Shown here in pieces: positions 1 to 64,000 of a stretch of 64,000 bases of DNA. Numbering within the stretch: the first letter of the stretch is position 1; every line of letters begins with the position of its first letter. The stretch is from positions 1-64,000 of the forward strand of contig NZ_JAKZLF010000030.1 of the NCBI RefSeq assembly GCF_022808855.1. Reading direction: 5' to 3'. The notes under the pieces are model-generated. The model made no database searches, was not told the DNA's origin, and saw only the letters and a list, made by a program, of their open reading frames with translations. Source of the stretch: Anaeromyxobacter soli. GTDB lineage: Bacteria > Myxococcota > Myxococcia > Myxococcales > Anaeromyxobacteraceae. A program made the translations under genes and the position numbers.

Positions 1-436
1 CGCCCGCGCGCACGAGCGCCCAGGCCGCCGCGCGCGCGGCCCCGCCCGCCCCGGCGAGGAGCGCGCGCGCGCCGGGCCGGAGGCCCTCCTCGCCGAGCAG
101 CATGAGGCACGCCGCGGCGTCGGTGTTGAACCCCTCCCAGCCGCGCTCGGTGCGCCGGAGCGTGTTCACCGCCCCCACCTCGCGCGCGACCGGGTCCACC
201 GCCTCGCAGAGCGCGGCCGCGGCCCGCTTGTGGGGGACCGTGACGTTGAGGCCCTGGAAGCCCAGCGCGTGCGCGCCGCGCAGCGCCTCCTCGAGCCGCT
301 CGGGCGCCACCGGCAGCGCGACGTAGACGGCGTCGATGCCGAGGTGCTCGAAGGCCGCCGCCTGCAGCTCCGGCGAGCGGCTGTGGCGCACCGGCTGGCC
401 GACGACGCCGTAGAGGGCGGTCCTCCCGCTGATCAC
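1..436 (-). CDS. aroE: Shikimate dehydrogenase, N-terminal part (cut by window edge)
   Basis: Reduces 3-dehydroshikimate to shikimate with NADPH in the cytoplasm. About 145 codons are present; the C-terminus lies beyond base 1. The GTG start (434-436) opens with a substrate-binding segment containing RHSRSP, followed by LNVTVPHK with the catalytic lysine, and EGFNTDAAA with the conserved aspartate after the hinge. A glycine-rich loop (GAGGAARA) then begins the NADP-binding domain. GTG overlaps the aroA stop as GTGA, so translation is probably coupled and the gene is the last visible member of the aroF-tyrA-aroA-aroE operon. I translated this region directly because the edge truncates it. Family assignment is firm; the C-terminal half cannot be judged. 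Confidence 0.93.
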
Positions 437-1731
437 GCGCCGCCCCCGGAGAGCCCGTCGAGGAGCGCGAAGAAGGAGGGGAAGCTCGTCGAGACGCAGG
501 CGACGTCGTCGAGCACGACCTCCTCGCCCGAGAGGAGCTGCGCGATCGCCATCGACATGGCGATGCGGTGGTCGAGGCGCGTCTGCACGGTCACGCCGCG
601 CAGCGGCGTCGGCCCCTCGATGGCGCAGCCGTCGTCGAAGAGCTCGATCCGCGCGCCCGCCCGGGCGAGCGTCTCTCCCATCGCGGCGAGCCGGTCGGAC
701 TCCTTCACGCGGAGCTCGCGGGCGTCGCGGATGACGGTCCGGCCGCGCGCCTGGGTCGCCATCACCATCACGACCGGCAGCTCGTCGATGAGCCGGGGGA
801 TGATGGCGCCGCGGATCTCCGTGGCCTGGAGCGCCGCCGCGCGCACGGTGACGTCGGCGCGCGGCTCGCCCGCGAGCTCGCGCTCGTTCGTCCGCACCAC
901 CTCGGCGCCCATCGCGGCGAGCACGTCGAGCAGGCCCGTGCGCGTCGGGTTCACCCCGAGGTTCCGCACCGTCACCTCGGAGCCGGGGAGCGCGGCCGCG
1001 CCGCAGAGGAAGAACGCCGCCGAGGAGATGTCGCCCGGGACGTCGACGCGGCCGCCGCGGGGCCGCGCCGGGGCGATCGTCACCTCGAGGCCGTCCACGC
1101 GGACCGGCACGCCCATCCCGGCGAGCATGCGCTCGGTGTGATCGCGCGAGCGCTCCGGCTCGGCGACCGAGGTCTCACCCTCCGCGAATAGCCCGGCGAG
1201 GAGGCACGCGCTCTTCACCTGCGCGCTCGCGACCTCCAGCGCGTGGCGCACGCCCCGGAGCGGCCGGCCGCGCACCACCACCGGCGGGAGCCGGTCGCCG
1301 TCGCGCGCGGAGAGATCCGCCCCCATGCGGCGGAGCGGATCGATGACGCGGCGGACGGGCCTGCGACGCAGCGAGGCGTCCCCGGTGAGGATCGAGAGGC
1401 CGGGCACGCCCGACAGGACGCCGGTGAGGAGCCGGAGGCTCGTGCCGGAGTTCCCGCAGTCCACCACGTCGCCTGGCTCGCGCAGCGCCGCGGGCGGGAC
1501 GACCACGAGCTCGTCGCCCTCGGCGCGCACCGCCGCGCCGAGCGCCTCGACGGCGCGGCGGGTGGCGTGGACGTCCTCCGCGTCGAGGAGGCCGCGCACG
1601 CGGGTCTCGCCGGTCGAGAGGGCGCCGAAGAGCAGCGCGCGATGCGAGATGGACTTGTCGCCCGGGACCTCGATCGATCCGCGGAGCGGCCCCTCGCGAC
1701 GGCAGGTGAGCGGTCCGGTTCCTGTGCTCAA
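433..1731 (-). CDS. aroA: 3-phosphoshikimate 1-carboxyvinyltransferase (EPSP synthase)
   Basis: Condenses shikimate-3-phosphate with PEP to give EPSP, the sixth step of the shikimate pathway. The 432-residue product has [13 protein letters not shown] near residue 20, the [10 protein letters not shown] phosphate-binding segment, [11 protein letters not shown], and the C-terminal ELRVKESDR and LDHRIAMS motifs, so both lobes are complete. I chose the TTG at 1729-1731: it overlaps the tyrA stop as TTGA, lies just after a GGAGGA ribosome-binding site, and leaves the usual length. Upstream in-frame codons lie inside tyrA. Position between tyrA and aroE supports a coupled operon for aromatic amino acids. 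The TGDxSLxxRP pattern resembles the Bacillus/CP4-like class, which is an inference from memory of the family. Confidence 0.95.
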
Positions 1732-2573
1732 AAGATCTCCTCCCGCGCCTTTCGCGCGGCCTCGAGCGCGTGGCGCGCCGCCTCGGGCGACTCGACGACG
1801 GCGGCGAGGAGCCGCGCGAGGTGGCGCTCGAGCCGCGCCGCCGCGTCCGGGAGCCCGGCGTTCCGCCGGGCGACCTCGCCCTGGATGTCGAAGGGGAACG
1901 CCGCGAGGCGCGTCATGTCCTTGAGGCCCGGGCCGGCGAGCTTCATGGCGAGCGGGCCGGCCTCGCGCGCGGCGACGGCGAGCGCGGAGGCGACGAGGTA
2001 CGGCAGGTGCGAGACCATCGCCACCGCGCCGTCGTGCTCGGCGGCGGTGCAGCGCTCCACCTTGGCGCCGAGGGCGAGGTGCAGCGCGGCGACCCGCTCG
2101 ACCGCCTCGGCGGGCGCGTCGGTGCAGACCGCCACCGTGCCGCCCTTCCACTTGTCGGCGCTCGCGCCGGCGTAGCCGCCGTGGCCGCCGAACATCGGGT
2201 GCGCGCCCACGAAGGCGACGCCCGGCCGGACCGCCGCCCGCGCCGCGGCGACGACGTGCGCCTTCGCGCCGCCGACGTCGGTGAGCACGGCGCCGTCGGG
2301 CAGGAGCCGCGAGACCGGCCCGAGGAGCGCCTCGATGGCGGCGACCGGCGTGCAGAGCACGGCGAGCTCGCACGCCGCGAGCGCGGCGTCCGGCGCCGCG
2401 CGGGCCTCGTCGGCGACGCCGTCGCCGAGCGCCTGGGCGCGGACGTCCTCCCGCGGCTCGACCGCGACGATGCGCACGGAAGGATCGACGGCGCGCACGG
2501 CGCGCGCGAGCGAGGCGCCCATGAGCCCCAGGCCGACGACGCCCATCGTGCGAGGGAGCGCGCTCGCGGCCAC
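1728..2573 (-). CDS. tyrA: Prephenate (or arogenate) dehydrogenase
   Basis: Oxidatively decarboxylates prephenate to 4-hydroxyphenylpyruvate (or arogenate to tyrosine) with NAD(P). The 281-residue protein starts with a Rossmann loop ([12 protein letters not shown]) and carries the family segment [18 protein letters not shown] with its active-site His, then a helical C-terminal dimer domain. There is no fused chorismate mutase or ACT domain; a separate AroH-type mutase lies upstream at 3633-3986. The GTG at 2571-2573 is chosen because a GGGAGGT site sits just before it and only two bases separate it from the aroF stop; an internal ATG at 2544-2546 is the alternative. Substrate preference between prephenate and arogenate cannot be read here. 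Confidence 0.92.
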
Positions 2574-2575
2574 GG

Positions 2576-3454
2576 CTAGACCTCCCGCCCGACCGCGGCC
2601 GCCACGGCGGCCAGCCTGGGGAGGAGCGCCTCGAGCCCTGCGGGCGTGAGCGACTGCGGCCCGTCGGAGCGGGCGCGCGCGGGATCCGGGTGCACCTCGA
2701 GGAGCAGCCCGTCCGCCCCGGCGGCGACCGCCGCGAGCGCCATGGCCGGCACGAGGCTGCGCTTGCCGGTCCCGTGCGAGGGATCGACGACCACCGGCAG
2801 GTGCGTGAGCTCCTTCAGGACCGGCACCGCGGAGAGGTCGAGGGTGTTCCGCGTCGCGCGCTCGAACGTCCGGATACCGCGCTCGCAGAGGATGACGTCG
2901 GGGTTCCCGGCCGCGAGCACGTACTCCGCGGCCATGAGGAGCTCCTCGATCGTGCCGGACATCGCGCGCTTCAGGAGCACCGGCTTGCCGGCCGCGCCGA
3001 CCGCGCGCAGGAGGTCGTAGTTCTGCATGTTGCGCGCGCCGATCTGGAGGCAGTCGGCGTACTCGGCGACGAGGCCGACCGCGTCCGGGCTCATCACCTC
3101 GGTCACCACCGGCAGGCCGGTGAGCTCGCGCGCGCGGGCGAGCAGCGCGAGGCCCTCCTCGCCGAGCCCCTGGAACGTGTACGGCGACGAGCGCGGCTTG
3201 AACGCGCCGCCGCGCAGGAGCCGGGCGCCCGCCGCCTTCGCCGCGCGGGCGACCGTCTCGAGCTGCTCCCAGCTCTCCACGGCGCACGGCCCCGCCACGA
3301 CCGGCACGCGGCTCCCGCCGAACGCGACGGCGGCCGGGCCGCGCCCCACCGTTACGATCGTGCGGCCCGGGTGCAGCTCCAGCGAGGCGAGCTCGTACGG
3401 CTCCGAGACGCCCTCGATCTCCGCCTCGGAGGCGCTCTTCTTGATCGGCACCAT
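2576..3454 (-). CDS. aroF: 3-deoxy-7-phosphoheptulonate synthase (DAHP synthase)
   Basis: Joins PEP and erythrose-4-phosphate, the first step of the shikimate pathway. The 292-residue protein has the type I-beta/KDO8P-like barrel: [63 protein letters not shown] and [11 protein letters not shown] are all present, including the metal-binding Cys and His. The N-terminal extension before the barrel is only about 45 residues, shorter than the full ferredoxin-like regulatory domain of Thermotoga-type enzymes, so feedback control may differ. ATG at 3454 follows a GAGGAC site. It heads the aroF-tyrA-aroA-aroE run after a 178-base leader that contains GC hairpins. Confidence 0.95.
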
Positions 3455-3521
3455 CGTCCTCGAAGTCCTCTCTAGACGGGGGCTCTTCCCCCGCCCGACC
3501 GGGCGAGTCGCGCCGCGGCCG

Positions 3522-3538
3522 CCGGCCTCGCAGGCCGG
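3522..3538. other. GC hairpin in the aroF leader
   Basis: CCGGCCT and AGGCCGG form a perfect seven-base stem around a CGC loop. A second shorter inverted repeat (CGCCCG-AC-CGGGCG, 3492-3505) lies nearer aroF. Both fall in the 178 bases between aroH and aroF, in either the aroH tail or the aroF leader. No U-run follows, so this is weak as a terminator, and I see no leader peptide to support attenuation. Confidence 0.3.
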
Positions 3539-3632
3539 GCGCGGCTCGAGGCGGCTCCGCGGCGCTCGCGGTGGCGCCCCGAAGGGCTCGCTCGGCTCGT
3601 TGACTGTTCACGGATCATGATCGGTGGTCCGC

Positions 3633-3986
3633 TCACGGCTCCCGGTGCAGATCCGGCCGCAGCGCCTGGGCGCCGCGAAGATACACGTGGCTGCGCGGCC
3701 CGGCGGAGTCGACGTGCAGGAGCACGCGCACCACCCGGGGCATCGAGCCCGGCACCGGGATCTCCTGGGAGCAGATCATGGGGACGCCCGTCCACCCGGC
3801 CACCCGCGCCGACCGGGCGGGGAAGTCCGCGTCGAGATCGTGGGTCACGGTGAAGATGGCCCAGACGATGTCGGCCGGGCCGATCTCGTTCCGCCGCTCG
3901 ATCTCGCGGCACAGCTCGACGACGGCCTCTTCCATGGCCGGCACGCTGTTCGCCGCGACCTGCGTCGCCCCACGGATTCCGCGCAT
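3633..3986 (-). CDS. aroH: Chorismate mutase, AroH class
   Basis: Converts chorismate to prephenate, feeding tyrA and phenylalanine synthesis. The 117-residue product matches the small trimeric Bacillus AroH fold: an opening MRGIRGATQVAANS with the active-site Arg of RGAT, then ELCREIERRNEI, IFTVTHDLDADFPARSAR, and a C-terminal RVLLHVDSA segment with the substrate-binding Arg. This class is distinct from the helical AroQ domain usually fused to TyrA or PheA. It lies upstream of aroF on the same strand and supplies the mutase activity missing from tyrA here. A TGGACA-17-TAGACT promoter ends 12 bases before the ATG. Confidence 0.93.
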   Translation of the reverse strand: MRGIRGATQVAANSVPAMEEAVVELCREIERRNEIGPADIVWAIFTVTHDLDADFPARSARVAGWTGVPMICSQEIPVPGSMPRVVRVLLHVDSAGPRSHVYLRGAQALRPDLHREP

Positions 3987-3998
3987 CGGGAGCGGAGG

Positions 3999-4027
3999 AG
4001 TCTACGGAATGGGCACACCCCTGTCCA
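3999..4027 (-). promoter_or_regulatory. Sigma-70-type promoter of aroH, very short leader
   Basis: On the minus strand TGGACA (4027-4022), a 17-base spacer and TAGACT (4004-3999) sit 12 bases before the aroH ATG. The expected start point is only about five or six bases from the start codon, and no Shine-Dalgarno sequence fits. Confidence 0.6.
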
Positions 4028-4049
4028 CCGCGCGGGGCGACCGGCGGCC

Positions 4050-4067
4050 CCGTGCGGCGCCGCACGG
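4050..4067. repeat. Perfect 18-base palindrome
   Basis: CCGTGCGGCGCCGCACGG reads the same on both strands. It sits between the zinc-ribbon gene stop and the aroH promoter. It could be a terminator stem without a U-run or a protein-binding site; the sequence alone does not decide. Confidence 0.6.
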
Positions 4068-4105
4068 CGCGCGCGCGGAGCGGCGCGGGCCGGCGCCGCC
4101 GTGCT

Positions 4106-4312
4106 TCACCGCGAGTCCGCGCGCGACGAGGGGCCGAGCACGCGGAGGTCGCCCTGGACGGGCAGCCGCCAGACGCGCTTGCACCGGCGGCACTTGAGCT
4201 CGACCGCCCCCTCGACCACCCGGGCGAGCAGGCTGCCGCAGCCGCAGCGGACGTCGTCGCAGCCGTCTGAAGAGGCGGGCGGCGCCTTCTCCATGTTGCG
4301 AGTGATTCGCAT
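4106..4312 (-). CDS. Small zinc-ribbon protein, Com-like
   Basis: A 68-residue protein with four cysteines arranged as RCGCGSLLARVVEG followed by ELKCRRCKRVWRL, that is CxC then CxxC about 17 residues later, the pattern of a treble-clef or ribbon zinc site. This resembles the phage Mu Com-type zinc-finger family, whose founder is a translational activator; a similar job here is only a guess. The start at 4312 (MRITRN) is chosen because a TTGACA-18-TACGCT promoter ends nine bases upstream, so any start further upstream would be outside the transcript; ATG at 4294 is also possible. It is monocistronic, between CitE-like and aroH genes. Confidence 0.75.
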   Translation of the reverse strand: MRITRNMEKAPPASSDGCDDVRCGCGSLLARVVEGAVELKCRRCKRVWRLPVQGDLRVLGPSSRADSR

Positions 4313-4321
4313 TATCGACGG

Positions 4322-4351
4322 AGCGTAGTCGGCCGGGGACGCTCCTGTCAA
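4322..4351 (-). promoter_or_regulatory. Strong promoter of the zinc-ribbon gene
   Basis: Minus-strand consensus TTGACA (4351-4346), 18-base spacer and TACGCT (4327-4322). The -10 box ends nine bases before the chosen ATG, so the transcript leader would be about three bases. The -35 also overlaps the region just past the stop of the CitE-like gene. Confidence 0.65.
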
Positions 4352-4365
4352 CCGGGCGGGTGCCC

Positions 4366-5244
4366 TCACTCAGCAGCCGGTCCCCGCGCGGCGATCGCCT
4401 CGGCGAGCGCCACGAGGCGGCGCGCTGCGGCGACGTGCAGCGCCTCGACGAGCCGCCCGTCCACCACCACGACGCCCTGCCCCGCCGCCTCCGCGGCGGC
4501 GTGCGCGGCGATCACCCGGCGCGCCTCCTCGAGCTCCGCGCCGCCCGGCGCGAACGCGCGGTTGGCGGCCGCGATCGTCTTCGGGTGGATGAGGGTCTTG
4601 CCGTCGAAGCCGAGGTCGCGCCCCTGCCGGCAGCTCGCCTCGAGCCCCGCGTCGTCCGCGAGGTCGAGGTGCACCCCGTCGAGCGCGGCGAGCCCGGCGG
4701 CGCGGGCGGCGAGCAGGAGGAGGCCGAGGCTCGTCAGCACCTCGAGCCGCCCCGGCGTGTGCCGTGCGCCGAGGTCCTTCACGAGGTCGCTCGTGCCCGC
4801 GACGAGGCAGGCGAGCCGCGGCGAGGCGCGGGCGACCTCGGCGGCGGCAAGGACGCCGCGCGGCGTCTCGATCATGCACCACACCGCGAGGCTCCCCGGG
4901 GCGCCGGCCGCCGCGAGCGCCGCCTCCGCCGCGTGCACCTCCGCGGCGGACTCGACCTTGGGCAGCACCACCGCATCCGCGCCGGCGCGCGCGAGGGCGG
5001 CGAGATCGTCCGCCCCCCACGGCGTGGCGAGGCCGTTCACCCGCACCGCGAGCTCGCGGTGACCGAAGCCGCCCGCCGCGAGCGCCTCCACCACGCGGGC
5101 GCGGGCCTCACGCTTCGCGGCCGGCGCGACGGCGTCCTCGAGGTCGAGGATGAGGGCGTCGGCGTCGAGCGTGCGCGCCTTCTCGATCGCGCGGGCGTTC
5201 GCGCCGGGGACGTAGAGGACGCTGCGGCGAGGGCGTACGGACAC
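4366..5244 (-). CDS. CitE/HpcH-family CoA-ester lyase
   Basis: A 292-residue TIM-barrel lyase of the CitE family, which cleaves or hydrolyses citryl-, malyl- or methylmalyl-CoA type substrates. Motifs in order: RSVLYVPGANARAIEKA, ILDLEDAVAP with metal-binding acids, VRVNGL, VVLPKVESA, CMIETPRGV with the catalytic-region Glu, AGTSDLVKDLG, and the C-terminal GFDGKTLIHPKTI. No citrate lyase alpha or gamma subunit genes are nearby, so it is a stand-alone homologue, and (3S)-malyl-CoA thioesterase or beta-methylmalyl-CoA lyase are likelier than citrate lyase. The GTG start follows an AAGGAGG site. Exact substrate cannot be assigned from sequence. Confidence 0.88.
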   Translation of the reverse strand: MSVRPRRSVLYVPGANARAIEKARTLDADALILDLEDAVAPAAKREARARVVEALAAGGFGHRELAVRVNGLATPWGADDLAALARAGADAVVLPKVESAAEVHAAEAALAAAGAPGSLAVWCMIETPRGVLAAAEVARASPRLACLVAGTSDLVKDLGARHTPGRLEVLTSLGLLLLAARAAGLAALDGVHLDLADDAGLEASCRQGRDLGFDGKTLIHPKTIAAANRAFAPGGAELEEARRVIAAHAAAEAAGQGVVVVDGRLVEALHVAAARRLVALAEAIAARGPAAE

Positions 5245-5355
5245 GGGGCCTCCTTCGGGTGCTCGGCCGAGCCTGCCAGAGCGCGGGGGCGACGCCCAGC
5301 CCGCCGTTCACCGAGCCGTTGCGGCGAGCCCGGGGGCGCCGAATGCTCCAGGTGC

Positions 5356-6288
5356 ATGACGCTCGCCGCCGCCCTGATCGCGCTGCTCGCCGCGCAGGCG
5401 CCTCCCGCCGCGCCCGCCTCCGGGGCGGACCCCCGGGCGCTCGGCGGCGCGCGGCAGGAGGCTGCGGCCGCGAGCGCCCCGGCGGCGCAGGACGCGACCC
5501 GCGACGGCCGGAGCCCGACGAGCGGGACCGACGCGGCGGCAGCCGCCACCGCTCCCGTGGGCTCACCCGGACAGCCAGCCGCGGCTCCCGCGCGGAGCGG
5601 GGAGGCCGCCGCCGGGACCGCCTCCGGCGCGCCGGCCGGCAACGCTGCCGCGGGCGTCGCGCGGCCGGTGGGGCGCAGCGCGGACGACGCAGGCACCGCC
5701 GCGGAGCGGGAGGCGGCCCAGCGAGAGGAGCAGCTCCGCCTCGACGCGCAGGCGCTCGACGACGCGCAGCGCACCGCCGAGCTCGAGCAGCTCCGCAAGG
5801 AGGTCGAGGACCTGCGTGGCGCGGTGGACTCGCAGCGCGCGCGGGCCGACGCGCTCGAGGCGCGGCTCGCGGCGCGCGAGGAGGAGGAGGCGCGGCGCGA
5901 GACGGCCGCCGCGGAGGCGACGACGGGGCGCGCCGAGGCGACCGGCGCCACGCTCGGCGCGCTCGACGAGGCGCTGCGCTCGCTCTCGCAGGGCGACGCG
6001 TCGGGCGTCGACGCGGCGCTCGCGGCGCAGGCGGACGCGCTCGAGCGCACGCGGCGGGACGCGCAGACGTACGGCGCCCGGGACGAGGCGATGGGGACGG
6101 GCGAGAGCGCCACCCACGTCGCCGAGGCGCGCGAGGCGCTCGCGCGCGGCGACCTCTACTCGGCGCGCCTCGCCTTGTGGCGCGCCGCCCTCGCGGCGCG
6201 GTCGGCGAACGCCCTCGCGCGCGAGGGGCCGGCGGCGGCGGCTCAGGGCACGGGCGCCGCGGCTCAGGGCACCGGCGCCGGGTACTAG
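5356..6288 (+). CDS. Secreted Ala-rich coiled-coil protein, unknown function
   Basis: I do not recognise a family. The 310-residue product starts with a likely Sec signal (MTLAAALIALLAAQA), then about 95 residues of Ala/Pro/Gly-rich low complexity, a charged coiled coil at about residues 110-200 (repeated Glu-Leu-Arg heptads such as LEQLRKEVEDL), and a helical C-terminal domain in which EAREALARGDLYSARLALWR looks TPR-like. It ends with two copies of AAQGTGA encoded by a 21-base tandem repeat. Probably periplasmic. The ATG at 5356 is chosen for the signal peptide; upstream codons lack one. Divergent from the CitE-like gene and convergent with the HIT gene. Confidence 0.7.
   Translation: MTLAAALIALLAAQAPPAAPASGADPRALGGARQEAAAASAPAAQDATRDGRSPTSGTDAAAAATAPVGSPGQPAAAPARSGEAAAGTASGAPAGNAAAGVARPVGRSADDAGTAAEREAAQREEQLRLDAQALDDAQRTAELEQLRKEVEDLRGAVDSQRARADALEARLAAREEEEARRETAAAEATTGRAEATGATLGALDEALRSLSQGDASGVDAALAAQADALERTRRDAQTYGARDEAMGTGESATHVAEAREALARGDLYSARLALWRAALAARSANALAREGPAAAAQGTGAAAQGTGAGY
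6238..6279 (+). repeat. 21-base tandem repeat in coding sequence
   Basis: Two adjacent 21-base units (6238-6258 and 6259-6279), differing at one base, encode AAQGTGA twice at the C-terminus of the coiled-coil protein. Such a repeat can change copy number by slippage. Confidence 0.85.
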
Positions 6289-6300
6289 CTCGGGTCAACC

Positions 6301-6451
6301 CCGGTATCGCGCGCCGAGCAGACCCCGCAAGGCGCACGAGACCCGAGCCGAGGCGGGCACCCGCAGCGACGCGCGCCGAGGCGTACTGCTTCCGTACGCC
6401 GCAGGCGCAAGGAGCGAGGACGCCCGCCGCAGACCGGGTATCGTGCGCCGA
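6301..6451. repeat. Direct repeat flanking a hairpin in a convergent gap
   Basis: The 163 bases between the coiled-coil gene and the HIT gene hold an imperfect direct repeat of about 17 bases (6301-6317 and 6434-6451, one indel and one mismatch, core TATCG-GCGCCGA). Between the copies lies a perfect seven-base stem, GGCGTAC-TGCTTCC-GTACGCC (6380-6400). No U-run follows the stem in either direction. I see no gene here; it may act in two-way termination or be a remnant of a mobile or processed element. Confidence 0.5.
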
Positions 6452-6796
6452 TTAGCCGGGAGGCCAAGCCATCCGTCTACCTCCCAGCACGTGCAGATGG
6501 ATGTGGAAGACGCTCTGGCCCGCGTCGCGGTTGTGGTTCATGACCACGCGGTAGCCCGGGCCGTCGATGCCGCGCGCCTTCGCGATGGCGGCGCCGGCGC
6601 GGAAGAGCTTGCCGACGAGCGCCTCGTCGTCCGGGCCGAGCTCCATCATGCTCGCGACGTGCTTGCGCGGGACGACGAGCACGTGCGTCGGCGCCTGCGG
6701 GTTCACGTCCTCGAACGCGACGGTGTCCGCGTCCTCGTGGACGATCCGCGCGGGGATCTTCTTCTCGACGATCTTGCAGAAGAGGCAGTCGGACAT
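6452..6796 (-). CDS. HIT-family (HinT-like) nucleotide hydrolase
   Basis: A 114-residue histidine-triad protein of the HinT branch, hydrolases of purine nucleoside phosphoramidates and related adenylates in the cytoplasm. It opens with the zinc-type Cys pair of CLFCKI, has FEDVNPQAPTHVLVVPRKH, and ends with the triad HIHLHVLGGR with the catalytic middle His preceded by QSVFH. Length is typical. The ATG at 6796 follows a GGAGGTCAAGG site only 15 bases after dtd ends, so dtd and this gene form an operon; both proteins act on aminoacyl- or nucleotide-linked by-products. The physiological substrate is unknown. Confidence 0.93.
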   Translation of the reverse strand: MSDCLFCKIVEKKIPARIVHEDADTVAFEDVNPQAPTHVLVVPRKHVASMMELGPDDEALVGKLFRAGAAIAKARGIDGPGYRVVMNHNRDAGQSVFHIHLHVLGGRRMAWPPG

Positions 6797-6811
6797 CCCT
6801 TGACCTCCGGT

Positions 6812-7261
<450 letters not shown>

Positions 7262-7413
7262 GGCGTTCTCCATGTCACGGCGAGGCGCCCCGTTCAACGT
7301 TCCCGAGCGGGCGGCGGGACCCCGAACGGCCGGGCGGGATCCGCCGGCCGCCGGCGCCGACACCGGCGCGTCGCTCCTCGCGCGATCCGCGCGGGGCGCC
7401 GGGTTCCCCGCGG

Positions 7414-7442
7414 GTGACAGCCCTCGGGGCCCGTGCTAGTCC
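7414..7442 (+). promoter_or_regulatory. Promoter of the AstA-like gene
   Basis: GTGACA (7414-7419), 17-base spacer, TAGTCC (7437-7442). The -10 box ends 14 bases before ATG 7457. It overlaps the alternative GTG at 7433, which argues against that start. Confidence 0.55.
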
Positions 7443-7456
7443 TCCCGACCCGACGC

Positions 7457-8482
7457 ATGCTCCTCCTCCGCGACGCGCAGAAGTCGGATCTCGCGAGCCT
7501 CGCCCGGCTCGCGAAGGTGCTGAACACCGTCAACCTGCCGTACGACGAGCGCGCCCTCGCCCGCATCATCGACGGTTCGGTGCGGAGCTTCTCGGCGAAG
7601 ATCCGCGATCCCCTGGAGCGCTCCTACGTCTTCGTGGCGGAGGAGCCGCGCTCCGGCCGGATCGTCGGCACGTCGATGGTGATCGCCCAGCACGGCACGC
7701 GCGAGTCGCCCTGCACGTTCTTCGACGTGTCCGAGCGCGAGCACTACTCGTCGACGATCGACCGGCACTTCAAGCACCAGGTCCTCTCGATCGGCTACCA
7801 CTTCGACGGGCCGACCGAGATCGGCGGGCTGGTGGTGGATCCGGAGGAGCGCGGCGGCGAGGAGCGCGCGGGCAAGCAGCTCGCCTACGTGCGCTTCCTC
7901 TACATGGCGATGTTCCGCGACCGCTTCCGCGAGAAGGTGCTCGCCGAGCTCATGCCGCCGCTCACGAAGGACGGCCGCAGCGCGTTCTGGGAGGCGTTCG
8001 GCAAGCGCTTCACCGACCTCGACTACCAGACCGCCGACAAGAAGAGCCGCGAGAACAAGGAGTTCATCCAGCAGCTCTTCCCGCCCGTGGACGTGTACGC
8101 CACGCTGTTCCCCGAGCAGGTGCAGCGGAACCTCGGCAAGGTGGGCCCCGCCACCGAGCCCGTGCGGCGGATGCTCGACCGGCTCGGCTTCCAGTACGTG
8201 AGCCGCATCGACCCGTTCGACGGCGGGCCGCACTACGAGGCGCGGCTCGAGGACGTCACGCTCGTGCGCGCCTACCGGCGGGCGAAGCTCTCGGAGGAGC
8301 CCCTCGAGCGCGACGGCGAGGAGCGGCTCGTGGGCCTGCACCGGACCGAGGGGAAGAGCCGCTTCCGCGCCGTGCGCGCCCCGGCGCGGATCGACGGCGA
8401 GACGGTCCGCATCCCCGCGAAGGCACGCGAGATTCTGGGCGCGGAGCCGGGCGAGCGGCTCCACCTCGTGCCCTTCGAGTAG
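7457..8482 (+). CDS. astA: Arginine/ornithine N-succinyltransferase (AstA family)
   Basis: Transfers succinyl from succinyl-CoA to the alpha-amino group of arginine or ornithine. The 341-residue GNAT-like protein matches AstA in order: LLLRDAQKSDLASL at the start, YVFVAEE, GGLVVDPEERGG, MAMFRDRFREKVLAEL, SAFWEAFGKRFTDLDY, and IDPFDGGPHYEA, plus a C-terminal RIPAKAREILGAEPGERL segment. In AST catabolism it starts arginine breakdown, but no astBCDE genes are nearby; argC and argB are about 10 kb away. ATG 7457 is used because a promoter lies just upstream. Whether it serves catabolism or a succinylated biosynthetic route is open. Confidence 0.88.
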   Translation: MLLLRDAQKSDLASLARLAKVLNTVNLPYDERALARIIDGSVRSFSAKIRDPLERSYVFVAEEPRSGRIVGTSMVIAQHGTRESPCTFFDVSEREHYSSTIDRHFKHQVLSIGYHFDGPTEIGGLVVDPEERGGEERAGKQLAYVRFLYMAMFRDRFREKVLAELMPPLTKDGRSAFWEAFGKRFTDLDYQTADKKSRENKEFIQQLFPPVDVYATLFPEQVQRNLGKVGPATEPVRRMLDRLGFQYVSRIDPFDGGPHYEARLEDVTLVRAYRRAKLSEEPLERDGEERLVGLHRTEGKSRFRAVRAPARIDGETVRIPAKAREILGAEPGERLHLVPFE

Positions 8483-8573
8483 CGGCCGCGCCCGCTCGCA
8501 CGGAGCGAGCAGCGACCGCGGGTACGGGAATACCCTTTCGAGAGTCAGAGGGCTGCGCTAGAAGCGTCGCCCC

Positions 8574-9341
8574 ATGAACGTCTCCTCTCTCCTCCGAAGC
8601 CTCCTCGCGATCGCGCTCGTCGCGCTCGCGCCCGCGGCGCGCGCTGGCGGGTTCTCCACCACCAACGTCCAGCTGCTGCAGGGGTACAACTTCGACGACG
8701 CGCTCGGAAACTACGACCACGGGCGCCTCACGACGCTGACGCTCAACCACTTCTCCACGTGGGAGCACGGCGACAGCTTCTTCTTCACGGACCTGACCCG
8801 CGGCCGGGTGGGCGGCGAGGACGCGACCGGCGCCTACGTCGAGTGGCACCCGCGCCTGTTCCTGAACGACCTGCTCGGCCAGAAGGCCCCCATCGGCGGC
8901 GTCATCCGGAACTGGGGCCTCGCGGGCGAGGTGAACCAGGGCGGCAACTTCTACGCCTACCTCGGCGGCGTCGGGTTCGACTTCGTCGCGCCGCCGGGCT
9001 GGGTGCTCGGGCTCAACCTCTTCTACCGGTACGACAAGTTCGCCGATCACCAGTGGCAGATCTCGCCGTACTGGACGGTGCCGTTCGCCGTCGGTCCGGT
9101 GCCGTTCCTCTTCACGGGCTTCGTCGACGTGAACGGCACGAAGGACGGCGCGCGCGACAACGCCGTCGAGATCTGGGCGCAGCCGGAGCTGCTCGTCGAC
9201 GTGCTCTCCGTCGCGGGCGGCCCGAAGGGCAAGCTCCACGCCGGCGTCGAGTGGTTCATCCACCGCGGCTACGGCTTCGGCGAGACGGAGGCGACGGTGA
9301 CCTCCGCCCCGCAGGTCATGGTGCAGTGGACGATCTTCTAG
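8574..9341 (+). CDS. Tsx/OmpK-like outer-membrane channel
   Basis: A 255-residue outer-membrane beta-barrel resembling nucleoside-specific channel Tsx. It has a Sec signal (residues 1-24, ending PAARA), then alternating amphipathic strands rich in Tyr, Trp and Phe with conserved-looking GYNFDDAL, FFFTDLTRG, YVEWHPRL and a C-terminal MVQWTIF ending in Phe, the usual BAM recognition residue. The mid-protein NLFYRYDKFADHQWQISPYW segment fits the Tsx family. A TAGAAG -10-like box (8559-8564) ends nine bases before ATG and no Shine-Dalgarno sequence is visible. A clear intrinsic terminator follows. Substrate is not known. Confidence 0.82.
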   Translation: MNVSSLLRSLLAIALVALAPAARAGGFSTTNVQLLQGYNFDDALGNYDHGRLTTLTLNHFSTWEHGDSFFFTDLTRGRVGGEDATGAYVEWHPRLFLNDLLGQKAPIGGVIRNWGLAGEVNQGGNFYAYLGGVGFDFVAPPGWVLGLNLFYRYDKFADHQWQISPYWTVPFAVGPVPFLFTGFVDVNGTKDGARDNAVEIWAQPELLVDVLSVAGGPKGKLHAGVEWFIHRGYGFGETEATVTSAPQVMVQWTIF

Positions 9342-9369
9342 TCCGGCCATCCTGACCCGCCGCACCGAA

Positions 9370-9410
9370 GGGCCGCGCCCTCCCTCGAGGAGGCGCGGCC
9401 CTCGGTTTTT
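9370..9410 (+). terminator. Intrinsic terminator of the Tsx-like gene
   Basis: A nine-base GC stem, GGCCGCGCC (9371-9379) with GGCGCGGCC (9391-9400 region), is followed by CTCGGTTTTT on the plus strand. The methyltransferase converges from the other side; in that direction no U-run follows. Confidence 0.85.
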
Positions 9411-9415
9411 CTGGC

Positions 9416-10012
9416 TCAGATCCGCACGAACGTCGCGAGCCAGGCCTTGGCGCCGCCGGTCAGGAGGAGGCTGTCGAACACCGCGGGGCGGATCCGCACC
9501 ATCGCGAAGAGCGAGCGGAACGTCGCGCGGAGGTCGTACTCGGCGATGCGCCGTGGGCCCGGCCCGGGCGGCTCCGCGTCGGAGAAGCAGAGGATGTGGA
9601 GCACGCCGCCGGGCGAGAGCACCTCCGTGAGCGACTCCGCGTACGGGCGACGCTCCTCGTCGGAGAAGACGTGGAACAGCCCGCAGTCGACGACCGTCTC
9701 GACGCGCAGGCGCAGGCGCCCGAGCTGCAGCGCGTCGGCGACGTGGAACGCCACCTCCAGCCCGCGCGCCGCCGCCTTCTCGCGGGCGCGGGCGATCGCG
9801 GCGGGCGAGCCGTCCACCCCGACGACCGGCCGGCCCAGGCTCGCGAGGTGGAGGGCGTTCTCGCCGGTGCCGCAGCCGACGTCGAGCACGGTGCCCCTCA
9901 CCTCGCCCTCCTCGGCGAGCTTCACGATCTCGGGCTGCGGCCGGCCGATGTCCCAGGGCGGCGTCCCTGCCAGGTAGGCGGCCTCGAAGTCGCGGCGGGG
10001 TCCCTCGGACAT
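9416..10012 (-). CDS. Class I SAM-dependent methyltransferase
   Basis: A 198-residue single-domain methyltransferase. Residues about 10-30 (LAGTPPWDIGRPQPEI) match a family often called thiopurine/tellurite-resistance-type methyltransferases; motif I is VLDVGCGTGENALHLA, the motif II acid is VVGVDGSP, and LSPGGVLHILCFSD is the post-II strand. It probably acts on a small molecule in the cytoplasm. ATG at 10012 is chosen for the AGGAG site before it; a longer reading frame upstream is Arg/Ala-rich and unlikely. It converges on the Tsx-like gene and diverges from the 148-residue protein. Substrate is unknown. Confidence 0.85.
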   Translation of the reverse strand: MSEGPRRDFEAAYLAGTPPWDIGRPQPEIVKLAEEGEVRGTVLDVGCGTGENALHLASLGRPVVGVDGSPAAIARAREKAAARGLEVAFHVADALQLGRLRLRVETVVDCGLFHVFSDEERRPYAESLTEVLSPGGVLHILCFSDAEPPGPGPRRIAEYDLRATFRSLFAMVRIRPAVFDSLLLTGGAKAWLATFVRI

Positions 10013-10118
10013 CTCGGCTCTCCTCGCTCGTGCCGCCGGCGGCGCGCGGCGAGCGGCCACGCGCGGACGGCACCCGTCCTTCTTGTCGGCCCCGGTGCGC
10101 GCGCGCAAGATCGCGCTC

Positions 10119-10565
10119 ATGCCCTACGAGCCCGCGTTCATGAGGCAGCTCGACGCCTTCCACGCCGCGCTCGCGGAGGTGAGGACGCTCGCCGAGTGGA
10201 GCGCCTTCAAGGCGCGCTGGTTCGCGGACCAGCCCTGGCCGCGCCGCTCGGAGCAGGCGCTCCTCGCCGCGCGGGAGGCGGGGCCCACCGTGGCGCTCGC
10301 CGGCCGCACCTTCACCCGCATGCCGCTCCCCGACGACGTCACCCCTGCCGCGCGCTACGAGTACTTCGCCGCGCTCGCCGCCGCGGGGCGCGTGCTCTTC
10401 CCCGCGCCGGAGGACCAGCCCGGCGCGGGCGGCTCGGGCGTGCGGTTCCAGTGCCCCGCCTGCGAGATGTGGACGGACGATCCCGGCGATCCCGGCTGCC
10501 CGGCGTGCGGGCGGGTGCTGCTCGAGATGAGGGTGGCGCCGCGATCCGCGCCTGCCAGCGGCTGA
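10119..10565 (+). CDS. Hypothetical protein with C-terminal zinc ribbon
   Basis: I do not recognise the family. The 148-residue product has a helical N-terminal two-thirds rich in Ala, Trp and Arg (AEWSAFKARWFADQPWPRRS), then a C-terminal ribbon with CPAC followed 14 residues later by CPACGRVLLEM, giving two CxxC pairs that should bind zinc. A candidate promoter, TTGTCG (10083-10088)-17-CAAGAT (10106-10111), ends seven bases before the ATG, and there is no Shine-Dalgarno sequence, so a leaderless message is possible. It is followed by the YejM-like gene after 66 bases. Confidence 0.65.
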   Translation: MPYEPAFMRQLDAFHAALAEVRTLAEWSAFKARWFADQPWPRRSEQALLAAREAGPTVALAGRTFTRMPLPDDVTPAARYEYFAALAAAGRVLFPAPEDQPGAGGSGVRFQCPACEMWTDDPGDPGCPACGRVLLEMRVAPRSAPASG

Positions 10566-10631
10566 CCGCCCGCTCGGCCGCTCCCCGCCGGGTGGCGAGC
10601 ACGGGCGGGTGATGCTAGGTTCCGCGCCCGA

Positions 10632-12530
10632 ATGTCCCGCGCGCTCGATGTCGGCGCCGGGGCGACGCGGGGCGGGGCCGGGTACCGGTTCCCCGCGCTC
10701 GTCTGGTCGCTCCTGCACGTCCCGCTCTTCCTCGCCCTGTACGCGACCTCGATCGCGGCGGCGGTCCGCAACGCGCCCGCGGCGTACCGGGCGCCGCTCT
10801 GGCCCACCTTCCTCCCGCAGGCGGCGCTCCTCGCGCTCGCCGCGTTCGCGCTCGCGCTCCCCTTCTCGCTCCGACCCCGCGCGTACCGCTTCGCCGCGCC
10901 GGCCGTGCTCGGCCTCGCGACGAGCCTCGTCGCCCTCGACAGCCGGATCTTCGGGGCGGTCGGCTTCCACGTGAACGGCTTCTTCCTGCGCGTGCTGTTC
11001 CAGCCGTACGCGCTCAAGGAGACGGGCGTGTCCCCGGCGGACGTCGCGACATTCCTCGCCGCCGGCGCCCTCTTCGTCGCGCTCGACGTCGCGGCGGGCG
11101 CGTGGTTCATCCGGCGCTTCGCGAGCGGGCGGCGTGCGTGGACCCTCGCGCTCACGCTCGTCCTGGCGGCCGCGGCGGAGCGCGTGTACGGGGCGGGGCT
11201 CGTCTACCTCGGCGGTCCGGCGATGTTCGCCGCCTCCGGCGTCCTGCCGCTGCAGGTGCCGGTGCGCATGAACGGCATCTACTCGCGCCTCTTCGGGAAG
11301 CGCGCCGTGGACCAGTTCGCCGGCCAGGAGTCGCTGCGGCTGCCGGCCGGGGTCGCGCCGGAGGAGATCCACTTCACCCGCAAGCCCGACGTGCTCTTCC
11401 TCGTCGCGGAGAGCCTGCCCGCGGCGCACCTCGCGCCGGACGTCATGCCGAACCTGTGGCGCCGCGCCGAGGCGGGCGCGCGCTTCACGCGCCACTACGC
11501 GGGCGCGGTCGCGACGCACTACACGATCTTCAGCCTCCTGTACGGGCTCCAGGCGCAGAAGCTCGAGGCCACGCTCGGCGCGGGCCGCCGGCCGGTGCTC
11601 TTCCCGGCGCTGCGCGCGAACGGCTACGCGGTGAAGGCGCTCTCCGCCTCCTGCCTCGACTGGATGGACCTGCGCGAGACGGTGTTCGCCGGCGTGTCCG
11701 CCGAGGACCTCAAGAACCGCTGCGACGGCGAGGGCTGGGGCGACCGCGATCCGCAGCTCCTCCTCGACGCGCGCAAGATGGCCGAGGCGGTCCCGCGCGA
11801 CCAGCCGCTCTTCATGTTCGTCTTCCTGTACGGGACGCACTTCAACTACTTCTACCCGCGCGGCCAGGAGCCCTTCCGGCCGGTGTGGGACGGCTCGGGG
11901 GGCATCAAGGCCACCACCGCGCCGGCGGAGCAGATCCGCAACCGCGCCAAGAACGCGGCCTATGCGCTCGACGGGACGCTCGAGGAGTTCCTCTCCTGGT
12001 TCGAGCGGACCCGCGGGAAGAAGCCGCTCGTGCTCTTCACCGGCGATCACGGGGAGGAGTTCCGGGAGAAGGGCCACCTCGGCCACGGCTCGGCGGTGAC
12101 GAACGAGCAGATCCACGTGCCGTTCGTGGTGCTCGGCGACGGGATCCCGGCGGGCGTGCACGACGCGCCGACGAGCCACGTGGACTTCGTCCCGACGATC
12201 TTCTCGCTGCTCGGCGACACGCACCCGCCGTCGCTCCACTCCGACGGGCTCTCCGCGTTCGACTCGCCCGACGATCGCTTCGTGCTCTCGACGGTCGGCT
12301 GGGAGCCGCGCTACGCCGTGGTGGGCAAGGATCTCAAGGTGACGGTGTTCGCCGGTCTGGCGGGCGCGAGCGTCACCGACCCCGAGGACCGGCCGCTGCC
12401 CGACGGCAGCGCCCGCCTGGCCGCGAACGCCGGCAGGATCATGCGCGCGATGCGCGGCGAGGAGGTCGCCCCCGCCCACGCGGCGCGCCCGCTGCCCGCG
12501 TCGGCGACCGCCGGCGAGGCCGGGAGATAG
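10632..12530 (+). CDS. Membrane-anchored sulfatase-fold hydrolase (YejM/PbgA-like)
   Basis: A 632-residue inner-membrane protein of the alkaline-phosphatase/sulfatase superfamily. Five predicted membrane segments fill residues 20-190, followed by a periplasmic catalytic-fold domain: KPDVLFLVAESLP supplies the first metal-binding acid region, ATHYTIFSLLYG the nucleophile region (Thr), and LFTGDHGEEF plus GHLGHGSAVTNEQIHVPF the second metal pair. This layout matches YejM/PbgA and LtaS-type proteins that handle phospholipid or lipid A-related control. Whether it is an active phosphoethanolamine or lipid transferase is not decided. TAGGTT (10616-10621) ends ten bases before ATG without a Shine-Dalgarno site. 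Confidence 0.83.
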   Translation: MSRALDVGAGATRGGAGYRFPALVWSLLHVPLFLALYATSIAAAVRNAPAAYRAPLWPTFLPQAALLALAAFALALPFSLRPRAYRFAAPAVLGLATSLVALDSRIFGAVGFHVNGFFLRVLFQPYALKETGVSPADVATFLAAGALFVALDVAAGAWFIRRFASGRRAWTLALTLVLAAAAERVYGAGLVYLGGPAMFAASGVLPLQVPVRMNGIYSRLFGKRAVDQFAGQESLRLPAGVAPEEIHFTRKPDVLFLVAESLPAAHLAPDVMPNLWRRAEAGARFTRHYAGAVATHYTIFSLLYGLQAQKLEATLGAGRRPVLFPALRANGYAVKALSASCLDWMDLRETVFAGVSAEDLKNRCDGEGWGDRDPQLLLDARKMAEAVPRDQPLFMFVFLYGTHFNYFYPRGQEPFRPVWDGSGGIKATTAPAEQIRNRAKNAAYALDGTLEEFLSWFERTRGKKPLVLFTGDHGEEFREKGHLGHGSAVTNEQIHVPFVVLGDGIPAGVHDAPTSHVDFVPTIFSLLGDTHPPSLHSDGLSAFDSPDDRFVLSTVGWEPRYAVVGKDLKVTVFAGLAGASVTDPEDRPLPDGSARLAANAGRIMRAMRGEEVAPAHAARPLPASATAGEAGR

Positions 12531-12551
12531 CTCCGCGCGGGTCCGGCGACG

Positions 12552-13589
12552 TCACTCGTGTAGCTCGACCACGTCGCGGTCGGCCAGCACGTGGTGCCGA
12601 TCGACCTGCTGCCCCTCGAAGCGCGCGTGGCCCCAGATGCGCGCGAACTTGAGGTGGGCGGCGACCTCGTGGTGCACGACGAGGGCGAGGTCGTGCACGG
12701 TCGCGCCGGCGGGCAGCACGAACGGCTTCCCCAGGTCAGGCTTCTTCCCCGGCTCCTTCGTGTAGACGCGCATCCGGCCGAGCGCGCGGAAGAGCTCGGG
12801 TCGCAGCGCGTCGAGACCGTCGCCGCGCGTCGCGGACACCGCGAAGAACGGCAGGTCCGCGCCCACCGCCTCGCGCGCGAGCGCCGCGAACGTGCCGTCC
12901 TCGTCGAGGTCGCGGCGCGTCGCGACGACGAGGACCGGGCGGTGGACGAGGAGCGGCGAGGCGCCCGGCGGCGGGGCGCGGCCGCGCGGCCAGACGTGCC
13001 CGCGCGAGAGGACCTCCAGCACCGCCGCGAACGCCGCCTCCACGTCGTCGGCGGTGGGGTCCAGCACGACGACGACGCCGTCCGCGCCCTGCGCGAGGTT
13101 CGGCAGGTACGGCTCGGTGTGACCCGGCGCGACGGGCGGCGTGTCGACGAGCTGCACCTGCACGTCCTCGAACGCCATCATCCCCGGCAGCGGCGCGCGC
13201 GTGGTGAACGGGTACTCGCCGATCTCGGGGTGCGCGTGGGTGAGCGCGGCGAGCAGCGACGACTTGCCGGCGTTGGGGGGCCCGAGGAGCACCCACTGGC
13301 CGGCCCCCTCGCGGCGCACGTGCGCGGGGTCCGTGCGGTGGACGCCGCTCTGGCGCACGTGCTCGCCCTCCTCCTCGAGCTTCGCGAGGCGCTTCTTGAG
13401 GTCGGCGTGCAGCTTCTCCGTCCCCTTGTGCTTCGGGAGGAGCGCGATCATCTCGCGGAGCGCCTCGCGCTTGTCGTCGTGGCTCGCCGCCTCGCGGAAG
13501 CGGAGCTCCGCGTCCTTGTACTGGGCGGTGAGGTTCGCGGGCACGAGCGGGATCGTGGGCGCGGCCCCTCGAGGCGGGTGCGTGGCCAT
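12552..13589 (-). CDS. Obg/DRG-type GTPase with TGS domain
   Basis: A 345-residue cytoplasmic GTPase. The N-terminal 95 residues are charged helices (YKDAELRFREAASHDDKREA). The G domain follows: G1 GPPNAGKSSL, the switch-I Thr in YPFTTRAPLPGMM, G3 VDTPP, G4 as TRRD in place of NKxD, and G5 as SATRGDG. The last 65 residues form a TGS domain (KPFVLPAGATVHDLALVVHHE). This is the archaeal/eukaryal DRG-like branch; ribosome or RNA association is the usual role. The changed G4 may alter guanine specificity. ATG 13589 is the first plausible start; it is divergent from the activase gene and converges with the sulfatase gene after 21 bases. Confidence 0.85.
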   Translation of the reverse strand: MATHPPRGAAPTIPLVPANLTAQYKDAELRFREAASHDDKREALREMIALLPKHKGTEKLHADLKKRLAKLEEEGEHVRQSGVHRTDPAHVRREGAGQWVLLGPPNAGKSSLLAALTHAHPEIGEYPFTTRAPLPGMMAFEDVQVQLVDTPPVAPGHTEPYLPNLAQGADGVVVVLDPTADDVEAAFAAVLEVLSRGHVWPRGRAPPPGASPLLVHRPVLVVATRRDLDEDGTFAALAREAVGADLPFFAVSATRGDGLDALRPELFRALGRMRVYTKEPGKKPDLGKPFVLPAGATVHDLALVVHHEVAAHLKFARIWGHARFEGQQVDRHHVLADRDVVELHE

Positions 13590-13704
13590 CGCGGGGTGGA
13601 CCCACGAGGGATGCCCGGAGCGTGGAGGCGTGCCCCTGGCCCTCTCGCCGCGCCCGTTCTGGTCAAGCCCGCCGGGCGCGCGCTGGGCGACACTCGCCGT
13701 CAGC

Positions 13705-16700
13705 ATGCCTCGTTTCCTCGGGGTGGACGCAGGCGCCGAGACGGTGAAGGTGGTCGAGCTCGTCGCTCGCCCGGGCGAGCTCGTGTGGCTCCGGCGCGCG
13801 CGGCTCGAGCACCACAAGGCGCCCGGCCCGGCGGTGCGCGAGCTCCTCCGGCAGTGGGGATGGGACGACGTCGGCGGCGCCTTCGCGTCCGGGCGCCTCG
13901 GGCGGCAGCTGGCCCTTTCGCGCGTCCCGGCCAAGCAGGCGCGTATCGCCGGCGTGCGGTTCCTCCACGGGCCGGGCCCCGCGGTGATCGTGGACATCGG
14001 CGCGCACGGCTTCTCGGTGGTGGAGCTGGGCGGCGGCGAGGACGCGGACTACCGGGAGAACCCGCGCTGCTCGCAGGGCACGGGGAGCTTCCTGCGCCAG
14101 CTCGTCGAGCGCTTCGGGCTCGACCCCGAGGAGGCGGACCTCGTCGCCGCGCCGGTCGAGGATCCGGCGCCGCTCTCCGGCCGCTGCCCCGTCATCCTGA
14201 AGACCGACATGACCCACCTCGCGAACCAGGGCGAGGACCGGGCACGGATCCTGGCCGGCCTGTTCGACGCGATCTGCGACAACGTCCAGGTGCTGCTCCG
14301 GCGGCCCTCGGAGGCCGCGACCGTGGTCCTCGCCGGAGGGGTCGGACGCTCGCGCAGGATCCGCGAGCGGTTCGGGCGGATCGTGGCGGAGCGCGGGATG
14401 ACCCTCGAGGAGGAGCGCGGCGACGACGCGCTCTACCTGGACGCGCTCGGGTGCGCGGTGCTGGCCGCTCGGGGGTCCGCGCCGCTCCCGCGGCCCGACG
14501 ACCTCGTGGCCCCCGCGGCGCACGCGCCCGTGGAGCTGCTCCCGCCGCTCTCCGACACCCTGGGGCGCGTGCGCCGCCTGCCCGTGCGTCCGGCCCCCAG
14601 GATCGGCGCCGGCGACGCGCTCATCCTCGGCCTCGACATCGGCTCGACCGGCTCGAAGGCCGTCGCGCTCCACGCCGCCTCGGGTGCGCCCGTCTGGGAG
14701 AGCTACACGCGCACCGCCGGCGACCCGGTGGCGGCGGCGCAGGAGCTCGTGCGCCGCGCGGCCGGCGGAGCCTTCCGGGAGGCCGTCGTGGGCCTCGGGG
14801 TCACCGGCAGCGGTCGCGAGATCGTCGGGTCGCTGCTCGCGACCTGCTACGGCGCCGAGCGGGTGCACGTGCTGAACGAGATCGCCGCTCACGCCGAGGG
14901 AGCGCGCGCCTGCGACCCGCGGGTGGACACCATCTTCGAGATCGGCGGGCAGGACGCGAAGTACATCCGGCTCCTCGGCGGCCGCGTGGTCGACGCCGCC
15001 ATGAACGAGGCGTGCAGCGCCGGGACAGGGTCCTTCATCGAGGAGCAGGGGCTCCGCCTCGGGGACCGCGACGTCGAGGCGCTCGCGCGCGTGGCGCTCG
15101 GGGCCGACGCCTGCGCCGACCTGGGCCAGCACTGCGCCGTGTTCATGGCCGAGATCCTCGACGAGGCGGCGGCCGCGGGCGTCACGCGACCGCGCCTCGT
15201 CGCCGGCCTCTACGACTCGGTCGTGCAGAACTACCTGAACCGCGTGAAGGGCAGCCGCTCGGTGGGGGACGTCGTGTTCTGCCAGGGGATGCCCTTCAGC
15301 GCCGACGCGCTCGCGGCGGCGGTGGCGCGGCAGACCGGCGCGGAGGTGATCGTGCCGCCGAACCCGGGCACGGTGGGCGCGTGGGGGATCGCGCTGCTCG
15401 CGCGCGGGGCGCTGCCCGGCGGCGCTCCGCTCGAGCTCGGCCGGTTCCTCGACGCCCGGGTGGACCGGAAGGACACGTTCGTCTGCCGCTCCACGGCCGG
15501 CTGCGGCGGGTCGGGCAACTCCTGCCGCATCGAGCGGCTCCGGACGCGCGTCCAGGGGGTGCGGCGCGCGTTCTCCTGGGGGGGAGGCTGCTCCGTCCAC
15601 GAGCGCGGGACCCGCACGCGGAAGCTCCCCGCCGGCGCGCCCGATCCGTTCAGGGAGCGCGCGGAGCTGGTCGAGGCCGTGCTGCGTCCGCTGTCGGCGC
15701 GCACCGGCGCCCCGCGCGTCGCCCTCGCCGAGGCGTTCCAGCTGAAGGGGCTGTTCCCGTTCTTCGCCCACTTCTTCCGGGCCCTCGGCCTCGACGTGGT
15801 CGTGGCGCGCGGAGGAGGACGGGAGCCGCTCCGCCGCGGGACGGAGCGCGCGCACGTCCCGTTCTGCGCGCCCATGCAGCAGTACCACGGCCTCGTCGCC
15901 GCGATGGCGGAGGCGCCCGCGGAGCGGGTCTTCCTCCCGATGCTGCGCGACCTGCCGGCCGTGAAGGACGAGACCTCTCACTGGCTCTGCCCGGTGGTGG
16001 CGGGGAGCGCCGACGTGCTGCGCCTCGATCTCGGGCGAGCGCTCGACGCCGGGCGGATCCTCTCGCCGGCCATCCGCCTCGGGCCGGGCTTCCTCGACGC
16101 CCCGGCGTTCCTCGACACCTGCCGCGCGCTCGCCGCGGACCTCGGGGTCCAGCGCGAGGACGCCTGGCGATCCGCCCACGCCGTCGCGCGCGAGGAGCAG
16201 GCGCGCTTCGACGCCGCCCTCTTCCGCATCGGGCGCGGCGCGCTCTACCGCTGCCGCGCCGAGGGGCTCTTGCCCGTGGTCGTCCTCGGGCGCACCTACA
16301 CGATCCACGACGCGGTCCTGAGCGCGAACATCCCCGCGCTGCTGCGCGAGCAGGGCGCCGTCGCCATCCCCGTCGACTGCTACCCGTCGGCCCCGGAGAC
16401 GCCGCTCGTCCCGGGCGCGTTCTGGGGCTACACGCAGCGCGTGCTGCGCGCGGCGTACGAGGTGCGGCGCGAGCCCGGGGTGTACAGCCTGTTCGCGAGC
16501 AACTACGGCTGCGGGCCCGACAGCTTCACGCTGCACGCCTACGCGCGCCTCATGGAGGGCAAGCCCTTCGCCGTCATCGAGACGGACGGCCACGCCGGCG
16601 ACGCCGGGACGAAGACGCGCGTGGAGGCGTTCCTGCACTGCGTCCGCGAGGACCTGCGCTCCGGCGCGAGCGCCGCCGCGTCCGCGGCCCCGCTGCTCGC

Positions 16701-17955
16701 CCTCGCCTCCCAGTCGCTCCCCGAGATCGCCCGCAGCGGCGCGCGCGTGCTCGTGCCGCCCATGGGGCCGGAGGCCGGCGCGCTCGCCTCGGCGCTGCGC
16801 GGCTACGGCGTCCCCGCCGAGGTGCTTCCCCGCGCCGGCCCGGAGGCGGTCCGGCGGGCGCGGCGCCACACGAGCGGCAAGGAGTGCCTGCCGATGATCG
16901 TGACGCTCGGGTCGCTCCTGCAGCGGCTCGAGCGGGCGCACCCGCACGAGCGGCTGGCGTTCTTCATGCCGGGCTCCAGCGGCCCGTGCCGGTTCGGCTA
17001 CTACCGGCAGCTCCACCAGATGATCCTGGAGCGGCTCGGGCACGGCGCGCGGGTGGGGATCTGGTCGCCGCCGGACTCGGACTACTTCGAGGGCGTGCCG
17101 CCCGGCTTCGGGGCCGTCGTGTTCGCGGGGATCGCCGGGTTCGGCCTGCTGGAGGACGCGCTCCGCGACGTCCGCCCCGTCGAGCGCGAGCCCGGGGCCG
17201 CGGCCCGCGTGCACGCGGCGCACGCGACCGAGCTCGCGGCGCTGCTCGAGCGCGCCGCCGCGGGGAGCCTCTCGGCGAGCCGCGTGCTCATGGAGGCCGC
17301 GACCGGGCGGAGCTACGGCGTGCCCGCCCTGCTCGGTCGCGCCGGGCACGCCCTCCGGAGCCTCAAGGACCCCCGGCCGCACCCCACGGTCCTCCTCGTC
17401 GGGGAGGTCTACGTGCGCTCCGACGCGGGCGCCAACGGCGACGTGGCGGACGCGCTGGAGGAGCGCGGGATCCGGGTGCGCCTCGAGCCCGTCGCCCAGT
17501 TCCTCGAGTACTCGGACCACGTCCAGGTGCGGCGCGGCCTGCGCGACACGCCCGGAGACCAGCTCAAGACGTGGGTCCGCGGCCGGCTCCTCGGCGCGTG
17601 CCGGAGCACGATGGCGAGCGCGATGGGGTGGCCGCGCCCGGCGCGCCTCGCGGAGGCGCTCGCGGCCGCGGCGCCCTACGTGCGCGAGGATCTCGAGCAC
17701 GAGGCCGTCCTCGCGGTGGGCCTCCCGGTGCTCCAGTGGCGGCGCGGCGAGATCGACGGCGCCGTGTGCGTGGGCCCGCTCGAGTGCATGCCCGACAAGC
17801 TCGCGGAGGCCCAGCTCTCGCACGCGCGCGAGCGCGAGGGGCTCCTGTCCCTGAGCCTGTCGCTGAACGGCGATCCGGTGGACCCCGACGTCCTCGACGG
17901 CTTCGCCTACGAGGTGAAGGAGCGCTTTTCGCGCGCGAGGCACACGCCGCTGTAG
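13705..17955 (+). CDS. Tandem BcrAD/BadFG activase fused to 2-hydroxyacyl-CoA dehydratase-like domains
   Basis: A 1,416-residue protein. Residues about 1-270 and 305-570 are two ASKHA-fold activase modules of the HgdC/BadFG type that use ATP to fire an electron from a [4Fe-4S] cluster. The second has GLDIGSTGSKAVAL, EIGGQDAKY, ACSAGTGSF and GQHCAVF; the first has GVDAGAETVKVVEL, a divergent ELGGGEDADY, RCSQGTGSF and GRCPVILKTDMTHL. Both therefore keep the two cluster cysteines. Residues about 660-1000 resemble DUF2229, with further Cys (VPFCAPMQQYHG, NYGCGPDSF). The C-terminal part resembles HgdB (GSSGPCRFGYYRQLHQM, LVGEVYVRSDAGAN). Such fusions are known in anaerobes; the substrate here is unknown. 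Confidence 0.85.
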   Translation: MPRFLGVDAGAETVKVVELVARPGELVWLRRARLEHHKAPGPAVRELLRQWGWDDVGGAFASGRLGRQLALSRVPAKQARIAGVRFLHGPGPAVIVDIGAHGFSVVELGGGEDADYRENPRCSQGTGSFLRQLVERFGLDPEEADLVAAPVEDPAPLSGRCPVILKTDMTHLANQGEDRARILAGLFDAICDNVQVLLRRPSEAATVVLAGGVGRSRRIRERFGRIVAERGMTLEEERGDDALYLDALGCAVLAARGSAPLPRPDDLVAPAAHAPVELLPPLSDTLGRVRRLPVRPAPRIGAGDALILGLDIGSTGSKAVALHAASGAPVWESYTRTAGDPVAAAQELVRRAAGGAFREAVVGLGVTGSGREIVGSLLATCYGAERVHVLNEIAAHAEGARACDPRVDTIFEIGGQDAKYIRLLGGRVVDAAMNEACSAGTGSFIEEQGLRLGDRDVEALARVALGADACADLGQHCAVFMAEILDEAAAAGVTRPRLVAGLYDSVVQNYLNRVKGSRSVGDVVFCQGMPFSADALAAAVARQTGAEVIVPPNPGTVGAWGIALLARGALPGGAPLELGRFLDARVDRKDTFVCRSTAGCGGSGNSCRIERLRTRVQGVRRAFSWGGGCSVHERGTRTRKLPAGAPDPFRERAELVEAVLRPLSARTGAPRVALAEAFQLKGLFPFFAHFFRALGLDVVVARGGGREPLRRGTERAHVPFCAPMQQYHGLVAAMAEAPAERVFLPMLRDLPAVKDETSHWLCPVVAGSADVLRLDLGRALDAGRILSPAIRLGPGFLDAPAFLDTCRALAADLGVQREDAWRSAHAVAREEQARFDAALFRIGRGALYRCRAEGLLPVVVLGRTYTIHDAVLSANIPALLREQGAVAIPVDCYPSAPETPLVPGAFWGYTQRVLRAAYEVRREPGVYSLFASNYGCGPDSFTLHAYARLMEGKPFAVIETDGHAGDAGTKTRVEAFLHCVREDLRSGASAAASAAPLLALASQSLPEIARSGARVLVPPMGPEAGALASALRGYGVPAEVLPRAGPEAVRRARRHTSGKECLPMIVTLGSLLQRLERAHPHERLAFFMPGSSGPCRFGYYRQLHQMILERLGHGARVGIWSPPDSDYFEGVPPGFGAVVFAGIAGFGLLEDALRDVRPVEREPGAAARVHAAHATELAALLERAAAGSLSASRVLMEAATGRSYGVPALLGRAGHALRSLKDPRPHPTVLLVGEVYVRSDAGANGDVADALEERGIRVRLEPVAQFLEYSDHVQVRRGLRDTPGDQLKTWVRGRLLGACRSTMASAMGWPRPARLAEALAAAAPYVREDLEHEAVLAVGLPVLQWRRGEIDGAVCVGPLECMPDKLAEAQLSHAREREGLLSLSLSLNGDPVDPDVLDGFAYEVKERFSRARHTPL

Positions 17956-18027
17956 CCGCCGACGCCGGCGCGCGTGACGCTCCGTAGCGGCTCGTCGCTT
18001 CGGGGTTTCTCGGTGGCAGTGTCGCCG

Positions 18028-18843
18028 TCAGCCGACCAGCACGGTCCCGGCGCTCCCCGGGTCGAGCACCGCGCGGGCGAGATCGCCCTCGCCGAGCTTC
18101 CCGACGATGACCACCGACTTCGCGCCGGAGGCGAGGACCCCGAAGGACTCCTCGAGCTTGGGGATCATCCCGCCCGAGATCGTCCCGTCCGCGACCATCC
18201 GCTCGAACTCGGCGTGGGTGATGCGGGGGATGCGGGAGGAGGGATCGGCGAGGTCGCGGAGCACGCCCGGGGTGGAGGTGACGAGCACGAGCGCGTCGGC
18301 CTCGAGCGCGCCCGCGAGCTGGCTCGCCACGGTGTCGCCGTTGATGTTGAGCAGCTGGCCCTGCGCGTCGCAGCCGAGGCAGGCGATGACCGGGACGTAG
18401 CGCCGCTCGAAGAGATCGCCGAGGAGCGGCAGGTTGAAGCCGAGGACGTCGCCGACGAGGCCCAGGTCCACCGGCTCCGGCCCGGCCCCCTTCATCACGC
18501 GGGGCGGGCGGCGGCGCGCCTGGACCATGTGCCCGCTCGCGCCGTGCAGGCCCACGCCCATGACGCCGTTCGCGAGCAGCCGGGCGCAGAGATCGACGTT
18601 GAGCTGCCCGGCGACGACGTACTTCATCACCTCGAGCGTCTGCGCGTCGGTGAAGCGGCGGCCGGCCACCATGCGCGTCTCGAGGCCGAGCGTCTTCTGG
18701 AGCGCGGTGGCCTGCGGGCCGCCGCCGTGGACGATCGCCACGCGGTTGAAGCCGTCGACGAGCGTGCGCAGGTCGCGGGCGATGACGGAGAGCTCGGGCG
18801 CGTGGACGATCTCGCCCCCGAGCTTCAGCACGATGGTCTTCAT
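18028..18843 (-). CDS. argB: Acetylglutamate kinase
   Basis: Phosphorylates N-acetylglutamate, the second step of arginine synthesis. The 271-residue amino-acid-kinase fold shows VLKLGGEIV, VAIVHGGGPQATAL, RRFTDAQTLEVMKYVVAG, VDLGLVGDV, LLNINGDTVASQLA and ISGGMIPKLE, the nucleotide and substrate loops of the family. The ATG overlaps the argC stop as ATGA, so argC-argB are coupled. GHMVQARRRPPRVMK before VDLGL is an Arg-rich insertion typical of some non-enterobacterial forms. It could act on a different N-acyl group; see the AstA-like gene. No lysW gene is nearby, which argues against a LysZ role. Confidence 0.9.
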   Translation of the reverse strand: MKTIVLKLGGEIVHAPELSVIARDLRTLVDGFNRVAIVHGGGPQATALQKTLGLETRMVAGRRFTDAQTLEVMKYVVAGQLNVDLCARLLANGVMGVGLHGASGHMVQARRRPPRVMKGAGPEPVDLGLVGDVLGFNLPLLGDLFERRYVPVIACLGCDAQGQLLNINGDTVASQLAGALEADALVLVTSTPGVLRDLADPSSRIPRITHAEFERMVADGTISGGMIPKLEESFGVLASGAKSVVIVGKLGEGDLARAVLDPGSAGTVLVG

Positions 18844-19904
18844 GGCGGCCACGGGCCCGGGTCGGCGAGCGAGGCCTTCTCGTCGAGCCCGAGGATGAGG
18901 TTCATGTTCTGGATGGCCTGCCCCGCCCCGCCCTTCACGAGGTTGTCGGTCGCGCCGAAGCAGGTGACGGTGCGCCGCCCCGCGCGCGCCGGGCCGGCCG
19001 AGATGCCCACCTCGGCGTAGTTCGAGCCGGAGACCGCGGCCACCTCCGGGAGGCGCTTTCGCGGGACCCGCACGAACGGCTCGCCGGCGTAGGTCTCGCG
19101 GAGGAGCCGGTCGAGCCGCTCCTGCGTCCACTCCTCCGGCAGCTCGAGGAAGGCGGTCGCGAAGATCCCGCGCGAGAGCGGCGCCGACACCGGCACGAAG
19201 CGGAGCGCGAGGTCCCTCGCGCCCGCCTGCGCGAGCGTCTCGGTGATCTCCGGGACGTGCTGGTGCTCGAGCGGCTTGTAGGTGCGGAGGTTGTTCGCGC
19301 GGACCGGGTGGTGCGTGCCCGCCGACGGCGCGACCCCCGAGCCGGACGAGCCGGTGATGCCCTGCACGTGGACGACGCCCTCGAGGAGCCCGGCCCGCGC
19401 GAGCGGCAGGAGCGCGAGCTCGATGGTGGTCGCGAAGCAGCCGGGCGAGGCCACGAAGCGGGCGGCGCGGAGCTGCTCGCGGTTCAGCTCGGGCAGCCCG
19501 TAGACGAAGTCGCGGAGCCGCTCCGGGCAGGGGTGCGTGTGCTTGTACCAGCGCTCGTACGCGGCGGCGTCCTTCAGGCGGAAGTCGCCGCTCATGTCCA
19601 CGATCTTGAGGCCGGGGAGCGCGGCGAGCTCGGGGACCTTGGACGCCGCGACCGTGTGCGGGAGGCCGAGGAGGACGACGTCCACTCCCTTCGCCGCCTC
19701 GGCGGGCGGCAGGCCCTCGAAGACGAGGTCGGTCACGCCCTCGAGCGCGGGGTCCGCCGCGGCGAGCGGCTCCCCCACGAAGTCGATCGAGGCGACGCGG
19801 ACGAGCTCCACGTCGGGGTGGATGAGGAGGCGGCGGATCATCTCCGCGCCGCCGTAGCCCGAGCCGCCGATCACCGCGGCCCGGTAGCGCTTGCCCGGTG
19901 CCAT
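18840..19904 (-). CDS. argC: N-acetyl-gamma-glutamyl-phosphate reductase
   Basis: Reduces the acyl phosphate made by ArgB to the semialdehyde with NADPH. The 354-residue protein has the Rossmann loop AAVIGGSGYGGAEMIRRL, LGLPHTVAASKVPEL, VDMSGDFRLKD, and the active-site ASPGCFATTIELALL with the catalytic Cys. GITGSSGSGVAPSAGTHHP and CFGATDNLVKGGAGQAIQNMN complete it. A TATAAG -10 box (minus, 19918-19913) ends eight bases before the ATG with no Shine-Dalgarno sequence, so the argC-argB message may be nearly leaderless. It is divergent from the M20 gene, whose product may share the pathway. Confidence 0.93.
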   Translation of the reverse strand: MAPGKRYRAAVIGGSGYGGAEMIRRLLIHPDVELVRVASIDFVGEPLAAADPALEGVTDLVFEGLPPAEAAKGVDVVLLGLPHTVAASKVPELAALPGLKIVDMSGDFRLKDAAAYERWYKHTHPCPERLRDFVYGLPELNREQLRAARFVASPGCFATTIELALLPLARAGLLEGVVHVQGITGSSGSGVAPSAGTHHPVRANNLRTYKPLEHQHVPEITETLAQAGARDLALRFVPVSAPLSRGIFATAFLELPEEWTQERLDRLLRETYAGEPFVRVPRKRLPEVAAVSGSNYAEVGISAGPARAGRRTVTCFGATDNLVKGGAGQAIQNMNLILGLDEKASLADPGPWPP

Positions 19905-20006
19905 GCGCCGCCCTTATACCGGGGTCTCCCGCGCCCGGCCAGCGGCCGGCGCGGCCCGCCGAGGGCGAGGTCGCCCCCGCGCTCGCGCACCGGAGGTCTC
20001 GCCCTC

Positions 20007-21164
20007 ATGGCCGGCCGCATCGACGACGCCCTCCACTGGCTCTCGGGCCAGCGCGGCGCGCTCGAGTCGCTCCTCGAGCGGCTCGTGGCAGTCAACTCCT
20101 TCACCGCGAACAAGGCCGGCGTGCAGGCGGTCGCGAACCTCGTCGCGGGACAGCTCCGCACGCTCGGCTTCGCCGTCGAGCTCCGCCCCTCGACGCGCTT
20201 CGGCCCGCACCTCGTCTTCAGCGGGCCTGCGGACGGCGCGCCGGTGTTCCTCGTCGGCCACACCGACACGGTGTTCCCGCCGGGCACCTTCGAGGGCTTC
20301 CGGCGCGAGGGGAGCCGCGCGGTGGGGCCGGGCGTCTTCGACATGAAGGGCGGCATCGCGGTGATGCTGTACGGGCTCGTCGCCGCCAAGCGCGCGGGCC
20401 TCCTCGAGCGCGTGCCGGTGAAGGGCATCCTCGTCGCCGACGAGGAGGTGGGCTCCCCGGAGTCGCAGCCGCTCATCCGCGCGCACGCGCAGGGCGCCGC
20501 CTGCGCGCTCGGCTTCGAGTCGGGCCGGCCGGGCGATCTGCTCGTCACGCGGCGCAAGGGGGTGGGCTCGATCCACGCCGAGGCGCGCGGCGTCGCCGCC
20601 CACGCGGGGAACGAGCACGACAAGGGTCGGAACGCGATCTGGTCGATCGCGCGCTTCGTCGATCGCGTCCAGGCGCTCACCGACTACGAGCGCGGCCTCA
20701 CGGTGAGCGTCGGGCTCGTGTCCGGCGGCACGACCAAGAACACCGTGCCGGCCGAGGCCCGCTGCGACGTGGACCTGCGCTTCGAGACGGTGGAGGACGG
20801 GCAGCGGCTCGGCGAGGCGATCCAGGCGATCGCGGCGGAGGCGGCCGTCCCCGGCACGACCCTCGAGCTCTCGCACGGCGGCTGGCGAGATCCGCTCGAG
20901 CGCACGCAGGCCTCGTCGGCGCTCGCCAAGGAGTACGGCGACTGCCAGCGCGAGAGCGGGCTCGGCCAGGGCGAGGCGCCCCTCGTCGGCGGCGGCTCCG
21001 ACGCCTGCACCACCGGCGCGGCGGGGATCCCCTCGATCGACGGGCTCGGGCCGCGGGGGAAGGGCTTCCACACCACCGGCGAGGAGGTGGACCTCTCGAC
21101 CCTCGTGCCGAAGGCGACCGCGTTCCTGCGCTTCCTCGCGCGACGGGCGGGCTCCATCGCGTGA
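20007..21164 (+). CDS. M20-family metallopeptidase/deacylase (CPG2-like)
   Basis: A 385-residue dizinc hydrolase of family M20, whose members remove acyl or amino-acid groups (ArgE, DapE, carboxypeptidase G2). Metal and catalytic motifs are intact: FLVGHTDTVFP, GPGVFDMKGG, VADEEVGSPES with the catalytic Glu, FESGRPGDLLVTRRKG, and terminal GKGFHTTGEEVD. An inserted dimer domain includes GVAAHAGNEHDKGRNAI. It is closest in layout to glutamate carboxypeptidase (CPG2) forms. The divergent argC-argB operon makes N-acylornithine deacylation an attractive role, but this is inference. The ATG at 20007 follows a CGGAGGT site. Confidence 0.85.
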   Translation: MAGRIDDALHWLSGQRGALESLLERLVAVNSFTANKAGVQAVANLVAGQLRTLGFAVELRPSTRFGPHLVFSGPADGAPVFLVGHTDTVFPPGTFEGFRREGSRAVGPGVFDMKGGIAVMLYGLVAAKRAGLLERVPVKGILVADEEVGSPESQPLIRAHAQGAACALGFESGRPGDLLVTRRKGVGSIHAEARGVAAHAGNEHDKGRNAIWSIARFVDRVQALTDYERGLTVSVGLVSGGTTKNTVPAEARCDVDLRFETVEDGQRLGEAIQAIAAEAAVPGTTLELSHGGWRDPLERTQASSALAKEYGDCQRESGLGQGEAPLVGGGSDACTTGAAGIPSIDGLGPRGKGFHTTGEEVDLSTLVPKATAFLRFLARRAGSIA

Positions 21165-21200
21165 CGGACGGCGGTCCGGGGCGGGCCCGCTGGACGGCCT

Positions 21201-21728
21201 TCAACGCGCGGGCTGCGGGGCGGCGCTCCGGCTCTTGGCGCGCCGGCGCGGCGCGGTCCCGAACGCTTCCTCCGCTGCCTTGAGCCGCCAGCGCTCGAGC
21301 TCGTCGCGATGACGCCGCGCGCGCGCCTCGAGGGCCCCGAGGTCGAAACCTTCGAGGCGGGGCTCGTGCCGCTGCGCGCGGGCCAGCGCGCTCCAGAGGC
21401 CGCGCCGCGACTCGCTGCCGGCGGCGAGCGCCTCGAGCTCCCAGACGCGCGACAGCGGCGAGTAGGAGAGGAGGCGCCCGTTCAGCTTCAGCCGCCCGGC
21501 CAGCTCGCCGAGCATGACTACCGTCTCCTTGAGCCCGCTCGGCGTGCCGCCGAGCGCCTTCAAGACGTCGCGGACGAGCTCCCGATCCTCCTGGAGCTCG
21601 GGAAGGAGGCGCTCGAGCGGCTCCGCGTAGGGCGAGCCGCGGTTCGAGGCGAGCGCCCGGCGAGCGAGCCGTACGCCGCCGAGCGACAGGGCGAGGTGGT
21701 CTTCCACGTACCGCGCGATGAGGTCCAC
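21201..21728 (-). CDS. Conserved helical protein of unknown function
   Basis: The 175-residue product is almost all alpha-helical. It opens with ARYVEDHLALSLGGVRLAR, continues ALASNRGSPYAEPLERLLPE, and has KLNGRLLSYSPLSRVWELEAL mid-protein (given here only in short form: RLLSYSPLSR). I recall similar short proteins of unknown function in actinobacteria, with a bundle resembling ferritin-like or DUF892-type folds; I do not assign a role. The C-terminus is basic. The GTG at 21728 is the only plausible start, preceded by a CATCTT -10-like box. It is downstream of the transglutaminase/DedA pair on the same strand, 42 bases away. Confidence 0.65.
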   Translation of the reverse strand: MDLIARYVEDHLALSLGGVRLARRALASNRGSPYAEPLERLLPELQEDRELVRDVLKALGGTPSGLKETVVMLGELAGRLKLNGRLLSYSPLSRVWELEALAAGSESRRGLWSALARAQRHEPRLEGFDLGALEARARRHRDELERWRLKAAEEAFGTAPRRRAKSRSAAPQPAR

Positions 21729-21770
21729 GCCGGGAAGATGCGGCCGGAGGCGCGCCGGCGCCCGGAGGTC

Positions 21771-22751
21771 TCACCGCGCCAGCACCGCCGCCCGCCCCCA
21801 GCACGCCAGCACGCGCCGCCCGGCGGCGAGCGCTCCTGCGCGATCACCGGGTGCGAAGCGCGCGAGCGTGAAGCGCGGACCGCGCGCGGGGAGCTCACCG
21901 AACGAAGGGTCGACCGGGACGTAGCGATCCCCCTCGCGGAGCTCGGCCCACGCGTGCCAGACGAAGCCTCTCCCGTCCCAGGCCACCCCGAGCGCGGTGC
22001 GACCCACGTGTCCGCGGCCCCTTGCGCGCGCGAGGTAGGCGGCGGTCTTCTCCCGGCAGCTCGCACCCGGCGCGGCAGGCGCGGGGAGCGGGGTCGCCGG
22101 CGCGGGCGCGGGCGGGTCGAGCGACACGCCGCAGAAGCTCGACGCGAGGGCGGGATCGACCGGGCCGGGGACACGAACCGACAGGCGCGGCGGCCGCCCG
22201 GGCACTGCGGCTCGCCCGTCGCGGACGAAGCGCGTCCCCTGCTCGGGGAGCTCGATCGCTGCCGGGAAGCCTCCCGGACCGGGCGTGACGCGCTCGCGCA
22301 CGCCCAGCACGGTCGCGTCGAGCGCGCCCGACGCCCAGGCGCCGCACGCCCGACCGGCGGCGAGCGTCTCCTCCTCGAACGCCTCGAGGCAGGCGGTCCC
22401 CTCGCCCTCCCTCGCGGCGGAGGCGAGCAGGAGCTCGGCGAGCGCCGCCGGGACGCGCCCGGCCGGCGCGGCCTCGTGCGTGACCACTCCGTCGCGCGTC
22501 CTGAGGATTTCGCCGGTGGCGACGCCCTCGCGATCGACCTCGGTCTCGAAGCGGCGGGCGGTCACCGCGCCGCCGGCCTCCTCCGGGAGCCGCAGGCGCG
22601 TCTGCAGCACCGCCCGGCAGCGCGGCCCCTCGCAGCGCACGGCGAGCTCGGCCGCGCCGACCGGGACGCCGCCCACCTCGACGCGGTAGCGCGCGCTCCC
22701 GTCGGGCAGCGCGAGCCCCACGACGAGCACGAGCGCGGCGGCGAGGCTCAC
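21771..22751 (-). CDS. Transglutaminase-like exported protein
   Basis: A 326-residue protein with a short hydrophobic N-terminus (MSLAAALVLVVGLALP) that should export it, a beta-rich region, a Pro/Ala linker near residue 215, and a C-terminal papain-like transglutaminase core. The triad is visible: Cys in GASCREKTAAYLARARG, His in FVWHAWAEL and Asp in YVPVDPSFG, at roughly residues 231, 265 and 279. Prokaryotic members usually act as peptidases or on peptidoglycan-linked peptides rather than as cross-linkers. The start overlaps the DedA stop by four bases (ATGA), so the two are translated together. Substrate unknown. Confidence 0.78.
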   Translation of the reverse strand: MSLAAALVLVVGLALPDGSARYRVEVGGVPVGAAELAVRCEGPRCRAVLQTRLRLPEEAGGAVTARRFETEVDREGVATGEILRTRDGVVTHEAAPAGRVPAALAELLLASAAREGEGTACLEAFEEETLAAGRACGAWASGALDATVLGVRERVTPGPGGFPAAIELPEQGTRFVRDGRAAVPGRPPRLSVRVPGPVDPALASSFCGVSLDPPAPAPATPLPAPAAPGASCREKTAAYLARARGRGHVGRTALGVAWDGRGFVWHAWAELREGDRYVPVDPSFGELPARGPRFTLARFAPGDRAGALAAGRRVLACWGRAAVLAR

Positions 22752-23401
22752 CGTCCCTCACCGGCGCGGGCGGCCCGCCGCGCGGCGCGCCGGCGCCACA
22801 GCACGGCCGCGAGCGCGAGCGCGGCGACGATCGCCACGACGATCCAGGCGGCGCGCGTGTAGCGCTCGAAGAGGAGCAGGAGCTCCTCCACGTTGTGCGC
22901 GACCAGCGCCCCGGCCCCGAGCAGCACGGCGTTCCAGAGCGCAGCGGAGAGGCCGCCGTAGAGGAGCACGCTGCGGAGCGGGATCCCCGACGCGCCCGCG
23001 GCGAGGAAGAAGAAGGCGCGCAGCCCCGGGAAGAAGCGGTTCGCGACGAGGAGGAGCGCCCCCCAGCGCCGGTAGCTCGCCTCGAAGCGCAGCAGCCGCT
23101 CCTCCGAGAGCGGCCGCCGCTCTGCGAGGCGCCGATCGAGGCGGCGCCCCAGGGCGGCGCCGATCCGGTAGTCGACCCAGGCCCCCAGCACCGCGCCGGC
23201 GGTGACCGACACGAAGGTGACGGGCCAGGAGAGCTCTCCCTGCACCGCGTACCAGGCGCCGAGCACGACGACGAGATCGCCCGGGAACGGCGGGAACACG
23301 TACTCGACGAAGCTCGCCGCGAAGAGGATGAGGGGCGCCACCGGCCCGGTGCGCGAGACGGCGTCGGCGAGCGTCTGGGCGAGCCCGGTGAGCGAGGCCA
23401 C
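22748..23401 (-). CDS. DedA-family membrane protein
   Basis: A 217-residue integral membrane protein. Family marks are AASFVEYVFPPFPGDLVV with the acidic residues near the start and NRFFPGLRAFFFLAAG with the conserved Arg pair; five or so membrane segments are present. DedA proteins are proposed to flip undecaprenyl phosphate or phospholipids using the proton gradient. The C-terminus is Arg-rich and cytoplasmic. The GTG start at 23401 has a TAACAT -10-like box (minus, 23413-23408) ending six bases before it and no Shine-Dalgarno sequence. It forms an operon with the transglutaminase-like gene and is divergent from the GT87 gene. Confidence 0.9.
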   Translation of the reverse strand: MASLTGLAQTLADAVSRTGPVAPLILFAASFVEYVFPPFPGDLVVVLGAWYAVQGELSWPVTFVSVTAGAVLGAWVDYRIGAALGRRLDRRLAERRPLSEERLLRFEASYRRWGALLLVANRFFPGLRAFFFLAAGASGIPLRSVLLYGGLSAALWNAVLLGAGALVAHNVEELLLLFERYTRAAWIVVAIVAALALAAVLWRRRAARRAARAGEGR

Positions 23402-23505
23402 GCGCCGATGTTACACATCGATGCACGCCGGGGCGATCACCTCCTCCGGCGCCCCATCCGCTCCATCGCGCGACCGGCCGCCGGTCGGCGTGCTATTCCC
23501 TCGCC

Positions 23506-24711
23506 GTGGATCGCCGCTCCCTCGCCGTCACCGCCGCGCTGGCGGCCCTGTGGCTCGCGGCCGGCTACCTCAACGTCGCGCGCGGCGCTGCGCACGCCGG
23601 GGCGGGGTACCGGTTCTGGTCGTTCCAGCACCACTGCTACTCCGACGTCATCGCGCTGCACGGGGATCGCTACCTCGGGGGCGCGCACCCGCTGCCCTAC
23701 CTCGAGGATCGGATCGAGTACCCGGTCCTGCTGGGGCTCGCGCTCTGGCTGCCGTCGTACGTCCCCGGCGGCGCGCTCGGTCACTTCACCGTCACCTACC
23801 TCTTCCTCGCGGCCTGCCTCGCCGTGACGCTCCTCGCGCTCGCGCGGCTCCCCGGCGCGCGCCCGTGGTGGCTCGGCGCGACCCCGGCGCTCGTCTACTA
23901 CGCCGGGCTCAACTGGGATCTCCTCCCCATCGCGCTCCTCGCCCTCGCGCTCCTCGCGGAGGAGCGCGGTCGCGTCGCCGGGAGCGGCGCGCTGGCGGCG
24001 CTCGGCGTCTCGGCGAAGCTCTTCCCGGCGGCGCTCGTCCCGCCCGCCCTCGCCGCGCTGGCGTCGAGGCCCGGCCCGCGCCTGCGCGCGCTCCTCCGCT
24101 ACGCGGCGGCGCTCGCCGGCGTCGTCCTCGCCGTGAACCTCCCCTTCGCGCTCGCGGCGCCGGAGCGGTGGAGCTGGTTCTTCCGGTTCAACGCCGGGCG
24201 AGGCGCGGAGAACTCCATCTGGGACGCCCTCGCCATCCCGCGCGGGCCGCTCCTCGAGGCGCTGTCCGCGGGGCCGCTCGCGCTCGCCGCGCTCGCCGGC
24301 GCCGCGGCGACCTTCCTCGCAGCGCGCCGGGGCGGGGACGCGCCGCGGGCCGCCCGGCTCGCGACGGCGCTCGCGCTCGTCGTGTGGATCGCGACGAACA
24401 AGGTGTGGAGCCCGCAGTACGCGCTCTACGGCTTCCTCGCCGGCGCGCTCGCCGCCGCGCCCGCGACGCTGTTCGCGGCGCTCACGGCAGCGTCGATCTG
24501 GGACTTCCACGTGGCGTTCGAGGTCCGGGCCCGGCGCTGGGAGCCTTGGTTCCGCGACCACCTGTTCCACCCCACCGCGGTGGTCCGCACCCTGCTCTGG
24601 CTCGTGCTCGCCGCGCTCGTCGCCCGCGCGCTGTGGCGCGAGGCGCGCGGCGCCTCCACGCTCCGGACGCGCAGAGCCGGCGCGCGGGGTAGCGAGCAAC
24701 GCTGTCAGTAG
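23506..24711 (+). CDS. GT87-like polytopic mannosyltransferase-type protein
   Basis: A 401-residue membrane protein with about nine or ten hydrophobic segments. RIEYPVLLGLALWLP, ALVYYAGLNWDLLPIALL, LGVSAKLFPAALVPPAL and IATNKVWSPQYALYG are marks of the GT87/DUF2029 group, polyprenyl-phosphate sugar-dependent glycosyltransferases. The first-loop acid needed by GT-C enzymes could be the Asp of CYSDVIALHGDRY. The lipid-linked sugar and acceptor are unknown. The GTG start is preceded by TATTCC (23494-23499), six bases away, with no Shine-Dalgarno site. Its stop region overlaps the stop of tamB by seven bases, tail to tail. Confidence 0.78.
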   Translation: MDRRSLAVTAALAALWLAAGYLNVARGAAHAGAGYRFWSFQHHCYSDVIALHGDRYLGGAHPLPYLEDRIEYPVLLGLALWLPSYVPGGALGHFTVTYLFLAACLAVTLLALARLPGARPWWLGATPALVYYAGLNWDLLPIALLALALLAEERGRVAGSGALAALGVSAKLFPAALVPPALAALASRPGPRLRALLRYAAALAGVVLAVNLPFALAAPERWSWFFRFNAGRGAENSIWDALAIPRGPLLEALSAGPLALAALAGAAATFLAARRGGDAPRAARLATALALVVWIATNKVWSPQYALYGFLAGALAAAPATLFAALTAASIWDFHVAFEVRARRWEPWFRDHLFHPTAVVRTLLWLVLAALVARALWREARGASTLRTRRAGARGSEQRCQ

Positions 24712-27700
24712 TCCTTCGACCAGACGAGGCTCGCGCCGCCCGATCCGGACGTGCCGTAGCGCCCCTCCGCCGTCCAGCGCGGCGTGATGCGGTACTCGAC
24801 CCGCATCTCGTTCTCGTTCTCGCCGCGCTCGACGTTCGCGTCGAACCGCCGCACGTAGCCGATGTAGACCTTGTCGGTGACGTACTTCCCGGCGCGCAGC
24901 GCGCCGGAGTCGAGGGCGACGGTGTCGAGGGGCAGCTTCTGGGCGACCAGGTTCTTGAACGCCTGGGTGGCGACGGCGCCGAGGGCGGCCTTGCCGGCCT
25001 CCTCGCCGGTGAGCGCGCCGACCTCTCCCGAGCCGCGCTTGATCTCGGTGCGGCCGGTCGCGATGAGCATCGCGATCTGCCCCTCGTCCATCGGCGGCTT
25101 CGAGGAGAGCCGGATCTCGGGCTCGCTCAGCGGGCCGGCGACGGCCACGGTCACGACCGCCTCGGGGTTGTCGTAGGTCGCCTCGACGTCGAGCATCGCC
25201 GCGGCGGGCGGACCGCCGGTGAACTGGACCCGGCCGCGCGTGATGTCGAAGTGGCGGCCGCCGATCGGCTCCACGAACCCGCGCACGACGGAGACCTCCC
25301 CCGAGGCGTAGGAGCCCGCGCCGGCGAGCTCGTAGCGCACGTCCGCCTTCAGCTCGACGTTCTCGAGCGGGCTGTCGCTCTTCACGAACAGCTGGCCGGG
25401 CGCGACGACGTGCACCGCGAGCGTGAAGGGCTTCGCCCGCGGCGCGGCCGGGGCCCCGGCTGCGACCTCCGCCGCGGCCTCGGCGCGCTTGCGGCGCTCG
25501 CGGATGGCGCGCCGGCCGACGACGATGTCGTCGCGCTGCTCGAGCGGCTGGAGCGTGCGCGGGGTCCGCGACGGGAGGCGGACGGTGCCGCCCGGGACCT
25601 TCACCTCGAGCCGCAGCGCGTCCGCCGTGTAGGTCCCGGTCGCGTCGGCGCGGAGGTCGAGGTTCGCGAGCTCCTGCCCGTCCCGCGTGACGGCGAGCGT
25701 CTCGGCCCGGAGGTGCGCCTCGACCGGAGAGCTCGCCGACGCGAGGTCGTGCGCGAACCCCGAGACCTCGAGCCGTCCGCGGCCCCGCTGCGCGGAGAGC
25801 CGGCGCAGCTCGAGCGCGTCGTCGTTCACCTCGAGGTCGAGCAGGACGCCGGTCCACTCCCCGTACTCGGCGATCGCGAGCTTCCCGTCGGCGAGGAGGA
25901 CCTTGCCGCGCGGTCGCGGCCGGCCGAGCGGGCCTCGCGCCGTGACGTCGGCGGTGAGCTTCCCGGAGGCGCTGCGCACGACGCCCGGCAGGAGCGCGGG
26001 CAGGACTCCCAGGTCGAGCCCCGTCGAGACGACCCGCGCGTCGAGCGGCGCCGAGCGCAGGGGTGGCCCGCCGGCGCCGAGCCCGAGCGGCGCCTCGAGC
26101 ACGCCGCTCGCCTCCATCGTCCCGCCCGCCGCCGCGCGGAGCGCGACGTGCGCCTCGGTGCGGGCCCGCTCGTGGGTGGCGCGCACGGAGACCTCGCCGA
26201 GCGGCCGCCCGTCCACCGCGATCCCGCTCCCGCCGAGATCGATTCGCACCACCGGCGCCGCGAGCGTCCCTCCCGCCGACACGCGCCCCTCGACGACGCC
26301 CGCGAGCGGCACGTCCGCGCCCGCCGCCCGGGCGAGCTGCACGCGCGGGACGACCGCGTCGAGCGTGAGCGGCGTGCTCCGCAGCCGCTCGGCGGCGAGG
26401 AGCCGCTCGAGGGGGGCCGCGAGGGATCCGTCGAGCCGGAGCAGCGCGTCTGAGCCGAGCGTGACCTGGCCCGTGACGCCGACCCGCGCCGCGTCGAGCG
26501 CGACCCCGACGGTCGCGCCCACCTCGCGGTAGCCCGCGAGCACCGCGTGCGCGAGCCCGACGGTCACGTTCCCGCGCGGCGCGCTGGCGGTGCCCGTGAG
26601 GGTCGCCCGCGCGTCGAGCGTGCCCTGGAGCTCCTCGGGGAGGCCGAGCACCCCGGCGAGCGCCGCGACGTCGAAGCTCGGGACGACGGCGCTCACCTCC
26701 ACGGGCGCCCTGCGAAGGGCGGCGACCGCGTCGGCGGGACGGGCGACGAGCTCCCAGAGATCGAGCGGGGCGGCCGCGTCGAGGGCGAGCGCCGGGGCCC
26801 CGCCGTAGGTCGCGCTGGCATGGAGCGCGGCCCGCTCCCCCGGGTCCTCGAGCGTGAGCGAGATCGCGAACGGGCCGATGTCGCCGTACGACCCGCCCTC
26901 GAGCGACCCCTGGGCGGTGAGATGGGGCGCGCCGGCCGTCCCCTCCACCGTCACGTCCAGCGCGGCGATCCCCTCGAGGGACGAGGCGGCGCCCGCGGCC
27001 GCGAGCACGGGGGCGACCGGGAGCGCCTCCACCCGCACCCGCGCCGAGAGCCGCGCCGCCGGCGAGCGGTCGAGGGGCAACGGCAGGTCCGCGGTGACGT
27101 CCACGGCGCCGCCGCCCGCCCGCTGCACCGCGACCGAGACGGCGGCCCGTCGCCCCTTCCCGTCCCAGCTCGCGGTGCCCGTGGCGTCGAGGCCAGCGAG
27201 GCCGCGCACCGCGCCGCCCGAGAGCTCGAAGCGGGTGTCGAGCAGGGGCCGGCGGGTGGTGCCGGTCGCCCGCGCCCCGGCGGTGAGGCTCCCGGCGACG
27301 CCGAGGCCGCGCGGGATGACGCCGGGCGGGAGGCGCGTCAGGTCGACGCGGACGAGGTCCGCGCGCGCGTCGAGCGTCCCGCGCGCGCCGAGCCCTCCCT
27401 CGACGGCGACGCGCTGCTCGCCGGAGACGAGCTCCAGCCGGTCCACCGCGGGCCCCGCGAACCGGACCGTCGCCGGCTGCGTGAGCTCCCAGCGGGCGCC
27501 CGGGTACGCGAGCGCGAGGCGCGAGACGAGGACGCGGTCCCGGCGCGGGCCGAGCGTGCCGCGGGCCTCGACCGCGAGCGGCTGGTCGCCGACGGCCGGC
27601 AGCGACGCGGTCGCCGACACGACCGCCTCGTCCTTCTCGAGCCGCGCGCTCAGCACCACGCCGCGCGCGACGTCGTCGCTCCCCGAGCGCACCGCCGCGG

Positions 27701-29261
27701 CGGTCCCGGCGAGGTGCACCACCGGGCGCCGGAGGGGCCCGGCGGCGTCCGCCTCGAGCCGCACGCCGCGGAGCGCGAGCTCGCCGAGGCGCAGCGCCGG
27801 GGCGTCGCCCGTCGCGCGCAGCACCGGGGATCGCTCGGTCCCCGTGAGCGCCGCCTCCACCCGCGCCCTGCCGGAGAGCGCGGGGAGCTTCGCTCCGAGG
27901 AGCGCGCCGAGGTTCCGCATCGCGCGGCCGAGATCGGCGGCGTCCGCCGTGAGCTTCCCGGAGACCGCGCCGCCGGGGCGCCAGCGCAGCCCGCCGTCGA
28001 GCGCGAGCCCGGGGGCGCGCAGCGTGAGCCGGCGCACGTCGTACGCGCCGCCCTCGGCCCGCGCGACGAGCTCGCCCGGCCCGAGCTCGCCCGAACGGAG
28101 CCGCGAGCGGGCGATGGAGACGACCGCGTCCCCCCGGAGGTCCTCGAGCCCGCTGCCCGAGAGCGCGCCGCGCCCGGAGAGCGTCACCTCGCCGGCGGGC
28201 GCCGCCGCGTGGAGGCCGGAGGGATCGAGCCGGTCGACGGCGACGACGAAGCCGAGCGCGCGCGGACCGGCGAGGCGCAGCGCGACCGCGGCGTCGCCGC
28301 GCCCCGGCCCGGGCGGCGCCGCGGGCCCGCCGGCGTCGGCGCCGGGCTCGACGTGCGCGGCGGCGGTGAGGCGCGCCCCGTCCGACTCGGCGTAGACCGT
28401 GGCGGCGAGATCCGCGCCGCCGCCCACCTGCGGCAGGAGCGCCCGCGCCTGGTCGCGGGCGACGTCGAGCCGGGTGATGGCGACACGCCCGGCGAGCGTG
28501 GCGACGTCCACGTCCCCCACGAGCGAGACCGCCGTACCGCCCAGGTTCGCCTGCAGGAGCCGCGTCCGGACGCGGTTCCCCCGCTTCTCCGCCACCACGT
28601 CGAGCGAGATCGGCGCGGCGATCGGCAGGTCCTGCACGCCGCGCAGGCGCAGCTCGAGGTCGGCGTCGGTGGGGCCCCACGTCCCGCGAGCGTCGAGGTC
28701 GAGGTCGCGACCCTCGAGGCGCGTCGCGCCGTCCGCGTCCACCCACCACACGTCGCCGCCGCGGATGGCGAGCGACGTCACGCGCACCGTCAGGCCGCCG
28801 CCGCCGGGAGCGGGCTCCTGCGGCGGCTGTGCCGGGCGCGGCGGGGACGGGTGGGCCGACGCGAACGCGCGCGCGAGCGAGAGGCCCCCGCCCTCCTCCT
28901 CCTCGAGGAGCACGGTGGGCCCTTCGAGCGCGACCGCGAGGCCCACGCTGCCGCGGCGGAGCTGGGTCACGTCGATGGCGACGCGCGCCCGGTCCACGGC
29001 GAGCACGAGGTGCCCGTCGGGATCGACGACGCGCAGGCCACGGATCTCGACCGCGCCGTCCGCCCGCACGACGAGGGCCGCGAGCTCGAACTTCCCGGCG
29101 AGCGCGTCGTCCACGAGCCCGATCACCAGCCGCGCGACGATGGGGCGGCCGAAGGAAGAGGTCGCGAACAGGGTGACCGCGGAGAGGAGCACCCCGACGA
29201 GCGCCGCGAGGCCGAGGAGGACGATGCCCGCGAGGCGGAGCGCGGCGGCGAGCGCGCGCAC
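24705..29261 (-). CDS. tamB: TamB/DUF490 translocation and assembly protein
   Basis: A 1,518-residue AsmA/TamB-type protein that should span the periplasm. An N-terminal membrane anchor (ALRLAGIVLLGLAALVGVLL) is followed by an AsmA-like start (RPIVARLVIGLVDDALAG), then about 1,200 residues of short repeating beta strands with alternating hydrophobics that build the lipid-carrying groove, and the C-terminal DUF490 segment (GRHFDITRGRVQFTGGPP, AMLIATGRTEIKRGSGEVG) ending in a beta-barrel-like tail VWSKDY. The GTG start overlaps the Omp85 stop by one base (TAGTG), the usual TamA-TamB order. It assists outer-membrane protein or phospholipid transport with its Omp85 partner. Confidence 0.92.
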   Translation of the reverse strand: MRALAAALRLAGIVLLGLAALVGVLLSAVTLFATSSFGRPIVARLVIGLVDDALAGKFELAALVVRADGAVEIRGLRVVDPDGHLVLAVDRARVAIDVTQLRRGSVGLAVALEGPTVLLEEEEGGGLSLARAFASAHPSPPRPAQPPQEPAPGGGGLTVRVTSLAIRGGDVWWVDADGATRLEGRDLDLDARGTWGPTDADLELRLRGVQDLPIAAPISLDVVAEKRGNRVRTRLLQANLGGTAVSLVGDVDVATLAGRVAITRLDVARDQARALLPQVGGGADLAATVYAESDGARLTAAAHVEPGADAGGPAAPPGPGRGDAAVALRLAGPRALGFVVAVDRLDPSGLHAAAPAGEVTLSGRGALSGSGLEDLRGDAVVSIARSRLRSGELGPGELVARAEGGAYDVRRLTLRAPGLALDGGLRWRPGGAVSGKLTADAADLGRAMRNLGALLGAKLPALSGRARVEAALTGTERSPVLRATGDAPALRLGELALRGVRLEADAAGPLRRPVVHLAGTAAAVRSGSDDVARGVVLSARLEKDEAVVSATASLPAVGDQPLAVEARGTLGPRRDRVLVSRLALAYPGARWELTQPATVRFAGPAVDRLELVSGEQRVAVEGGLGARGTLDARADLVRVDLTRLPPGVIPRGLGVAGSLTAGARATGTTRRPLLDTRFELSGGAVRGLAGLDATGTASWDGKGRRAAVSVAVQRAGGGAVDVTADLPLPLDRSPAARLSARVRVEALPVAPVLAAAGAASSLEGIAALDVTVEGTAGAPHLTAQGSLEGGSYGDIGPFAISLTLEDPGERAALHASATYGGAPALALDAAAPLDLWELVARPADAVAALRRAPVEVSAVVPSFDVAALAGVLGLPEELQGTLDARATLTGTASAPRGNVTVGLAHAVLAGYREVGATVGVALDAARVGVTGQVTLGSDALLRLDGSLAAPLERLLAAERLRSTPLTLDAVVPRVQLARAAGADVPLAGVVEGRVSAGGTLAAPVVRIDLGGSGIAVDGRPLGEVSVRATHERARTEAHVALRAAAGGTMEASGVLEAPLGLGAGGPPLRSAPLDARVVSTGLDLGVLPALLPGVVRSASGKLTADVTARGPLGRPRPRGKVLLADGKLAIAEYGEWTGVLLDLEVNDDALELRRLSAQRGRGRLEVSGFAHDLASASSPVEAHLRAETLAVTRDGQELANLDLRADATGTYTADALRLEVKVPGGTVRLPSRTPRTLQPLEQRDDIVVGRRAIRERRKRAEAAAEVAAGAPAAPRAKPFTLAVHVVAPGQLFVKSDSPLENVELKADVRYELAGAGSYASGEVSVVRGFVEPIGGRHFDITRGRVQFTGGPPAAAMLDVEATYDNPEAVVTVAVAGPLSEPEIRLSSKPPMDEGQIAMLIATGRTEIKRGSGEVGALTGEEAGKAALGAVATQAFKNLVAQKLPLDTVALDSGALRAGKYVTDKVYIGYVRRFDANVERGENENEMRVEYRITPRWTAEGRYGTSGSGGASLVWSKDY

Positions 29262-31291
29262 TAGAACGCCTCGCCGATGGTGATGTGCACCGCGACGATG
29301 GGCTCCCGGTGCTCCCTCGGCGCGCTCGGGTTCGAGGGGACCGCCGGGAAGCGGTGGTTGAACGGCACGCCGGCGGAGAAGTCCGTCGGCAGCCGCATGC
29401 CCACGTCCACCCCGATCGGGCCGAGCTGCGTCCCGTAGCGCAGCCCGGCGCCCGCGGCGAGCTGCACGTCGCGCGGATCGAGGACGGTGCGCCACTCGGT
29501 GCGGCTCGCGCTCGGCGCCGCCACGTTCGCGCCGTCCACGAAGACCGTCCCGCCCCAGCTACCCGAGATCGCGTAGCGCAGCTCGATCGAGCCGTCGACG
29601 AGCCCGTTCCCGCCGATCGGCACCCAGTCCTTGTTGTTGTCTTGCACCATGGGCGACATCCGGCGCGTGTAGTAGCCGCGCATGGAGATCGGCCCGCCCG
29701 CGTAGAAGCGCGCGACGATGGGCGGCGTGCCGGGCTCGGCGAGGGGGACGAGCGCGCCGACCCGCGCCCGCGCGCCGAGCACGAGCGACCGCGACAGCGG
29801 CCAGAACCCGCGCACCTCCGGGAGGAGGCGCAGGTAGCGGTAGCCGATGTTCACGATCCGGAAGCCCTCCTGCACCGAGAGCCCGACGTAGTAGCCCCGC
29901 CGCGTGTTCACCGGGTCGTTCCGGCCGTCCCAGGCGAACCGCTGCTCCAGGTAGGAGAGCAGGCAGACGCTGCTCGGGCAGCCGACGAGGAGCGGCCGGG
30001 TCTCCACGTCCGGCAGCCCCGGCGTCGGCGTCACGACGGCCTGGCGCTCGCGGGAGAGCTGGTACACCTCCAGGTTGTAAGAGGGCACGAACGTCCAGCG
30101 CGGCGCGATGCGGACGGGAAGGCCGAGCTGGACGCGCTCCGACCAGAAGGCGTAGGCGGCCTCGAGCCCGCGCTCGAGCTCCACCCGGCTCGACACGTCG
30201 ATGCGGCGCGCGATTGCGGCGGGCTGCTGGTACTCGAGCCCGAGCTGGCCGACGATCCCCTCGCGCTGCCGCGCCCACGGGGTCGGCAGCCAGGCGTAGC
30301 CGGCGCGCAGCTCGACCCCGACCTTGCGCAGGTCGCCGAGGAAGTTCCGGTGTTGCCACCCCGCGTTCGCGCGAGCCTCCCAGCGCGTCGCCTCGATGCC
30401 GAGCCCCGGCCCCGCGCGGATGGTGCGGAACGGCGCCTCGCGCACGGCGACCACCACCGGGATGATCCCCCGCTCCACGTTCGGCGTGCCGCGCGTCACC
30501 CGCACGCCGGCGAACACGCCGAGGTCGAACACGCGCGCCTGCGCCTTGGGCAGCTTCGAGTCGTCGAACCAGTCGCCCGCGGTCACGTCGATGGAGGCCT
30601 GCTCGCGGATGAGGTCGCGCGAGACGGCGGCGGTGCCCGCGACGAAGATCGGCCCGAAGCGGAAGCGTCGCCCCGGCGTGACCTCGTAGGTGACCTGCGC
30701 GGTCCCCTCGAGCGGGAGCACCTGCGCGGACTGCTTCACCTCCGCGTTCGCCCAGCCGGTGGTGCGGAGCGCCGAGGTGATGGCCCCCTTCGTCCGGTCG
30801 TAGTCGGACACGCGGAAGACCTCGCCCACCTCGAGCGGCAGCTTCTCGAGCCGCTTGCGGGCGTCGGGCGCGTCGTCGAGGCCGGTGACCCGGACCTCGG
30901 TGACGTGCACCGGCTTCCCCTCCGAGATCCGCAGCTCCACCCGCACCCGGCCCCGCCCGTCGGGCAGGACCTTCACCTCCTCGACGCGCGCCTCGTAGTA
31001 GCCGCGCTCGCGGTAGTAGGCCTCGATCCGGCGCCGGTCGACCGCGAGCGCGTCGGGATCGAGGCGGAAGCCCTGGCGCGCGACGAGCCCGGTGACGCCC
31101 GGCGGCGCGGCCGGCTCCTGCGTCGCGAGCTTCGCCTTGATGTCCGCGGCGTCGAGCGCCTTCACGCCCGTGAGCTCGACCTTCGTGACGATGGGCTCGC
31201 TGGCGGTGCCGCGACCGCGAAGGCAGCCGGACGCGCCGAGCGCGAGGAGCGCAACGAGGACGACGAGCGCGGGGGCGGCGCGGCGCACCAT
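29261..31291 (-). CDS. Omp85-family protein (TamA-like) with a possible lipobox
   Basis: A 676-residue outer-membrane assembly protein. The N-terminus (residues 1-23) is a signal ending LGASGC, a plausible lipoprotein signal-peptidase site with Cys23. Then come POTRA-like repeats at about 35-270 (VTKVELTGVKALDAADI, HVTEVRVTGLDDAPD, FRFGPIFVAGTAAV), and a 16-strand barrel including FYAGGPISMRGYYTRR, whose RG matches the Omp85 VRGF/Y signature, ending with VAVHITIGEAF. tamB overlaps its stop, so it fills the TamA role. A lipidated version would resemble Bacteroidota TamL. CATAAT (minus, 31308-31303) ends 11 bases before the ATG. Confidence 0.9.
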   Translation of the reverse strand: MVRRAAPALVVLVALLALGASGCLRGRGTASEPIVTKVELTGVKALDAADIKAKLATQEPAAPPGVTGLVARQGFRLDPDALAVDRRRIEAYYRERGYYEARVEEVKVLPDGRGRVRVELRISEGKPVHVTEVRVTGLDDAPDARKRLEKLPLEVGEVFRVSDYDRTKGAITSALRTTGWANAEVKQSAQVLPLEGTAQVTYEVTPGRRFRFGPIFVAGTAAVSRDLIREQASIDVTAGDWFDDSKLPKAQARVFDLGVFAGVRVTRGTPNVERGIIPVVVAVREAPFRTIRAGPGLGIEATRWEARANAGWQHRNFLGDLRKVGVELRAGYAWLPTPWARQREGIVGQLGLEYQQPAAIARRIDVSSRVELERGLEAAYAFWSERVQLGLPVRIAPRWTFVPSYNLEVYQLSRERQAVVTPTPGLPDVETRPLLVGCPSSVCLLSYLEQRFAWDGRNDPVNTRRGYYVGLSVQEGFRIVNIGYRYLRLLPEVRGFWPLSRSLVLGARARVGALVPLAEPGTPPIVARFYAGGPISMRGYYTRRMSPMVQDNNKDWVPIGGNGLVDGSIELRYAISGSWGGTVFVDGANVAAPSASRTEWRTVLDPRDVQLAAGAGLRYGTQLGPIGVDVGMRLPTDFSAGVPFNHRFPAVPSNPSAPREHREPIVAVHITIGEAF

Positions 31292-31390
31292 AAGGCCCCG
31301 GGATTATGGCCCACCCCGGCGGGCACCGCCGGCATGTTTCGGGCGCCTGGCGGCGCGCCCGATGGGGGTTGCCGCTCGGTGACTGCGCGC

Positions 31391-32149
31391 CTACCCGGGC
31401 GCGGAGAGGAGCAACCCGAGGTTGCGCTCCTCCCACGCCTTCGCCCGCGTGAAGTCCGGGTACGCGCGCTCGCGCCGGCGGAACTCCGCGCCGTGGACGA
31501 CGCGGCGCCCGTTCACCTCCCGCGCCGGCACCGCCTGGTGGAGCATCTCGTGGAACACCACCATCGCCACGTAGAACTCGGGCACCTCGGGGCGGTCCAG
31601 CGTCGGGTGGATGCGGATGATGCGCGCGTCCTGCACGTACACCCCGGTCTTCACGGTGCGGCGCCGTCGCCCGCCGCGGACCGGCCCCCATCCGATGCGC
31701 GCCTCGATGGCGCCGGCGAAGTGGGCCCCGTTGAGCCGCTCGTAGATCGCCTGGAGATCATGGGCGCGACCGCGCGGCTGCAGCCGATCGGCGCGCGGGA
31801 CGGCGATGCGCGCGCGGTTGTGCCGGACGAAGGCGTCGATGCGGGAGCCGGCCTCGCGCCGGCGGGCCGCGGCGCCGCGCGCGGGGCCCGCGAACGCGGC
31901 GAGGGCCCGGACGACGTCCCCGGGGGCCTCGAGGAACATGTGGTGGACGCGGTAGTGCAGCCCCGCCGGGCCGCGCCGGAACGACACCATGGTCGAGCGG
32001 TTGTCGTGCACGGTGAGGCGCACGCGCTCGGCCAGGATGTCGGCGAGCGAGTCGGCGAGCCGGCTCGCGGCGGAGAGCTTGGCCTCGCGCGTCGCACGGC
32101 GCGCGTCGAAGAGCTCGAGCTGTCGGTTGGCCTGCGGGGGACGGGGCAC
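31391..32149 (-). CDS. SprT-like zinc metalloprotease-domain protein
   Basis: A 252-residue protein with an SprT-like fold in the C-terminal half. The zinc site is FHEMLHQ (HExxH) with a third His in VVHGAEFRRRE; YERLNGAHFAGAIEARIGWG is the typical SprT opening segment. The N-terminal 110 residues are basic and may bind DNA, reminiscent of Spartan-type proteases that clear DNA-protein crosslinks, but bacterial SprT functions are not settled. The GTG at 32149 is supported by a TTGATG-17-TAGGAT promoter that ends 11 bases upstream. It lies between the NFACT-like gene and Omp85 on the same strand. Confidence 0.82.
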   Translation of the reverse strand: MPRPPQANRQLELFDARRATREAKLSAASRLADSLADILAERVRLTVHDNRSTMVSFRRGPAGLHYRVHHMFLEAPGDVVRALAAFAGPARGAAARRREAGSRIDAFVRHNRARIAVPRADRLQPRGRAHDLQAIYERLNGAHFAGAIEARIGWGPVRGGRRRRTVKTGVYVQDARIIRIHPTLDRPEVPEFYVAMVVFHEMLHQAVPAREVNGRRVVHGAEFRRRERAYPDFTRAKAWEERNLGLLLSAPG

Positions 32150-32160
32150 GGGCGGGCCCG

Positions 32161-32189
32161 ATCCTACGGAGGGGGGCTCCCGCCATCAA
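32161..32189 (-). promoter_or_regulatory. Promoter of the SprT-like gene
   Basis: Minus-strand TTGATG (32189-32184), 17-base spacer, TAGGAT (32166-32161); 11 bases to the GTG start. The same TTGATG-17-TAGG(A/G)T arrangement, also 11 bases from the start codon, precedes uppP. Confidence 0.65.
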
Positions 32190-32280
32190 GGGCCGCCCCC
32201 ACGACCGGCGCGGCTCACGGGTGTCGTGCGGGCGGACGGGCAGGGCCTCGGCCGGTGCGGGCGCCCTGAACCCCGAAGAC

Positions 32281-33762
32281 TCAGCCCTCCGTCCCCTCTT
32301 CCTCCGCGAGCAGCCGCTCGACGCGCTGCGGCTCGCTCCGGAGCAGGAGGACCTTTTCCTGGCTGTAGGTGACCGCGCCCGGGGCGGCGCCCTTCTGCTT
32401 GCGGACGAACTTCGCGCGCGTGTAGGCCACGTCGGCCTGCGGCTCGCCGCGGGCATCGGAGAAGTGCACGGCGAGGTTCGCGGCGTCGAGGAGCGTGTCC
32501 TGGTCCGGCCCGCGGCCCTTCTCCAGCCGCACCACGACGTGCGCGCCGGGGATCCCGCGCGCGTGCAGCCAGAGGTCGTTGCCGCGCGCGACGCGGAGCG
32601 TGAGCCGGTCGTTCTCGGCCGCGCCGCGGCCGACGAGGATCGCGGCGCCGCTCGCGGAGCGGAACGCGCGATAGGGGACCGCCTCCTCGCGGGCGCGCGC
32701 GCGCTCCGCGGCGCTCCGGGAGCGCGCGGGCTGCTGCGGCCGCGGGCCCGCCCCCAGCCGGCGCGCCTCGCGCTCGAGGCGCGAAAGCTCCTCGAGCGGC
32801 GCCCCGTCGATCTCGCCGAGGAGCGCGCGGAGCGCCGCCTCGCGGCCGCGCACCTCGGCCGTGCGCGCCGCCACCCGCGCGGCGCTCTCCACGATCCGGC
32901 GGTAGCGGCGGTAGTACCGCTCCAGGTTGGCCTGCGGCGTGAGCGCCGGGTCGAGCGCCACCTGGACCTCGCGCGGCCCCTCCTCCGTCCACTCGGTGAC
33001 GGTCACCTCCCGCGCGCCCCGCTTCACCGCGCGCAGGTTCGGCTTCAGGAGGTCCGCCATCCGCCGGTCCGCCTCCGCGGCGGGGACGCGCGCCGCCTCC
33101 TCCGCGAGCTTCGCGAGGGCGCGCCCTGCGCGGGCGACCCCGGCGCGGACCGGCTCGCGCAGCCGGCGGCGGGCCTCGGCGACGATCCGGTCCTGCTCGA
33201 GGGTGGCGTAGTGCGCCTCGATCGCCGCCGAGAGCGGGAAGGGAGAGGCGAGGTCGGGCGTGAAGCGCGGCCGCTCCGGGCGGGCGGGCGGGTTCGCGGG
33301 AGGCTCGTAAGGCTCGCCCGGGACGAGCTTGCGCCGCTGGGAGAGGTTTCGCCCCGCGCTCGCCTGGATGATCCCGTCGGCGCCGAGCAGGAAGAGGTTC
33401 CCGTGCCGCCCGGTCAGCTCGCCGACGAGGCGGAGCGCGCCGCGAGGCGTCTCGAAAGCGAGGGCCACCACGCGATCGCCCGGCAAGGACTCGAGGCCGA
33501 CGAGGCGCGCGCCCTCGATCTCGCGGCGCAGGACGGCCTGGAAGGGGAACGGCGAGGGCGGCTGCGGCGGGCGTGCGCGCACGGCGTGGAGGCGCGTGAC
33601 GTCCGGCTCGGCGGAGAGGAGGAGCAGCGCAGGGCCGGAGCGGCCGTACAGCTCGAGGGTCAGCGCCCGCTCGGCGTGCACCCGCACCGCGTCGACGCGC
33701 GCTCCGGCGAGCGGGGCGAGCTCGCGGACCACCGCGTCGATCTCTCCGGCGTGAAGCGACAT
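32281..33762 (-). CDS. NFACT-family ribosome quality control protein (RqcH/FbpA-like)
   Basis: A 493-residue cytoplasmic protein of the Rqc2/NEMF/RqcH family, which binds 50S subunits carrying stalled nascent chains and helps tag them with alanine. The NFACT-N domain (1-180) contains ELTGRHGNLFLLG; helices around 190-350 form the HhH and coiled-coil region; the C-terminal NFACT-R domain has RVARGNDLWLHARGIPG and HVVVRLEKG. At 493 residues it is shorter than the about 570 of Bacillus RqcH, mainly in the coiled coil. A TAGGAT box (minus, 33775-33770) ends seven bases before the ATG, and there is no Shine-Dalgarno sequence. Confidence 0.87.
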   Translation of the reverse strand: MSLHAGEIDAVVRELAPLAGARVDAVRVHAERALTLELYGRSGPALLLLSAEPDVTRLHAVRARPPQPPSPFPFQAVLRREIEGARLVGLESLPGDRVVALAFETPRGALRLVGELTGRHGNLFLLGADGIIQASAGRNLSQRRKLVPGEPYEPPANPPARPERPRFTPDLASPFPLSAAIEAHYATLEQDRIVAEARRRLREPVRAGVARAGRALAKLAEEAARVPAAEADRRMADLLKPNLRAVKRGAREVTVTEWTEEGPREVQVALDPALTPQANLERYYRRYRRIVESAARVAARTAEVRGREAALRALLGEIDGAPLEELSRLEREARRLGAGPRPQQPARSRSAAERARAREEAVPYRAFRSASGAAILVGRGAAENDRLTLRVARGNDLWLHARGIPGAHVVVRLEKGRGPDQDTLLDAANLAVHFSDARGEPQADVAYTRAKFVRKQKGAAPGAVTYSQEKVLLLRSEPQRVERLLAEEEGTEG

Positions 33763-33789
33763 GCCGCGGATCCTAACGACGAAGGCCCC

Positions 33790-33820
33790 AAAAAAGCAGC
33801 GGCCGCCCGGAGGCGGCCGC
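33790..33820 (-). terminator. Intrinsic terminator of the lysine-rich peptide gene
   Basis: GCGGCCGCC (33799-33807) pairs with GGCGGCCGC (33812-33820) around a four-base loop. On the minus strand the stem is followed by TGC and six T residues (33795-33790). It lies 28 bases past the stop of the 28-codon gene, just upstream of the NFACT-like gene. Confidence 0.9.
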
Positions 33821-33847
33821 GGCGCTGCGCGATGAAGCGCGCCGTCG

Positions 33848-33934
33848 CTACTTCTTGGCGGTCTTCTTCGCCGCCTTCTTCTTCGTCGTCGTCTTCTTCG
33901 CGGCGGGCTTCTTCGTCGTCTTCTTCGCAGGCAT
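33848..33934 (-). CDS. 28-residue lysine-rich histone H1-like peptide
   Basis: A complete tiny gene. The product starts MPAKKTTKKPAA and ends KKAAKKTAKK; it has 13 Lys in 28 residues, the rest Ala, Thr and Pro, the (A/T)KK repeat pattern of histone H1 tails and bacterial AlgP/HC1-like DNA-binding tails. Support for a real gene: an AGGAGG Shine-Dalgarno sequence (33947-33942) seven bases before ATG, a promoter with a TTGACG -35 box further upstream, and a strong terminator just after the stop. No globular domain is present. DNA compaction or binding to nucleic acid or polyphosphate are possible roles; none is shown by the sequence. Confidence 0.82.
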   Translation of the reverse strand: MPAKKTTKKPAAKKTTTKKKAAKKTAKK

Positions 33935-34006
33935 CGTGTTCCCTCCTCGGAACGTCCATCCGATGTCGCTTGTCGCTGGACATTCAAGAATGGACAAGTT
34001 GCGCGG
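33935..34006 (-). promoter_or_regulatory. Leader of the lysine-rich peptide gene with inverted and direct repeats
   Basis: About 65 bases of predicted 5-prime leader. It contains CATTC-AA-GAATG, a perfect inverted repeat, inside a longer CTTGTC...GACAAG pairing, and a direct repeat GGACA. An AGGAGG site closes the leader. Most other transcript-first genes here lack such a leader, so RNA-level control is possible. Confidence 0.4.
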
Positions 34007-34036
34007 AGGTTAGCGCGCCGAGATCACACACGTCAA
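34007..34036 (-). promoter_or_regulatory. Promoter of the lysine-rich peptide gene
   Basis: Minus-strand TTGACG (34036-34031), 18-base spacer, TAACCT (34012-34007). Expected start near 34000, about 65 bases before the ATG. Confidence 0.6.
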
Positions 34037-34178
34037 GCAAGCGTCTCGCGAATTTCACCCGCGCGACGCGCGGAGGCGCGGCGCGATCGTCCGAGAGATC
34101 GTCTCGCGGTCCGTGAAGCGGCGCGTATGGGTTCACGAAAGGTGATCGGAGCGCGCCGCGCCCGCGCGCCTGCGTGCC

Positions 34179-34207
34179 TTGACTTCGCGACGTGCGGATC
34201 GTTACGT
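34179..34207 (+). promoter_or_regulatory. Candidate promoter of the ExbB/ExbD/TonB operon
   Basis: TTGACT (34179-34184), 17-base spacer, TTACGT (34202-34207), about 28 bases before the ExbB-like ATG with a GAGAGGGGA ribosome-binding site between. The rest of the 301-base divergent gap (33935-34235) shows no gene. Confidence 0.45.
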
Positions 34208-34235
34208 CCCGCAGGTGTTTTAGAGAGGGGAAGCC

Positions 34236-34865
34236 ATGCTCCAGACGAAGCTCCTCGCGTTCACGAACCTCGGCGCCGAGTGGGTGCTGTGGCTCCTCAT
34301 CGGCCTCTCGATCGCTTCGGTCGGGATCATGATCGAGCGCCTCGCCTTCTTCCTCTCCCGCCGGGCGATCGACGTGGACGCGCTGCAGGCGCGCCTCCTC
34401 GATGGGGACCTCGCGGGCGCCGCCGCCGCCGTGGCGGGACGCCGCGGGATGGAGGCGGACGTGGTGCGCGCCGCGGTGACGCACGCCGCGAAGGGGCCCG
34501 AGGCCGTCCGCGAGGTCGTGTCGGGGACGATCGAGCGGGCCCGCATCGAGTACGAGCGGCGGCTCGCCTTCCTCGGCACCCTCGGCAACAACGCCCCCTT
34601 CATCGGCCTGTTCGGCACCGTGCTCGGCATCATCCGGGCGTTCGTCGATCTCTCGCGCAACCCGGGGGCGGCCGGCGCGGGCACCGTGATGGCAGGGATC
34701 AGCGAGGCGCTCGTCGCCACCGCGGTCGGGCTGTTCGTGGCGCTCCCCGCGGTGGTCGCCTACAACCTGTTCCAGCGCGGGCTCCGCCGCACGGCGCAGC
34801 GCGCGACGGCGCTCGGGCACGCGGCGGTCGCGCACCTCGAGGCGCGCCCCGTCAGGGAGGCGTGA
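34236..34865 (+). CDS. MotA/TolQ/ExbB proton-channel protein
   Basis: A 209-residue inner-membrane channel subunit that, with the ExbD-like protein, turns the proton gradient into motion of TonB or Tol proteins. Three membrane segments are at about 14-34, 115-140 and 155-180. The conserved channel block LGTLGNNAPFIGLFGTVLG and AGISEALVATAVGLFVALPA are intact, with the Thr and Ala residues lining the ExbB pore. It is followed after three bases by the ExbD-like gene and then a TonB-like gene, so an ExbB role is likelier than TolQ because no TolA, TolB or Pal gene follows. Confidence 0.92.
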   Translation: MLQTKLLAFTNLGAEWVLWLLIGLSIASVGIMIERLAFFLSRRAIDVDALQARLLDGDLAGAAAAVAGRRGMEADVVRAAVTHAAKGPEAVREVVSGTIERARIEYERRLAFLGTLGNNAPFIGLFGTVLGIIRAFVDLSRNPGAAGAGTVMAGISEALVATAVGLFVALPAVVAYNLFQRGLRRTAQRATALGHAAVAHLEARPVREA

Positions 34866-34868
34866 CCG

Positions 34869-35282
34869 ATGGCCGGATTCTCCGGCGGCGAGGACGAGGA
34901 CGACCTCATCAGCGGCATCAACGTCACGCCGCTCGTCGACGTCGTGCTCGTCCTGCTCATCATCTTCATGGTGACGGCGACGTACATCGTCCGCGCGGCG
35001 ATCGAGGTCGAGCTGCCGCGGGCCGCCCACGGCGGCGAGACGACCGGCACCGTCCTGACCGTCGTGCTGACGCGCGACGGCAAGGTCTTCCTGGACGGGG
35101 TCGAGCGGAACGATCAGGAGGTCGTCGCGCGGACGCGCGAGGCGGTCCGCAAGGACGCGGGCACGCGCGCCATCATCTCGGCGGACAAGGGCGCGCTGCA
35201 CGGCGCGGTGGTGCGCGCGATCGACCTCGTGCGCGACGGCGGCGTCACGCGGTTCGCCATCCACGTCGAGCGGGAGCGGTGA
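34869..35282 (+). CDS. ExbD/TolR-family biopolymer transport protein
   Basis: A 137-residue single-pass inner-membrane partner of the ExbB-like channel. After a short acidic start, INVTPLVDVVLVLLIIFMV holds the membrane helix with the essential Asp of LVDVVL; the remaining residues form the periplasmic domain (VVLTRDGKVFLDGVE, TRAIISADKGALHGAVV). Spacing of three bases on either side shows tight co-translation with the ExbB and TonB genes. The family cannot separate ExbD from TolR by sequence alone; the following TonB-like gene favours ExbD. Confidence 0.92.
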   Translation: MAGFSGGEDEDDLISGINVTPLVDVVLVLLIIFMVTATYIVRAAIEVELPRAAHGGETTGTVLTVVLTRDGKVFLDGVERNDQEVVARTREAVRKDAGTRAIISADKGALHGAVVRAIDLVRDGGVTRFAIHVERER

Positions 35283-35285
35283 CGG

Positions 35286-36077
35286 ATGGGGCGCCTCGAG
35301 CCCCACCTCGCCTACGCCGTCTCCGCCGCGCTCCACCTCGCGGCGCTCGGTGCGCTCTCCCGGCTGCCGCCCCTGCCCGCGCCCGGCGAGGACCTCCGAG
35401 TGGAGGTGATCGACGCCGCGCCGCCTCCCGCGCCGGAGCCGCCCGCCCCCACCCCGGAGCCGGCGCCGCCGCGCGAGCCGGAGCCGGCGCCGCCGCGCGA
35501 GCCGGAGCCCGCGCCCATCCCTCGCCGCCCCGTCCCGCGACGGAGCGCCCCGGCGACTCCCGACGCGCCGCGCCTCGCGCGCCCCGATCCGGCGCCGCCC
35601 CCGCCCAACACCGAGCCCCCGCGCGACGCGCCGAGGCGCGCCCCGGTGCGGGTCGGCGTCTCGATGTCGGCGACCACCGAGGGCGGGAGCTTCGCGGCCC
35701 CGGCCGGCAACACGCTCCACGGCGAGGCGCCGCGCACCGCCCCCGAGCCGGAGGACGTCCAGGCCTACCGCTCCGAGCGATACGTCCCCCCGGCACAGGT
35801 GACGACCCTGCCCCGCCCGGTCGCCTGCGAGATCCCGCAGGCCGAGTACCCCGAGGCCGCCCGCCGCGCCGGGGTGGAGGGGCGCGTGGTGCTGACGCTC
35901 GTCGTGGACGAGGCGGGCCGCGTCGCCGAGGCGAAGGTGGTGGAGGAGCCCGGCCACGGCCTGGGGGAGGCGGCCGTCGCGGGCGTGAAGCGCCACTGCC
36001 GCTTCGAGCCCGCCCGCCGCGGCGAGGAGCGCGTGGCGACGCGGCTGCGCTACACGGTCCGCTACGAGCTGCCCTAG
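35286..36077 (+). CDS. TonB-family energy transducer
   Basis: A 263-residue periplasm-spanning protein. One N-terminal membrane anchor (AYAVSAALHLAALGALS) is followed by a Pro/Glu-rich spacer (residues 45-120) that includes exact EPAPPREP repeats, then a C-terminal TonB domain at about 185-263 (YPEAARRAGVEGRVVLTLVV, GHGLGEAAVAGVKRH). It should carry energy from ExbB-ExbD to outer-membrane receptors. The spacer is partly encoded by a 24-base exact tandem repeat. It ends the operon and converges on the ROK gene, with three bases between the stops. No receptor gene is adjacent, so the transported substrate is unknown. Confidence 0.9.
   Translation: MGRLEPHLAYAVSAALHLAALGALSRLPPLPAPGEDLRVEVIDAAPPPAPEPPAPTPEPAPPREPEPAPPREPEPAPIPRRPVPRRSAPATPDAPRLARPDPAPPPPNTEPPRDAPRRAPVRVGVSMSATTEGGSFAAPAGNTLHGEAPRTAPEPEDVQAYRSERYVPPAQVTTLPRPVACEIPQAEYPEAARRAGVEGRVVLTLVVDEAGRVAEAKVVEEPGHGLGEAAVAGVKRHCRFEPARRGEERVATRLRYTVRYELP
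35454..35501 (+). repeat. 24-base exact tandem repeat in the TonB spacer
   Basis: Two identical 24-base units (35454-35477, 35478-35501) and the start of a third encode EPAPPREP repeats. Copy-number change would lengthen or shorten the periplasmic spacer in frame. Confidence 0.88.
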
Positions 36078-36080
36078 CAA

Positions 36081-37040
36081 TCAGGGCAGTACTGCGGCTC
36101 CGATCACCCCGGCATCATCCCCCAGCCAGGCGTGCTCGATGCTGAGCTGCTTCACCGCGGACTTCGAGACCTTCTCGTCGAACGCGCTGCGCACGAGGTC
36201 GCCGAGCGCGGGGCTGCCGAGCAGGACGCCGCCGCCGAGGATGAGCCGGGCCGGGTTGAGGAGCGTGACGAGGTTCGCGATGGCGGTGCCGAGGAGCTCG
36301 CCGACCTCCCCCCAGAGCGCCCGCGCGTAGGCGTCGCCCTCGCGGTAGGCGTCGTCGACGAGGCTCGCGTTCACCCGGCCGAGATCGCCCGCCACGCGCT
36401 CGAAGATGGCGGTGCGGGCGCCCGCGGCGATCTCCTCCCGCACCCGCGCGGCGACGTTCACGCCGGAGGTGTAGGCCTCGAGGCAGCCCCAGTCGCCGCA
36501 GCCGCAGCGCCGCACCGACGTCTCCGGCCGGAGCGGGCAGACCTTCACGTGGCCGAACTCGCCCGCGACGCCCTGCGCGCCGTCGTAGAGGCGGCCGTCC
36601 AGGATGAGCCCGGAGCCCACGCCGGAGCCGACGAACACGAGCACGACGTCGTCGAGCCCCTTGGCCGCGCCGAAGCGCTTCTCGCCCCACGCGGCGACCG
36701 AGAGGTCGTTCGCCACCCGCACCGGCAGCCCGAGCGCGTCGCAGAGCAGCGCGCCGAAGGCGACGTCGCGCCAGCCCAGGTTCGGCGCGTTCAGGACGAC
36801 GCCGGTGCGCCCGAGGCACTGGCCGGCGACGCCCACTCCCACCGCGCCCACCGCCCCTGTGGCGAGCCCCGCCGCGGCCGACGCCTCGGCGATGGCGTGC
36901 TGCACGACGGCGACGACGCGCGACGGCTCGCGCTCGCGGAGCGGCTCCTTGTGGGCGGCGACGATCTCGCCCGTGTCGGTGTCGACCACCGCAGCGCGGG
37001 CGTTCGTCCCGCCGAGGTCCACGCCGATCCCGAGCGGCAT
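36081..37040 (-). CDS. ROK-family sugar kinase (probable glucokinase)
   Basis: A 319-residue cytoplasmic kinase that phosphorylates glucose or a related hexose with ATP. Present are the ATP loop GVDLGGTNARAAV, VANDLSVAAWGE with the catalytic Asp, the second ATP motif VFVGSGVGSGLI, and the ROK zinc site GHVKVCPL followed by CGCGDWGCLEAYTSG. There is no N-terminal HTH, so it is an enzyme rather than a repressor. It lies two bases after manB in the uppP-NUDIX-manC-manB run, which suggests it feeds hexose-6-phosphate to ManB. Glucose versus N-acetylmannosamine or fructose preference is not certain. Confidence 0.88.
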   Translation of the reverse strand: MPLGIGVDLGGTNARAAVVDTDTGEIVAAHKEPLREREPSRVVAVVQHAIAEASAAAGLATGAVGAVGVGVAGQCLGRTGVVLNAPNLGWRDVAFGALLCDALGLPVRVANDLSVAAWGEKRFGAAKGLDDVVLVFVGSGVGSGLILDGRLYDGAQGVAGEFGHVKVCPLRPETSVRRCGCGDWGCLEAYTSGVNVAARVREEIAAGARTAIFERVAGDLGRVNASLVDDAYREGDAYARALWGEVGELLGTAIANLVTLLNPARLILGGGVLLGSPALGDLVRSAFDEKVSKSAVKQLSIEHAWLGDDAGVIGAAVLP

Positions 37041-37042
37041 CG

Positions 37043-38413
37043 CTACGCCCCCAGCTCGCGCATGATCTCCTGCACCTTGCCGCGCACGAGCCGCTCGATC
37101 TCGTCGAGCCGCTCCCGCGTGCGCGCCTCGAAGCGCAGGACGAGCAGGGGCTGCGTGTTCGACGCGCGCACGAGGCCCCAGCCGTCGGGGAAGACGACGC
37201 GCACGCCGTCCACGGTCACCGCCTCGTAGCGCCCGGAGAAGAACTCCTGCGCCCGCCGCACCACCTCGAACTTCTTGTCCTCGGGGCAGTCGACCCGCAG
37301 CTCCGGCGTCGACTCGGTCCGCGGCACGTCGGCGAGGAGGGCGGAGAGCGGCGCGCTCGTCCGGGAGAGCAGCTCGACGAGCCGCCCCGACGAGTAGATC
37401 CCGTCGTCGAACCCGAACCAGCGGTGGGCGAAGAAGATGTGCCCGCTCATCTCGCCGGCGAGCAGCGCGTGCTCCTCCTTCATCTTCGCCTTGATGAGGC
37501 TGTGCCCGGCCTTCCACATGATCCCGCGGCCGCCGCGCTTCGCGATGTCGTCGTAGAGCGACATCGAGCACTTCACCTCGCCGACGATGGCGGCGCCGGG
37601 CTGCTCCGCGAGCAGCGCGCGGGAGAAGAGGATCATGATCTGGTCGCCCCAGAGCACGTTCCCCTTCTCGTCCACCGCGCCCACCCGGTCCGCGTCGCCG
37701 TCGTAGGCGATGCCGAGGTCCGCCTTCGTCTCCAGCACCTTCGCCTTCAGGTGCTCGAGGTTCTTCTCCACCGTGGGGTCCGGGTGGTGGTTCGGGAAGC
37801 GGCCGTCCATCTCTACGAAGAGCGGCACCACCTCGATCCCGAGCGCCTCGAAGATCGGCACCGCGATGACGCCGCCCGTCCCGTTCCCGGCGTCCACGAC
37901 CACCTTGAGCTTGCGGCCGCCGAGGCGGAGGTTCTCCTGCACGTACTTCCGGTAGGGGGCGACGACGTCGTAGGGCGTCACCTTCCCCGCCCCGGTGGCG
38001 AACTTCCCGGACTCGGCGAGCCGGCGCAGCGCCTGGATCTCCTCGCCGTGGAAGGTCGCCGCGCCCAGGCCGACCTTGAGGCCGTTGTACTCCGGCGGGT
38101 TGTGCGAGCCGGTGATCATGCAGATCCCGTCCACGCCCGCGGTGTGGGCCGCGAAGTAGGTGAGCGGGGTCGGCACGACGCCGAGGTCGAGCACGTCCAC
38201 CCCGGTGGAGGCGAGCGCCGACACCATCGCGTCGCGGAAGCGCTCACCCGAGAGGCGCGCGTCCCTCCCCACGGCCGCCTTGCGCCCGCCCGCCTCGCGG
38301 ATGCGCGTGCCCAGCGCCTTCCCGACGAGGTGAACGGCCTCCTCCGTGAGGTCCTGATCGACGAGCCCGCGGATGTCGTACTCGCGGAAGATCGTCGGGG
38401 AGAGCGTCGCCAT
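37043..38413 (-). CDS. Phosphomannomutase/phosphoglucomutase
   Basis: A 456-residue alpha-D-phosphohexomutase that interconverts mannose (or glucose) 6- and 1-phosphates. The four family sites are intact: active Ser in MITGSHNPPEYNGLK, metal loop YDGDADRVG, sugar loop LAGEMSGHIFFAHRW, and phosphate-binding RASNTQPLLVLRFEA near the end. It starts with FREYDIRG, the AlgC/ManB branch opening. An ATG after GGAGGAC is used. The upstream manC gene uses the mannose-1-phosphate it makes; a 104-base gap separates them and may hold a separate start of transcription. The ROK kinase follows directly. Confidence 0.93.
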   Translation of the reverse strand: MATLSPTIFREYDIRGLVDQDLTEEAVHLVGKALGTRIREAGGRKAAVGRDARLSGERFRDAMVSALASTGVDVLDLGVVPTPLTYFAAHTAGVDGICMITGSHNPPEYNGLKVGLGAATFHGEEIQALRRLAESGKFATGAGKVTPYDVVAPYRKYVQENLRLGGRKLKVVVDAGNGTGGVIAVPIFEALGIEVVPLFVEMDGRFPNHHPDPTVEKNLEHLKAKVLETKADLGIAYDGDADRVGAVDEKGNVLWGDQIMILFSRALLAEQPGAAIVGEVKCSMSLYDDIAKRGGRGIMWKAGHSLIKAKMKEEHALLAGEMSGHIFFAHRWFGFDDGIYSSGRLVELLSRTSAPLSALLADVPRTESTPELRVDCPEDKKFEVVRRAQEFFSGRYEAVTVDGVRVVFPDGWGLVRASNTQPLLVLRFEARTRERLDEIERLVRGKVQEIMRELGA

Positions 38414-38517
38414 GGGGGTCCTCCGGTGCGAGTAATGTCGTGCCGCCCCCCGCGGCGCGCCACGACGGGGCGAACGGGCGCTGTCTAGCACGAAGGGGCG
38501 CGCGCGGCCCCCCCGAA

Positions 38518-39609
38518 TCAGAGCACCTCGTCGCGGCCTCGGCGGGTGAGCTCCTCCACCGCCTTGCGCACGTCCTGCGCCCGGTCGCGGCGGCAGACGA
38601 GGATGGCGTCCCCGGCGTCCACCACCACCACCTCGTCGAGGCCGATGACCGCGACGGGGCGGCCCTCCGTGGCGATGACGACGTTGTTCCTTCCGTCGAT
38701 GACGAGCGCGTCGCCCTCGGCGACGTTCCCGGTCGCGTCCGTGCTCCGCACGTCGGGGAGCGCCGCGAAGCTGCCCACGTCGCTCCAGCCGAAGTCCGCG
38801 GGCACCACCGCGATGCGATCGCTCTTCTCCATGACGCCATAGTCGATGGAGATGGACGGGCACTCGGGGAAGACGCGCTTCAGGGTGCGGGCGTACGCCG
38901 GGGTCCCCAGCGCCGCGGCGATCTGCGCGAGCTGCTCGCCCAGGACCGGCATCGCGCGCCGGATCTCCTCGAGGATGACGTCGGCGCGGAAGACGAAGAT
39001 GCCGGAGTTCCAGAGGTAGGAGCCGTCGGCGAGGTAGCGCGCCGCGGTCTTCGCGTCCGGCTTCTCGACGAAGCGCTCCACCTTGAACGCGTGGAGCCGC
39101 GGGGCACCCTTGCCGCCGCGCGCCGCGAGGCGCGGCCCGAGCTTCAGGTAGCCGTAGCCGGTCTCCGGCCGCGACGGGCGGATGCCGATGGTGGCGATGG
39201 CGCCGCGCTCGGCGAGCTGCGCGCCCGCCGCGATCGCGTCGCGGAACGCGGCGGGCTTGGCGATGTGGTGGTCGGCGGGGAGCATCGCCATGATCCCCTG
39301 CGGATCGCGGGCCGCCACGTGGAGCGCGGCGAGGCCGACGCACGGCGCGGTGTTGCGCGCGCAGGGCTCGACGATGAAGTGATCCTTCGGCAGCTGGGGG
39401 AGCATCCGCCGCGCCGCGGCGGCGTGCTGCGGCCCGCACACGACCCAGGTGCGGTCGGCCCGGGCGAGCGGCGGGAGGCGCGCCACCGTCGCGGCGAGGA
39501 GCGGCGCGTCGCCGGCGAGGCGGAGGAACTGCTTCGGCCGGTCCTTGCGGGAGAGCGGCCAGAAGCGGGTGCCGGAGCCGCCGGCCATGATGACGGGGTG
39601 GATCTTCAC
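38518..39609 (-). CDS. manC: Mannose-1-phosphate guanylyltransferase
   Basis: Makes GDP-mannose from mannose-1-phosphate and GTP. The 363-residue protein has the nucleotidyltransferase loop [43 protein letters not shown] and DYGVMEKSDRI with FGWSDVGSF. It is the short single-activity form: the C-terminal phosphomannose isomerase domain seen in AlgA/XanB is missing. The GTG start overlaps the NUDIX stop as GTGA. With manB it supplies GDP-mannose for surface polysaccharides or glycolipids. No pmi gene is seen in the window. Confidence 0.94.
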   Translation of the reverse strand: MKIHPVIMAGGSGTRFWPLSRKDRPKQFLRLAGDAPLLAATVARLPPLARADRTWVVCGPQHAAAARRMLPQLPKDHFIVEPCARNTAPCVGLAALHVAARDPQGIMAMLPADHHIAKPAAFRDAIAAGAQLAERGAIATIGIRPSRPETGYGYLKLGPRLAARGGKGAPRLHAFKVERFVEKPDAKTAARYLADGSYLWNSGIFVFRADVILEEIRRAMPVLGEQLAQIAAALGTPAYARTLKRVFPECPSISIDYGVMEKSDRIAVVPADFGWSDVGSFAALPDVRSTDATGNVAEGDALVIDGRNNVVIATEGRPVAVIGLDEVVVVDAGDAILVCRRDRAQDVRKAVEELTRRGRDEVL

Positions 39610-40196
39610 AGGGTCCTCCAGATGGAGAGGAGCTCCGCCAGGATGCGGGCGGTCGCCCCCCAGATCGTGTCGCCGCCGACGCTGAAGAAGTGGACGTCCA
39701 CGGGCAGCCCCCACGCCTCGGCGCGCTCGGTCCGGTGCGCGCCCGGCGCGAGCAGCGCCGCGAACGGCACGTGGAGGATCTCCTCCACCTCGTGGGCCGC
39801 CGCCGCGTAGGGGTAGGGATATGGCACGGTCGCCACCCAGGGCGTCAAGCAGAACGCGGAGGTGAGCACGAGCGTCTCGGAGAGCCGCCCCATCACCTCC
39901 GCCTGGGCGGGATCGAGGCCGATCTCCTCGCGCGCCTCGCGCAGCGCCGCGGCGAGGTGCTCCTCCTCCGGATCGACCCGGCCGCCGGGGAAGCTGATCT
40001 GGCCGGGGTGACGGCGGAGGTGCCGGGTGCGGCGGGTGAGGAGGACGTGCGGCGCGTCGTCCTTCGCGTGCAGCGGGACGAGCACCGCGGCGCGCAGGAA
40101 GCCGCCCGGCGGCATCGCCCCCGGGCGGATCTCGTCGAGCGGCGCGAGGCCCGGCGCGCGCGCCGCGAGCGCGGTCCGCAGCGCCGCGAGGCTCAT
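39606..40196 (-). CDS. NUDIX hydrolase (NudL-like CoA pyrophosphatase)
   Basis: A 196-residue NUDIX protein. The Nudix box GGRVDPEEEHLAAALREAREEIGL is complete in pattern (G, five, E, seven, REUxEE); the segment just before it, LLTRRTRHLRRHPGQISFPGG, fits the CoA-diphosphatase subgroup signature LLTxR..., HxGQxxFPGG (shown here in parts: LLTRR and HPGQISFPGG). It probably splits CoA or its derivatives into 3-phospho-ADP and phosphopantetheine. It is embedded by four-base overlaps between uppP upstream and manC downstream, which is an operon arrangement rather than a clear pathway link. Confidence 0.88.
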   Translation of the reverse strand: MSLAALRTALAARAPGLAPLDEIRPGAMPPGGFLRAAVLVPLHAKDDAPHVLLTRRTRHLRRHPGQISFPGGRVDPEEEHLAAALREAREEIGLDPAQAEVMGRLSETLVLTSAFCLTPWVATVPYPYPYAAAAHEVEEILHVPFAALLAPGAHRTERAEAWGLPVDVHFFSVGGDTIWGATARILAELLSIWRTL

Positions 40197-41110
40197 CGGC
40201 GGAGCGCGGCGCCGAGCGGCGCCGGCGCGGCTCCTGCGTGGGCCGCGGCGGTCGCCGGCGCGGGCGGCGCCGGGTGCTCGCCGGCCGGGAGCACGCCCTG
40301 CCAGATGAGGATCGCGAGCGCGACGCCGGCGGCGATCCGCCAGACCACGAACACGTGGGTGGTGCGGGTGCGCAGCCAGCCGAGGAGCCAGTCGATGACG
40401 AGGTAGCCCGCGACCGCGGACACCGCCGTGCCGACGAGCGTGGCGAGGGCCCAGCCCGGCTCGCCGCGCAGCACCGGCACGGTCTTCCACAGCTTGTAGG
40501 CCCCCGCGCCGAGGATGATCGGCACCGAGAGGAGGAAGCTGAAGCGCGCCGCCGCCTCGCGCGTGAAGCCGAGCAGCATGCCGGTGGTGATGGTCGTGCC
40601 GGAGCGCGAGCTGCCCGGGACGAGCGCCAGCGCCTGGCCGACGCCGATGAGCACCGCGTCCACGGCGCGCACGTCCTCGACGTGGCGCAGGTGGCGCGCG
40701 TACCGCTCCGCGGCGAGGAGCACGAGCCCGAGCGCGACGAGCGAGCCGGCGATGACCCAGTTCCCGAGCGCCTCGATGCGCTTCTCGAACAGCTTGCCCA
40801 GCACGGCCGCGGGGATCGTGCCGAGCACGATGAACCAGGCGAGGCGCGACTGTGGCGTCTCGAGCGGCCGGCGCCGGGCGAGCGAGCGCAGGCCCGCCAC
40901 CGCGAGCGCGTAGATCTCGGTGCGGAAGTACACGAGCACCGCGAGGGTGGTGCCCGTCTGGATGATGGTGGCGAACGCGCGGAAGCGCGGATCGGCGAGG
41001 TCGTGACCGAGCAGCTCGCCGAACACGAGCAGGTGGGCGGTGGACGAGACCGGGAGGAACTCGGTCGCGGCCTGGAGGATCCCGAGGAAGACGGCGGCGA
41101 GGAGGCTCAT
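40193..41110 (-). CDS. uppP: Undecaprenyl-diphosphatase
   Basis: Dephosphorylates undecaprenyl pyrophosphate to recycle the lipid carrier for peptidoglycan and polysaccharides; over-production gives bacitracin resistance. The 305-residue polytopic protein has both signature motifs, LQAATEFLPVSSTAHL and LVPGSSRSGTTITTG, with the catalytic Glu, Ser and Arg. The last 35 residues are an Ala/Pro-rich tail beyond the usual length. The ATG has a TTGATG-17-TAGGGT promoter ending 11 bases before it, so this gene heads the uppP-NUDIX-manC run. ATGA overlaps the NUDIX start. Confidence 0.94.
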   Translation of the reverse strand: MSLLAAVFLGILQAATEFLPVSSTAHLLVFGELLGHDLADPRFRAFATIIQTGTTLAVLVYFRTEIYALAVAGLRSLARRRPLETPQSRLAWFIVLGTIPAAVLGKLFEKRIEALGNWVIAGSLVALGLVLLAAERYARHLRHVEDVRAVDAVLIGVGQALALVPGSSRSGTTITTGMLLGFTREAAARFSFLLSVPIILGAGAYKLWKTVPVLRGEPGWALATLVGTAVSAVAGYLVIDWLLGWLRTRTTHVFVVWRIAAGVALAILIWQGVLPAGEHPAPPAPATAAAHAGAAPAPLGAALRR

Positions 41111-41121
41111 GCGCGGACCGA

Positions 41122-41150
41122 ACCCTAGTCCACAGTCCCCGGATCATCAA
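41122..41150 (-). promoter_or_regulatory. Promoter of uppP
   Basis: Minus-strand TTGATG (41150-41145), 17-base spacer, TAGGGT (41127-41122); 11 bases to the ATG. No Shine-Dalgarno sequence fits between. Confidence 0.65.
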
Positions 41151-41215
41151 CGCGCGGACTTCCCGCCCGCGGGGCCCTTCCACCGGAGCCGCCCCGCTCG
41201 CGGCGTCGACCTGGC

Positions 41216-41246
41216 GGGGCTCGCGACCGTGGCGGCCGCGAGCCCC
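41216..41246 (-). terminator. Strong hairpin after ahcY, no U-run
   Basis: GGGGCTCGCG (41216-41225) pairs perfectly with CGCGAGCCCC (41237-41246) around an 11-base loop, starting 11 bases past the ahcY stop. No T-rich tract follows on the minus strand, so it may protect the 3-prime end or act with Rho rather than terminate on its own. Confidence 0.5.
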
Positions 41247-41256
41247 CGCGCTGGAG

Positions 41257-42738
<1,482 letters not shown>

Positions 42739-42788
42739 GGTGCTCTCCTTGCTCGTGGCTTCGTGTAGTGGGTCGTGAAGATCTTCGG

Positions 42789-43757
42789 TCAGCGGCGGCG
42801 CGCGGCGCGCTCGGCCGTCGCGACGACGAGGCCGGGCCCGCGGGCGCCGGGCTCGGGCGGGAGGGCGCGGACGCGCACGGCGGCGAGGCCGGCGGCGGCG
42901 AGGAGCGCCTCCAGCTCCTCCGGCGCGAAGCCGGGGCGGACCTGGCCCATCCGGCGGCGGAGCGCGGCGTCGGCGTGGCGGGCGGCGTCCACGACGACGA
43001 GCCGGCCGCCCGGGGCGAGCACGCGGGCCGCCTCGCGGAGCGCGGGCGCGGGGTCGTCGAGATAGGCGAGGACGAGCACGAGCAGCGCGGCGTCGCAGCG
43101 CCCGTCGGCGATGGGCAGGGCCTCGAGCCGCGCCTCGTGCAGCTCGACGTTGGGCAGCGCGGCGCAGCGACGGCGCGCGGCGCGGAGCATCGCGCCGGAC
43201 TGGTCGACCGCGAGCACCTGGCGCACGCGCGGCGCGAGGTCGGCCGCGAGCGCGCCGGTGCCGCAGCCGAGATCGGCGACCGTCCAGGAGGCGGGCAGGA
43301 GCGCGAGGAGCGCCTCGCGCGCGACGCCCGGGCCGTACACCTCGGCGCGGAGCTTGTCCCACGCCGCCGCCGCGCCCGCGAAGAAGCGCTCGGCGCCGTC
43401 CCGGCGGGCCCGGACCGCCTGCAGCCGTCCGGCGTCCTGCCTCACCGCCGGCCAGCCCTCGCTCTCCGCGCGGGCGAGGAGCCAGAGCCGGCGGGCGCCC
43501 GGCGCGACGTCCTCTGCGAACCCGTAGAGGCTCTGGGTCCCCTGCCGTCGGCTCACGAGCCAGCCCTGGCCGGAGAGGACCTTGAGGTGGCGGGAGACGG
43601 TGGACTGGGGCAGCGCCAGCACCTCGCAGAGCTCGAGGACCGAGAGCTCCTTGCGCTCGAGGGCGTGCAGGAGCCTGAGCCGGGTGGGATCGGCGAGCCC
43701 CTCCATCCAGCCGAGGAGGGCGTCCGCGGGGGGACGGGCGGGGGCGGCAACGGTCAT
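42789..43757 (-). CDS. ArsR-family regulator fused to a methyltransferase-like domain (SahR-like)
   Basis: A 322-residue two-domain regulator. Residues 10-85 are a winged helix of ArsR type ([40 protein letters not shown]) without an obvious metal-site cysteine pattern beyond ELCEV. Residues about 130-320 are a SAM-binding fold ([24 protein letters not shown]). This architecture, lying between metK and ahcY, matches SahR-type repressors that sense SAH and control the methionine cycle; that link is from known family biology plus context. A palindrome covers its own transcription start. It is probably co-transcribed with ahcY. Confidence 0.85.
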
Positions 43758-43760
43758 CGT

Positions 43761-43774
43761 TCCATCCGGATGGA
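43761..43774. promoter_or_regulatory. Perfect palindromic operator over the ArsR-methyltransferase start site
   Basis: TCCATCCGGATGGA, 14 bases with no mismatch, sits between the -10 box and the ATG, covering the expected transcription start and leader. This position suits autorepression by the protein encoded just downstream. Confidence 0.6.
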
Positions 43775-43776
43775 CG

Positions 43777-43806
43777 GATATATGGCGCGGACCCCGCGGC
43801 GGTCAA
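43777..43806 (-). promoter_or_regulatory. Promoter of the ArsR-methyltransferase gene
   Basis: Minus-strand TTGACC (43806-43801), 18-base spacer, TATATC (43782-43777). The palindrome at 43761-43774 begins two bases downstream of the -10 box. Confidence 0.65.
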
Positions 43807-43832
43807 GGACGCCCCGTCGCCCCACGAAGGAA

Positions 43833-43865
43833 GAGGGCCCGCCCCGTTTCCGGGTGCGGGCCCTC
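43833..43865 (-). terminator. Possible metK terminator
   Basis: GAGGGCCCGC (43833-43842) and GCGGGCCCTC (43856-43865) form a perfect ten-base stem; on the minus strand TTCCTTC follows, a weak U-rich tail. It lies 185 bases past metK; the bases between hold no gene that I can see. Confidence 0.5.
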
Positions 43866-44050
43866 GAGGAGGCGACGGCGCGGGCGGGCGTCGGCCGAAT
43901 TCCGGCGAGCGCAGCGAGCCCGCCCGGGCGCTGCCGCGTTCGCGGCGCAGCCGCCACGCGGCGGCGCACGTACCCGGCGAGCAGGGGTGGGGCCCCGAGG
44001 ACGGCGGCCAGCCGTCGTCGGGGCGGGGGCGCAGCCCCCGCAAGATCCGT

Positions 44051-45220
44051 TCAGGCGCCGGCGACCGCGCGGACCTTGCCGCCGGCGGCGTCGCGGAGCG
44101 CGTCCTTCTTGTCGGTGCGCTCCCAGCTGAACTCCTTCTCGGTCCGGCCGAAGTGGCCGTAGGCGGCGGTCTTCTCGTAGATCGGCCGCAGGAGGTCGAG
44201 GCCCTCGATGATCTGCTTGGGCGTGAGGCCGAACACCTCGCGGACGGCCTGGGCGATGCGCTCCTCCGGGACGAGGGCGGTGCCGAACGTCTCGACCATC
44301 ACCGAGACGGGCTCGGCGACGCCGATGGCGTAGGCGACCTGCACCTCGCAGCGGCGCGCGAGCCCGGCCGCGACGACGTTCTTCGCGATGTGGCGGCCCA
44401 TGTACGCGGCGGAGCGATCCACCTTCGACGGATCCTTGCCGCTGAAGGCGCCGCCGCCGTGGCGGCCCATGCCGCCGTAGGTGTCCACGATGATCTTGCG
44501 GCCGGTGACGCCCGTGTCGCCCATGGGCCCGCCGATCACGAAGCGGCCGGTGGGGTTGATGAAGATCTTGGTCTTCTTGTCGACGAGCTTCTTCGGCAGC
44601 GCCTTCGCGATGACCTCCTCGCGGATGGCGGCGTGGAGCTTGCGGTTCGAGACGCTCTCCGCGTGCTGCGTCGAGACCACCACCGTGTCGATGCGCGCGA
44701 CCTTGCCGCTGCGGTACTCGACCGTCACCTGGCTCTTGCCGTCGGGGCGGAGGAAGTCGAGCCCGGCGCGGCGCGACTTGGCGAGCTGGCGCGTCACGGC
44801 GTGCGCGTACTGGATGGGCGCCGGCATGAGCTCCGCCGTCTCGTCGCAGGCGTAGCCGAACATCATGCCCTGGTCGCCCGCGCCGCCGACGTCGACGCCC
44901 TGGCCGATGTCGGGCGACTGCTGGTCCACCGCGACCAGCACGCCGCAGGTGTTGCCGTCGAAGCCCATCTCCCCGGAGACGTAGCCGATGCGCTTCACGA
45001 CCTCGCGCGCGAGCTTCGGGTACTCGATGCGGGCGCTCGTCGTGATCTCGCCCGCGATCATCACGTAGCCGGTCTTGAGGAGCGTCTCGCAGGCGACGCG
45101 CCCCTTCTTGTCCTGCGCGAGCACCGCGTCGAGGACCGCGTCCGAGATCTGGTCCGCCATCTTGTCGGGATGGCCCTCGGTGACGGACTCGGAGGTGAAG
45201 AGGTAGTCGGTGTGCGGCAT
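44051..45220 (-). CDS. metK: Methionine adenosyltransferase (SAM synthetase)
   Basis: Makes S-adenosylmethionine from methionine and ATP. The 389-residue protein has [13 protein letters not shown], the two PROSITE-type signatures [12 protein letters not shown] and [37 protein letters not shown], and the C-terminal [14 protein letters not shown]. Length is typical of bacterial MetK. It has its own TTGACA-18-TACCTT promoter and a GGAGA ribosome-binding site in a leader of about 27 bases. The ArsR-methyltransferase regulator and ahcY follow on the same strand, so synthesis of SAM and removal of SAH may be controlled together. Confidence 0.97.
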
Positions 45221-45253
45221 CGGACGGGTTCTCCGGTGGGCGTGGGGGTGGCG

Positions 45254-45283
45254 AAGGTACGCGGCGGGGGCGGACCCTGTCAA
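45254..45283 (-). promoter_or_regulatory. Promoter of metK
   Basis: Minus-strand consensus TTGACA (45283-45278), 18-base spacer, TACCTT (45259-45254). Unlike most promoters here the leader is long enough to carry a Shine-Dalgarno site. I see no exact copy of the 14-base palindrome found upstream of the ArsR-type gene. Confidence 0.7.
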
Positions 45284-45384
45284 TATGACGGACGGTCCTC
45301 CACCGCGCGCGTCTTGCGGCTCTGCGGACGCGCTTTGGGAGCGCGCGATCGTGCCGCCGGGCGGACGGGCGAGGGGTCCTTCCC

Positions 45385-47184
45385 CTACCCTGACACGGGG
45401 CCGAGCGCCGGCTCGGCCTCGAGCAGCTCCGGGAAGCGGCGGAGCATCTCGGTGCGCACCTCGCGCTCGATGTCGTCGGCGGTCGTGAACGAGAGGAGCC
45501 GCTCGACGAGGGCGCGACCGTCCTCGGCGCGCGCGGCGCGGATCACGCGCTTCACGAGCGGGATGGCGGAGCCGTTCATCGACAGCTCGGAGACGCCCAG
45601 GCCGATGAGCACGAGCGCGTTGGTCGGCTCGCCTGCCATCTCGCCGCACATCGAGACCGGGATCCCCACCGCCTGCGCCGCGTCGCAGATCTGCTTCAGC
45701 ATCCGCAGCACCGCGAGGTGGAGCGGCTTGTACAGGTAGGCGACGTCCTTGTTCTGGCGGTCGATCCCGAGCGCGTACTGGATGAGGTCGTTCGTGCCGA
45801 TGGAGAAGAAGTCGCACTCGTTGGCGAGCCGGTCGGCGATGAGCGCCGCGGAGGGCAGCTCGATCATGATCCCCACCGGCACGTCGTCGCGCACCGCCAC
45901 GCCCTCGCGGCGCAGCTCCTCGCGCACCTCGCCGAGGAGCCGGCGCGCGGCGCGCAGCTCGGCGACCCCCGAGATCATGGGGAACATGATGCGGAGGTTC
46001 CCGTGCACCGACGCGCGCAGGAGGGCGCGCAGCTGGATGCGGAACATCTCCGGCTGGCGCAGGCAGTAGCGGATCGCCCGCAGGCCGAGCGCGGGGTTCT
46101 CCGCCGGCACGCGCATCCCCACCGGCAGCTTGTCGCCGCCGAGGTCGAAGGTGCGGATCGTCACCGGCTTCGGCGCGAGCGCCTCGAGGACGCGGCGGTA
46201 GCTCTGATACTGCTCGCCCTCGCCGGGGAGGTCGTGGCGGCCGAGGAACAGGAACTCGGTGCGGTAGAGCCCCACCGCCTCGCCGCCGTGCGCCACGAGG
46301 CTCGGGACCTCCTCCACGAACTCGATGTTGCCGGCGAGCCGCACGGTGACGTCGTCGAGCGTGCGGGCCGGGAGATCGCGCGTGCGGAGCAGCACCTGCT
46401 CCGCCTCGAGGAACCGCTCCCGCGCGACCTCGTACTCGACGCGGTCGCCGGGGGACGGGTTGATCACCACCACGCCGCGGCTGCCGTCGACGGCGATCCA
46501 GTCGCCGCGGCTGGCGAGCGTGGTGATGCGCCCCACGCCCACCACCGCCGGCACCTCGAGGGCGCGCGCGACGATGGCGGTGTGCGAGGTCTTCGCGCCG
46601 GTGTCGGTCACGAACGCGGCGACCTTGCGCTCGTGGAGCAGGAGCGCGGTGTCGGCCGGCGAGAGGTCGTGCGCGACGATGATCGCGCCCTCGGGCGGCG
46701 GCTCCTCCACGTCGGGCGCCTGGCCGAGGAGGTTCTTGATGACGCGCTCGCCGACGTAGTCCACGTCGGCGCGGCGCTCCTTGAAGTACTCGTCCGCCAG
46801 CTCGTGGAAGGCGCTCTTGATCTTGCGGACGGCCCGCTTCACCGCCCACTCCGCGTTGATGCGGTCCTCCCGGATGAGCCGCTGCGCCTCGAGGACGAGC
46901 ATCTCGTCCTTCAGCATCATCCGGTGCATGTCGATGATGGCGGTGTGCTCGGCGCCGCCCTGCGCCCCCTGCGCCCGCTCCACCTTCTCGCGCACCTCCG
47001 CGAGCTGCAGATCCGAGATCTCGAGCGCGGTGCGCAGCCGGGCGAGCTCGCTCTCCACCTCCTCCGGGGCGAGCCGGCGCTTCGGCGCACGCACCCGCCG
47101 CCGGTCCACCGGCCAGCAGCGCCCGATCGCGATCCCGGGGGACGCGGCGATGCCGACGAGGATGGAGGCGGAGGCCGGCGTCAT
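45385..47184 (-). CDS. ptsI: PTS enzyme I (phosphoenolpyruvate-protein phosphotransferase)
   Basis: Takes phosphate from PEP and passes it to HPr. The 599-residue protein has the N-terminal HPr-binding helices, the active-site His in [32 protein letters not shown], and the C-terminal PEP-binding barrel with [31 protein letters not shown] and [11 protein letters not shown]. It has no GAF domain, so it is the sugar-type enzyme rather than the nitrogen-type EI-Ntr. The ATG overlaps the HPr stop as ATGA. It ends the hprK to ptsI operon. Confidence 0.95.
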
Positions 47185-47453
47185 TTCTCTCCGAACCCGT
47201 TCTCGATCACCTTCGCGAGCGCGGTCATCGCCGAGTCGGCGTCCTCTCCCTCCACGAGCACGACGATGGAGGAGCCCTTCGCGGCCGCGAGCGTGAGCAC
47301 GCCCATGATGCTCTTCCCGTTCACCTGCATCCCGTCCTTCTCGACGTGGATCTCGGAGCGGAAGCGGTTCGCCGTCTGGACGAGCTGCGCCGCGGCGCGG
47401 GCGTGGAGCCCCAGCGAGTTGACGATGACGAAGGTGCGCTCGTGCCTCGGCAT
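47181..47453 (-). CDS. ptsH: PTS phosphocarrier protein HPr
   Basis: A 90-residue phosphocarrier. His in [13 protein letters not shown] receives phosphate from enzyme I, and Ser in [13 protein letters not shown] is the expected target of the HPr kinase HprK encoded in the same operon. The usual Pro two residues after the active His (HARP) is Ala here (HARA), an unusual but tolerable change. Length and spacing (four bases after EIID, overlapping ptsI) fit a dedicated operon HPr. Regulatory phosphorylation is inferred from the presence of both Ser46-type motif and HprK. Confidence 0.94.
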
Positions 47454-47457
47454 GCGG

Positions 47458-48225
47458 CTAGCTGCTCCAGTGGAGGTGGCCCGCCACCGCCACTGCGATG
47501 CCCGCGAGGGCGGCGACGTAGGCGGTGGGGAGGAGGCGCGCGCCGCGGACGAGCGCGGCGTAGCCGGTCCCGGCCACGAGCGCCGCGACGATCCCGGCCG
47601 CGGCCCCCGCCGCGCCGGCGCCGCGGAGGACGACGATGGCCGCCGCGACGCCGCACAGGGCGACGCCGGCGGCGCGCAGGCGGTCGGCCGCGAGGGGCAG
47701 CCCGAGCCGCGCGATCACCGGGACGACGGCGTCTCCGCCGCGGTAGGCGGCGCGGAACAGCCCGAGGCGCAGGGAGAAGTGGATGACGTTGTAGAGGAGG
47801 ACGGCCGCCACGATGGCGGGGACGCCGACGACGAGCGCGCCGGCGGCGCCGAGCGCGCCGCAGAACGGGCGGAGCGCCGTCCAGAAGAAGCCGTCGCCGA
47901 GCGCCGCGAGCGGCCCCTGCAGCGTGGTCTTGTAGCGGATGGCGGCGCCGGGCGGCTCCTCGCCGGCGGCGACCCGCTCCTCGTGGTGGATCGCGCCGCC
48001 CACGATGGCGGCGGCCATGAACGGATGGCAGTTGAAGAACTGGAGGTGGCGCTCGAGCGCCTCGCGCCGCCGCCCGGGCTCCGGATAGAGGGCGGCGAGC
48101 GCCGGCTCGATCGCGTAGGCGAAGCCGAGGTTCTGCATGCCGCGCCGGTTCCAGGCGGCCTGCAGGAACAGGCAACGCCAGAACACGCGGGCGAGCGTCC
48201 TTGGGGGGACGCGGGCCGGGCTCAC
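47458..48225 (-). CDS. PTS mannose/fructose/sorbose family EIID
   Basis: Membrane component IID of a mannose-type permease. The 255-residue protein opens RVFWRCLFLQAAWNRRGMQN and AYAIEPALAALYPEP, marks of EIID, with HLQFFNCHPFMAAAIVGGAI and YKTTLQGPLAALGDGFFWTAL. A C-terminal hydrophobic region follows (residues 160-250). It is somewhat shorter than enterobacterial ManZ. GTG overlaps the EIIC stop as GTGA. EIIC and EIID together form the sugar channel; substrate cannot be read from sequence. Confidence 0.92.
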   Translation of the reverse strand: MSPARVPPRTLARVFWRCLFLQAAWNRRGMQNLGFAYAIEPALAALYPEPGRRREALERHLQFFNCHPFMAAAIVGGAIHHEERVAAGEEPPGAAIRYKTTLQGPLAALGDGFFWTALRPFCGALGAAGALVVGVPAIVAAVLLYNVIHFSLRLGLFRAAYRGGDAVVPVIARLGLPLAADRLRAAGVALCGVAAAIVVLRGAGAAGAAAGIVAALVAGTGYAALVRGARLLPTAYVAALAGIAVAVAGHLHWSS

Positions 48226-48926
48226 GACAGGACCCCCCCGATGAGCAGCCCCGCCGCGAGCGCGCCGCCGAGGGCGCCGTAGAAGAAGCGCGGCGCCTCG
48301 CGCGCGCGGAGCGCCTTCGCGCCCGAGGCGGCGGCGAGCGCCGCGAAGGCGAAGAAGCCGAGCCTGAGCGGTCCGGTCGCGCCGGGTACCGCGCGCAGGA
48401 ACGCGGGGATCACCACCGCGGCGAGGGCGGCGCCGGCGGGCGCGAGGAGCGCGGCGACGGCGAACGGGGCCACGAGCCCGTGGAGGTTCCAGCGCACCGC
48501 GGCGCGTGCATCGCCCCCCGCGAGGGCGGCCTCGGCGCGCACCGCCAGCCGATCGTTCCAGAGCTCGACGAAGCGGTCCGCGACGCGCCCGAGGTGGGCG
48601 AGCGGCGCGCAGAGGAGCACGGCCAGGATCGCCACCTCCGGCGAGACGCCCACGCCGAGCGCGCGCCCGGCGAGGACCGCGCCGCCCGTGATGGCCACCG
48701 TGCCGAGCGCCTCGTGCACCGGCAACGCCGCGCCGAGGTTCACCGCGCCGAGCCAGAGCAGCTCGAGCGGTGGGGCCACGAGGAGACCGCCGTGCGGATC
48801 GCCGAGCGCCCAGCCGGTCATCGGCGCGAGCGCGATGGGCCGCGAGAGCATGGCCTGCAGAAAGCCTTTGCGCTCGATCGCGGCGAGGCCCGCGACGACC
48901 CCTAGGACGAGGTAGGACAAGCCCAA
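48222..48926 (-). CDS. PTS mannose/fructose/sorbose family EIIC
   Basis: Membrane component IIC of the same permease. The 234-residue product has about six hydrophobic segments and the EIIC-like start LVAGLAAIERKGF (here VVAGLAAIERKGFLQAMLSR) with PIALAPMTGWALGDPHGG and LLWLGAVNLGAALPVHEA. It is shorter than ManY, and its TTG start at 48926 is unusual; AGGT about nine bases before TTG is the only ribosome-binding site. EIIB ends ten bases upstream. The assignment rests on pattern and on its place between EIIB and EIID. Confidence 0.88.
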   Translation of the reverse strand: MGLSYLVLGVVAGLAAIERKGFLQAMLSRPIALAPMTGWALGDPHGGLLVAPPLELLWLGAVNLGAALPVHEALGTVAITGGAVLAGRALGVGVSPEVAILAVLLCAPLAHLGRVADRFVELWNDRLAVRAEAALAGGDARAAVRWNLHGLVAPFAVAALLAPAGAALAAVVIPAFLRAVPGATGPLRLGFFAFAALAAASGAKALRAREAPRFFYGALGGALAAGLLIGGVLS

Positions 48927-48936
48927 GCAGTGTAAC

Positions 48937-49431
48937 CTAACGGGCCGCGGCGTACCGGCGTTCGATCTCGTCGATCCCCGCGGGGGCTTCGGTGGGCACC
49001 GAGCGGGCTTCCACCTCGAAGCCCGCCGCGGCCAGCTCGCGCAGCGTCCGGATCTCGTCCTCCGACAGGAAAACCGAGGGCGTGACGGCCCTGCGCCCCG
49101 GGCCGAAGTGCACGTTGCCCACGTTGAGGAGCCGCGCCCGCGCCGGCGTGAGGCCGGCGGCGCGGGCCTCGGCGAGCTGGGCGACGTCGCGCACGAGCAC
49201 GAGCACGGGCCGGTCGGACTCCGCGAGCGCCCCGAAGTCGATCGCCCGCAGCGGCTCGATCCGCACCGGCAGCTCGGGCGGGACGCACAGGGTCATCGCC
49301 GCGCGGGCGAGCACGCTCGACGCGGCCTCGTCGTCCGCCACGACCACTTCCTTCACCCCCAGGCGAGGGAGCCAGGTCTCGAGCACCTGGCCGTGGAGGA
49401 GCCGGTTGTCGACGCGGACGAGGGAGATCAC
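48937..49431 (-). CDS. PTS mannose/fructose/sorbose family EIIB
   Basis: Cytoplasmic component IIB. The 164-residue protein starts with the active-site segment SLVRVDNRLLHGQVLETW, in which His14 takes phosphate from EIIA and passes it to sugar. The rest follows the family: VVVADDEAAS, RARLLNVGNVHFGPGRRAV and SVFLSEDEIRTLREL. All expected active residues are present, so this is a competent transporter part rather than a regulatory relic. It lies between EIIA and EIIC. Confidence 0.93.
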   Translation of the reverse strand: MISLVRVDNRLLHGQVLETWLPRLGVKEVVVADDEAASSVLARAAMTLCVPPELPVRIEPLRAIDFGALAESDRPVLVLVRDVAQLAEARAAGLTPARARLLNVGNVHFGPGRRAVTPSVFLSEDEIRTLRELAAAGFEVEARSVPTEAPAGIDEIERRYAAAR

Positions 49432-49462
49432 GGGGTAGAGACGGCTGCGCGGGCTGCGCGAT

Positions 49463-49885
49463 TCACGACGAACGGCTCGTGCGTGCCCGGGTGCGCAGGA
49501 GCTCGGACGCGAGCGTGATGTTCTTCTGGCCGTAGCCGGTGAGGAGCTCGGCGGTGGCGTGGAGGCCGAGGCTCTCCGCCCGGGCAGTGGCGAGCTTCAG
49601 CACCATGGGGAGGTTCACGCCGGTGACCACCTCGAGCTTCTCGTCGAGGAAGGTGAGCGCGAGGTTCGCCGGGGTGCCGCCGAACATGTCGGTGAGGACG
49701 AGCACGCCCTCGCCTGCGTCCACGCGCTTCACGGCCTCGCCCAGGCGGGCGCGGCAGTCCTCCATGGACGAGCCCGCGCCGATGCTCACCGCCTCGGACT
49801 GCTCGAGGCGACCGACGATGCCCTCCGCGGTGCGGAGCAGCTCCTGCGCGAGATTGCCGTGCGTGGCGACGACGAGACCGACCAT
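49463..49885 (-). CDS. PTS mannose-type EIIA
   Basis: Cytoplasmic component IIA. The 140-residue protein begins MVGLVVATHGNLAQELL with the phosphorylated His9 and has VLVLTDMFGGTPANLAL, the dimer and active-site loop. Length matches a single EIIA domain without a fused EIIB, which is encoded separately next to it. The ATG at 49885 follows a GGAGGAG site; upstream codons are unlikely. RapZ lies 71 bases upstream. EIIA-Man proteins next to HprK and RapZ are common in deltaproteobacteria and may serve regulation as well as uptake. Confidence 0.92.
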   Translation of the reverse strand: MVGLVVATHGNLAQELLRTAEGIVGRLEQSEAVSIGAGSSMEDCRARLGEAVKRVDAGEGVLVLTDMFGGTPANLALTFLDEKLEVVTGVNLPMVLKLATARAESLGLHATAELLTGYGQKNITLASELLRTRARTSRSS

Positions 49886-49956
49886 CAGGATGCTCCTCCC
49901 CCGGCGCGGGCGTACCATAGCCTCGCGCGCCCCCGGGGGCCAGCGGTGCCGGCGCC

Positions 49957-50841
49957 CTACTCCTTCTCCACGTCCCGGTGCCACAGCCGGACCGGCTGGC
50001 CGCCCGCCTCCAGCCGCTCCGAGAGCGCGCCGGCGAGCGCCACCGAGCGGTGCTTTCCGCCGGTGCAGCCGATCGCGATCGTGAGGTAGCTCTTCCCCTC
50101 GGCGCGGTAGCGCGGGAGCAGGAAGCCGAGCAGGTCGACGGTGCGCTCGAGGAAGGCCTTCGCGTCGGCCTGGCCGAGCACGAAGCTCGCCACGCGCGGG
50201 TCCGTGCCCGGGTGCGACTTCAGCTCGGGGATGAAGTAGGGGTTCGGGAGGAACCGCACGTCGAGCACGAGGTCGGCGTGGGTGGGCAGGCCGAAGCGGA
50301 ACCCGAACGAAACCACCGTGACGCCGAGCCGGGCGCCCTCCGAGGACCCGAAGCGCCGGGTGACGAGCCGCTTCAGCTCGTGGACGTTCAGCGTCGTCGT
50401 GTCGATCACCTCGTCGGCGATCGCCTTCAGCGCGGCGAGGGCGCGGCGCTCGGCGGCGATGCCGTCGGGGACGGTGCCGGTCTCGCCGGCGAGCGGGTGG
50501 CGCCGCCGCGTCTCCGAGTAGCGGCGCACGAGGGACTCGTCGGAGGCGTCGAGGAACAGCACCTCGACGTCCGCCCCCTGCTGGCGGATCTCCTGGATGA
50601 CGCGCGGGGCGTCGGCGAGGAAGCGCCCCTCGCGCGCGTCGACGACGAGCGCGAGGCGCGACACCTCGCCGGCGGTGTGGCCCGAGAGCTCGAGCAGCTT
50701 CTCGAGGAACAGGATGGGCAGGTTGTCGACGCAGTAGAAGCCGGCGTCCTCGAGCGCGCGGAGCGCGGTGGACTTCCCCGAGCCGGACACGCCGGTGAGG
50801 ATCACGACCTCCGCCGCGCCGTGGTTCGCGTTCTCGATCAT
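49957..50841 (-). CDS. rapZ: RapZ (YvcJ/YhbJ) nucleotide-binding RNase adaptor
   Basis: A 294-residue P-loop protein. [19 protein letters not shown] is the Walker A motif; [20 protein letters not shown] and VDARE follow, and the C-terminal domain carries [18 protein letters not shown] and [12 protein letters not shown]. In E. coli RapZ guides RNase E to GlmZ and senses glucosamine-6-phosphate; in many other bacteria it sits beside hprK and ptsH as here, and its RNA partner is unknown. ATGA overlaps the hprK stop, so the two are co-translated. Role in this organism is inferred from neighbourhood only. Confidence 0.95.
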
Positions 50842-51803
50842 TCGACGTCCAGCTCCCCGACTCGCCCGCCGGGGGCGAGCGCGATCGCGCGGTTCAGCCG
50901 CTCCTGGAACTCCCGGGCCGAGTGGTGGCCCTGGAGCTTCAGGAGGTGGTTGCGCGCCGCGACCTCGACGATGGTGGTCATGTTGCGGCCCGGACGGACC
51001 GGGACGATGAGCATCGGGATCTCCACGTCGAGGATGCGGAACTTCTTCTCCTCGACGCCCAGGCGGTCGTACTCCACGCTGGGATCCCACTCCACGAGCT
51101 CGAGGACGATCTCGATCTTCTTCCGCTCGCGGATGGACGCGACGCCGAAGAGATCCTTGATGTTGATGATCCCGAGCCCGCGGATCTCCATGTGGTGCTT
51201 GATGATCTCGGAGCCGGCGCCGTAGACGGAGTCGGGCGTACGCCGCTTCACGTCGACGATGTCGTCCGCGACGAGGCGGTGGCCGCGCATGACGAGGTCG
51301 AGCGCGATCTCGCTCTTGCCGATGCCCGACTTGCCGAGGAGCAGGATGCCGACGCCGAAGACGTCGAGCAGCACCCCGTGCATCGAGGTCTGCGCGGTGA
51401 GGATGTCCTCGAGGTAGTTCTGGACGCCCTCGATGAAGGTCGAGCTGAGGTGCGTCGTGCGCAGGAGCGGCACCCCGGACTCGTCGGCCGCGGCCGCCAT
51501 CTCGGGCGGCACCTCGAGCCCCTTCGTCACGACGAGGCAGGCGATGTCGGCGGAGAAGAAGCTCCGCAGGACGTCCACCGCGCGCTCGCGCGGCAGCGTC
51601 TGCAGGTAGCTCATCTCGGTGTTGCCGAACACCTGGACCCGCTCGCGGTGGAGGTTCTCGGTGAAGCCGGCCAGCACGAGCCCGGGCTTCTGGATCCGGG
51701 CGGAGCTGATGCGGCGCGAGAGCCCTTGCTTGCCCGCGACGAGGGTGAGCCGGAGGTCGAACTTCTTGTCGTCGAGGAGGGCCCCGACGCGGATCGCGTC
51801 CAT
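50838..51803 (-). CDS. hprK: HPr kinase/phosphorylase
   Basis: Phosphorylates and dephosphorylates the regulatory serine of HPr. The 321-residue protein has an N-terminal receptor-like domain, then [19 protein letters not shown] (Walker A), the family's [14 protein letters not shown] segment, and the C-terminal helix [21 protein letters not shown]. In Firmicutes it governs carbon catabolite repression; in Proteobacteria it tunes PTS activity. It heads the operon running to ptsI. TAGACT (minus, 51817-51812) ends eight bases before the ATG and no Shine-Dalgarno sequence is present, so the operon message may be leaderless. Confidence 0.96.
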
Positions 51804-52187
51804 CGCGGCGGAGTCTAACCCGCGGAAACGGCTGGCCGCTACCTCGTCGGCACGCCTCCCCGGGCCCGCCGCGCCCCGAGGTCCGCGCCGCAGGGCCGGG
51901 CGCGGAACGCCGGCGCGCCGCGCGGACCGGGACGGGCGGACGGAGCGAGCGGGCGGAGGGCCACGGCGAGCGCCGCGGCCCGGGTCGCGTGCGGGAGGGC
52001 GCGCGCGACTCCCGCACGAACCGTGTAATCGGCGCGCGCGATCGGCGCTCGCCGGCCACCCCGCCGCGCCCCCGCTTCCTCCGCGCGGGCCGCGCGCCTT
52101 CGACCCGGTGGGGGCCCGCGCGAGGTCACGCGGCCCGACTCGCGCGTTGACGGTATGCTCGGCCGGTCACTAGATTGCCCCGCTCCG
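51804..52187. other. 384-base divergent intergenic region
   Basis: The region separates hprK from the DHH gene. It is extremely GC-rich and shows a hprK -10-like box at its left end and a DHH promoter at its right end. Reading frames across it are Arg/Ala/Pro-rich without a ribosome-binding site, so I see no protein gene. No tRNA-like cloverleaf or clear terminator is visible. A small RNA cannot be ruled out. Confidence 0.5.
52147..52176 (+). promoter_or_regulatory. Promoter of the DHH phosphoesterase gene
   Basis: TTGACG (52147-52152), 18-base spacer, TAGATT (52171-52176). The -10 box ends 11 bases before the ATG, leaving a leader of about five bases. Confidence 0.65.
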
Positions 52188-53159
52188 ATGCAGCTCAAGG
52201 TCCTCTACCACGGCAACTGCTTCGACGGCTGCGCCTCCGCGGCGCTCTTCAGCCGCTTCTTCGAGGAGCGCGAGGGGACGCGGCTCTCCACGGTCCGACA
52301 CGTGCCGCTGCAGCACGGCGCCGGCGATCCGTTCCCGCCCGGCGCCTTCGACGGCGACGTGAACGCCTGCGTCGACTTCCGCTTCTCCCCGTCGCCCGAC
52401 CTTCACTGGTGGTTCGACCATCACGCGAGCGCCTTCCCCACCCCCCACGATCGCGCCCTGTTCGAGCGGGACGTGAGCGGCCAGAAGTTCTGGGACCCGG
52501 CCGCGCCGAGCTGCACCGGCTTCATGGCCCGCACGCTCGCGGAGCGCTTCGACTGGCGCGCCGAGGATCTCGCGGAGCTCGTCCGCTGGGCCGACGTCAT
52601 CGACGCGGCCCGGTTCGACTCGCCCGCCACCGCGGTGCGGCTGGAGGCGCCGGCGCTGCGGATCATGACGCTGCTCGAGGCGACGAAGGACCCGGCGGTC
52701 CCCGCCCGGCTCATCGAGGCCCTGCAGCACCGGCCGCTCGCCGAGATCGCGGCCGAGCCCTGGGTGGCACAGCCGCTCGAGCCCATCCTCGCGCGCCACG
52801 CGGACGCCATCGAGGTGTACCGTCGCCTCGCCCGCGTCGAGCAGGGCGTCGTCATGATCGATCTCACCCGCACGCCCATCGAGTCGGCGAACAAGTTCAT
52901 CGCGTACGAGCTCTTCCCCGAGGCCCGCTACACGGTGGTCGTGAGCCGCGACCCCAAGCGCGCCAAGGTGTCGGTCGGGTCGAACCCGTGGGCCCGGCCG
53001 CCGCGCGCGCACGACATCTCCAAGCTGTGCGAGCGGTACGGCGGCGGCGGCCACCCGGTCGTCGGCGCCGTGTCGCTCGCACCTGATCACGTCGAGGACG
53101 CGCGGCGCATCGCCGGCGAGATCGCCGCGGCGCTGCGCACGGAGCCGACCGCGCCATGA
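52188..53159 (+). CDS. DHH/DHHA1-family phosphoesterase
   Basis: A 323-residue cytoplasmic phosphoesterase. N-terminal DHH domain: YHGNCFDGCASAALFSRFF with metal-binding Asp, CVDFRFSPSPD and WWFDHHASAFP (the DHH motif). The C-terminal DHHA1 domain has KVSVGSNPW and KLCERYGGGGHPVVGA (the GGGH motif). Relatives include nanoRNase/pAp phosphatase NrnA and c-di-nucleotide phosphodiesterases; no sensor or membrane domain is fused. Degradation of short RNA, pAp or a cyclic dinucleotide are the main options. Its stop overlaps the receiver gene start as ATGA. Confidence 0.86.
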   Translation: MQLKVLYHGNCFDGCASAALFSRFFEEREGTRLSTVRHVPLQHGAGDPFPPGAFDGDVNACVDFRFSPSPDLHWWFDHHASAFPTPHDRALFERDVSGQKFWDPAAPSCTGFMARTLAERFDWRAEDLAELVRWADVIDAARFDSPATAVRLEAPALRIMTLLEATKDPAVPARLIEALQHRPLAEIAAEPWVAQPLEPILARHADAIEVYRRLARVEQGVVMIDLTRTPIESANKFIAYELFPEARYTVVVSRDPKRAKVSVGSNPWARPPRAHDISKLCERYGGGGHPVVGAVSLAPDHVEDARRIAGEIAAALRTEPTAP

Positions 53160-53536
53160 CCCCCGGCCAGTACATCCTCGTCGTCGACGACGACGACGAC
53201 TTCCGCGAGGCGCTCTCCGAGGTGCTCTCCGAGGCGGGCTACCCGGTGCAGAAGGCCGAGAACGGTGAGATCGCCCTGCAGCGGGTGGCCGACGAGGCGC
53301 CCGGCATCGTGCTGCTCGACCTCAAGATGCCGGTGCTCGACGGCTGGGGCGTGATGGAGCGCATGCGCGGCGACGCCAAGAGCTCCGCGGTGCCGATCCT
53401 GATCCTCTCTGCCTACGGGTTCGAGTGGGAGGCGGAGCTCCTCGGCGCGCAGGGCTACATCCCGAAGTCGGTCGGGATGGACGAGATCCTCGAGCGCGTC
53501 CGCAAGGCCGCCGGCCCGCCGCCGATGCGGCATTGA
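53156..53536 (+). CDS. Stand-alone response regulator receiver domain
   Basis: A 126-residue CheY-like protein with no output domain. The acid pocket is VVDDDDDFREAL, the phosphoacceptor Asp is in VLLDLKMPVLDGWGV, the switch Ser is in LILSAYG and the conserved Lys is in GYIPKSVGMDE. It should be phosphorylated by a histidine kinase encoded elsewhere and act by protein contact. The start overlaps the DHH gene stop by four bases, so the two are made together, which hints that the receiver may control the phosphoesterase; this link is inference. Confidence 0.9.
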   Translation: MTPGQYILVVDDDDDFREALSEVLSEAGYPVQKAENGEIALQRVADEAPGIVLLDLKMPVLDGWGVMERMRGDAKSSAVPILILSAYGFEWEAELLGAQGYIPKSVGMDEILERVRKAAGPPPMRH

Positions 53537-53561
53537 GGATCGCGGGGACGCAGTCCCCGTT

Positions 53562-54347
53562 TCAATGCGTCGTCACGACCAGCTCGGGACCCGGCGTCAC
53601 CGGCGTGCAGCCGCCCTCCCACACGTCGAAGACGCGGAAGCGCTTGTCCCAGAGCTTCCGGAGCAGGGGCATCGCGACGTTGTAGACGGGGATGCCCTTG
53701 GGCGTACGGCCGTCCGTCTTGCCGTGGTGGGCGTGGCCGTGGAACACGGCGCACGCGCCGAACGCCTCGCACGGCGCGGAGAGGCGCGACGTCCCGAGGT
53801 ACGGCCGGATCTCCGCCTCCTCGCCCTGGCAGGTCTCGGCGATGGGCGCGTAGTGCGTCATGACGATCTTCATCGGCGTGTCGAGCTGCCCGAGCGCGGC
53901 CTCGAGCTTCAGCGCCTCGTTGACCGCCTCCTGCACGAACGCCTTGATGATCGGCTCGCCGAAGGCCTGCAGCATGGCCCGCTCGAACCCCCCGGCGAAC
54001 CCCTTCACGCCGGCGATGCCGACGCGCTTGTCGAACACGGCGTGGTCGCCGTCGAGCACCTCGATGCTCGATTCGCCGAGGATCCGGACGACGTCCTTCA
54101 CCACCCCGCCCTCGAAGTCGTGGTTGCCGAGCACGGCGGCACACGGCACGCGCAAGAGCGCGAACGCCTCGGCGAGCGTCTTCGCCTCGTCGATGGTGCC
54201 GTGGTCGGTGAGGTCTCCCGCGAGCAGGAGCCCCTCCGCCTCGCCGTTCACGATCTTCACGAGCTCGCGGAAGCGGCCGTGCTGGTCCTGTCGGCAGTGG
54301 AGATCAGCGACCGCCGCCAGCCGGAAGGTCCCGTTCCCGTCCGCCAT
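53562..54347 (-). CDS. Calcineurin-like metallophosphoesterase
   Basis: A 261-residue dimetal phosphoesterase. All motifs are present: AAVADLHCRQ (DxH), LLAGDLTDHG (GD), VLGNHDFEGG (GNHD), MTHYAPIAET and AVFHGHAHHGK (GHxH). The ATG follows AAGGAG and lies 44 bases inside the 3-prime end of the upstream nucleotidyltransferase gene, so the two share an operon and their translation is linked. Substrates in the family include cyclic nucleotides, nucleotidylated proteins and phosphate esters. An enzyme that reverses the neighbour's nucleotidyl transfer is an appealing idea but not proven by sequence. Confidence 0.86.
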   Translation of the reverse strand: MADGNGTFRLAAVADLHCRQDQHGRFRELVKIVNGEAEGLLLAGDLTDHGTIDEAKTLAEAFALLRVPCAAVLGNHDFEGGVVKDVVRILGESSIEVLDGDHAVFDKRVGIAGVKGFAGGFERAMLQAFGEPIIKAFVQEAVNEALKLEAALGQLDTPMKIVMTHYAPIAETCQGEEAEIRPYLGTSRLSAPCEAFGACAVFHGHAHHGKTDGRTPKGIPVYNVAMPLLRKLWDKRFRVFDVWEGGCTPVTPGPELVVTTH

Positions 54348-55149
54348 CGTTCTCCTTCCCCGTCACCCGCTCGGCTTCGTCCCACTTGCGACCGTCCTCG
54401 TAGCCGAGGTGATCGAGGTCGTGCCGGTACTGCACCCGCGAGATGAGCGTCCCGCGGCAGACCGGGCGCACGTGGTTCCCCTCGGCGATGTCCGCGCGAG
54501 TACGCTCCATGAGCGCGTGGAGCACGCGGTCCGGCACCTTGCCCCGCTCCCCCGGGTAGGTGAACCGGTAGAGCATGAGGTGCGAGAAGAGCACCTCCCA
54601 GTAGCGCTCGAAGCGCATGAGGAGCCGGTCCCAGTCGAGCCACTCGCCGCACGCCCGGAGCAGGTGGTTCACGTCCGCGCCGTCGTAGCGCTCGCGCTCG
54701 AGGACGAAGCCCTTCGACCAGATGATCTCCTCGGGGGGCGCGAGCAGCACGTCGACGCCCATCACGCGGCCGGGGCGGGCGTGCTCGAACCACAGATCGT
54801 CGACCACGGCGACGCCGTTGCCCGAGGAGAAGATGAGGTCCACGAACCACTCGCCCCGGAAGCCCTTCCCGATCCAGGACGGGTCGGTCATCTCGGTGCG
54901 GAACCCGGCGCCCTCGAGGACGCGGAAGGCGTCCTCCACGTCCCGCTCGCGGAGGAAGATGTCGAGGTCCTTCGTGTCGCGGAAGATGCCGGTGTACTCG
55001 AAGAAGGCGTAGGCCCCCGCGACGAGGTGCGGCACGCCGGCCTCGGTGAGGGCGCGCAGCGCGTCCGCCCTCGCGTCGATCTCGCCCGCGTCGCGATCGC
55101 GAGTCACGAGATGTTCCCCCGGCCGTCCGGTCGTTTCGGTCGAGATCAT
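54304..55149 (-). CDS. Nucleotidyltransferase-fold protein
   Basis: A 281-residue protein with an MNT-type nucleotidyltransferase fold. VAGAYAFFEYTGIFRDTKDL is the G-S/A helix region and KDLDIFLRE carries the two metal-binding acids; WFVDLIFSSGNG supplies the third acid. The C-terminal half is helical (LLMRFERYWEVLFSHLMLYRF). This fold is used by aminoglycoside nucleotidyltransferases and by MNT/AbiEii toxin-type enzymes, but I do not match a specific subfamily. The ATG at 55149 is the first good start. The metallophosphoesterase gene overlaps its end by 44 bases. Confidence 0.75.
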   Translation of the reverse strand: MISTETTGRPGEHLVTRDRDAGEIDARADALRALTEAGVPHLVAGAYAFFEYTGIFRDTKDLDIFLRERDVEDAFRVLEGAGFRTEMTDPSWIGKGFRGEWFVDLIFSSGNGVAVVDDLWFEHARPGRVMGVDVLLAPPEEIIWSKGFVLERERYDGADVNHLLRACGEWLDWDRLLMRFERYWEVLFSHLMLYRFTYPGERGKVPDRVLHALMERTRADIAEGNHVRPVCRGTLISRVQYRHDLDHLGYEDGRKWDEAERVTGKENDGGRERDLPAGGGR

Positions 55150-55288
55150 GGGGAGAACTTGCGGCTGGCGGTCGCAGGGAGGAAGCCCGCTGGGCGGCGC
55201 CCGGGCCATGCCGGCGGAGCGCCGTTGCCCGGGGTCGGGCGCGAGCGCACGTTCGATCGAGGGTCCTTCCCTTCGACGGCGGTGCGAC

Positions 55289-55828
55289 GTGCTTTTCGCA
55301 GGCAACAGCCCCTGGCTCGCCGCCCTGCTCGCGGCCGCGCTGGCCCTCGCCTGCAAGCGCGGCGAGCGCGCGGCGCGCGAGCAGGATCCCGTGGAGCCTC
55401 CGACCGTCGCCCAGCGGGACGGCCGCACGCCGGAGGAGCGGTCGGCCGGGCCGGAGGAGAGCCGTCGGGCGGACCGGCACAGGCGGGCGGCGATCCGCGC
55501 GCGGGCCATCCGGAAGATCGAGGGAACGCTCGAGCGGTGCGCCGAGGGGCGCGTGGTCATCCGCGCCCCGGGGGAGGAGAGCGTGGTCCTCCGGGTCGGG
55601 GACGCCACCGCGATCACGCTCGACGGCCGGACCGCGCCGCTCGCGTCGCTCCGCGAAGGGAGCCCGGTGCGGGCCTCGTACGAGAGCGGGCGCGGCGGGA
55701 GGCCGACTGCCCTCACGATCGACGCGCGCTCCGCGCCGCGAACCGACCGGCCGGCCCCCGAGGGACCGGCCCCCGACTCGCGCTGGGTGCCGAACAGCGG
55801 CCCCCCGGGGAGCGACGGCGGCGGGTAG
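55289..55828 (+). CDS. Putative small exported lipoprotein, unknown function
   Basis: I do not recognise a family. A GTG start at 55289 gives a 179-residue product with a hydrophobic leader (WLAALLAAALALACKRG) whose Cys22 may be lipidated, although the -3 residue is Ala rather than Leu. Then comes a charged Glu/Arg/Pro linker, a compact segment at about 85-145 (GTLERCAEGRVVIRAPGEES, LRVGDATAITLDG) that looks like a small beta domain similar to DUF5666-type folds, and a Pro-rich tail. Position is between the nucleotidyltransferase gene (divergent) and dinB (convergent). Confidence 0.62.
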   Translation: MLFAGNSPWLAALLAAALALACKRGERAAREQDPVEPPTVAQRDGRTPEERSAGPEESRRADRHRRAAIRARAIRKIEGTLERCAEGRVVIRAPGEESVVLRVGDATAITLDGRTAPLASLREGSPVRASYESGRGGRPTALTIDARSAPRTDRPAPEGPAPDSRWVPNSGPPGSDGGG

Positions 55829-55867
55829 CGCCCGCGGCGACGTCGTCGCGGGGCTCGAGCACGCTCG

Positions 55868-57076
55868 TCACCCGTCGTCCTCGCGCCCGTCTTCGTCGGC
55901 GAGATCGGCGCGCGTGACGGCGCGGTCGCCGAAGCGGCGCGCCAGCACGTCGAGCGCGGCGTTGAGCGAGCGGCGTTTCTCCACCTCCGGCGGCGGCGCC
56001 AGGGCGGCCTGGAACAGATCGAGCTGCCCGCGCTCCGCCTCGCCCGCGAACCCGGAGACCGACACGCCGGTGAGCCGCACCGGGCGCTCCGCGTCGACGC
56101 GCTCGAGCTGCGCCCGGACGGCCTCGAAGATCGCCCGGTCGTCGTCGGTCGCGTTCGCGAGGGTCGTGCGCCGCGTGACGAGGGTGAAGTCGGCGTACTT
56201 CACCTTGAGCGTCACGACGTGGCCGGCGAGCCCGGCGGCGCGCAGCCGCCGGCCGACGCGTCCGGCCTGCTCGAGGAGGGCACGCTCCAGCGCGGCGCGG
56301 CCGGAGAGATCCTCGCCGAAGGTCTCCTCCGCGCCGACCGACTTCGCCGCCTCGTCGGGCACGACGTCCCGCGGATCTTCGCCGAGCGCCAGCGCGCGGA
56401 GCCCCCGGGCGCTCGAGGTGCCCACCGCCGTGGCGAGGGCGGCGTCGGGCGTGCGGCCGAGGTCCCCGATGGTCGTCACGCCGAGCTTGCGGAGCGCCGC
56501 CTCGGTCACCGGGCCCACCCCCCACAGCCGGCCGACCGGGAGGGGCGCGAGGAACGCGGCGACGCCGCCCTCCGGCACCTCGACGAGCCCGTCGGGCTTG
56601 CCGAGGTCGGTCGCGATCTTGGCGGCGAGCTTCACCTCGGCGACGCCCGCGGACACGGCGAGCCCGCACTCCGCCCGCACGGCGCGCTTGATCGCGGCGG
56701 CGATGTCGCGCCCGCCGCCGTGCAGCGCGCGGCTGGCGGTGACGTCGAGGAACGCCTCGTCGAGCGAGAGCGGCTCGACGAGCGGCGTGTAGCGCCGGTA
56801 GATCGCGAACACCTGCTCGGAGAGCGCCGAGTAGCGGTCGAAGCGGGGCGGGAGGAAGACGCCGTCCGGGCAGAGCTTGCGCGCCTGCGCCGTCGGCATC
56901 GCCGACCGGACGCCGAACCGCCGCGCCTCGTAGCTCGCTGCGCACACCACCCCCCGGCGCGACGGCCCTCCCACGATCACCGGGCGCCCGCGCAGCGACG
57001 GCGCGTCGAGCTGCTCCACGGACGCGTAGAACGCGTCGAGATCGAGGTGGAGGATGGTGCGGGGGCGGCCGGTCAT
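55868..57076 (-). CDS. dinB: DNA polymerase IV
   Basis: Y-family translesion polymerase. The 402-residue protein has the palm motifs LHLDLDAFYASVEQ and LSLDEAFLDVTASR with catalytic acids, the steric-gate Tyr/Phe region FYASVEQ, KIATDLGKPDG, the helix-hairpin-helix LPVGRLWGVGPVTEA, and a C-terminal little-finger domain ending in a clamp-binding peptide QLDLF. The ATG follows AAGGAGG. It is divergent from the TetR gene. A TATAGA box lies just upstream, overlapping the ribosome-binding site region. I did not find a clear LexA box. Confidence 0.94.
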   Translation of the reverse strand: MTGRPRTILHLDLDAFYASVEQLDAPSLRGRPVIVGGPSRRGVVCAASYEARRFGVRSAMPTAQARKLCPDGVFLPPRFDRYSALSEQVFAIYRRYTPLVEPLSLDEAFLDVTASRALHGGGRDIAAAIKRAVRAECGLAVSAGVAEVKLAAKIATDLGKPDGLVEVPEGGVAAFLAPLPVGRLWGVGPVTEAALRKLGVTTIGDLGRTPDAALATAVGTSSARGLRALALGEDPRDVVPDEAAKSVGAEETFGEDLSGRAALERALLEQAGRVGRRLRAAGLAGHVVTLKVKYADFTLVTRRTTLANATDDDRAIFEAVRAQLERVDAERPVRLTGVSVSGFAGEAERGQLDLFQAALAPPPEVEKRRSLNAALDVLARRFGDRAVTRADLADEDGREDDG

Positions 57077-57131
57077 TCGCCTCCTTCTATAAGCCGGCTC
57101 GCCCACCCTCCGGACGGGGGCACGAGCGGAC

Positions 57132-57145
57132 TTGACCCAGGTCAA
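57132..57145. promoter_or_regulatory. Palindromic operator overlapping the TetR -35 box
   Basis: TTGACC-CA-GGTCAA is a six-base inverted repeat. Its left arm is also the -35 hexamer of the TetR promoter, so binding here should block RNA polymerase. It may also lie within the dinB upstream region. Confidence 0.55.
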
Positions 57146-57160
57146 CGCGACCGGTATTCA
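57132..57160 (+). promoter_or_regulatory. Promoter of the TetR gene, predicted leaderless
   Basis: TTGACC (57132-57137), 17-base spacer, TATTCA (57155-57160). The start codon ATG 57168 lies seven bases beyond the -10 box, so transcription should begin at or next to the start codon. Confidence 0.55.
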
Positions 57161-57167
57161 GGCTTTC

Positions 57168-57815
57168 ATGGACGGCTCGGTCGCCAACCGCAAGGCGGGC
57201 GCCCCGCGTGCGGGGATCGCGGAGCGGATCTGGGACGCGGCGCGCACCGAGTTCTCGAAGCGCGGCTACCACGGCGCGCGCGTCCAGGGCATCGCGCGCG
57301 GCGCGTCCTGCAACGTGGCGCTCATCTACCGCCACTGGGCCTCCAAGCGCGCCCTCTACCTCGACATCCTGCGAGCGGTCTGGCTGGGCTCGGCGAACGA
57401 GATCGCGCGGCTCGTCCAGCTCGGGCCGGGCGGCCCGGCCTCGGTCGTGGCCGCCTACCTCGACGCGATGATGAAGGATCCGATGGGCGCGCAGATCCTC
57501 ATCCGCGAGTACCTCGACGGCGCCCCCTTCCTGTCGCAGCTCACCCAGACCGACCCCGCGCTCCTCGAGCCGGTCCGGCGCGCCGCCGACGCGCTCGCGC
57601 AGGGCGGCGCCGGGGACGGGCTCGATCCGATCCTCGCCGTGGTGACCGTGGGCGGGCTCGCCGCGCTCGTCGCGTCGTCGCGCGAGGCGGCGCGGCCCTT
57701 CGTGCACGAGCCGCTCGCGCCGGAGGCGTGGCGGCGCCACGTGTTCGAGCTGCTCGTGAACGGCCTCACGCCCGCGCGGCCGGCCGCGCCGAACGGCTCG
57801 GTCCCGCCGATCTGA
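57168..57815 (+). CDS. TetR-family transcriptional regulator
   Basis: A 215-residue repressor-type protein. Residues about 14-60 form the TetR helix-turn-helix (IWDAARTEFSKRGYHGARVQ, NVALIYRHWASKRALYLDIL), and the rest is the helical ligand and dimer domain with Ala/Leu-rich helices. An upstream in-frame TTG at 57132 is rejected because it is the -35 box of the promoter; ATG 57168 gives a normal length. The palindrome at 57132-57145 is a likely self-operator. Divergent dinB and downstream thiO are possible targets, but no efflux pump or enzyme typical of TetR control is adjacent. Ligand unknown. Confidence 0.88.
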   Translation: MDGSVANRKAGAPRAGIAERIWDAARTEFSKRGYHGARVQGIARGASCNVALIYRHWASKRALYLDILRAVWLGSANEIARLVQLGPGGPASVVAAYLDAMMKDPMGAQILIREYLDGAPFLSQLTQTDPALLEPVRRAADALAQGGAGDGLDPILAVVTVGGLAALVASSREAARPFVHEPLAPEAWRRHVFELLVNGLTPARPAAPNGSVPPI

Positions 57816-57946
57816 CGGGCGCTGCGCCCGGCTTCTCGCGGGGACGTGGGCTCGCCTCGCTCGCCCGGGCGCGTCTTTTTCATGGAGCCCGCTCCGCGCG
57901 CGGAGCGCTTCCCCGCGGCGGGCGCGAGGGCGTAGTGTTGCGCGCC

Positions 57947-59065
57947 ATGCGTACGGACGTGGTGGTGGTGGGCGCCGGCATCCAGGGCGCCTCGGTCGCG
58001 TTTCGGCTCGCGCTGTCGGGCCGCAAGGTGGTGGTGCTCGAGCGGTCGATCCCCGGCGCGGAGGCGTCGAGCGCGGCGGGCGGGATCCTGTCGCCGGGCG
58101 TGGAGGCGATCGAGCCCGGTCCCTTCTACGCCCTCTGCCGGGCCTCCCTCGCGCGCTACCCCGGGTTCGTCCGCGAGGTCGAGGCCCGCTCCGGCCTCGC
58201 CGTGTCCTTCCGCTCGCTCGGCACGCTGGAGGTGGCGTTCGACGACGACCACGCGCACCTCCTCGCCGGTCGCGCCGAGAAGCTCGAGCGGGCCGGCCTG
58301 CCGGTGCAGGTGCTCGACGAGGCGGCGGTGCGGACGCTCGAGCCCGGCCTCTCCCGCGAGGCGCGCGGCGCGCTCTTCTTCGCCGACGAGGCCTCGCTCG
58401 ATCCGCGCCTGCTCGCGCGCGCGGTGTACGTCGCCGCCGCCCGCGCCGGCGCGACCTTCCTCACGGGCGACGTGCGCCGCATCCGGACCGAGGGCGGCCG
58501 CGCCGCCGGGGTGGAGCACGCCGCGGGCCGCATCGACGCGGACGCGGTGGTGCTCGCGGCGGGGAGCTGGAGCCTGCTCGTCGAGGGGAACGGCCTCTCC
58601 CCGGGCGCGGTCCGGCCGGTGCGCGGCCAGATCGCCGTCGTCGACACGCGGCCGCCGCTCCTCTCGCGCGTGGTCTTCTCGGGTCACGGCTACGTGGTGC
58701 CGCGCCCCGACGGACGGATCCTCTGCGGCTCGACCATGGAGGACGTCGGCTGGGAGAAGGCCGTCACCGCGGGCGGCCTCCGCCACGTCCTCGACGTGGC
58801 GATCGAGATCGCCCCCTCCCTGGCCCAGGCGCCGGTCGTCGAGACCTGGTCGAACTTCCGGCCGGCGAGCCCGGACGGCGAGCCGATCCTCGGCGAGGGC
58901 ACGATCCCGGGCCTCTTCTACGCGACCGGCCACACGCGCAACGGCATCCTCCTCGCGCCGATCACCGCGGACGCCATCGCGGCGGCCGTCACCGGCGCGC
59001 CGCCCCCGGTGGACCTCGCGCCGTTCTCGCCGGCGCGGCTCGCCTCGCTCATCGGCCCGCGGTAG
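57947..59065 (+). CDS. thiO: Glycine oxidase ThiO-like FAD-dependent oxidoreductase
   Basis: A 372-residue DadA/ThiO-type flavoprotein that oxidises glycine (or another small amine) to the imine; ThiO feeds thiazole synthesis for thiamine. The FAD loop is VVVGAGIQGASVAFRLALSG; ASSAAGGILSPGVEA and LVAGSW-like VLAAGSWSLLV follow, and the C-terminal signature GHTRNGILLAPITADAIA is typical of ThiO. No other thi genes lie within the window, so a general amine or D-amino-acid oxidase remains possible. TAGTGT (57933-57938) ends eight bases before the ATG, with no Shine-Dalgarno site. Confidence 0.83.
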   Translation: MRTDVVVVGAGIQGASVAFRLALSGRKVVVLERSIPGAEASSAAGGILSPGVEAIEPGPFYALCRASLARYPGFVREVEARSGLAVSFRSLGTLEVAFDDDHAHLLAGRAEKLERAGLPVQVLDEAAVRTLEPGLSREARGALFFADEASLDPRLLARAVYVAAARAGATFLTGDVRRIRTEGGRAAGVEHAAGRIDADAVVLAAGSWSLLVEGNGLSPGAVRPVRGQIAVVDTRPPLLSRVVFSGHGYVVPRPDGRILCGSTMEDVGWEKAVTAGGLRHVLDVAIEIAPSLAQAPVVETWSNFRPASPDGEPILGEGTIPGLFYATGHTRNGILLAPITADAIAAAVTGAPPPVDLAPFSPARLASLIGPR

Positions 59066-59131
59066 CCGCGACGCGGCGCCCGCGGCGCGAAGCACGCGCG
59101 GCCCTCGCGGCGCGTGAGTACCTTCGTCTCG

Positions 59132-60061
59132 ATGGACGCGTCCACGGACGTCCGCGAGGTGAAGGACCGCCTGTTCGACCGGCTCGCCCGCGGGCAGCTC
59201 GTGCTGCTCGTCGGCGCGGGCGCCTCCCGCTGGGCGGGCCTCCCTTCCTGGCGCCAGACGGTCTGCGCCCTCGCCGAGGATCTCGTCCCCGCCCTGCGCG
59301 AGCAGGTTCCGGACGCCCCCCAGCGCTTCGCGCCGCCCGACCCGGACGCGCCCGTCTCGATGGACGCGCTCCTTCGCATCCCGGAGGCCTACCGGTTCCT
59401 GCGCGGCGAGGACCGGCTCGTGGAGCGCCTCCGGGCGCTGTTCGACACCTCCCGGATCGATCCCGCGGACCTGCCGCTGCAGCGCCTCCTCGTCCGGCTC
59501 GCGCCCTTCGTACCCGCGGTGTACACGACGAACTTCGACGACCTGCTCGAGCGCACGTTCGAGTGGGCCGGCCAGCCCTGCCAGGTCGTCGCCGAGGCGG
59601 AGGATCTCCACCGCTGGCGCTTCGTCGAGGTCGGCCGGCGCTTCGTGCCACGCTTCCCCATCTACAAGCTGCACGGCACGCTCGAGCGGCCCGCCTCGCT
59701 CGTCGTCTCCGAGTCCGACTTCCTGCGCCGCTCCGACCTCGCCGCGAACCCGATCGACCTGCGCTTCTCGTCCGACGTGATGGGGCGGGAGATCCTGCTC
59801 GTCGGCTACGGCTTCAACGATCCGAACCTGCGCTGGCTCTGGACGAAGCTCCGCGATCTGCGCGTGCCGCCGGTGGGCTGGTTCCTCGAGCTGGGTACCT
59901 CGACGGACCTCGAGCGCGCGACGGTCGCGATGGACCGGATCGGCCGGGTGGACCTGAACGCCGCCGACCCGGTCCACCCCACGGAGCTGCTCGCGTTCCT
60001 GGAGGAGCTCGCCTCGCGCTGCGAGCGGGAGCTCGGGGCCTCGCCGCCGGGGCACGGGTGA
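59132..60061 (+). CDS. SIR2-domain protein (probable NAD-binding hydrolase)
   Basis: A 309-residue SIR2-like protein of the bacterial SIR2_2 type rather than a zinc-containing deacetylase: no CxxC zinc module is present. The NAD site is LLVGAGASRWAGLPSW, the Asn of YTTNFDDLLERTF and the His of IYKLHGTLERP are the residues required for NADase activity in ThsA-type proteins, and ILLVGYGFNDPNLRWLW is the C-terminal signature. Such domains drive several anti-phage systems, but usually with a partner or fused sensor; none is obvious next to it. ATG 59132 is preferred over GTG 59114 because a TACCTT -10 box (59119-59124) lies between them. Confidence 0.8.
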   Translation: MDASTDVREVKDRLFDRLARGQLVLLVGAGASRWAGLPSWRQTVCALAEDLVPALREQVPDAPQRFAPPDPDAPVSMDALLRIPEAYRFLRGEDRLVERLRALFDTSRIDPADLPLQRLLVRLAPFVPAVYTTNFDDLLERTFEWAGQPCQVVAEAEDLHRWRFVEVGRRFVPRFPIYKLHGTLERPASLVVSESDFLRRSDLAANPIDLRFSSDVMGREILLVGYGFNDPNLRWLWTKLRDLRVPPVGWFLELGTSTDLERATVAMDRIGRVDLNAADPVHPTELLAFLEELASRCERELGASPPGHG

Positions 60062-60181
60062 GGCGGCCCGGCGCCTGCCCCTGGCGTGGCGCGGCTTCTG
60101 GGCGGGCGAGGGCACCGCCTCACGCTCGGCTGCTGACCCCCCGGATGGCGCCTCCCGCGGAACCGTGGCAAGCTGCCGCCA

Positions 60182-61435
60182 ATGTACCGGCCGCTTCGCC
60201 GCGCGGTCTGCGTCGCCCTCCTCACGGCATGCACCCGCGCCTCGCCGCCCCTCGAGCCGGCGGTGTCCCCGATCCCCGCGCCCTCGGCGCGCGCGAGCAG
60301 CGCCCCCGTTCCCCCGGCGCGACCGCACGAGGGAACCCTCGTCGCGCCGGAGCCCGTGCCGGCGCCGCCCGGCCCCTGCCTCCCGGCAGAGCCGAACGCC
60401 TCCCCGGGCGTCCTCGTCGAGGAGTCGGCCGACGCGCTCGATCGCGACGCGAAGGATCGGGCGCTCTCCTGCGCGGACGAGGCCCTCGCGCTCGCGCCGC
60501 GCCACGTGGGCGCGCTCACCGCGCGCGGCGACGCGCTCGCGGCGGCGAACCGCGTCGACGAGGCGCGCCTCGCCTTCGCGCGCGCGCTCGCCATCGATCC
60601 GGATGCCCCCGGCGCGCTGCTCGGCGCGGCCGAGCTCCACGTGCGGCGCCTGGGCGGGAAGCCCGAGGCGATCGAGGCCGGCCTCGAGTACGCCGTCCGC
60701 GGGGCGCGGGCGGCCGCGCTGCGCAAGGACCGCGAGCTCGTCGGGCGCCTCGAGCTCGTCGCGGGCATGGCCGAGAACGACCTCGGCCGCAGCAACCTCG
60801 CCCTTCCGCACCTCGATCGCGCCGTGCACGCGCGCCCCGAGGACGCCGACGCCGTGTACGAGCGCGGCGTCGCGCTCTACGAGCTCTGCCGCTTCGACGA
60901 CGCACAGCGCGCGTTCGAGCGCGCCCTGGCGCTCGCTCCGGACGATCCGTGGACGCTCCACCAGCTCGGGCTCCTCGCCGAGCGCCGAGGCGAGGAGCGA
61001 CGCGCCTCGTCGCTGCTCGGGCGCGCCCGGTCGCTGGCGCCCACCGACTTCAAGCAGGAGCCGCCGGTCGACATGGCCGCGTTCCGGGCCGAGGTGGAGA
61101 CGGCGGTCGCGGGGCTGCCCGCGGAGGAGCGCCGCGCGCTCCAGGCGGTGCCGATCGAGATCCAGGACCTCCCGGACGCGGCGGACCTCCTCGCGGTGCA
61201 CCCGCCGCTCTCGCCCTCGATCCTGGGGCTCTTCCGCGGGCCGTCGGAGAACGAGGCGTGCACCGCGGCGGACGGGCCGCGCTGCCGCACGATCGTCTTC
61301 TACCGGAAGAACCTGCTGCGCTTCGCCGCCGACCGGGGAGAGCTCACCGAGCAGGTGCGGGTGACGCTCCTGCACGAGCTCGGGCACCTGCACGGCGAGA
61401 GCGACGACGACCTGCGCGCGCGAGGCCTCGAGTAG
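60182..61435 (+). CDS. TPR lipoprotein with C-terminal zincin domain
   Basis: A 417-residue exported protein. The N-terminus MYRPLRRAVCVALLTAC has a canonical lipobox LTAC (Cys17). A Pro-rich linker follows to about residue 75, then TPR repeats at about 85-285 (ADEALALAPRHVGALTARGD, AFERALALAPDDPWTLHQL), and a C-terminal metallopeptidase domain (about 300-417) with the HExxH-type motif LLHELGHLHGESDDDL, resembling the zincin_1 family with HELGHxxGxxD. The last acidic residues fit the third metal ligand. Role is probably at the envelope; substrate unknown. It is downstream of the SIR2 gene after 120 bases. Confidence 0.78.
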   Translation: MYRPLRRAVCVALLTACTRASPPLEPAVSPIPAPSARASSAPVPPARPHEGTLVAPEPVPAPPGPCLPAEPNASPGVLVEESADALDRDAKDRALSCADEALALAPRHVGALTARGDALAAANRVDEARLAFARALAIDPDAPGALLGAAELHVRRLGGKPEAIEAGLEYAVRGARAAALRKDRELVGRLELVAGMAENDLGRSNLALPHLDRAVHARPEDADAVYERGVALYELCRFDDAQRAFERALALAPDDPWTLHQLGLLAERRGEERRASSLLGRARSLAPTDFKQEPPVDMAAFRAEVETAVAGLPAEERRALQAVPIEIQDLPDAADLLAVHPPLSPSILGLFRGPSENEACTAADGPRCRTIVFYRKNLLRFAADRGELTEQVRVTLLHELGHLHGESDDDLRARGLE

Positions 61436-61481
61436 CCCCCCGGCGCGGCGCCGGAGGTGATCGCGGCCCGCGGACCGCCGG

Positions 61482-61769
61482 TCAGCGGCGCTCCTCCTCG
61501 TCCTCCTCGTCGGCGCTCTCGTGCACGTGCATCGCCTCGACCTCGGGCGCCTCGGGCGGCTCCGGCTCGGCGAGGTTCGCGAGATCGTCCTCGGGGCCGG
61601 GGAAGTTTCCGCCCGAGTCCAGGCCGAGCGTCGTCGGCGCCGCGCCGCCCACGTTCTCGAGCGGCACGACCTTCTCGTCGGCCTCGCTCGTCAGCTCGCG
61701 CACCATCCGCTCGCTCGGCTGCGCGGTGACCTCGGGATCGTCGTCGGGGGCATCGAATCGGCGGGCCAT
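61482..61769 (-). CDS. Small acidic hypothetical protein
   Basis: A 95-residue protein that I do not recognise. It is strongly acidic (DAPDDDPEVTAQPSERMVRE near the start, HESADEEDEEERR at the end), with a Pro/Glu-rich second half and no obvious domain, signal or membrane segment, so it is probably disordered. Coding support: unbroken frame with normal codon usage, and a TACCTT box (minus, 61780-61775) five bases before the ATG with GAGG overlapping as the only ribosome-binding site. It lies between convergent TPR-zincin and co-directional glgA genes. Confidence 0.55.
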   Translation of the reverse strand: MARRFDAPDDDPEVTAQPSERMVRELTSEADEKVVPLENVGGAAPTTLGLDSGGNFPGPEDDLANLAEPEPPEAPEVEAMHVHESADEEDEEERR

Positions 61770-61856
61770 GCCTCAAGGTAGGGTCCGCCCGGTGGGCGGT
61801 GAAGGGCCGCCGCCCTCCTCCACCCGAACCGCCCGTGAGCGCGCTGCGCCCCCGGA

Positions 61857-63284
61857 TCAGGGATTGGCGAGCGAGCGGTAGAGCGACTCGTACGCCTGCG
61901 CGCTGCGGTCCCAGCTGAAGTCCTGCGCCATGCCCCGCAGGCGGAGCGCCCGGAAGGCGCGGCCGTCCCGGTAGGTCTCGAGCGCGCGGCGCACCGCGAG
62001 CAGCATCGCCTGCGGGTGGTAGTCGCGGAACTTGAAGCCCGTGCCGCGCTGGAAGCCGTCGTAGTCCTCGACGGTGTCGTCGAGGCCTCCCACCGCGCGG
62101 ACGATGGGGACGGTCCCGTAGCGCAGGGAGTACATCTGGTTCAGCCCGCACGGCTCGAAGCGGCTCGGCATGAGGAACAGGTCGGCCCCCGCCTCCAGCC
62201 GGTGAGCGAGCCCCTCGTCGAAGCCGATGCGCGCCGCCATCCGCTCGGGCCGCTCGCGTGCGGCGCGCGCGAAGACCTCCTCCCAGTCGCGCCGCCCGCT
62301 GCCGAGCAGGGCGAGCTGCAGCTCGCGCCCGAGCAGCTCGCCGAGGGCGGCGACGACGAGGTCGAGGCCCTTCTGCTCGGCGAGGCGGCCGACCATCGCG
62401 ACGAGCGGGATCTCCGGCCGCTCCGGCAGCCCGAGCTCGCGCTGGAGCGCCGCCTTGCAGCGCGCCTTCCCGGCGAGCTCGGCGGCGGAGTAGTGCGCCG
62501 GGAGGTGGCGGTCGGTCGCGGGATCCCACTCGGCGACGTCGATGCCGTTCAGGATGCCGTGCAGGTCCCTCGTGCGGTGGCGGAGGAGCGCGTCGAGGCC
62601 CACCCCGCCCTCGGGCGTCGTGATCTCCCGCGCGTAGGTTGGCGAGACGGTGGTGAGCGCGTCCGCGAACACGAGCCCCGCCTTCATGAAGTTGAGCTGG
62701 TCGTGGAACTCCATCGCCTCGTAGCGGAAGACGTCCCACGGGAGCCCGAGCGCGGGCACGACGTGCTTCGAGAAGACGCCCTGGTAGGCGAGGTTGTGGA
62801 TGGTGAAGACGGTGCGCGCGCCCGCGAGGGCGGGATCGCGGGCGTGCTCGTGGCGGAGCAGGAACGGCACGAGCCCGGTCTGCCAGTCGTTCAGGTGCAC
62901 GACGTGCGGCCGGAGCCCGAGTGCGCCGGGCAGGGCGAGCGCCGCGCGCGCGAGGTAGGCGAACCGCTCGGCGTTGTCGGCGTAGTCGTGCGCCTCGCCG
63001 TACAGGCCCCGCCGCGAGCCGAAGAAGTGCTCGTGCTCGACGAAGTAGACGGGCGCGCGCTCCCGGCTCACCCACAGCGTGGTCGGCTCGCCGCGCACGT
63101 CGAGCGCGCGGTGGAGGGGGTGGAGCCCGTGCGCGCGCGGATCGATCGAGCCGTAGCGCGGCGTCACCACCGAGACCGCGTGCCCGCGCGCGGCGAGCGC
63201 GCGGGGGAGCGCCGCGGCGACGTCGCCGAGGCCGCCGGTCTTCGACCAGGGCGCCACCTCCGACGCCACGAACAGGATCTCCAT
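61857..63284 (-). CDS. glgA: Glycogen synthase (ADP-glucose-type)
   Basis: GT5 glucosyltransferase that extends alpha-1,4-glucan from ADP-glucose. The 475-residue protein has the N-terminal substrate loop APWSKTGGLGDVAAALP, NDWQTGLVPF, TIHNLAYQG, VSPTYAREI, MVGRLAEQKGLDL and the nucleotide-sugar site RFEPCGLNQMYSLRYGTVP followed by VGGLDDTVEDYD. Length is typical of bacterial GlgA. The ATG follows GAGGG within a short leader, and TAGCTC lies upstream. galT is 70 bases upstream on the same strand, suggesting a shared role in galactose and glucan metabolism. Confidence 0.95.
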   Translation of the reverse strand: MEILFVASEVAPWSKTGGLGDVAAALPRALAARGHAVSVVTPRYGSIDPRAHGLHPLHRALDVRGEPTTLWVSRERAPVYFVEHEHFFGSRRGLYGEAHDYADNAERFAYLARAALALPGALGLRPHVVHLNDWQTGLVPFLLRHEHARDPALAGARTVFTIHNLAYQGVFSKHVVPALGLPWDVFRYEAMEFHDQLNFMKAGLVFADALTTVSPTYAREITTPEGGVGLDALLRHRTRDLHGILNGIDVAEWDPATDRHLPAHYSAAELAGKARCKAALQRELGLPERPEIPLVAMVGRLAEQKGLDLVVAALGELLGRELQLALLGSGRRDWEEVFARAARERPERMAARIGFDEGLAHRLEAGADLFLMPSRFEPCGLNQMYSLRYGTVPIVRAVGGLDDTVEDYDGFQRGTGFKFRDYHPQAMLLAVRRALETYRDGRAFRALRLRGMAQDFSWDRSAQAYESLYRSLANP

Positions 63285-63354
63285 CGTGCCCTCGAGAGCT
63301 AGACGGCGGCGCGTGCTTCGCGCGCACCTCGGGGGTCGCGCTTCACGCCGCCGT

Positions 63355-64000
63355 TCAGCCTTCCACCCGGCGGAGGAACTCGGCAGCCTCCTCCGGGGGC
63401 ACGGGGTTGATGTGGAAGCCGGAGCCCCACTCGAAGCCGGCGACCTGGGTGAGCGCGGGCATCACCTCGATGTGCCAGTGGTACGAGGGCGAGGCGGCGT
63501 CGCGCAGCGGGTTCGAGTGGACGATGAAGTTGAAGGCGGGGTCGCCCAGGGCGGCGGCGAGGCGGCGGAGCGTCGTCCCGAGGGCCTGCGCGCAGAGCCC
63601 GAGCCGCTCCTTCGGCTCCGCCTCGAAGTTCGACTCGTGGCGCTTCGGGACGATCCAGGTCTCGAAGGGGCTGCGCGGCGCCCAGGGGGCGAACACCACG
63701 AACTCGTCGTTCTCGTGCACGAGCCGGGCGCGCTCCTTCCGCTCCTGGCCGACGATGTCGCAGAAGATGCAGCGCTCCTTGTGCTCGTAGTGGCGCCTCG
63801 CCCCCTCGATCTCCTCGACCACCTGGCGCGGGACGACCGGGAGCGCGATGAGCTGGGAGTGCGCGTGATCGAGCGAGGCGCCCGCGAGCTGCCCCTGGTT
63901 CTTGAAGAGCAGGATGTAGCGGAAGCGCAGGTCGTTGCGGAGATCGAGGATGCGCGCCTTGAACGAGAACAGCACCTCGGTGAGCTCGGCCTCGGTGAGG
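63355..64000 (-). CDS. galT: Galactose-1-phosphate uridylyltransferase, C-terminal part (cut by window edge)
   Basis: Transfers UMP between UDP-glucose and galactose-1-phosphate in the Leloir pathway. The frame is open to base 64000, so the N-terminus is outside the window; about 214 codons are visible. Motifs: SLDHAHSQLIALPVVP, ERCIFCDIV with zinc-type Cys, PFETWIVPKRHESNFE, and HWHIEVMP (in YHWHIEV) near the end. The catalytic HPH triplet of the first half is not clearly visible here and may lie outside the window or be replaced. It continues upstream from the first visible Leu-Thr-Glu codons and is followed by glgA. Confidence 0.88.
   Translation of the reverse strand, partial: LTEAELTEVLFSFKARILDLRNDLRFRYILLFKNQGQLAGASLDHAHSQLIALPVVPRQVVEEIEGARRHYEHKERCIFCDIVGQERKERARLVHENDEFVVFAPWAPRSPFETWIVPKRHESNFEAEPKERLGLCAQALGTTLRRLAAALGDPAFNFIVHSNPLRDAASPSYHWHIEVMPALTQVAGFEWGSGFHINPVPPEEAAEFLRRVEG

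Follow-up and report, generated by a model that had tools for sequence, protein, structure and literature searches.

A predicted lysine-rich micropeptide gene upstream of rqcH is conserved in Myxococcota

The trp leader, SecM and MifM are leader-peptide attenuators or nascent-chain sensors, and in yeast a polybasic tract lies inside the RQC1 gene itself. Mycobacterial MDP1 and Myxococcus CarD carry a lysine-rich or HMGA/H1-like disordered tail, a basic segment that binds DNA in those proteins (PMC5974015, PMC4182748). RqcH has been recorded in 61 of 72 Myxococcota surveyed (PMC11633108). A search of the open-access literature for work joining RqcH with lysine-rich peptides found nothing. Here we describe a locus of Anaeromyxobacter soli in which a predicted lysine-rich micropeptide gene precedes a gene of the RqcH family.

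The window, the whole 64-kb stretch of DNA that was analysed, comes from a 5.3-Mb genome assembly of 80 contigs. As read from the sequence and the list of open reading frames (ORFs), it contains a 28-codon ORF on the minus strand (33934-33848, TAG stop), whose product is MPAKKTTKKPAAKKTTTKKKAAKKTAKK, with lysine at 13 of 28 residues. Among ORFs of 15-250 aa on both strands of the window, it is the only one with at least 20% lysine. The ORF and its surroundings comprise the following features:

34236..34865, plus strand: ExbB/TolQ-family gene, a divergent neighbour with less conserved linkage (neighbourhood comparison)
34031..34036, minus strand: −35-like hexamer TTGACG (sequence; position and sequence kept in the family alignment)
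34007..34012, minus strand: −10-like hexamer TAACCT after an 18-nt spacer (sequence, family alignment)
33954..33995, minus strand: leader hairpin 1, GTCCATTC / GGATGGAC, near the inferred mRNA 5′ end (8 pairs, kept in 9 sequences)
33938..33953, minus strand: leader hairpin 2, GTTCC-GAGGAG-GGAAC, with the Shine-Dalgarno site within the loop (family comparison)
33848..33934, minus strand: 28-codon lysine-rich ORF (sequence, ORF list; related frames in relatives)
33790..33820, minus strand: intrinsic terminator GCGGCCGCC-TCCG-GGCGGCCGC, then TGCTTTTTT (terminator scan, family alignment)
32281..33762, minus strand: NFACT/RqcH-family gene, the conserved partner (PF05833, PF05670; PDB 7as8)

The first-pass annotation had read a TTGACG-18-TAACCT promoter, a structured leader with a Shine-Dalgarno site, and a U-tailed terminator, and each of these elements holds. 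Specifically, both hexamers are present and keep their positions and sequences in the family, though TAACCT is a weak −10 element (3/6 match) that a generic promoter scan does not call. The leader is about 65 nt long, and its two helices are conserved among nine family sequences: helix 1 pairs GTCCATTC with GRATGGAC, one pair being G-U once, and helix 2 has two pairs broken in one sequence. The Shine-Dalgarno region reads GAGGAGG. The two predicted helices are supported by conservation, not by covariation, none of which is measurable in the leaders: helix 1 hardly varies in either arm, and in Myxococcaceae the second helix is too poorly aligned to count. Myxococcaceae have a different, nearly invariant 5′-proximal helix (GCACTC/GAGTGC), and the conserved leader helices of both families look like 5′-end stabilisers. 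The terminator stem, at 33820-33799, was found by a scan and is kept in relatives. ARAGORN and Rfam scans of the window gave no match, and a genome search found the leader motif as a single exact copy.

All seven congeners that match in full retain frame, start codon, Shine-Dalgarno site, stop codon and terminator, as do several genomes of the same family. Peptide lengths in the first aligned set of relatives range from 21 to 29 aa, and the peptide of Anaeromyxobacter terrae SG22 is identical to MPAKKTTKKPAAKKTTTKKKAAKKTAKK. The block from promoter to terminator is 100% identical in one congener, whose flanking genes are 90-93% identical, and about 95-98% identical in another (flanking genes, 84-88%). 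The first-pass annotation had named loss of the frame in close relatives as evidence against its 28-residue lysine-rich gene; we find the frame kept in congeners, in the family and in the wider Myxococcota, and sequence comparison confirms the gene as real and conserved. We infer that the peptide is translated and abundant. A dN/dS coding test was uninformative, because repeat slippage breaks the register, and a homology search with the 28-mer alone, a query too short and too low in complexity, returned only three genomes.

The NFACT gene begins about 28 nt after the terminator U-tract. Its protein contains NFACT-N and NFACT-R domains above cut-off (PF05833 and PF05670), has B. subtilis RqcH as its most similar solved structure (PDB 7as8, E 3.5e-43), and scores below the NCBIfam cut-offs for archaeal RqcH and EfbA; on domain content and similarity, we assign it to the RqcH family. 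No promoter dedicated to this gene, rqcH, is evident. In the congener with a unit identity of about 97%, identity over the 25 nt that precede rqcH is only 44%, so no conserved rqcH promoter lies there. With a terminator standing between ORF and rqcH, and the rqcH start a few tens of nucleotides beyond it, rqcH is probably transcribed by read-through of the micropeptide unit. The rqcH frame also stays open upstream through the lysine-rich ORF, as a poly-Arg frame (32281-33987, minus strand, 568-aa ORF). We rejected a frameshift fusion of the ORF into rqcH, because the upstream poly-Arg frame is missing in congener G007 (open frame 499) and is attributable to chance. The ExbB gene, which the first-pass annotation had set alongside the NFACT-like gene as a neighbour, is absent beside the ORF in several genera; the conserved partner is the downstream rqcH.

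We read 105 Myxococcota regions upstream of the NFACT gene, searched for the gene across the order and the phylum, and counted strictly only ATG-started lysine-rich ORFs of 20-99 aa lying shortly upstream of rqcH on the same strand. Such a free-standing Lys/Ala/Thr ORF occurs in 68 of the 105 regions (21 of 21 in the window's family, 47 of 84 elsewhere), a raw count, uncorrected for phylogeny, from a sample weighted to close relatives. It is present in Myxococcaceae (Myxococcus, Corallococcus, Pyxidicoccus), in other families of the order and, outside the class, in three genomes (G155, G166 and G167), of which G166 and G167 are AT-rich, encode MACAKK... peptides and have promoters of the TTGACA type. 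The strict count leaves out G028 and G034, whose basic ORFs are longer, and G091 and G163, where extra DNA intervenes between ORF and rqcH. Beyond Myxococcota, no AKK-type ORF was found upstream of NFACT in the Nitrospirota, Spirochaetota, Acidobacteria and Planctomycetota loci read. Of the 68 regions, 59 have an intrinsic terminator after the ORF and before rqcH; its stem begins 21-44 nt past the stop codon, and the distance from stem to rqcH start is mostly 10-60 nt. The first-pass annotation is supported in part: the free polycation gene of H1-tail type, equipped with expression signals, is conserved, and the nucleoid or polyphosphate binding proposed there may apply. It had recognised neither the phylum-wide tie to rqcH nor the probable dependence of rqcH on read-through.

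The 63 distinct peptides are composed of Lys (35%), Ala (31%), Thr (13%), Pro (5.5%) and Arg (5%), and are virtually without aromatic or large aliphatic residues, apart from one Leu-bearing exception. Acidic residues occur in 24 of the 63, for the most part towards the C termini of the longer peptides. The exclusive use of AAG for lysine was considered as a stalling or anti-slippage signal and rejected, as the codons match host usage. Against the HC2 family (PF07382, cut-off 40 bits), the 28-mer gives no match and longer relatives score 31.9 and 29.9 bits; against the bacterial H1-like model (NF038053, cut-off 80 bits), long relatives score at most 32 bits and the 28-mer none. At cut-off, no Pfam or NCBIfam model recognises free polycationic micropeptides of this kind, and they are easy to overlook.

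Judging from sequence, we favour, with a probability of roughly 0.58, a conserved Myxococcota microprotein gene for a trans-acting polycation, with rqcH as its read-through tail. Its own promoter would produce a short mRNA, with hairpins close to its 5′ and 3′ ends, from which a disordered polycation would be strongly expressed. The peptide would probably act in trans by multivalent electrostatic binding of polyanions, like a free histone-H1 tail. Guessed from composition, its target may be RNA or ribosomes, possibly in stalled-ribosome clearance, at least as likely as the nucleoid or DNA; an RNA or ribosome target gains plausibility because the ORF stays beside rqcH in two orientations. Where rqcH lies downstream of the terminator, it would most likely be expressed at a lower level by read-through. 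Frame, charge and composition are kept across GC-rich and AT-rich genomes, which supports the gene, as do its presence in the 68 of 105 regions, the exceptional nucleotide conservation of the unit and the sub-threshold resemblance of some longer relatives to the HC2 profile.

Several arrangements favour action in trans. In five Polyangia-type loci (L218, L226, L249, L256, L264), rqcH is followed closely by a lysine-rich ORF on the other strand, convergent with it and separately promoted; sequences such as TTGACA-N-TACAAT and GGAGG precede this ORF. No lysine-rich ORF was found downstream of rqcH in 29 other regions, from genomes without the upstream ORF. These Polyangia ORFs are of a different repeat type and could have a separate origin. 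In addition, G031 and G040 have a 26-27-aa lysine-rich ORF with promoter-like sequence and a Shine-Dalgarno site, while NFACT gave no match there by protein or NFACT-R profile, G040 being only 69% complete. The extra DNA that parts ORF from rqcH in G091 and G163, and the lack of a conserved antiterminator, point the same way. Against a trans role, several genera of family f4, in which rqcH immediately follows another gene, have no stand-alone ORF detectable by start-site pattern, as a cis role predicts. The ORF of G031 and G040 (family f9) is likely, though not proved, to be orthologous to the rqcH-linked ORF; its neighbours differ, so it may be non-orthologous. The evidence for co-loss of ORF and rqcH is mixed.

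Four of the Polyangia-type loci (L226, L249, L256, L264) share a TATAATT-type element shortly upstream of a TTGACAC −35-like box of the convergent ORF, perhaps an activator site or a second promoter. In the genera with rqcH behind another gene, L164/L186, L173 and L163 encode proteins in which an AKK-rich N-terminus is fused to further domains, among them one that is EF-hand-like. Locus L145 (G095) has a short Lys/Arg-rich ORF of a different type (37 aa, MPAKKGNRSKKSLKRRATAKRAVLKRRRLRSRKSKGR).

The main rival, which we consider unlikely, is a leader peptide acting in cis. As the polybasic ORF is translated, its nascent chain would slow the ribosome and set how much transcription reads through into rqcH, and stall sensing would thereby adjust the rescue factor. 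A short ORF and an intrinsic terminator before the candidate regulated gene, as expected of a leader-peptide attenuator, are found in the 59 of 68 regions, and the order promoter, polybasic ORF, terminator, rqcH is kept in distant lineages. The fairly constant start of the stem, the lack of an evident rqcH promoter and the failure to detect the ORF in some genera where rqcH follows another gene also fit a cis role, and polybasic autoregulation has been proposed for yeast RQC1 (cited in PMC6750593). However, in 26 genomes we set the terminator against the best alternative fold, in which its 5′ arm pairs with upstream sequence, using shuffled-arm controls; the alternative pairing is mostly no better than that of shuffled arms, the terminator dominating in most. 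A classical attenuator is not supported, as no conserved mutually exclusive antiterminator pairing appears in these genomes; ribosome- or protein-linked antitermination is possible. Furthermore, the stem would be out of reach of a ribosome at the stop codon, ORF length ranges from 20 to 99 aa and more, and neither the convergent Polyangia-type arrangement nor the ORFs where NFACT was not found suit a leader.

It is still less probable that the peptide is a trans partner of RqcH, binding the obstructed 50S or peptidyl-tRNA and aiding RqcH, perhaps in place of RqcP. The neighbourhood with rqcH, kept in two orientations, fits such a partnership. So does a PF01479 scan of G000, G112 and G166, all with rqcH, where the matches read or sized included no short S4-only RqcP/Hsp15-like gene, though this absence comes from one Pfam model, three genomes and part of the matches. 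The S4 proteins seen in that scan were RpsD-sized, TyrS-sized and of pseudouridine-synthase type. The f9 ORF without NFACT and the many rqcH genes without the ORF speak against a partner, and the low-complexity sequence offers no specific interface. Finally, an untranslated product, either a stable small RNA or a mere leader with an accidental ORF, would account for the very high nucleotide conservation within the genus, synonymous sites included, but is highly improbable, since frame, start codon, Shine-Dalgarno site, stop codon and lysine content survive large changes of sequence, length and GC content.

Adjacency to rqcH suggests a connection, so far overlooked, of stalled-ribosome clearance with a histone-tail-like peptide. 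A phylum-wide coupling of such a micropeptide to ribosome-associated quality control, in which polybasic translation meters rqcH read-through as a stall sensor or the peptide works with RqcH on the obstructed 50S in bacteria apparently without RqcP, is a tentative idea that we hold to be doubtful. Under the favoured trans-acting polycation, the micropeptide is a minimal natural H1-tail-like peptide to study. Its linkage to rqcH persists across much of the phylum, in two orientations and over a wide range of GC content, and offers a way, through Myxococcus xanthus genetics, to study what regulates or assists ribosome-associated quality control in bacteria.

The locus resembles the trp leader, SecM and MifM in having a short ORF, then an intrinsic terminator, then the gene that would be regulated, except that no conserved alternative structure is seen here and the ORFs also occur without rqcH or convergent to it. 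Like yeast RQC1 (as cited in PMC6750593), it ties a polybasic coding tract to a ribosome-quality-control gene, whereas the bacterial tract is a separate upstream cistron. With Chlamydia Hc2 (PF07382) and the Burkholderia-type H1-like proteins (NF038053) the peptides share AKK/KKPAAKK-type repeats, extreme positive charge and predicted disorder; two longer relatives match these models weakly, below the curated cut-offs, and the micropeptides stand alone, at 20-99 aa, linked to rqcH. Unlike the tails of MDP1 and CarD, the micropeptide is encoded by a separate gene and lacks a folded domain.
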